A stretch of 29,448 nucleotides of DNA. Source: Gammaproteobacteria bacterium RBG_16_57_12. Its GTDB lineage: Bacteria; Pseudomonadota; Gammaproteobacteria; RBG-16-57-12. A program made the position numbers and the translations under genes. Positions 1-29,448 of this stretch are shown here, in pieces. Under the pieces are notes generated by a model. It worked only from the letters and a program-made list of their open reading frames with translations. It ran no database searches and had not been told where the DNA came from. The stretch is from assembly GCA_001801365.1 (NCBI GenBank), contig MGXL01000099.1, forward strand, positions 5,713 through 35,160. The letters run 5' to 3'. The first letter of the stretch is position 1. Each line of letters starts with the position of its first letter.

Positions 1-1
1 G

Positions 2-262
2 GTCTCCGACATCAGCTTTGATCCCAAGACGTACCAGGCCGTGGTAACGCTGCGCATCGACGCCAGATATGACATCCTGCCCAAGGACACCTCGGCAAGC
101 ATCTTCACCTCCGGCTTGCTGGGTGAGCAATATGTCAGCCTGGAGCCCGGCGGCGAGGAGGATTATCTGAAGGGAGGGGACGAGATCAAGATCACGCAGT
201 CAGCCGTAATCATGGAGCAGCTCATCGGACAATTCCTGTTCAACAAGGCGGCGGAGGAATAA
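2..262 (+). CDS. mlaD: MlaD, periplasmic lipid-binding MCE protein (C-terminal part)
   Basis: Only the last 86 codons are inside the window; the reading frame is open from base 2. The visible part has the end of the MCE domain, with the conserved stretch around SIFTSGLLGEQYVSLEPGG, then GGDEIKITQSAVIMEQLIGQFLF. MlaD is anchored in the inner membrane, forms a hexameric ring with the MlaFEB ABC transporter and passes phospholipids between the membranes in the Mla pathway. The N-terminal membrane anchor lies outside the window. mlaC and mlaB follow downstream, so the identity is well supported. The next gene starts one base after the stop. Confidence 0.9.
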   Translation, partial: VSDISFDPKTYQAVVTLRIDARYDILPKDTSASIFTSGLLGEQYVSLEPGGEEDYLKGGDEIKITQSAVIMEQLIGQFLFNKAAEE

Positions 263-263
263 G

Positions 264-1625
264 GTGCGTAATCATTGTATCAAGGCCCTGTTGATCCTCT
301 CTTGCCTGCCGACGCCGGCGTACGCCGAAACCCTGAACCTGGATCAGGCCGTGCAGTTGGCCCTGACCGCCGACCAGCGCATCAAGGAGCGTGAGCATCT
401 GGTCGAGGCGGCGCGCTCCCTGTTGAGTGAGGTGACGGGCAACGAAGGTTTCACCGTGGATGCCAATGCCTTCGTGGCGTTGGCGCCGAGGGTCGACGGC
501 GGCTTCTATCGGGATAATCTGGTTACCTGTAATGGCGGCTGCGAACCCCGTTCCGATCTGTACGATATCGACGGGGTGGTGCCCTGGACCAACCTGTCGG
601 TGACCATCGTCAAGCCGCTCTACACCTTCGGTAAGATCGAGAACTATGCCGAAGCGGCACGCGGCAATATCGATATCAAGCAGGCCGATGTGACCCTGCA
701 GCGCGGCAATACCATCCTGGATGTGCACCGCGCCTATTACGGCTATCTGACGGCGCGGGAAACGCGCAAATTGCTGGCCGATGTCGAGCGGCGCATCGAC
801 AGCGCCCTGGAACTGGTGAATAAATGGCTGGCGGACGGCAGCGGCGATGTACGGATGTCCGACCGTTACGCCCTCGAGTCCGGGCTTGGCCTGGTGCGCA
901 GTTATCTGAGTCAGGCCGGGGCGGTGGAGCACATCGCGCTGGATGGTCTCAAGGTACTGACCGGCATCGGCATGGATAAGGAGCTGGAGGTGAGTGATAC
1001 CACCATCCGCCCGGTCGCGCTTCCGGAACAAGGACTGGCGGCCTTGCAGGAGCAGGCCCTCGCCAGGCGGCCGGAGATGATTCAGGTCGAGTCCGGTCTG
1101 CGCGCGCGCCGCTCTCTGGTGGCCGCCAGGGACGCGGAAGGCAAACCCAATATCTACGCCGGCATCGGGGCGCGGGCGGCCTATACCCCGGGCAGAGACA
1201 GCCTGGAAAATCCCCATGTGTTCGATATCTACAATCACGCCGGTTTGTCTCCGGTGCTGGGTATCAAGTGGGATTTCAACGGCGGGGTGAAGGATGCCAG
1301 GGTTGCGCAGGAGCAGGCGCAGCTGGAGGCCCTGCTGGCCACCGCCGCATTCGCCCGGCAGGGTATTCCCTACCAGGTATCGGAACAATATCTGAAGGTA
1401 CAGTCCAATTATGAGCGGACCCAGTCCCTGGAGGCGGGCAGCCGCGCGGGGCGGCGCTGGATGATCGGCACCTATGCCGATTTCGAGGCCGGACTGGAAA
1501 AGGCCGACAAGGTGATTACCGCCTTTCAGGGTTATGTGCTGGCGCATTCCGATTACCTGAAGACCGTTTATGATTACAATATGGATGTCGTGCGCCTGAA
1601 ATTTGTGACAGGAGAACTTCAATAA
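264..1625 (+). CDS. TolC-family outer-membrane channel protein in the mla operon
   Basis: 453 residues with two outer-membrane efflux protein (OEP) repeats, recognisable from the LNLDQAVQLAL start and the long alpha-helical segments around residues 120-220 and 250-450. The GTG start is preceded by GGAGG at the end of mlaD. The N-terminus is a signal peptide, probably cut after AYA at residues 19-21. Cys14 lies in a weak lipobox (ILSC), so a lipoprotein form cannot be excluded. TolC-family proteins form trimeric channels used by efflux pumps and type I secretion. No RND or MFP partner is visible here. The gene sits between mlaD and mlaC and its stop overlaps the mlaC start by one base, so it is co-transcribed with the lipid transport genes. 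The substrate is unknown. Confidence 0.85.
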   Translation: MRNHCIKALLILSCLPTPAYAETLNLDQAVQLALTADQRIKEREHLVEAARSLLSEVTGNEGFTVDANAFVALAPRVDGGFYRDNLVTCNGGCEPRSDLYDIDGVVPWTNLSVTIVKPLYTFGKIENYAEAARGNIDIKQADVTLQRGNTILDVHRAYYGYLTARETRKLLADVERRIDSALELVNKWLADGSGDVRMSDRYALESGLGLVRSYLSQAGAVEHIALDGLKVLTGIGMDKELEVSDTTIRPVALPEQGLAALQEQALARRPEMIQVESGLRARRSLVAARDAEGKPNIYAGIGARAAYTPGRDSLENPHVFDIYNHAGLSPVLGIKWDFNGGVKDARVAQEQAQLEALLATAAFARQGIPYQVSEQYLKVQSNYERTQSLEAGSRAGRRWMIGTYADFEAGLEKADKVITAFQGYVLAHSDYLKTVYDYNMDVVRLKFVTGELQ

Positions 1626-2239
1626 TGCGTTGGTTGATAACTGCGATAATCGTTCTGGCGACAGGACTTGCCAATGCCCAGGCGAGCATGGCGCCGGCGG
1701 CGCAGCAATTGGTGGAGGACACCGCCGGCAAAATCCAGGCACGCATGCATGAAGAAGATGCGCGCCTCAAGAATGACCCGGCCTACATCTATCGGCTGGT
1801 GGATGAGATCATCCTGCCGCATTTCGATTTCAAGCGCATGTCCGGCTGGGTGCTGGGGCGCAACTGGCGCACGGCGACGCCCGAGCAGCAGGAACGCTTT
1901 ACCCGGGAGTTCCGCACCCTGCTGGTGCGCACCTATTCCAAGGCATTGGTGGATAACCGCGATCGCAAGATCGTGTATGAGCCGCTGCGCGCCGATCCCA
2001 AGGCCACCGATGTGATTGTGCGCAGCGAAGTGGAACAGGAAGGCAGCTTTCCCATCGAGATCACCTACAGCTTGTACCTCAACGGCGAGGGCGCCTGGAA
2101 GGTGTACGATGTCAACATCGACGGCATCAGCCTGGTGGCCAACTACCGCACCAGTTTCACCAATGAGATCAAGCAGTCCGGCCTGGATAATCTGATCAAG
2201 AAACTCTCCGAGCGCAATCAGCAGGCAGCCAATGAGTGA
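1625..2239 (+). CDS. mlaC: MlaC, periplasmic phospholipid shuttle protein
   Basis: 204 residues, the usual MlaC (Ttg2D/tol_Tol_Ttg2 family) length, with a signal peptide at residues 1-19 ending LANAQA. Family features include the DEIILPHFDFKRMSGWVLGRNWR segment at about residues 60-82 and the DVNIDGISLVANYRTSF segment near the C-terminus. MlaC carries a single phospholipid across the periplasm between the outer-membrane MlaA-OmpC complex and MlaFEDB in the inner membrane. The start overlaps the preceding stop (TAATG) and the end overlaps mlaB by 8 bases, so translation is probably coupled. Confidence 0.93.
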   Translation: MRWLITAIIVLATGLANAQASMAPAAQQLVEDTAGKIQARMHEEDARLKNDPAYIYRLVDEIILPHFDFKRMSGWVLGRNWRTATPEQQERFTREFRTLLVRTYSKALVDNRDRKIVYEPLRADPKATDVIVRSEVEQEGSFPIEITYSLYLNGEGAWKVYDVNIDGISLVANYRTSFTNEIKQSGLDNLIKKLSERNQQAANE

Positions 2240-2534
2240 GCCCACGCTCACCCAACAACCGGACGGCAGTTATCTGCTGTCGGGAATCCTGAGTTTCGAC
2301 ACGGTCCCCCGGCTGCTGGCGCAGGGCAATGCCTTGTTCGCTCATGGCGAGGTGATTGTCGACCTCAAGGCGGTGGAGCGCAGCGACAGCGCCGGGCTGG
2401 CCTTATTGATCGAATGGTTGCGTATTGCGCGTCTGAAGCGGCAAGCCATGAAACTCCGCAATGTCCCGCCACAAATGCAGGCGATTGCCCGGGTCAGCGA
2501 TCTCGATACCCTGCTGCCGATCTCCGGGGAATAA
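2232..2534 (+). CDS. mlaB: MlaB, STAS-domain subunit of the Mla ABC transporter
   Basis: 100 residues making one STAS domain. The diagnostic segment is VDLKAVERSDSAGLALLIEW at about residues 44-63, with the Ser-containing loop typical of STAS proteins. MlaB binds the MlaF ATPase on the cytoplasmic side and is needed for assembly and activity of MlaFEDB. It starts inside the end of mlaC and its stop codon directly abuts the GTG start of the next ABC ATPase gene. A different anti-sigma-antagonist role is unlikely given the operon. Confidence 0.88.
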   Translation: MSEPTLTQQPDGSYLLSGILSFDTVPRLLAQGNALFAHGEVIVDLKAVERSDSAGLALLIEWLRIARLKRQAMKLRNVPPQMQAIARVSDLDTLLPISGE

Positions 2535-3464
2535 GTGACCTCCGCCGTCACCATCGCCGAGGTGCACAAGCACTATGGCGCGCTTTATGCCCTGCGCGGC
2601 ATCGACTTCGAGATTAAACAAGGTGAATTCTTTGGCCTGCTGGGACCCAATGGCGCCGGCAAGTCCACGCTGATCAACATCATGGCCGGCCTGACCTATG
2701 CCGATCGTGGGGCGGTCCGGATCAATGGTTTTGATGTGCGGCGCGACTACCGTCAGGCCCGCCGCGCCCTGGGCGTGGTGCCGCAGGAGCTGGTCTACGA
2801 TCCCTTTTTCGATGTGCGCGAAATGCTGCGCCTGCAATCGGGCTACTTTGGCTTCGGCCGGGAAAACCACGCCTGGATCGACGAATTGCTGGAGACGCTG
2901 AATCTGGGCGACAAGGCGGACGTCAACATGTATACCCTGTCGGGGGGCATGAAACGCCGGGTGCTGATCGCCCAGGCCATGGTGCACAAACCGCCGGTGC
3001 TGGTGCTGGATGAGCCGACCGCGGGGGTGGATGTGGAATTGCGCCAGATCCTGTGGCGGTTTGCCAGGCGCCTGCATCAGGACGGCCACACCATCGTCCT
3101 GACCACCCACTACCTGGAAGAGGCCGAACAATTGTGCGAGCGCATCGCCATACTCGATCAGGGTTCGATCTGCGCGCTGGATACCAAGCAGGCCCTGTTG
3201 TCGCGCAGTCCCTATCGCCGGGTCAGACTGACCCTGGCCGATGCGGCGATCGAGCTGCCGGAAAGTATTTTGCGCCTGGTGGAAGAGCGCGAAGCGCAGT
3301 CCATCACCCTGCGCCTGCACCGGTTGGATGACCAGTTGGGCGCGGTGCTGGAGGCAATGCACCAGTGCGGCGGCCGGCTGCTGGATGTGCATACCGTGGA
3401 GCCGGGACTGGAAGAGGTGTTCATGGAGCTGACCTGCCGCAAGCGTGGAGAGGTGGGCTGTTGA
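2535..3464 (+). CDS. ABC exporter ATPase, YadG family
   Basis: 309 residues with Walker A GPNGAGKST (37-45), an ABC signature LSGGMKRR, Walker B LVLDEPTAGVD and an H-loop in TTHYLEEAEQ. It resembles YadG/CcmA-type ABC-2 ATPases. It would power the membrane permease encoded at 5613-6380, which is normally the next gene. Here about 2.1 kb of accessory sequence lies between the two. The GTG start follows the mlaB stop without a gap. The exported substrate is unknown; the link with mla and envelope genes suggests an envelope role but does not prove it. The C-terminus (GEVGC) looks complete. Confidence 0.9.
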   Translation: MTSAVTIAEVHKHYGALYALRGIDFEIKQGEFFGLLGPNGAGKSTLINIMAGLTYADRGAVRINGFDVRRDYRQARRALGVVPQELVYDPFFDVREMLRLQSGYFGFGRENHAWIDELLETLNLGDKADVNMYTLSGGMKRRVLIAQAMVHKPPVLVLDEPTAGVDVELRQILWRFARRLHQDGHTIVLTTHYLEEAEQLCERIAILDQGSICALDTKQALLSRSPYRRVRLTLADAAIELPESILRLVEEREAQSITLRLHRLDDQLGAVLEAMHQCGGRLLDVHTVEPGLEEVFMELTCRKRGEVGC

Positions 3465-3547
3465 CGGGCTGTTGAATAACGCGCTCAGGGGCGTAGCGCG
3501 ATGCTCACCCCTCGAGCCGGTGTGGACTACCATAAACAATCTGGCCG

Positions 3548-3658
3548 CTGGACTTTACCGAGTTTGTGGATGTATTCCTGATGCAACAGGACCTTGCCCA
3601 AAAGGTGCAAACCGGGTTCAATAAAATGATCGACCAAATTGCCACTGGAAAGGTCTGA
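3548..3658 (+). pseudogene. C-terminal remnant of an unidentified gene
   Basis: A 36-codon open stretch that begins after an in-frame TAA (3533-3535) and ends with TGA five bases before the next ATG. It reads DFTEFVDVFLMQQDLAQK followed by VQTGFNKMIDQIATGKV. The composition looks like a genuine amphipathic C-terminal helix rather than random frame. The tight spacing to the ATPase gene suggests that it is the 3' end of an upstream operon partner whose 5' part was lost. I do not recognise the family. The region before it (3465-3547) holds an imperfect hairpin (GCTCAGGGG paired with CCCCTCGAGC) and a second copy of GGGCTGTTGA (3455-3464 and 3466-3475). Confidence 0.35.
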
Positions 3659-3663
3659 CAGAC

Positions 3664-5136
3664 ATGCCCGCGACACGACTCAGAATATTCATCAGCAGTG
3701 TGCAAACGGAGTTTGCACAACAGCGGCTGGACCTGAAGGCATTTCTGCTGGGGGATGCCGTGTTGCGCCGTTTCGTGGCCGAGGTGTTTTTGTTTGAGGA
3801 ACTCCCCGCAAAGGATCGGCGCGCCGACCATGTCTATCTGGAAGAAGTCGAACGCTGCGACATCTACCTCGGTATCTTCGGCTATGAGTATGGCTTTGAG
3901 GACAAGAAGGGCATCTCCCCCACGGAGCACGAATATAATCATGCCACCCAACATGGCAAAATCCGTCTTGTGTACGTGTGGGGCTCAGAAGAGGAACGTC
4001 GCGCGCCGAAAATGCGCAGACTGGTCGTCAAGGCCAGCGGTGAATTGATCCGCCGCCGTATCGAAGACGCCAAGGCCCTGACCGCCGAGGTGTACGCCAG
4101 CCTCGTGGATTATCTCGACGAGATCGGCGCCCTGCGTGTTCCGCCTTTCGATACCACGGCCTGCGACAAGGCCACCCTGAAAGACCTGTCCCGCAAACGC
4201 ATCGACTGGTTCCTGGAAACCGCCCGCCGCGAGCGTGGCTTTCCGCTCAAGGCTAACACCGACTCCAAGGTACTGCTGACCCATCTCAACCTGCTTGACG
4301 ACGGTAAGCCCACCAACGCCGCCATGCTGTTGTTCGGCGCCAATCCGCAACGCTTCCACCGCACCGCCGAAACCAAGTGTATACACTGTCACGGCACGCA
4401 ATACCGCCGTCCCTTTGCCTCGCAACAAATCTATTCCGGCGACCTCTTCGAGCAGGCAAATCAGGCGCGCGATTTTGTGCTGGCGAAAATCAATCGTGCC
4501 GTCGGCACCCGCGCCACCAGCATCACCGCGCCGGCCACTTACGAACTGCCGCCCGACGCAGTGGGCGAGGCCATCGTCAACGCCATCGCGCACCGGGATT
4601 ACCACAGCAACGCCTCGGTCGAAGTCCGGCTGTTCGCCGATCGACTGGAAGTCTGGAATCCCGGTACGCTGCCCGGCACCTTGACGCTGGATAACCTGCG
4701 TGAAGCGCATCCTTCGGTGCCCAATAACCCGCTGATTGCCGAGTCGCTTTACCTCGCCCGCTACATCGAAAAGGCCGGGTCGGGCACCCTGCGCATAATC
4801 GAACTTTGCCAGGAAGCGGGACTGCCCGAACCGAGCTACGAACTACGCGCTGGCAGCTTTGTCATCACCCTGTGGCGTGACTGGCTGACCGCCGAAGTGC
4901 TGGCCAGGTTCCAGATCAATGACCGCCAACTGCAAGCAATTGCCTATGTCAAAGCGCGAGGCCAAATCACTAATCGGGAGTTCCGCGAGGCAACGGGGGT
5001 GATTGCCAGAACTGCCTCGCGCGACTTGGAAGACCTGGCCCATAAAGGCGTACTTGTAAAAGTCGGGGCCACGGGCCGCGGCACCTATTATGTTCTGGCG
5101 CACAAACCGGACATAATCCGGACAAACAGGACATAG
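3664..5136 (+). CDS. DUF4062 / HATPase_c_4 ATP-binding protein with C-terminal winged helix
   Basis: 490 residues. Residues 6-100 match DUF4062 (RIFISSVQTEF; FLFEELPA; YLEEVERCDIYLGIFGYEYG; SPTEHEYNHA). Residues about 200-300 resemble the segment that follows AlbA_2-type domains. Residues 294-395 form a GHKL-like ATP-binding module of the HATPase_c_4 type, with EAIVNAIAHRDY (302-313), DRLEVWNPGTLPG (326-338), NNPLIAESL and YIEKAGSGTLRI. The motif normally written RNP is NNP here. Residues 418-478 look like a winged helix. Such proteins are annotated as transcriptional regulators or RecG-like and are often found beside restriction or other defence genes; no function is proven. It lies in an inserted patch next to a truncated methyltransferase start, so a defence-associated role is an inference. 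Confidence 0.82.
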   Translation: MPATRLRIFISSVQTEFAQQRLDLKAFLLGDAVLRRFVAEVFLFEELPAKDRRADHVYLEEVERCDIYLGIFGYEYGFEDKKGISPTEHEYNHATQHGKIRLVYVWGSEEERRAPKMRRLVVKASGELIRRRIEDAKALTAEVYASLVDYLDEIGALRVPPFDTTACDKATLKDLSRKRIDWFLETARRERGFPLKANTDSKVLLTHLNLLDDGKPTNAAMLLFGANPQRFHRTAETKCIHCHGTQYRRPFASQQIYSGDLFEQANQARDFVLAKINRAVGTRATSITAPATYELPPDAVGEAIVNAIAHRDYHSNASVEVRLFADRLEVWNPGTLPGTLTLDNLREAHPSVPNNPLIAESLYLARYIEKAGSGTLRIIELCQEAGLPEPSYELRAGSFVITLWRDWLTAEVLARFQINDRQLQAIAYVKARGQITNREFREATGVIARTASRDLEDLAHKGVLVKVGATGRGTYYVLAHKPDIIRTNRT

Positions 5137-5356
5137 GGCCGGTATGGCTAAAGCCGACATAAACCGGACAAACAGGACATGCAAAGGGGGGCGCAAAGGG
5201 GGGCATGAACCGGGTCGAAAGGCTCATGAAAGGGCCAGGATGGAAAGGGCTCACAAAAGGCTCAAACGACTCATTCCGACGCAGGGAACGCGCCGTGAGT
5301 CCATCGAATGCATCGGGAAGTCGCCAATTGAGGCATTTATGGGACAAATGGGACAT
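5118..5356 (+). repeat. Short repeats of the form GGACAAA..GGACAT
   Basis: The 17-base word CCGGACAAACAGGACAT occurs exactly at 5118-5134 (overlapping the last codons of the ATPase gene) and at 5164-5180. A variant, TGGGACAAATGGGACAT, is at 5340-5356 with four differences. A shorter ACCGGACAT precedes the first copy at 5106-5114. The stretch between the copies has no convincing gene: it is purine-rich, with repeated AAAGGGGGG and AAAGGCTCA-like words. The repeats lie between the ATPase gene and the methyltransferase remnant and may be a regulator binding array or a slippage-grown minisatellite. Confidence 0.6.
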
Positions 5357-5395
5357 GGCGGGCACAATGAAACACGGGAACGAAGAGGTATAAGC

Positions 5396-5623
5396 ATGGC
5401 CAAGAAACCCACATTCAAACTCAGCGTCGAAACCCTCAAGCACGGCGACGTCAGCCGCAAGAACATCCCCGCCGCCGAGAGAGGGGCCGGGGGTGTGGGA
5501 GCCGGGAGAAAGGGTGATTTTGAGCGAATCGGCCTCTTCGCCACGACTTTCGCTCCAGGCCGGCGCCACGGCGTTTCGAATCCCCCGGCACCCCCGGACC
5601 CCTTGGTGAACTATGCGGGCTAA
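5396..5623 (+). pseudogene. Truncated N-terminus of a DNA methyltransferase (type III Mod-like), fused to unrelated sequence
   Basis: The ATG has a good ribosome binding site (AGAGG at 5384-5388). Residues 1-28, starting MAKKPTFKLSVETL and ending RKNIPAAE, resemble the N-termini of site-specific DNA methyltransferases of type III restriction systems, which often start MAKK and carry a K-R-x-N-I-P-T/A-A/T-E motif. From about codon 29 the frame runs into a REP-like repeat and loses all similarity. It stays open to TAA at 5621-5623 and overlaps the permease start by 11 bases. No catalytic DPPY-type motif remains, so it is not functional as a methyltransferase. Family assignment rests on recall of this N-terminal motif and should be treated as likely, not certain. 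Confidence 0.5.
5475..5517 (-). repeat. REP-like repeat fragment
   Basis: On the minus strand this stretch reads CTCCCGGCTCCCACACCCCC then GGCCCCTCTCTCGGC and would translate as PHPRPLSRR. That string is the familiar by-product of dispersed GC-rich extragenic repeats in many proteobacteria. It starts exactly where the methyltransferase similarity stops, so it marks the breakpoint of the deletion or insertion. Copies elsewhere in the genome cannot be checked from this window. Confidence 0.45.
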
Positions 5624-6380
5624 CACCATCGGTTTCTACACCCTGTTCACCAAGGAGGTCTGGCGCTTTTTGAAAGTCATCACCCAGACCATTCTGACCC
5701 CGGCGGTGACGACACTGCTCTATCTGGTGGTGTTCGCCCAAATCCTGGAAGGAAGGGTGGAGGTCTATGAGGGCATTTCCTATGCCGCCTTCCTGGTGCC
5801 CGGTCTGGTGATCATGGCCATGATCCAGAATGCCTTTGCCAACAGCTCCTCGAGCCTCATCCAGTCGAAAATGAACGGCAATCTGGTGTTCGTGCTGCTG
5901 GCGCCGATCTCGGTGTGGGAATTCTATCTGGCCTTTGTGCTGGCCACCGTGGTGCGCGGCCTGCTGGTGGGCGCGGTGGTCTATGTGGCGGCGCTGTGGT
6001 TCGTGACCCTGCCGATCCATCATCCGGCTCTGGTGCTGCTGTTCGCCGTGGTGGGGAGCGCCATTCTGGGAGCTTTGGGGGTGATCGCCGGTATCTGGGC
6101 CTCCAAATATGATCAATTGGCGGCCTTCCAGAATTTCATTGTCCTGCCTCTGTCGTTTTTGAGCGGGGTGTTTTACTCCGTGCACACCCTGCCGCCCTTC
6201 TGGCAGCAGGCCACTTTCTGGAATCCGTTTTTTTACATGATCGACGGGTTTCGCCATGGCGTGATAGGTGTGTCCGATGTGGACCCCTGGAAAAGTCTGC
6301 TGGTGTGCCTGCTGTTTCTGGCGGTCGTCAGCGCCGTCTGTCTGGTCATGCTGAAAAAGGGTTACAAAATTCGCGGATAG
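5613..6380 (+). CDS. ABC-2 type exporter permease, YadH family
   Basis: 255 residues, close to the ~256 residues of E. coli YadH, with about six hydrophobic segments (near residues 22-45, 55-75, 105-135, 135-160, 168-190 and 225-247) and the ABC-2 signature region SFLSGVFYSVHTLPPFWQ..FWNPFFYMIDGFRHG. It is the membrane partner of the ATPase at 2535-3464. The start has no clear Shine-Dalgarno sequence (CCCCTTGGTGAACT before ATG), and a short open frame from 5396 overlaps it by 11 bases, so translation may now depend on coupling to that remnant. The protein itself looks intact. Confidence 0.9.
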   Translation: MRANTIGFYTLFTKEVWRFLKVITQTILTPAVTTLLYLVVFAQILEGRVEVYEGISYAAFLVPGLVIMAMIQNAFANSSSSLIQSKMNGNLVFVLLAPISVWEFYLAFVLATVVRGLLVGAVVYVAALWFVTLPIHHPALVLLFAVVGSAILGALGVIAGIWASKYDQLAAFQNFIVLPLSFLSGVFYSVHTLPPFWQQATFWNPFFYMIDGFRHGVIGVSDVDPWKSLLVCLLFLAVVSAVCLVMLKKGYKIRG

Positions 6381-6419
6381 CGGGTATTCTTTGCCGTAAT
6401 TTAAACAGGAACACGAGCC

Positions 6420-7969
<1,550 letters not shown>

Positions 7970-8023
7970 GCCGAACAGAGTAAGATAAACATCTCAACCG
8001 CCCTAACCGTTACCCAAGGCATT

Positions 8024-8668
8024 ATGAGCGCGACATTGACCATCGCCCTTTCCAAGGGGCGCATCTTCAAGGAGACCCTGCCGTTGCTGGCGCATGCCGG
8101 CATCGTGCCCGCCGAAGATCCCGAAACCAGCCGCAAGCTGATCCTGGCCACCAATCATCCCGATATCCGCCTGGTGATCGTGCGCGCCGCCGATGTGCCT
8201 ACCTATGTGCAGTATGCCGGCGCCGACCTCGGCGTGACCGGCAAGGATGTGCTGATGGAGCACGGCGGTGAAGGGCTCTATGAACCGCTGGATCTGCGTA
8301 TTGCCTGCTGCCGGCTGATGGTCGCCGGCCCCGCCGGCCAACCCGAGCCCGCCGGACGCCTGCGCATCGCCACAAAATACGTGACGACGACACACCGTTA
8401 CTATGCCGCCCGGGGCAGGCAGGTGGAAATCATCAAGCTCTACGGCTCCATGGAACTGGCGCCGCTGGTGGGCATGGCCGACCGCATCGTGGACGTGGTC
8501 GATACCGGCGGCACCCTGCGCGCCAACGGCCTGGAACCGCTGGAGCATATCGCCGATATCAGCTCGCGGCTGGTGGTGAACAGGGCGGCCATGAAAATGA
8601 AATCCGCGCAGGTGAAGGGGCTGATCCAGCGCCTGGAGCAGGCGGTGGCCTCCAGGGGCAAGGTCTGA
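8024..8668 (+). CDS. hisG: ATP phosphoribosyltransferase catalytic subunit, short form HisG
   Basis: 214 residues. It catalyses the first step of histidine synthesis, joining ATP and PRPP. The family start [15 protein letters not shown], the [12 protein letters not shown] segment and the PRPP-binding loop [18 protein letters not shown] stretch ([15 protein letters not shown]) are present. The C-terminal regulatory ACT-like domain of the ~300-residue long form is missing, so this is HisG-S, which needs the HisRS-like regulatory subunit HisZ. No hisZ is in the window. It follows murA after 54 bases, too short for a histidine leader attenuator. Confidence 0.95.
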
Positions 8669-8687
8669 GCGGCGACGGGATGAGCTC

Positions 8688-9989
8688 ATGAGCGCAATGA
8701 AATATCTGGATACAAGCCAGAGCGGTTTCTGGGCGGAGCTGGAAGGCCTGCTGGCCTGGGAGTCCGTATCCGACGAGGCGGTGTTCGCCACGGTCAAGAC
8801 GATACTCGAGCAGGTGCGCCGCCGCGGCGATGCCGCCGTGGTGGAATACACCAACCGCTTCGACCGCATGCAGGCCAAGACCCTGGCCGAGCTGGAGATA
8901 TCCCCGGAACGGCTGGCCGAGGCCCTGCGCCGGATCCCGGCCGGGCAGCGCGCCGCGCTGGAATTATCGGCCCGGCGTCTGCGCCTCTACCATGAGAAAC
9001 AGACCCTGCATTCCTGGAGCTACACCGAGGACGACGGCACCCTGCTGGGCCAGCAGGTCACGCCGCTGGACCGGGTCGGGTTGTATGTCCCGGGCGGCAA
9101 GGCGGCCTATCCTTCCTCGGTACTGATGAACGCCATCCCGGCCAAGGTGGCGGGCGTGCCGGAACTGATCATGGTGGTGCCCACCCCGGATGGCGTGCTC
9201 AATGAACTGGTGCTCGCCGCCGCGGCCATCGCCGGCGTCGACCGGGTTTTCACCATCGGCGGCGCCCAGGCGGTGGCCGCCCTGGCCTACGGCACCGCGA
9301 CCATCCCGCCGGTGGCCAAAATCGTCGGCCCGGGCAATATCTATGTGGCCACGGCCAAGCGCCTGGTATTCGGCGCGGTGGGCATCGACATGATCGCCGG
9401 GCCCTCCGAGATCCTGGTGGTGTGCGATGGCCAGACCGATCCCGACTGGATCGCCATGGATTTATTCTCCCAGGCCGAACACGACGAGGACGCCCAGTCC
9501 ATCCTGATCAGCCCCGACGGTGACTATCTCGCCAGGGTGCAGGCCAGCATCGACCGCCTGCTGCCGGAAATGGAGCGCGCCGCGATCATCCGCCGCTCCC
9601 TGTCCGGCCGCGGCGCCATGATCAGGGTAAAGGATCTGGCTGAAGCGGTGACGGTGGCGAATTTCATCGCCCCGGAGCATCTGGAATTGTCCGTGGCCGA
9701 TCCCCAGACCCTGGCGGCGCACATCCGCAATGCCGGCGCCATCTTCATGGGCCGTCATACCGCCGAGGCGGTAGGTGATTATTGTGCCGGCCCCAACCAT
9801 GTGCTGCCGACCTCACGCACCGCGCGCTTCAGTTCGCCGCTGGGTGTTTATGACTTCCAGAAACGCTCCAGTCTCATCATGTGTTCCCCCGCGGGGGCCT
9901 CGGAGCTGGGCAAGACCGCCTCGGTACTGGCGCGCGGCGAAGGCCTGACGGCGCATGCCCGCTCGGCGGAATACAGAATGAAGCCATGA
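8688..9989 (+). CDS. hisD: Histidinol dehydrogenase
   Basis: 433 residues, standard length. HisD is a zinc and NAD-dependent enzyme that oxidises L-histidinol to histidine in two steps, the end of the pathway. Zinc and catalytic residues are in [10 protein letters not shown] (Gln and His ligands), [17 protein letters not shown] and [13 protein letters not shown]. The [19 protein letters not shown] and [12 protein letters not shown] signatures are also present. The stop overlaps the hisC start by four bases (ATGA), so translation is coupled. Confidence 0.97.
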
Positions 9990-11044
9990 GTCGCTACTGG
10001 AGCAGGGTGGTGCACGGCCTGACGCCTTACGTGCCGGGCGAGCAACCGAAGCTGCCCAATCTGGTCAAGCTCAACACCAACGAGAATCCCTACGGCCCGA
10101 GCCCGCGCGTGCTGGAGGCGTTGCGCGCCGAGGTGGGCGACACGCTGCGGCTCTACCCCGACCCCAACTGCGACCGCCTCAAGGCAGCCGTCGCCGCCTT
10201 CCACGGCCTTGCGCCCGCCCAGGTGTTCGTCGGCAACGGCTCGGACGAGGTGCTGGCGCACGTGTTCCTGGCGCTGCTCAAGCACGAGGCGCCGGTGCTG
10301 TTCCCCGATATCACCTACAGCTTCTATCCGGTGTACTGCGGCCTGTACGGCATCGGCTACCGCCAGGTGCCGCTGAACGAGTCGTTCGCGATCCGTGTCG
10401 AGGATTATTTCCAGCCCAACGGCGGCATCATTTTTCCCAACCCCAACGCGCCCACCGGCTGTGCGCTGCCGCTGTCCGACATCGAGCGCCTGCTCCAGGC
10501 CAATGCCAGCTCGGTGGTGGTGATCGACGAGGCCTACGTGGATTTCGGCGCCGAATCGGCGGTCGGGCTGGTGGCTCGCCATCCCAATCTGCTGGTGGTG
10601 CATACCCTGTCGAAATCCCGCTCGCTGGCCGGCCTGCGCGTCGGCTATGCGGTCGGCCACCCGGAGCTGATTGAGGCGCTGACCCGCGTCAAGGACAGCT
10701 TCAACTCCTATCCGCTGGACCGCTTCGCCATCGCCGGGGCGGCCGCTGCAATGGAAGACCGCGCGTATTTCGAGGAAACCCGCCGCAAGGTGATCGCCAC
10801 GCGCGCGCTCCTGGTGGCGGGGCTGGAGGCGCTCGGCTTCGAGGTACTGCCTTCGGCCGCCAATTTCGTCTTCGCCCGCCATCCCGGCCGCGAGGGCGCG
10901 GAACTGGCCGCCCGGCTGCGCGAGCGCAGCATCATCGTGCGGCACTTCAGGAAGCCGCCGCGCATCACGCCATTCCTGCGCATCACGGTCGGCACGCCCG
11001 AGGAGAATGCCGTCTTTCTGGATGTGCTGCGCAGCCTGCTCTGA
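9986..11044 (+). CDS. hisC: Histidinol-phosphate aminotransferase
   Basis: 352 residues, a fold-type I PLP aminotransferase. It converts imidazole acetol phosphate to histidinol phosphate using glutamate. Family markers are [12 protein letters not shown] (30-41), FPNPNAPTG (150-158), VIDEAYVDF (179-187) and the PLP lysine Lys210 in [17 protein letters not shown] chose the ATG at 9986 that overlaps the hisD stop; the frame is open upstream inside hisD without similarity. Its GC content looks higher than that of its neighbours (43-46 GC per 60 bases on three sampled lines against 33 per 60 in parts of hisB and hisH). Confidence 0.96.
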
Positions 11045-11052
11045 GGCCGTTC

Positions 11053-11082
11053 GTGACAGGCATTACCCAATTAACCTAGAAT
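11053..11082 (+). promoter_or_regulatory. Candidate internal sigma70 promoter before hisB
   Basis: GTGACA (11053-11058) and TAGAAT (11077-11082) are each one base from the sigma70 consensus hexamers and are separated by 18 bases. They lie in the 84-base gap between hisC and hisB, one of the few gaps in the operon. Transcription would begin at about 11089, leaving a short leader before the hisB ATG at 11129. Internal his promoters are known in enteric bacteria; here it is a sequence prediction only. Confidence 0.5.
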
Positions 11083-11128
11083 GTACGCTATCTGAACTGA
11101 TATTGGCCCGATGGGGCTGGAGAGTGTA

Positions 11129-11722
11129 ATGGCGGAGCGCAAGGCCACGGTAAAACGTGAAACCCTGGAGACCCGGATTGCGGTGTCGGTCAATCTGGAT
11201 GGCCGGGGCGATGCCAGCCTGGAAACCGGCCTGGCGTTTCTGGACCACATGCTCGAACAGGTGGCGCGCCACGGCCTGATCGATATGGAGATCAAGGCCA
11301 CGGGCGATCTGCAGATCGATGCCCACCATACCGTGGAAGATATCGGTATTACCCTCGGGCAGGCCTTTGCCAAGGCCGTGGGTGATAAAAAGGGCATCTG
11401 TCGTTACGGCCATGCCTATGTGCCGCTCGACGAGGCTTTATCCCGGGTGGTGATCGACTTTTCCGGCCGGCCCGGCCTGGAGTATCAGGTGGATTTTCAG
11501 CGTGCCCGCATTGGTGATTTCGATGTGGACCTGTTTTTTGAATTTTTCCAGGGCTTCGTCAACCATGCCCAGGTGACCCTGCATATCGACAGCCTGCGCG
11601 GACGCAATGCCCATCACATCGCCGAGACGGTGTTCAAGGCCTTTGGCCGCGCGGTACGCATGGCGCTGGAAAGCGATGCGCGCATGAAAAACATCCTGCC
11701 TTCCACCAAGGGGAGTCTTTAA
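11129..11722 (+). CDS. hisB: Imidazoleglycerol-phosphate dehydratase
   Basis: 197 residues, a monofunctional IGPD without the N-terminal histidinol-phosphatase domain of the bifunctional enteric HisB. It dehydrates imidazole glycerol phosphate, a manganese-dependent reaction. The metal-binding motifs are [24 protein letters not shown] and [20 protein letters not shown] chose the ATG at 11129 because GGAG lies 6 bases upstream and [12 protein letters not shown] is a normal start; an in-frame ATG at 11111 would add six residues. A separate histidinol-phosphate phosphatase must be encoded elsewhere. Confidence 0.95.
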
Positions 11723-11767
11723 GACTAATCCTGATTGCGCGTGGCCTATCCTATCGAGTTTCTGTAA

Positions 11768-12409
11768 ATGAATACCGTGGCGGTAATTGACTATGGCATG
11801 GGTAATCTGCACTCGGTGAGCAAGGCGCTGGCCAGGGTGGCCGGCGACTCACGTGTCGAAGTGACCTATGAGCCGGAGCGTATTCTGCGGGCCGATCGGG
11901 TCGTGTTGCCGGGAGTCGGCGCCATCCGTGACTGCATGGCCGAGCTCACCCGCCTGGGCCTCGATGAGGTGGTGCGCGAAGTGGCCGGCAGCAAACCGCT
12001 GCTGGGTGTGTGTGTCGGCATGCAGGTGTTGATGGACTTCAGCGAAGAAAACGACGGCACCCCGTGTCTGGGCATCCTGCCCGGGCGGGTGCAACGATTT
12101 GCCGATGGACAGGTGGATGCGCAAAGCGGTGAACGCCTCAAGGTGCCGCATATGGGCTGGAATCAGGTTCATCAGCGCCAGAAACACCCTCTGTGGGAGG
12201 ATATCGCCCAGGACGCGCGGTTCTATTTCGTGCACAGTTATTGTCTGCCGGATCAAAAATTGGAAATCACCGCCGCCACCACGTCCTATGGGGTCGATTT
12301 TGCCTCGGCCGTGGCCAGGGACAATATCTTTGCGGTGCAATTCCATCCCGAGAAAAGCGCCAGGGACGGCCTGCAGCTCTACGCCAATTTCATGCGCTGG
12401 AATGCCTGA
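11768..12409 (+). CDS. hisH: Imidazole glycerol phosphate synthase, glutaminase subunit HisH
   Basis: 213 residues, a class I glutamine amidotransferase. It releases ammonia from glutamine and channels it to HisF. The nucleophile is Cys82 in LLGVCVGMQVLMDFSEE, and the His-Glu pair is in VQFHPEKSARDG near residue 194. The oxyanion strand region LPGVGAIRDCM is also visible. There is no clear Shine-Dalgarno sequence in the 45-base gap after hisB. HisF is two genes downstream. Confidence 0.95.
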   Translation: MNTVAVIDYGMGNLHSVSKALARVAGDSRVEVTYEPERILRADRVVLPGVGAIRDCMAELTRLGLDEVVREVAGSKPLLGVCVGMQVLMDFSEENDGTPCLGILPGRVQRFADGQVDAQSGERLKVPHMGWNQVHQRQKHPLWEDIAQDARFYFVHSYCLPDQKLEITAATTSYGVDFASAVARDNIFAVQFHPEKSARDGLQLYANFMRWNA

Positions 12410-12449
12410 TGATGCACTTAGTGAATGACTGCCTGATGAGGATGCAGCA

Positions 12450-13193
12450 ATGTTACTGATCCCCGCCATCGACCTGAAGCAAGGTAAATGTGTGCGTCTG
12501 CGCCAGGGACGCATGGAAGACGACACGGTATTCTCGGATGACCCGGTCGCGATGGCCAGACGCTGGGTGGAGGCCGGCGCGCGCCGCCTGCACATCGTCG
12601 ATCTGGACGGCGCCTTTGCCGGCAAGCCGGTCAACGCCCGGGTGATCCGCGCCATCGCCGAGGCCTGCCCCGAGGTGCCCATCCAGGTGGGCGGCGGCAT
12701 CCGCGATGAAGATACCGTGCAGTCCTACCTGGAATCGGGTGTGCAGTATGTGATCATAGGCACCAAGGCGATCAACGTGCCGCACTTCGTCGCCGATCTG
12801 TGCAAGGAATTTCCCGGCCACATTATCGTCGGGCTGGATGCCAAAGACGGCAGGGTGGCGATGGATGGCTGGTCCAAGCTGTCCAATCACGAGGTGACCG
12901 ACATGGCCCGGCATTTTGAAAAGGACGGCGTCGAGGCCATCATCTATACCGATATCAGCCGCGACGGCATGATGCAGGGCGTCAATATCGCGGCGACGCG
13001 CAAACTGGCCGCGGCCATCACCATCCCGGTGATCGCCTCCGGCGGCATCACCAATCTGGAAGACATCCGCCGGCTGAGCGAAATCGCCGGCGAAGGCGTG
13101 ATCGGCGCCATCACCGGCCGGGCGATCTATGAAGGCACGCTCGATTTTTCGGCCGGCCAGAAACTGGCGGATGAGCTGGCGGCCAAGGCTTAA
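12450..13193 (+). CDS. hisA: Phosphoribosylformimino-AICAR ribotide isomerase HisA
   Basis: 247 residues, a (beta-alpha)8 barrel. It isomerises ProFAR to PRFAR by an Amadori rearrangement. The two catalytic aspartates are Asp8 in [15 protein letters not shown] and the Asp in [13 protein letters not shown]. Phosphate-binding GGGIRDEDT and [12 protein letters not shown] loops are present. A GAGG site lies upstream of the ATG. It is followed by hisF after 19 bases, in the usual order. Confidence 0.96.
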
Positions 13194-13212
13194 TACAGAG
13201 CGAAATCATTCC

Positions 13213-13986
13213 ATGGGACTGGCCAAACGTATCATACCCTGCCTGGATGTGGATCGGGGCCGCGTGGTCAAGGGCGTGCGCTTCGTCGATATCCGCGATG
13301 CCGGTGATCCGGTCGAGATTGCGCGGCGCTATGATGAACAGGGCGCTGATGAGCTGGTGTTTCTCGATATCACCGCCAGCTCCGACGATCGCGCGACCAT
13401 GGTGCATGTGGTGGAGGAAGTGGCCAGCCAGGTATTCATCCCCTTGACCGTGGGCGGGGGGATCCGCAGCAATGCCGATATCCGGCGCATGCTCAATGCC
13501 GGCGCCGACAAGGTGGCGATCAACACGGCGGCGGTGGCCAATCCCGAGTTCGTGCGCGAGGCGGCCGAACGCTTCGGCTCGCAATGTATCGTGGTGGCCA
13601 TCGATGCCAAACGCGTCAATGAAGACGCCGGGCCGCTGCGCTGGGAGGTGTTCACCCACGGCGGACGCAAGCCGACCGGCATCGACGTGCTGGAGTGGGC
13701 GGTCCGGATGGTCACCTGCGGCGCGGGTGAATTGCTGGTGACCAGCATGGACCGTGACGGCACCCGGGATGGCTTCGATCTGGAATTGATGCGATCCATC
13801 ACCCAGGCGGTTAATGTGCCTGTGATCGCCTCCGGCGGCGTGGGCAACCTGGAGCATCTGTCGGCGGGGGTGTTGCAGGGCGGGGCCGATGCGGTGCTGG
13901 CGGCGAGTATCTTTCACTTCGGTGAATATACCGTGGAGCAGGCCAAGCGTAACATGGCCGCACACGGCATCGAGGTGCGTCTTTAG
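13213..13986 (+). CDS. hisF: Imidazole glycerol phosphate synthase, cyclase subunit HisF
   Basis: 257 residues, a (beta-alpha)8 barrel related to HisA. It uses ammonia from HisH to turn PRFAR into imidazole glycerol phosphate and AICAR, which links to purine synthesis. Catalytic residues are the Asp in [16 protein letters not shown] (residue 12 here, Asp11 in the family) and the second Asp region [15 protein letters not shown] chose the ATG at 13213 since [12 protein letters not shown] is the conserved start; the frame is open further upstream inside hisA without similarity. Confidence 0.97.
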
Positions 13987-14017
13987 CCTTGCATCTGCCT
14001 TTCCCAGGGTTGACACT

Positions 14018-14416
14018 ATGACCATGAATGCATGGCTCGACGAGATCAAATGGGACGCCCAGGGCCTGGTGCCGGTGATCGCCCAGGAGGCGGGCAGCGG
14101 CCAGGTGCTGATGGTTGCCTGGATGAACCGCGAGGCGCTGTCCCTGACAGTGCGCGAGGGGCGGGTGGTCTACTGGTCCCGTTCCCGGCAGAAGCTCTGG
14201 CGCAAGGGCGAGGAATCCGGCCATGTGCAGCAGGTCAGGGATATCCGCCTGGACTGTGACGGCGATGCGCTGCTGCTGCACGTGGAACAAGTAGGCGGTA
14301 TCGCCTGTCATACGGGACGGCAGAGCTGTTTTTTCCGGCAATTGCAACAGGAAAACTGGGTGACGGTGGCGCCGGTGCTGAAAGATCCCGGGCGGATTTA
14401 TGGCGAGGATCGATGA
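14018..14416 (+). CDS. hisI: Phosphoribosyl-AMP cyclohydrolase HisI
   Basis: 132 residues, a separate cyclohydrolase rather than the HisIE fusion of enterics. It opens the adenine ring of PR-AMP. Zinc and magnesium binding residues lie in [13 protein letters not shown] and [14 protein letters not shown], and the [21 protein letters not shown] motif is present. Two nearby ATG codons (14018 and 14024) are possible starts. It ends inside or just before the hisE start, so the two are probably translated together. Confidence 0.95.
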
Positions 14417-14417
14417 C

Positions 14418-14738
14418 ATGTCGCGCGATGTATTGAATTCACTGGCCGACATCCTGGAGCAGCGCAAGCAGCAGGATCCCCAGCACTCCTATGTGGCGGG
14501 GCTCTATGCCCGGGGTCTGGACAGCATCCTCAAGAAAATCGGCGAGGAGGCCACCGAGACCGTGATTGCCGCCAAGGGCGGTGACCGCGCTGCGCTGGCC
14601 CATGAAATGGCCGACCTGTGGTTTCATTGCCTGGTGTTGCTGGCCCATGAAGACCTGCGTCCGCAGGCGGTGCTGGATGAATTGCAGCGCCGGTTCGGCA
14701 CCTCCGGGCTGGAAGAAAAGGCATCCCGCAGCCGCTGA
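14418..14738 (+). CDS. hisE: Phosphoribosyl-ATP pyrophosphatase HisE
   Basis: 106 residues, an all-alpha MazG-like pyrophosphohydrolase. It removes pyrophosphate from PR-ATP, the second step of the pathway. The metal-binding acidic motif is in [15 protein letters not shown] and [15 protein letters not shown] chose the ATG at 14418 because GAGG lies 9 bases upstream; an in-frame ATG at 14400 would overlap hisI by 17 bases and add six residues. It completes the his cluster here. Confidence 0.93.
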
Positions 14739-14755
14739 ACCGGGGAGGAGGCAAG

Positions 14756-15094
14756 GTGTCCGAGTGTATTTTCTGCAGAATCGCCAGGGGCGAGATCCCG
14801 GCGGGCATCGTCTATCAGGATGATGATATGCTGGCGTTCAAGGATATCAACCCCCGCGCCAGGGTGCATGTGCTGGTGATTCCGCGCCTGCATGTGGCCA
14901 GCCTCGAAGATATCGACGAATCGCATGACAGCCTGATGGCCAGGATCATGCGCCGCTTGCCGCAGATCGCCCGGGAGCAGGGGCTGGAGACGGGGTTTCG
15001 CACGATTATCAACACCGGATCAGGCGGGGGTCAGGAGGTGTTTCATCTACACGTACATTTGCTGGGCGGCGGGCGCCTGCCCGGATTCGGCTAA
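14756..15094 (+). CDS. HIT-family purine nucleoside phosphoramidase (HinT-like)
   Basis: 112 residues with the N-terminal CIFCRIARGEIPAGIVYQDD and the histidine triad HLHVHLLGGGRLPGFG at the C-terminus, as in bacterial HinT/PKCI-type proteins. These hydrolyse adenosine phosphoramidates and related aminoacyl adenylates. The GTG start has GGAGG upstream. Its place between hisE and tatA is a common arrangement in gammaproteobacteria and suggests shared transcription with the his genes. Confidence 0.93.
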   Translation: MSECIFCRIARGEIPAGIVYQDDDMLAFKDINPRARVHVLVIPRLHVASLEDIDESHDSLMARIMRRLPQIAREQGLETGFRTIINTGSGGGQEVFHLHVHLLGGGRLPGFG

Positions 15095-15112
15095 TCATTC
15101 AGGAGAAGTTCC

Positions 15113-15352
15113 ATGGGTCATATCAGTATTTGGCAGTTACTCATTATTCTGGCGATAGTTATTGTGCTGTTCGGCACCAAGAAGCTGCGCAGTATCGGCT
15201 CCGATCTCGGTGGCGCGCTGAAAGGTTTCCGCGATGCCTCACGGGAGGGCGAGCAGGCGGCGAAGAAGGAAACCGCGGAGTCGTCCGGTACACAAACGGC
15301 CGGCAAGGTGATCGAGGGGGAGGTCGCCTCCAAGACGCAGGACAAGGTCTGA
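15113..15352 (+). CDS. tatA: Sec-independent translocase subunit TatA
   Basis: 79 residues: one N-terminal membrane helix ([18 protein letters not shown], 4-21), the FG hinge, the amphipathic helix [21 protein letters not shown] and a charged tail. TatA assembles in many copies at the TatBC receptor to form the translocation site for folded twin-arginine proteins. A clear AGGAG site precedes the ATG. tatB follows after 33 bases. Confidence 0.95.
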
Positions 15353-15385
15353 GCCGGATGATCGTTCGTGTAGGGCGGTGAAGCG

Positions 15386-15685
15386 GTGTTCGATATCGGA
15401 TTCCTGGAGCTGGTGCTCATCGGCGTGGTGGCGCTGGTGGTATTCGGGCCGCAACGCCTGCCCGAAGTGGTGAGGACGGCGGGTTTCTGGGTCGGAAAGC
15501 TGCGCGCTGCCATGAGCAATGTGCGTAGCGAGGTCAAGCGTGAAATGCACAACGCTGAAGTCCTGCAGCGTGAACTGGAAGAAAAAATAAAAAAGGATGT
15601 GGCATTACCTCCCGCTGTCGAGAAGCCGGCGGCGGATCAGCCCCCCGGCAGTTCCGATAAAACCCATGCCGACAAACCACTCTGA
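15386..15685 (+). CDS. tatB: Sec-independent translocase subunit TatB
   Basis: 99 residues, shorter than the 171-residue E. coli protein but within the family range. It has FDIGFLELVLIGVVALVVFGPQRLPEVVRTAG, the TatB form of the membrane helix and hinge with the conserved Glu at residue 8 and GP after the helix. A coiled, acidic-basic helix and a proline-rich tail follow. TatB and TatC together recognise twin-arginine signal peptides. The GTG start is the only one that keeps the helix intact. The end overlaps tatC by 20 bases. Confidence 0.94.
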   Translation: MFDIGFLELVLIGVVALVVFGPQRLPEVVRTAGFWVGKLRAAMSNVRSEVKREMHNAEVLQRELEEKIKKDVALPPAVEKPAADQPPGSSDKTHADKPL

Positions 15686-16439
15686 TTCGCCTGGCGAGTC
15701 CAGCCTGATCCAGCATTTGATCGAGCTGCGCAGCCGCCTGTTGCGCAGTATCGCCGTGGTACTGCTGGTTTTTATCTGCCTTTATCCCTTTGCCAACGAC
15801 ATGTACACCCTGCTGGCGCAACCCCTGCTGAGCCAGTTGCCGGAAAACGCCACCATGATCGCCACCGATGTGACCTCGCCGTTCATGGCGCCGCTCAAGT
15901 TGTCGCTGCTGGTGGCCTTGCTGATCGCCTTGCCGTATGTGTTTTACCAGGTCTGGGCCTTTGTCGCCCCGGGGCTGTACCGGCATGAGCGCCGCTTGAT
16001 CTTCCCCCTGATTGTATCCAGTGTCGTGCTGTTTTATCTGGGCCTGCTGTTTGCCTATTATCTGGTGTTCCCCATGGTGCTGGGCTTCTTCACCAGCATC
16101 GCCCCGGAAGGGGTGTCGGTGATGACGGACATCACCAGCTATCTGGATTTTGTGTTGAAGATGTTTCTCGCCTTCGGCCTGGTCTTCGAGGTGCCGATCG
16201 TGACCGTGGTGCTGATCTATTCCGGTTTGGTCACTGTGCAGCAGCTGGTGGATAAGCGCCCTTACATCATCGTGGGCGCCTTTGTGATCGGCATGCTGCT
16301 GACGCCGCCGGATGTCTTTTCTCAGACCATGCTGGCCGTGCCGATGTGGCTGCTCTTCGAGCTTGGCCTGCTGGTGGCGCGGCTTATTCCGGCCAGGACC
16401 AAACCTGAAGCGGAGACAGTGAAGGAAGACTCCAGGTAA
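15666..16439 (+). CDS. tatC: Sec-independent translocase subunit TatC
   Basis: 257 residues with six membrane helices. Family motifs are LIQHLIELRSRLLRS at the N-terminus, FMAPLKLSLLVALLIALPYVFYQVWAFVAPGLYRHERR, and the conserved FGLVFEVPIVTVVL and TPPDVFSQTMLAVPMWLLFELGLL. TatC is the core receptor for twin-arginine signal peptides. I chose the ATG at 15666; the upstream part of the frame overlaps tatB and has no similarity. A likely substrate in the same window is the Rieske protein PetA. Confidence 0.96.
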   Translation: MPTNHSDSPGESSLIQHLIELRSRLLRSIAVVLLVFICLYPFANDMYTLLAQPLLSQLPENATMIATDVTSPFMAPLKLSLLVALLIALPYVFYQVWAFVAPGLYRHERRLIFPLIVSSVVLFYLGLLFAYYLVFPMVLGFFTSIAPEGVSVMTDITSYLDFVLKMFLAFGLVFEVPIVTVVLIYSGLVTVQQLVDKRPYIIVGAFVIGMLLTPPDVFSQTMLAVPMWLLFELGLLVARLIPARTKPEAETVKEDSR

Positions 16440-16514
16440 TATGGCCTGTAATTTCCGCGGATCATATGGTATTTTTCCGGGGCAGTGTTGGCAAAGCGGA
16501 AATAGATTGAGGGC

Positions 16515-16979
16515 ATGATGAGATACAGAACTCCATACACCGTAACAGCAGGACTGTTGCTGGCGATGGCCGCGGGATGCGCGTCAAAGCCGACGCAGAT
16601 GGCGGAGGTGCGCCAGTCGGTGGCAAGCGCTGAGAAGTCGGCGGCGAGCGCCACCATTTCGGAATGGCGATTCATGGATTGCATGAAGGCCTATGCCGCC
16701 GATCACATGGATGCCAAACAGGATACACAGAACCTGGCCGACATCGCGCTGGCAAGCTGCCGTGCCCCGCTGAATGCCTATATCGAACTGCGCAAGATGT
16801 ATCACGAGCAGATGGATATGGGGGATGCGAAGTCCGGTGCGCGTGCCGAGTTCCTGAGGCATCAATCCGCGGCCAGGGCGAATGAAGAAACTCAGGAGCT
16901 GATCGAGCGCGGCAGGCAGGCCGTCATCCAGGCCCTGACAGATTCCACACCGGCGCCCCCTCCGCCAGAACAGGAATAG
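16515..16979 (+). CDS. Putative lipoprotein of unknown function
   Basis: 154 residues. The signal peptide ends in a lipobox LAMAAGC with the lipid-attached Cys at residue 22. Two more cysteines (WRFMDCMKAYA and ALASCRAPLNAY) sit in the mature part, which is otherwise helical and charged, ending in a short proline-rich tail (APPPPEQE). The residue after Cys22 is Ala-Ser, with no aspartate retention signal at +2, so outer-membrane sorting is predicted. I do not recognise the family. It lies 75 bases after tatC and converges on the protease gene; that gap has no clear promoter. An alternative start is the ATG three bases later. Confidence 0.7.
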   Translation: MMRYRTPYTVTAGLLLAMAAGCASKPTQMAEVRQSVASAEKSAASATISEWRFMDCMKAYAADHMDAKQDTQNLADIALASCRAPLNAYIELRKMYHEQMDMGDAKSGARAEFLRHQSAARANEETQELIERGRQAVIQALTDSTPAPPPPEQE

Positions 16980-17008
16980 AATACAAGCCCTTCAGGGCGC
17001 GCTCACCG

Positions 17009-18184
<1,176 letters not shown>

Positions 18185-18245
18185 GGATTGCGCCGCCGTC
18201 AGGTATGATGGGGACATATGGTAACGCATCAGTGAGGTCAGATGC

Positions 18246-18992
18246 ATGGTGAGGTTGGTAGAACTGGTGTCCTATGCCGATCAATTGCTGGAATCCGCGG
18301 CATTTCAGGATTATTGCCCCAACGGTTTGCAGGTGGAAGGCCGTGCAGAAGTCCACAGGCTCGTGAGTGGCGTCACCGCCAGCCTGGCCCTGCTGGATGC
18401 CGCTATCGCCAGGGAGGCCGACGCCATCCTGGTGCATCACGGTTATTTCTGGAAGGGAGAATCTCCGGTGATCAGCGGGATAAAGTACCGGCGGCTGCAG
18501 CGCCTGATCAATGCCGGCGTCAGCCTGATCGCCTATCACCTGCCGCTGGATGCCCATCCCGGGCTGGGCAACAATGCGCAACTGGCGCGGCGTTTGGGGT
18601 TAACGGAACTGTCCAGCAGTGGACCCGGTCTGGTGATGCAGGGATCCCTGCCCCGGCCATTGAGCATACCGGCGTTCTGCGAAAGGCTTACCGCTTCCCT
18701 GGCGAGGGCGCCGTTGCACATTCCGGGGACCAGTAAGCAGATTCACCGCATCGCCTGGTGCACCGGGGCGGCGCAGGATTATCTCGAAGCCGCCGCGGCC
18801 AGTGGTGTCGATGCCTACCTTACCGGCGAGATATCGGAGCGCACCGTGCATATTGCCCGGGAATGCGGGATTCACTTCTATGCTGCGGGCCATCACGCCA
18901 CTGAACGCTATGGCGTTCAGGCCCTGGGCGAGCATCTGGCCGAACACTTCCCCCTCCATCATGAATTTATCGATATCGATTGTCCGGTTTAA
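18246..18992 (+). CDS. Nif3-like dinuclear metal centre protein (YbgI family)
   Basis: 248 residues, matching E. coli YbgI in length. Likely metal ligands are in LVHHGYFWKG (two His), AYHLPLDAHPGLGNN (His and Asp) and the C-terminal GHHATERYGVQAL (His and Glu). The CPNGLQVEG segment near residue 24-32 is also typical. Proteins of this family form hexameric rings with a dinuclear site; GTP cyclohydrolase I type 2-like activity is claimed by annotation but not proven for this group. Only about 60 bases separate it from the protease start on the other strand. Confidence 0.92.
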   Translation: MVRLVELVSYADQLLESAAFQDYCPNGLQVEGRAEVHRLVSGVTASLALLDAAIAREADAILVHHGYFWKGESPVISGIKYRRLQRLINAGVSLIAYHLPLDAHPGLGNNAQLARRLGLTELSSSGPGLVMQGSLPRPLSIPAFCERLTASLARAPLHIPGTSKQIHRIAWCTGAAQDYLEAAAASGVDAYLTGEISERTVHIARECGIHFYAAGHHATERYGVQALGEHLAEHFPLHHEFIDIDCPV

Positions 18993-19068
18993 GCATTACG
19001 CATAAAAACATGCGATTTACATACAGTTTTTATTTGCAAAATTAGCGGGTGCGGATTGGTAAATGACG

Positions 19069-19097
19069 TTGACTGCCTTTTTAGTTTCCACTACGAT
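19069..19097 (+). promoter_or_regulatory. Candidate sigma70 promoter of petABC
   Basis: TTGACT (19069-19074) and TACGAT (19092-19097) are separated by exactly 17 bases, with five and four of six consensus bases. The site lies in the AT-rich 226-base gap between the Nif3 gene and petA, and would leave a leader of roughly 115 bases. This is the largest gap before the bc1 genes, consistent with independent transcription. I saw no clear FNR or ArcA-type palindrome. Confidence 0.55.
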
Positions 19098-19218
19098 CGG
19101 AAAAATAAATAAAAATCAGACTTAATTACCTGGCAGTATTCCAAGTTGAAAATCAGGTTTAATGCGGTAATGCGCCAGCTTACCGTCCTGTCGATGACAA
19201 TAGTCTCAGGAGAGGGAA

Positions 19219-19824
19219 ATGAGTGGTGAGGTTGATAAAAGCAAGCGTCGCTTGCTCGGTGTCGCCGCTGGCGCGATGGGGGGGGTCGGTGCAGCCGGTG
19301 TTGCCATACCTTTCATCGCATCCATGTCACCCAGCGCACGAGCGCAGGCTGCCGGTGCTCCCGTGGAGGTCGATATCAGCAAAATGGAGCCGGGCCAGCG
19401 CCTGACCGTCGAATGGCGTGGCAAGCCGGTGTGGATACTCCGGCGTACCCCGGAAATGCTCGCTGCATTGCCTACCCTGGCCGGCGAATTGCGCGATCCC
19501 AATTCCGAGGAGGAGCAGCAGCCCGACTACGCGAAGAATCCCCTGCGTTCCGTCATTCCCGAATATCTGGTACTGGTGGGCATCTGCACCCACCTCGGCT
19601 GTTCACCGGGATTTCGTCCGGAGTTTGCACCGGCGGATCTGGGGCCGGGATGGAAAGGCGGATTCTTCTGCCCCTGTCACGGCTCGCGCTTTGACCTGGC
19701 CGGCCGGGTATACAAGGGCGTACCGGCGCCGTTGAATCTGGAGGTACCACCGCACCGGTATCTGGGCAAACTGCCTGATACCAAAGACCGCATCATCATT
19801 GGCACCGACCCGGAGAACGCATAA
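19219..19824 (+). CDS. petA: Rieske iron-sulphur subunit of cytochrome bc1
   Basis: 201 residues. The 2Fe-2S cluster ligands are in CTHLGC (Cys123, His125) and CPCHGS (Cys151, Cys153 gives the pair; His154). It accepts electrons from quinol at the Qo site and passes them to cytochrome c1. The N-terminus has KRRLLG followed by a hydrophobic stretch up to about residue 35, a twin-arginine signal-anchor, so export through the TatABC system encoded in the same window is expected. A strong AGGAGAGGG site precedes the ATG. petB overlaps its stop by one base. Confidence 0.96.
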   Translation: MSGEVDKSKRRLLGVAAGAMGGVGAAGVAIPFIASMSPSARAQAAGAPVEVDISKMEPGQRLTVEWRGKPVWILRRTPEMLAALPTLAGELRDPNSEEEQQPDYAKNPLRSVIPEYLVLVGICTHLGCSPGFRPEFAPADLGPGWKGGFFCPCHGSRFDLAGRVYKGVPAPLNLEVPPHRYLGKLPDTKDRIIIGTDPENA

Positions 19825-21050
19825 TGAACGAAAAACTCACTGCGCTGCTGGGCTGGATTGATGCACGTTTCCCGCTTACCAAGATGTATAACGAACATGT
19901 GGGTCAATACTACGCCCCAAAAAACTTCAATTTCTGGTATTACTTTGGTTCCCTGGCGCTGCTGGTGCTGGTGATACAGATCCTGTCCGGGCTGTTCCTG
20001 ACCATGCACTACAAGCCGGACGGCAACCTGGCCTTCGCCTCGGTGGAATACATCATGCGCGATGTCCCTGGCGGCTGGATTATCCGTTACATGCATTCCA
20101 CGGGCGCCTCGTTTTTCTTCATCGTGGTTTACCTGCACATGTTCCGTGGCCTGATGTATGGCTCCTACAAGAACCCGCGCGAACTGATATGGCTGATCGG
20201 CATGGGGATCTATATGTTGCTGATGGCCGAGGCCTTCATGGGTTATCTGCTGCCATGGGGACAGATGTCGTTCTGGGGCGCCCAGGTCATCATTAATCTG
20301 GTTGGCGCCATTCCGGTGATCGGTGAACCGCTGACCTTATGGGTGCGTGGGGACTATGTGGTTGCCGACGCCACCCTGAACCGGTTCTTCGCCCTGCACG
20401 TGATCGGACTGCCTTTAATCCTGTTGGGTCTGGTGGTCGCCCATATCACGGCGCTGCACGAAGTCGGCTCCAATAATCCGGATGGTGTGGAAATCAAAAA
20501 GAACAAAGGACCGGACGGCCATCCCGTCGACGGGATACCGTTTCACCCCTACTACACCGTCAAGGATGCCTTTGGTGTCGGAGTGTTTCTGTTCTTTTTC
20601 TGTGCGGTGCTGTTTTTCATGCCGGAAGGAGGTGGCTATTTTATCGAGGCGCCCAATTTCATTCCGGCCGATCCGCTCAAGACACCCGAACATATCGCGC
20701 CGGTATGGTATTTCACGCCTTACTACGCCATCCTGCGCGCGGTGCCGGATAAGGTGCTGGGTGTAATTTTAATGAATGTCGCCATCTTCATGTTCTTCCT
20801 GCTGCCCTGGCTGGACCGCTGCAAGGTCAAATCCATCCGCTATCGCGGACCGATATTCAAGACGGCGCTGGCGATCTTTGTCATCAGTTTCCTGGGGCTG
20901 GGCTATCTGGGCACCATCCCCGCTACTCCGGCGGCGACTGTAGTCTCCAGGATATTATCAATACTCTACTTTGCCTTTTTCCTGCTGATGCCTATTTACA
21001 GCCAATTGGATAGGACCAAACCTGTTCCGGAGAGGGTGACATGCAAATGA
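19824..21050 (+). CDS. petB: Cytochrome b subunit of cytochrome bc1
   Basis: 408 residues, a full-length unsplit cytochrome b with eight membrane helices. Haem ligands are His91 and His105 in helix B (RYMHSTGASFFFIVVYLHMFRG) and His192 and His207 in helix D (FFALHVIG..VVAHITALHEVG). The second pair is separated by 15 positions, one more than in Rhodobacter. The Qo motif is PVWY (HIAPVWYFTPYYAILRAVPDK) instead of PEWY, a known variant of beta- and gammaproteobacteria. It oxidises quinol and pumps charge in the inner membrane. It is translationally coupled to petA and overlaps petC by 10 bases. Confidence 0.97.
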   Translation: MNEKLTALLGWIDARFPLTKMYNEHVGQYYAPKNFNFWYYFGSLALLVLVIQILSGLFLTMHYKPDGNLAFASVEYIMRDVPGGWIIRYMHSTGASFFFIVVYLHMFRGLMYGSYKNPRELIWLIGMGIYMLLMAEAFMGYLLPWGQMSFWGAQVIINLVGAIPVIGEPLTLWVRGDYVVADATLNRFFALHVIGLPLILLGLVVAHITALHEVGSNNPDGVEIKKNKGPDGHPVDGIPFHPYYTVKDAFGVGVFLFFFCAVLFFMPEGGGYFIEAPNFIPADPLKTPEHIAPVWYFTPYYAILRAVPDKVLGVILMNVAIFMFFLLPWLDRCKVKSIRYRGPIFKTALAIFVISFLGLGYLGTIPATPAATVVSRILSILYFAFFLLMPIYSQLDRTKPVPERVTCK

Positions 21051-21772
21051 GGAAAATAATAACAATATTGATGTTCCTGGGGCTTCCGACCCTGGGCGCG
21101 GCCTCCAGTGACACGGTGCACCTTGATCAGCCGACGATTAACCTTAAGGATATGGCCTCTCTGCAGCGTGGCGCCAGAGTGTTTATTGAAAACTGCTTGA
21201 ACTGCCATTCCGCCGGTTACATGCGTTATGCCCGCATGGCCAGTGACCTGGGCATGAGCGAGGATGATACCCGGGCGCTGATGTATACCAGTGACAAGCT
21301 GGGCGAGCTGATGAACGTGTCGATAGACGAGGCGGAGGCCAAAGTCTGGTTTGGCACCGCGCCGCCGGATTTATCCGTGATCACCCGATCACGCAAGCCG
21401 GCCTGGATATATACCTATCTGCGCTCGTTTTACGCCGATACCAAGCGCCCCTTCGGTGTGAATAACACCGTATTCAAGGATGTCGCCATGCCCCATGTGC
21501 TGGCGCCCTATCAGGGCGTGCAGAAGGCGGTGTATGCCGAAGGTCACAATGGGGATAAAAAGGTCGAAAAACTCCTGCCTGACCAGCTGGGCAGTATGAA
21601 TACGGCCGAATTCGACGCCATGATTAACGACCTGGTCAATTTCATGGTCTATGTGGGCGAGCCAGCCAAACTGGTGCGCTACAACATCGGCATATACGTG
21701 CTGGTATTCATTGTCTTGCTGGCCTCATTGCTCTATATGCTTAAACGGGAATACTGGAAAGACGTCCATTGA
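21041..21772 (+). CDS. petC: Cytochrome c1 subunit of cytochrome bc1
   Basis: 243 residues with a signal peptide (ending LGAASS, about residue 22), the covalent haem site CLNCH (Cys52, Cys55, His56), the axial Met150 in DVAMPHVLAP, and a single C-terminal membrane anchor (YVLVFIVLLASLLYML) followed by KREYWKD. It transfers electrons from the Rieske protein to soluble cytochrome c on the periplasmic side. It needs the Sec and Ccm systems for export and haem attachment; those are not in the window. It is the last gene of the pet operon, before a strong hairpin. Confidence 0.96.
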   Translation: MQMRKIITILMFLGLPTLGAASSDTVHLDQPTINLKDMASLQRGARVFIENCLNCHSAGYMRYARMASDLGMSEDDTRALMYTSDKLGELMNVSIDEAEAKVWFGTAPPDLSVITRSRKPAWIYTYLRSFYADTKRPFGVNNTVFKDVAMPHVLAPYQGVQKAVYAEGHNGDKKVEKLLPDQLGSMNTAEFDAMINDLVNFMVYVGEPAKLVRYNIGIYVLVFIVLLASLLYMLKREYWKDVH

Positions 21773-21809
21773 TCCTGTGCCGACCGGGGCACACCGACCT
21801 GCAAGCTCG

Positions 21810-21842
21810 ATAAATTAGGGGGACAAGTTCCCCCTAATTTAT
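21810..21842 (+). terminator. Hairpin terminator after petC
   Basis: A perfect 14-base inverted repeat, ATAAATTAGGGGGA then CAAGT then TCCCCCTAATTTAT, starts 37 bases after the petC stop and is followed by TTATTTGC. The GC core is only six pairs with AT arms on both sides, so it could act in both directions. The near-symmetrical AATTAGGGGGACA...CCCCCTAATT pattern also resembles dispersed palindromic repeats of some gammaproteobacteria, so it may have arrived as a repeat. Confidence 0.65.
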
Positions 21843-21874
21843 TTATTTGCTTTATAATACCCCGCTGTTTCCTA

Positions 21875-22035
21875 AGAGCCTATTTCAGTAGGGCCTCGGT
21901 CGCCGGGCGGCCGATCCATCCCGGCCGGGGGCGTTGCGCCTCGGTTGCAGGGCCGACGGGCATGCGCCTTCGTCGCGCCTTGCCGGCCGGGCGCCTCGAC
22001 CACCGGGCTCGGTCGGCTCTACTGAAATAGGCTCT
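21875..22035. mobile_element. MITE-like element with 17-base terminal inverted repeats
   Basis: AGAGCCTATTTCAGTAG (21875-21891) is repeated exactly in inverted orientation at 22019-22035. Taking the ends as GAGCC...GGCTC, TAA flanks both sides (21873-21875 and 22035-22037), which would be a TNA-type target duplication. The inside (about 127 bases) is very GC-rich (49 of 60 bases at 21901-21960) and has no gene. Ends starting GAGCC with TNA duplications recall IS5-family (IS1031 group) elements, so it may be a non-autonomous derivative. It separates petC from sspA, which are usually close neighbours. Confidence 0.6.
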
Positions 22036-22067
22036 AAGTCCCTGTTACCTGCCGGAGAGCAATGCAT

Positions 22068-22694
22068 ATGGTGGCACTTGCCAATAGAAGATCTGTCATG
22101 ACACTTTTTTCCGATCCCGCCTGTATCCACAGCCACCGTGTGCGTATCGTCCTGGCAGAGAAGGGGATTCATTACGAGATCGTCAATCTGGTTGCGGATG
22201 AGCGGCCCGAGGATCTGCTGGAACTCAATCCCTATGGTAATGCGCCCACCCTGGTAGATCGCGATCTGGTGCTCTATAACTCACAGATTGTCATGGAATA
22301 CCTGGATGAACGGTTTCCTCATCCGCCCCTGATGCCGGTCGATCCGGTGACCCGTGCACGTACCCGCCTGATGCTCTATCGCATCGAACGCGACTGGTAT
22401 ACCCTGGCCGCCGATATCCTGGACGGGGGTGAAAAGGCCGTCGCCAAGGCCCGCAAGGAATTGCGTGACAGCCTTACCTCCATCGCCCCGGTGTTTTCCC
22501 AGCAGCCGTTTTTCCTCAGTGATGAGTGTACCCTGGTGGATTGCGCCATCGCCCCGCTGCTGTGGCGGCTGCCTTTATACAAGATCGACCTGCCGGTACA
22601 AGCCAAGCCGGTCCAGGTTTATGCAGACAAGATCTTCAAACGCCCATCCTTCAAGGTGAGCCTGTCCGAGTCGGAAAAGGAAATGCGCGGCTAG
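22068..22694 (+). CDS. sspA: Stringent starvation protein A
   Basis: 208 residues from the chosen start, with a thioredoxin-like N-terminal GST domain (RSVMTLFSDPACIHSHRVRIVLAEKG) and a helical C-terminal domain (EYLDERFPHPPLMPVDPVTRARTRLMLYRIERDWY, LVDCAIAPLLWRLP). SspA is a GST fold that binds RNA polymerase and influences stress and phage transcription; it lacks glutathione transferase activity in E. coli. The ATG at 22068 aligns with the E. coli start (MAVAANKRSVMTLF); an in-frame ATG at 22062 also has GGAG nearby. The promoter must lie in or beyond the MITE-like element. Confidence 0.95.
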   Translation: MVALANRRSVMTLFSDPACIHSHRVRIVLAEKGIHYEIVNLVADERPEDLLELNPYGNAPTLVDRDLVLYNSQIVMEYLDERFPHPPLMPVDPVTRARTRLMLYRIERDWYTLAADILDGGEKAVAKARKELRDSLTSIAPVFSQQPFFLSDECTLVDCAIAPLLWRLPLYKIDLPVQAKPVQVYADKIFKRPSFKVSLSESEKEMRG

Positions 22695-22738
22695 CCCAAG
22701 GGTGATTTTCCCTTGTGGTATCAGCACAGGTCTTTGAT

Positions 22739-23140
22739 ATGACAAGCAGCATGTCTTCCAGTCGTCCCTATCTTATCCGTGCCCTGTATGAATGGATTGT
22801 AGACAACAACATGACGCCCTACCTGCTGGTCAATGCCGAGGCGGAGCGCGTCGTGGTGCCGGCTCAGTACATCCATGATGGCAAGATCATCCTGAATATC
22901 GCCCCCCAGGCCGTGCAGGGCTTGAAGCTGGGCCTCGATCAGGTGGAATTCAGCGCCCGCTTCGCCGGCAAGATTATCGATATCATGGTGCCGGTGGCGG
23001 CGGCCCTGGCGATTTATGCGCGGGAAAATGGCCGCGGCATGGTATTCAATGAGGAACACAGCACTGAACCGACACCGCCCGAATCCGGTGCGCCAGGTGA
23101 TAAATCGGGACGATCCCATCTCAAGCTGGTCAAGAACTGA
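22739..23140 (+). CDS. sspB: ClpXP adaptor SspB
   Basis: About 133 residues. The folded SspB domain is visible in SSRPYLIRALYEWIVDNNMTPYLLVNAE, IILNIAPQAVQGLKLG and ARFAGKIIDIMVPVAAALAIYARENG. The C-terminus ends in a flexible tail and the ClpX-binding XB-type motif RSHLKLVKN. SspB tethers ssrA-tagged proteins to ClpXP for degradation. I chose the ATG at 22739, with AGG eight bases upstream; a GTG at 22715 would add eight residues. A small hairpin CAAGGG/CCCTTG lies in the 44-base gap after sspA. It converges with the DUF1841 gene. Confidence 0.94.
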   Translation: MTSSMSSSRPYLIRALYEWIVDNNMTPYLLVNAEAERVVVPAQYIHDGKIILNIAPQAVQGLKLGLDQVEFSARFAGKIIDIMVPVAAALAIYARENGRGMVFNEEHSTEPTPPESGAPGDKSGRSHLKLVKN

Positions 23141-23209
23141 TGCACGCACCTGCAAGGGGTGTGATTATCGCAGCCCTGCTCCCATGGTATCGGTTATTCA
23201 GGCCAGGCT

Positions 23210-23647
23210 TCAGTGCCCGAGCAAATTGCGCAAGCAGTTCAAATAGCCCTGTTCGTCGGGGAATGTGTGGTTGCGCTGTGACTGCCAGAGCGTTTCAGCC
23301 AGGCATTCCATCATCCGGTGTTCAGTCTCGTGCGGGTCCTTGATTTTTAGCAGCAATTGCCGGGCAAGATCGCGGATGCCGGCAGGACGATCGGTGCCAA
23401 GCTGCTCGTGCAGTGCAATGTGCAAACCCAGGTGCAGAAAGGGATTAGTCGCGCCAGCCTCCTCCGGCAGATAGTCGTGTTGCAGTAGCCTGTCTTCGTT
23501 TTCCAGCAGCGAGTGATATTCCGGATGCATGGCGATGACGCCGGCAATGGTCTGTTCCAGAGGCGTCAGGGGAAGCCGGGTGCGGCGCTTGCGCCAGGCC
23601 TCGAAAAACTGACGGCGTAATTGATCGCGGTCCTGTCCAAAGAGCAT
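23210..23647 (-). CDS. DUF1841 family protein
   Basis: 145 residues matching DUF1841: LFGQDRDQLRRQFFEAWRKRR at the N-terminus, then LTPLEQTIAGVIAMHPEYHSLLENED and NPFLHLGLHIALHEQL. No signal peptide or membrane segment is present, so it is cytoplasmic. The biochemical function is unknown. It starts six bases after nth on the same strand and the two probably form an operon; a DNA repair link is only an inference from that. Confidence 0.85.
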   Translation of the reverse strand: MLFGQDRDQLRRQFFEAWRKRRTRLPLTPLEQTIAGVIAMHPEYHSLLENEDRLLQHDYLPEEAGATNPFLHLGLHIALHEQLGTDRPAGIRDLARQLLLKIKDPHETEHRMMECLAETLWQSQRNHTFPDEQGYLNCLRNLLGH

Positions 23648-23653
23648 GGCGCC

Positions 23654-24292
23654 TTATTCCAGTCCGGTTTTATCCGGGTATTCGCACAGATCTTCAATGA
23701 TACAGGAACCGCAGCGCGGTTTGCGCGCAACACAGGTGTAACGTCCGTGCAGGATTAGCCAGTGATGGGCATCCTGCCTGAATTCTCCCGGCACATACTT
23801 CAGTAATTTCCTTTCCACCTCCAGCACTGTCTTGCCTGGGGCGATGCCGGTACGGTTGGCCACCCGGAAGATATGCGTATCCACCGCAATGGTGGGCTGT
23901 CCGAAGGCGGTGTTCAGAATCACATTGGCGGTTTTGCGCCCTACTCCGGGCAGGGCTTCCAGCGCGGCACGATCGACCGGGACCTTGCCTTGATGCTGTT
24001 CTAGCAGGATTTGGCAGGTCTTGAGGATGTTGCCGGCCTTGCTGTTATACAGGCCGATGGTCCTGATGTAGCCCTTGAGGCCGTTCTCGCCCAGCTTCAG
24101 GATACTGGCGGGGGTATTGGCAACCTTGAACAAGGTGGCGGTGGCCTTGTTAACCGATTTATCAGTGGCTTGGGCCGAGAGTATCACCGCCACCAGCAAT
24201 TCAAAGGGGGTGGAGTAATGCAACTCGGTTGTCGGAGCGGGATTTTGCGCCCTGAAACGCCTGAAAATGTCTGTCCGCTTGGTTTTGTTCAT
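23654..24292 (-). CDS. nth: Endonuclease III
   Basis: 212 residues. The enzyme is a base excision repair glycosylase and AP lyase that removes oxidised pyrimidines. The catalytic Lys120 (LEALPGVGRKTANVIL, in the helix-hairpin-helix) and Asp138 (TIAVDTHIFRVANR) are at the same positions as in E. coli. The 4Fe-4S ligands Cys187, Cys194, Cys197 and Cys203 (C-x6-C-x2-C-x5-C) are intact. It is followed by the DUF1841 gene; the region upstream holds the DnaA-box cluster. Confidence 0.97.
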   Translation of the reverse strand: MNKTKRTDIFRRFRAQNPAPTTELHYSTPFELLVAVILSAQATDKSVNKATATLFKVANTPASILKLGENGLKGYIRTIGLYNSKAGNILKTCQILLEQHQGKVPVDRAALEALPGVGRKTANVILNTAFGQPTIAVDTHIFRVANRTGIAPGKTVLEVERKLLKYVPGEFRQDAHHWLILHGRYTCVARKPRCGSCIIEDLCEYPDKTGLE

Positions 24293-24326
24293 GGGATTGA
24301 GTGTATTGGGTGCCGTGTTCTGTCGC

Positions 24327-24671
24327 TGTGTATAAAACAGGCGGTTACTCTATCAGTTTGGTCCAGGCTGGTAAAAGGGACGCTGGGATACAGAATTGGA
24401 GGGATGGTTACCACAGAGATAGGCTACAGACAAGGACTTCTGATGAATTTTTTGAGTGATTATGCACAACAGGCGGTACGGCGCTGAAATTTTGACCGCA
24501 CATGAACAAAAACCTGACATTGATTCTGTAAAATTACATAACTATATGTTTATTATAAATAATATATGTAGCTCAATTTTTATACAGTTTAACAAAAATG
24601 TAATAATGGAGCCATTTTTTATGTTTTTCCCTGTGTTCATCCACAGACTTATCCACAGCTTCTGTGGGTAA
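24327..24671. promoter_or_regulatory. DnaA-box cluster beside an AT-rich segment
   Basis: Three perfect matches to the DnaA box TTATNCACA: TTATACACA on the minus strand (24327-24335), TTATGCACA (24460-24468) and TTATCCACA (24649-24657). Two near matches flank the last: TCATCCACA (24637-24645) and TTACCCACA on the minus strand (24663-24671), giving three boxes within 35 bases. Immediately to the left, 24541-24600 is about 83% A+T. Clusters with an AT-rich unwinding element are the usual layout of a bacterial origin, but they also occur in DnaA titration sites and promoters. dnaA and dnaN are not in the window. The 506-base gap (24293-24798) holds no gene that I can support. Confidence 0.6.
24520..24630. 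other. AT-rich stretch, possible DNA unwinding element
   Basis: A run of mostly A and T, with the short palindrome TATTATAAATAATA near 24550-24565 and no coding potential. It contrasts sharply with the surrounding GC-rich genes. Placed between the DnaA boxes at 24460 and 24637, it could be the melting region of an origin, or simply promoter and spacer sequence. No IHF or Fis site was sought by matrix. Confidence 0.4.
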
Positions 24672-24798
24672 GTCCACATCTCTTTATTCCCACAATGAGT
24701 TAGCTGACTTATCCTAGAAACAGTCTCAAACACTACGTCTAACTTGAGCATTTTCAGCTCATGATGCTCGCTGGTTTTTGAAGTGCTAGAGTAGCGCG

Positions 24799-27009
24799 AT
24801 GCCTGAACCCCCATTGATCCTGCGCGTGGCGGTGCCTTCACCGTTGCGGCGGGTGTTCGACTATCTGCCGCCGAAAAAATGCCAGATCACTGACTGGCCC
24901 GTGGGTATTCGCCTGCGGGTGCCGTTTGGTCGCACGCGAATGATCGGTGTTCTGGTGGGGGTGGCCACGCAAAGCGACATACCCCGCGACAGGCTCAAGG
25001 CCGTGATCGAGGTTCTGGATCATGAGCCACTCTTGCCCAAGGATATCCTGGCGCTGCTGGAATGGAGCAGTGGTTATTACCATCACCCGCTGGGTGAAGT
25101 GATCGAGACAGCGCTGCCGGTTGCGCTGCGTCAGGGCCGGCCGGCGGAAATACGCGGAGAATCCACCTGGGGGTTGACCGGGACCGGCAGGCAAGGTGAT
25201 GTGGCGACATTGCAGCACGCCCCCAGACAGGCGGGGCTGATTCAGGCCTTGCGTGAAGCTGCGGCCGGATTGAAGGCGGAACAGCTTGATCGCACCTTCC
25301 AGGCCTGGCGGCCCGCCATGAGCCGGCTGGTTGAAAAGGGGTGGGTGGAGCTTGTTCAGGCGCCTTGCCTGGGGCGCGAAGAGGCCGCGCGCGAGAGTCC
25401 CCCTCGGTTGAACGCCGATCAGGCCGCCGCCGTCACCGCCGTCACCGAGACGCTGGGAAGCTATCAGGCCTTCGTGCTGGACGGCATCACCGGCAGTGGC
25501 AAGACCGAGGTGTATCTGGCCCTGGCCGAGCAGGTGTTAGCCGGCGGTGGGCAGGTGCTGGTGCTGGTGCCGGAGATCGGCCTGGCGCCGCAGATCGTGG
25601 CGCGTTTTCAACAGCGCTTTGCATTGCCCATCGCCGTGCTGCACTCCGGCCTGAGTGACCAGGAGCGCCTGTGCGCCTGGCTGATGGCCAGATCGGGTGA
25701 GGCGCCGATCGTGATCGGCACCCGTTCGGCGGTGTTCACGCCGCTGCTGACGCCCGGTTTGATCATCGTGGATGAGGAACATGATCCTTCCTTCAAGCAA
25801 CAGGAAGGCTTTCGCTATTCTGCCCGTGATATCGCCGTGATACGTGCCCGTAATCACCGGATACCCATTGTGCTGGGAACCGCCACACCGTCCCTGGAGA
25901 GTACCTACAACATCCAGCAGGCACGCTACCGGCAGCTACGCCTGACCCGGCGCGCCGGCAGTGCGCAACTGCCCAGGATCAGTCTGCTGGATGTGCGGGG
26001 CCAGACCCTGCACGGGGGGCTGTCGGCGCCGTTGCTCAAGGCCATGGAGGCGCACCTGGTGCGCGGTGAACAGGTCTTGCTGTTTCTCAATCGCCGTGGT
26101 TATGCCCCGACCCTGCTCTGTCATGAATGCGGCTGGGTGGCCGACTGCAAACGCTGTGACGCGCATCTGATCCTGCACCGACGCCGGCAGCGGCTGTGCT
26201 GTCATCACTGCGGCGCGGAACGCCCCGTGGAAAGACAATGCCCGGCCTGCGGCAGTGCCGACCTGGTAAGCGTGGGGCAGGGTACGGAGCGGGTGGAGTC
26301 GGTATTGCGGGAGCGCTTCCCCTCGATCGGCATCGCGCGGGTCGATCGTGACACCACCCGGCGCAAGGGCAGCCTGCAAAATCTGCTCGATGGGATTCAG
26401 GACGGCACCTCGCAACTGCTGATCGGCACCCAGATGCTGGCCAAGGGGCATCACTTTCCCAATGTCACCCTGGTGGGCATCCTGGAGGCGGAGCAGGGCC
26501 TGTACAGCAGCGATTTTCGCGCCGGCGAGCGCATGGCACAGCTCATCATGCAGGTGGCGGGCCGGGCCGGCCGCGCCGAACAACCGGGGCAGGTGCTGGT
26601 GCAGACCCACCATCCCGATCATCCGCTCTTGTGGTCGCTGATTCAGGGTGACTACCCGGGCATTGCCGGCGCCCTGCTGGAGGAGCGCCGCCAGGCCGAG
26701 TTGCCGCCCTGCAGCGCCATGGCGCTGTTACGCGCCGAAGCCGCGCAAGAAGTTCCGGCCATGCACTTTCTCGAGCAGGTCAGGGATGAGGCCCTGGCCC
26801 TGAAGATACGCGGTGCGCAGATCCTGGGACCGGTGCCGGCCCCCATGGAACGGCGTGCCGGCCGCTACCGGGTGCAATTGCTGATGCAGGCGGGCAAACG
26901 TCAGGCCCTGCATCGACTGCTGGACCAGTTGCTGCCGTTGATTGAAAAACTCCCAAGTGCCCGCAAGGTGCGCTGGTCCCTCGATGTTGATCCCGTGGAT
27001 ACGTATTGA
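24799..27009 (+). CDS. priA: Primosomal protein N' (replication restart helicase PriA)
   Basis: 736 residues. The 3'-DNA-binding domain (residues 1-110), then a superfamily 2 helicase core with Walker A GITGSGKT (229-236) and a DEEH box in IIVDEEHDPSFKQQ, followed by the zinc-binding insertion with eight cysteines (CHECGWVADCKRC and CCHHCG..CPACG) and motifs V-VI (GTQMLAKGHHFPNVTLV, QVAGRAGRAEQPG). PriA reloads the replisome at stalled forks and D-loops. The start has no strong ribosome binding site. The gap upstream carries the DnaA boxes. Confidence 0.97.
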   Translation: MPEPPLILRVAVPSPLRRVFDYLPPKKCQITDWPVGIRLRVPFGRTRMIGVLVGVATQSDIPRDRLKAVIEVLDHEPLLPKDILALLEWSSGYYHHPLGEVIETALPVALRQGRPAEIRGESTWGLTGTGRQGDVATLQHAPRQAGLIQALREAAAGLKAEQLDRTFQAWRPAMSRLVEKGWVELVQAPCLGREEAARESPPRLNADQAAAVTAVTETLGSYQAFVLDGITGSGKTEVYLALAEQVLAGGGQVLVLVPEIGLAPQIVARFQQRFALPIAVLHSGLSDQERLCAWLMARSGEAPIVIGTRSAVFTPLLTPGLIIVDEEHDPSFKQQEGFRYSARDIAVIRARNHRIPIVLGTATPSLESTYNIQQARYRQLRLTRRAGSAQLPRISLLDVRGQTLHGGLSAPLLKAMEAHLVRGEQVLLFLNRRGYAPTLLCHECGWVADCKRCDAHLILHRRRQRLCCHHCGAERPVERQCPACGSADLVSVGQGTERVESVLRERFPSIGIARVDRDTTRRKGSLQNLLDGIQDGTSQLLIGTQMLAKGHHFPNVTLVGILEAEQGLYSSDFRAGERMAQLIMQVAGRAGRAEQPGQVLVQTHHPDHPLLWSLIQGDYPGIAGALLEERRQAELPPCSAMALLRAEAAQEVPAMHFLEQVRDEALALKIRGAQILGPVPAPMERRAGRYRVQLLMQAGKRQALHRLLDQLLPLIEKLPSARKVRWSLDVDPVDTY

Positions 27010-27104
27010 AGATTTTATCTGGTGCGGAAACTTGTGATTTTCCCTTTCTCCCGGGGTGCCAGGTCCAGTAGAATGTTGCCCCCAAGAGCCCTAAGGAGTT
27101 CTCC

Positions 27105-28868
27105 TTGAAACATCACTTGTCAGATTTGCTCGGTGCCGCGCTGGCGCAGTTGTCTCGCCAGGGCGTCATCAGTGCCGATCAATTGCCACAGATTCAGGTG
27201 GAGCGGGCGCGCGAGCGCAGTCATGGCGATTTCGCCAGCAACATCGCCCTGCTGTTGGCCAAGCCGGCGCGGCTCAAGCCCCGGGATCTGGCTGAACTGA
27301 TCGTCAGGCACCTGCCAGCCTCCGCGCAGGTGGCCAGGGTGGAGATCGCCGGACCCGGCTTCATCAATTTCTTCCTCCAGGAGGGGGCCTTATTCAATCT
27401 GGTCGCGCAGATACTCGAGGCCGGCGAGGCCTATGGCATGAGCACGGTCGGCGCGGGCAGGCTGGTGCAGGTCGGGTTCGTGTCCGCCAATCCCACCGGC
27501 CCCCTGCACGTCGGCCACGGGCGCGGCGCCGCCTATGGCGCGGCGGTGGCGGATCTGCTGGCGGCCGCGGGCTTCCGGGTGCACCGGGAATATTATGTCA
27601 ATGATGCCGGGCGGCAGATGGATATCCTCGCCGCCAGCGTCTGGCTGCGTTATCTCGAGCTGTGCGGCGAGACCATCACCTTCCCCGCCAACGGCTATAA
27701 AAGCGAGACCTATGTGTACGACATCGCCCGCACCCTGCAGGCCCGGGCCGGTGAGACCTTGCGCCGCCGCGCCACCGAGGTCTTTGCCGGACTGCCGCCG
27801 GATGAACCGGCCGGCGGCGACAAGGAAGCGTACATCGATGCGGTCATCGAACGCTGCAAGGCCCTGCTGGGCGCGGTCGATTACCGTGTGGTATTCGATA
27901 CCGGGCTCAACCTGATCCTGGCGGATATCCGTGATGACCTGGAAGAATTCGGCGTGGTCTATGAACAATGGTATTCCGAACGCTCCCTGACCGCGTCCGG
28001 CGCCGTGCAGCGCGCCATCGAGCGCCTCAAGCAATCCGGCCATGCCTATGTGCAGGACGGCGCCCTGTGGTTTCGCTCCACCGACTATGGCGACGAGAAG
28101 GATCGCGTGATCGTGCGCGATAACGGCCAGACCACTTATTTCGCCTCCGATATCGCCTATCACATGGACAAGCTGGAGCGCGGCTATGAGCGCGTGATCG
28201 ATATCTGGGGCGCCGATCATCACGGCTATGTGCCGCGCGTCAAGGCGGCCCTGCAGGCGCTGGGAGATGATCCTGCCCGGCTGGATGTGCTGCTGGTGCA
28301 GTTCGCCATTCTGTATCGCGGTGGTGAGCGTGTGCAGATGTCCACCCGCTCCGGCTCCTTTGTCACCCTGCGTGAATTACGCGACGAAGTCGGCAACGAC
28401 GCGGCGCGCTTTTTCTATGTGCTGCGCAAGTGTGAACAACACATGGACTTCGATCTTGATCTGGCCAAGTCGCAGAGCAACGACAATCCGGTGTATTACA
28501 TCCAGTACGCCCATGCCCGGGTGTGCAGCGTGCTGCGTCAGATGACGGAGAAGGGCCTGGTGTATGATCAGGCCCTGGGCCTGGCCAATCTGCAACTGCT
28601 GAAGGAAAGCCACGAGCAGGAACTGCTGGGAAGCCTGTCCCGCTATCCCGAGATCGTGGAGACCGCGGCGCTGGCGCACGAACCCCATCAACTGGCGCAT
28701 TATCTGCGCGAGCTGGCCAACGCCTTTCATATCTATTACAACGCCCATCAATTCCTGGTCGAGGCGCCGGGCCTGCGCAACGCCCGGCTGGCCCTGATCC
28801 TCGCCTGCCGCCAGACCATCGCCAACGGCCTCGGCCTGCTGGGCGTCAGCGCCCCCGAGGTGATGTGA
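27105..28868 (+). CDS. argS: Arginyl-tRNA synthetase
   Basis: 587 residues, a class I synthetase charging tRNA-Arg. The N-terminal Add-1 domain is followed by [19 protein letters not shown] with the HIGH-type motif HVGH (135-138), then the KMSK-like [15 protein letters not shown] and the C-terminal DALR anticodon-binding domain ([21 protein letters not shown]). The start is TTG at 27105, supported by AAGGAG six bases upstream; MKHHLSDLL is a normal family start. A TAGAAT at 27069-27074 could be a -10 element but I saw no good -35. Confidence 0.96.
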
Positions 28869-29448
28869 GTGTCCAGGGATTACAAAAATGCCGGCGGCAG
28901 CAAGAAAAAAAGCCCGCGCGGCAAGGGGGGCGGCACACCGGGCTGGATGTACTTCGCCGGCGGGCTGTTCATTGGCCTGCTGGTGGCGGCGGTGTTCTAT
29001 TTCAAGTCCTCATCGGAGGCGCAGGACAAAACCGAGGTGCTGAAAAAACTGGAAATAGTCGAGGGAAAAACTACCGCGACCAATAAGAAATCATCATCGG
29101 CAAATAACAAGACTACGGCACAACACAAGGAAGAGAAACCCCGCTTCGATTTTTATTCGATCCTGCCCAAGCTGGAGGTCGTCATCCCGGAATCAGAGCT
29201 GCGCGATAACAAGCCTGCACCGGGCAAGCCGCGTGAAATGGTCTCGGTAAAACAGGAGGGCACCTATATCCTGCAGGCCGGCGCCTTCCGGCAATACGAA
29301 GAGGCGGATCGCGTCAAGGCCGAGCTGGCCATGCTGGGCATCGAGGCGGGCATCGAGACCGTCACCATCAACAACAGCGAGAAGTGGCACCGGGTGCGGG
29401 TTGGGCCGTTCCGTGATCTCAATCAGCTCAACAAGGTGCGCCAGCGGC
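28869..29448 (+). CDS. FtsN-like SPOR-domain protein (cut by the window end)
   Basis: 193 codons are visible from a GTG that directly follows the argS stop. A basic cytoplasmic tail (SRDYKNAGGSKKKSPRGKGG) is followed by one membrane helix (WMYFAGGLFIGLLVAAVFYF, about residues 29-48), a low-complexity linker rich in Lys, Ser, Thr and Asn, and a C-terminal SPOR domain (TYILQAGAFRQYEEADRVKAELAM to KWHRVRVGPFRDL). The SPOR domain binds denuded septal peptidoglycan. In related gammaproteobacteria this is the ftsN-type gene that follows argS and precedes hslVU, so a role in cell division is likely. The shifted frame from 28865 has no similarity. Confidence 0.85.
   Translation, partial: MSRDYKNAGGSKKKSPRGKGGGTPGWMYFAGGLFIGLLVAAVFYFKSSSEAQDKTEVLKKLEIVEGKTTATNKKSSSANNKTTAQHKEEKPRFDFYSILPKLEVVIPESELRDNKPAPGKPREMVSVKQEGTYILQAGAFRQYEEADRVKAELAMLGIEAGIETVTINNSEKWHRVRVGPFRDLNQLNKVRQR

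Follow-up and report, generated by a model that had tools for sequence, protein, structure and literature searches.

The intergenic element at positions 24460-24671 of the window, that is, of the whole stretch of 29,448 nucleotides analysed, is likely to be a DARS-type DnaA-reactivating sequence with a compact, rearranged IHF/Fis arm. As far as the sequence goes, it has the structure by which a DARS is defined and consists of a DARS core, a same-strand DnaA box some 18 helical turns upstream of it and, in the interval, Fis and IHF-like sites. The window lies on C99 of a draft genome of 1.98 Mb in 148 contigs, which is 86% complete. How DARS control DnaA is established for E. coli, with homologues described in its nearer relatives; a strict and readable layout shared by roughly half of the genomes sampled from the class would open the recharging of DnaA from the ADP to the ATP form to testing far more widely, and would show where the recharging site should be sought in a new genome. 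In addition, the natural rearrangement of the IHF/Fis arm offers a test of how DARS2 is switched on and off, and the locus would lose a false origin call.

The element between nth and priA

The DnaA-box cluster lies in the gap between nth and priA, which are divergently transcribed, so neither gene reads through the element (Table 1). Transcription through a DARS has been reported to be harmful to it in E. coli (PMC5010248), and a site between divergent genes fits this report. The three perfect TTATNCACA boxes and the two boxes with one mismatch are at the positions given in the earlier note, three of the five lying within 35 bp (24637-24671), and the A+T-rich stretch described there was recovered as well, the richest 100 bp starting at 24529 with 83% A+T. 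The cluster is real and far beyond chance, as had been claimed: the whole window contains 4 perfect boxes against 0.47 expected, a number reached in 0/100 shuffles, three perfect boxes within 345 bp were seen in 0/2000 Markov replicates of the window, and at least three in 0/20000 replicates of the local A+T-rich 506 bp. However, the box at 24327, which had been counted as a member of the cluster, was rejected as a part of the element, since no other of the 112 related cores compared has a perfect reverse box at this offset.

Table 1. Features of the nth-priA locus and the second copy of the element (window positions unless another contig is named)
Feature	Position	Strand	Remarks
nth (endonuclease III)	23654..24292	-	PF00730, PF10576; left neighbour, transcription directed away from the element
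Perfect DnaA box TTATACACA	24327..24335	-	upstream of nth; outside the conserved element
Distal DnaA box TTATGCACA	24460..24468	+	perfect; 189 bp upstream of box II, same strand
A+T-rich spacer, distal box to core	24520..24625		81% A+T
IHF-like site TAACTATATGTTT	24539..24551	+	weak, two mismatches to TAAnnnnTTGATW; offset -110
Fis consensus site GCTCAATTTTTATAC	24571..24585	+	GnnYAnnnnnTRnnC, no mismatch; offset -78
Core DnaA box III TCATCCACA	24637..24645	+	one mismatch
Core DnaA box II TTATCCACA	24649..24657	+	perfect
Core DnaA box I TTACCCACA	24663..24671	-	one mismatch; opposite orientation
One-mismatch box TTATTCCCA	24684..24692	+	
priA (primosomal protein N')	24799..27009	+	PF17764, PF18074; right neighbour, transcription directed away from the element
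Second element copy	L118 (C14) 1275-1489		hemF / GGDEF gene gap; perfect Fis site, one-mismatch IHF site

The core is composed of box III, 3 bp, box II, 5 bp and the inverted box I. DARS are defined in the literature by boxes I-III that are equally spaced in DARS1 and DARS2, with box I opposite to II and III (PMC5742627; PMC8682772), and the window element has three boxes at precisely this spacing with box I inverted; spacing and orientation are identical in the window, in the C14 copy and in DARS1 and DARS2 of E. coli. When a 31-nt core pattern was scanned over the draft genome with up to three mismatches allowed, it was found at two places, both perfect, and the reversed pattern used as a control at none. 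The second place (C14:1455-1485) lies between hemF and a GGDEF gene, and each copy is preceded by a same-strand TTATGCACA at a distance of about 190 bp. The same genome encodes dnaA (PF00308), a Fis homologue (E = 3e-17), and Hda and IHF-alpha, both above the cut-off.

The arm on the box III side was compared in 112 distinct cores with up to two mismatches and at least 300 bp of upstream sequence, three short ones being dropped, and offsets were counted from box II, negative on the box III side. These cores are a subset of the finds of the class-wide scan described below; they come from PriA loci, 30 loci of that scan and 60 further stretches, with two from the own genome, and are therefore a priA-biased set. 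In the window, the distal box is at -189, the IHF-like site (two mismatches) at -110 and the perfect Fis site at -78; in the C14 copy the corresponding offsets are -192, -111 (IHF, one mismatch) and -79 (Fis, perfect). A perfect same-strand TTATNCACA stands 180-201 bp upstream of box II in 79/112 cores (78 of them at 185-201), and nine forward and three reverse boxes occur elsewhere in the 700 bp; with the published consensus TTWTNCACA, the distal box is present at -205..-180 in 86/112. The IHF consensus with at most one mismatch was found at -125..-100 in 61/112 cores, and the Fis consensus at -84..-72 in 93/112 with at most one mismatch and in 47/112 without any, compared with 0-5/112 perfect Fis matches in 30 control windows. 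Distal box, IHF and Fis sites occur together in 46/112 cores, whereas the mirrored side gives a distal box in 1, IHF in 1, Fis in 13 and all three in 0. Moreover, the mean G + C across the 112 cores falls to 0.19 at -100.

A profile was built from 77 elements of other genomes, with 13 reversed sequences as a control. It matched the window at 24456-24675 (E = 4.3e-28), and with the core removed it still matched the arm alone (24456-24601, E = 1.3e-11); none of the 13 reversed sequences gave a match, and the elements of same-family genomes, which were outside the training set, also scored.

Spread and genomic placement

In the class, 205 of the 369 genomes sampled contain the 31-nt core with up to two mismatches, many of them twice, against 0/369 for the reversed pattern; the remaining 164 genomes gave no match to the core pattern. 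In a phylum sample of 299 genomes the core was found in 103 and control matches in 2, and the matches outside the class are concentrated in a few families, f200 above all, with none in several well-sampled families. Among class genomes without a Fis match the core is present in 13/48, compared with 192/321 of those with Fis (p = 3e-5, a value that ignores kinship and completeness).

The genomic neighbours of the element vary. Among the 112 cores, rpmE is nearby in 13, and hemW in 8 and rimO in 5 according to the reading of translations. Three genomes of the same family contain five elements, one or two per genome, of which two are beside lgt, one beside uvrB and two beside mutS/ppc (translation reading; one of the latter is on a short contig showing ppc only). 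In five single-contig genomes, the distance of the two elements from dnaA is 0.04-0.35 of the genome length. In G001 the element is at the opposite end of uvrB; there and also in G003 it is followed by lgt, as near DARS2 but closer, so synteny with the E. coli DARS loci is only partial, one core of G253 matching the DARS1 position. The priA and rpmE genes are adjacent and divergent in E. coli, so that the priA and rpmE copies of the element may have arisen from one site.

Multiple or overlapping cores were also seen. Upstream of priA in G008 (L101), two complete cores are in tandem 272 bp apart, at 1042 and 1314, each with a box at about -190, and close core pairs occur also in G233, G234 and G521. 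At G404:C13:38655-38701 two cores on opposite strands overlap as one palindrome-like box array. Furthermore, a long inverted repeat was recognized by eye at 7690-7745 of L115 (C53), with TTATCCACA at each end, in opposite orientation and with starts 41 bp apart.

Comparison with DARS1 and DARS2 of E. coli

A scan of E. coli K-12 gave the same geometry at DARS1 (bioD-uvrB), with three mismatches to the pattern. In the rppH-mutH gap, where DARS2 is located, two places with six mismatches each were found, one at L153:7140 and the other containing a perfect TTATCCACA at L153:7466. The former, L153:7136-7170, was taken as the probable DARS2 core, because its three one-mismatch boxes, its IHF pair and a perfect box V surrounded by Fis sites agree best with what has been published on DARS2. 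All three of its boxes are one mismatch from TTWTNCACA; the box III side has a pair of IHF consensus sites (-99 and -83, spanning -99..-71) separated by 3 bp, and the perfect box at -197, with Fis-like sites around it, matches box V. With this core, the window element is closer to DARS2: the core spacing is the same, and IHF, Fis and a perfect DnaA box are all on the box III side. The order, however, is different. The Fis matches of DARS2 overlap or flank box V beyond IHF (-225..-171), whereas the Fis site of the window is between IHF and the core; in addition, box V is inverted, while the distal box of the window is oriented as box II. The window has a perfect Fis site and an IHF-like site of two mismatches, both conserved in relatives, on the DARS2 side but not in the DARS2 order. 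DARS2 is reported to be activated by IHF plus Fis (PMC4245941; PMC8682772), and ATP-DnaA assembling from box V to displace Fis from overlapping sites in E. coli (PMC8682772).

With DARS1, the window shares the three-box core in identical spacing and orientation. Unlike the window, DARS1 of E. coli has no Fis match near -78, and its arm is limited to an IHF-like site with two mismatches (-111) and a degenerate TTATCCCCA further out, at -209; it is reported to be 101 bp long, with some 50 bp of accessory region (PMC5742627). On the other hand, the uvrB-linked core of G253, which has the gene and the side of DARS1, carries the full arm, namely an IHF site without mismatch at -112, a Fis site with one mismatch at -78 and TTTTACACA at -192. 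This core, outside the training set, matched the profile with E = 2.9e-16, the arm alone giving a weak 0.15. The profile gave a weak match to E. coli DARS1 (E = 5.9e-4) that was longer than the core itself, and one to DARS2 at the L153:7136-7170 core without significance (0.37).

Homologues of DARS2 with conserved core, IHF and Fis sites are reported from E. coli-proximal beta- and gamma-proteobacteria (PMC5742627; PMC8682772), the list in one figure legend (Fig. 8) naming seven species besides E. coli, including Vibrio and Shewanella (PMC8682772), and DARS-like sequences are reported for Vibrio cholerae at locations matching those of E. coli (PMC6090056). In the accessible text of these sources nothing was found on wider families or on the arm arrangement of the window. 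Likewise, a search of the accessible literature gave no description of a DARS at priA or of the arm layout of the window.

Readings of the element and proposed action

The earlier note had left three options, of which the DARS-type one gained from the core geometry, the class-wide recurrence and the IHF/Fis sites. A displaced or second chromosomal origin, to which DnaA boxes beside a stretch of 83% A+T could point, is very improbable. The note was correct that dnaA is absent near the element: it is on another contig, in the order rpmH-dnaA-dnaN-recF-gyrB as read from translations, and a DnaA-box cluster of its own lies between dnaA and dnaN on C43, where oriC of this genome probably is. The GC skew, a check named by the note, does not change sign at the element, which accordingly shows neither of the marks of oriC, a skew switch or linkage to dnaA. 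In a complete relative, G037, the sign switches at dnaA, at 574 kb, and the priA core, 254 kb away at 828 kb, shows no switch; G022 agrees more weakly; moreover, two or more core copies per genome are common, which is against an origin. On the skew, the box cluster on C43 and the G037 switch, the displaced origin was rejected, and the site is probably not a replication origin. The position of the element is that of a DARS, being intergenic and away from oriC inasmuch as it is on a different contig from dnaA in a draft of 148 contigs. A region for DnaA-controlled promotion of priA (or nth), the third option, is improbable too. In its favour, PriA is found within 1.8 kb downstream of 51/112 cores, although 24 of these were fetched through PriA, and 19/30 priA loci of relatives, the own genome included, carry the core with up to 5 mismatches. 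Against it, 27/88 cores not fetched through PriA are at priA (a slight undercount, duplicates being collapsed), and since most pattern-fetched cores thus lie away from priA, the promoter option is weakened. The element also adjoins rpmE, hemF, lgt and uvrB, the distance from the core to the start of the PriA match varies from 36 to 379 bp (excepting one tandem copy and one distant match), and promoter-like sites are at chance level.

A rather unlikely alternative is a datA-type site, where a loop formed by same-strand boxes on both sides of an IHF site would hydrolyse DnaA-bound ATP or titrate DnaA. In E. coli datA, a perfect IHF site lies between two perfect boxes of its own strand, 162 bp from each other, an arrangement that resembles the distal box, IHF and box II part of the window; looping by IHF is believed to connect boxes 2 and 3 of datA (PMC5742627). 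The window element therefore contains a datA-like subset of sites, from which by analogy a mixed DARS/datA role may follow. However, the most conserved part of the element is the inverted three-box core, which datA lacks, its inverted box being 12 bp, not 14, from the neighbouring box and its box spacing 162 bp against about 190 bp. Furthermore, the essential boxes of datA are reported to be all of one orientation (PMC5742627), while in the window box I is inverted at DARS spacing, and the profile score of datA is not significant (E = 0.13). The DARS-type reading draws on the shared core geometry, the recurrence in 205/369 genomes, the conservation of the arm, the profile matches, the arm of G253 and the presence of dnaA, Hda, Fis and IHF-alpha, as well as on the rarity of cores in genomes without a Fis match. 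Against this reading are the two mismatches of the IHF-like site in the window, the place of Fis on the core side of IHF and a distal box opposite to box V, the weak or non-significant profile scores of DARS1 and DARS2 together with the weak arm of G253, and the lack of a priA-linked copy in the three same-family genomes (0/3 loci with up to 5 mismatches) and of a pattern match in 164/369 genomes of the class.

As a DARS-type site, the element would work as follows. On boxes I and II, ADP-DnaA would be bound in head-to-head fashion, with box III alongside; IHF would bend the A+T-rich spacer and Fis would bind between the IHF bend and the core, so that DnaA bound at the distal box would be brought close to the oligomer on the core. 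ADP would be released, and apo-DnaA would depart and bind ATP, able to start replication at oriC elsewhere. The distal box may serve as a sensor like box V of DARS2, shutting the site off when ATP-DnaA is plentiful; because Fis is far from the distal box, a feedback by Fis displacement as in DARS2 is predicted to act through the loop.

A wider proposal, possible though doubtful, sees in the four-site element (distal box, IHF, Fis and inverted core) the ancestral form of the DnaA-recharging switch of gammaproteobacteria, frequently present twice per genome and frequently located at priA or rpmE. DARS1 would then be a descendant that lost the arm, which its uvrB-linked relative keeps; DARS2 would have arisen by an outward shift of the Fis sites together with a reversal of the distal box, giving box V, and datA would be derived from the IHF-looped arm.

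Elsewhere in the window, an ABC ATPase (2535-3464) and an ABC-2 permease (5613-6380) look like one transporter operon, and between them, as if inserted, is a plus-strand gene (3664-5136) with DUF4062 and RecG-C-terminal-like (HATPase_c_4) domains.
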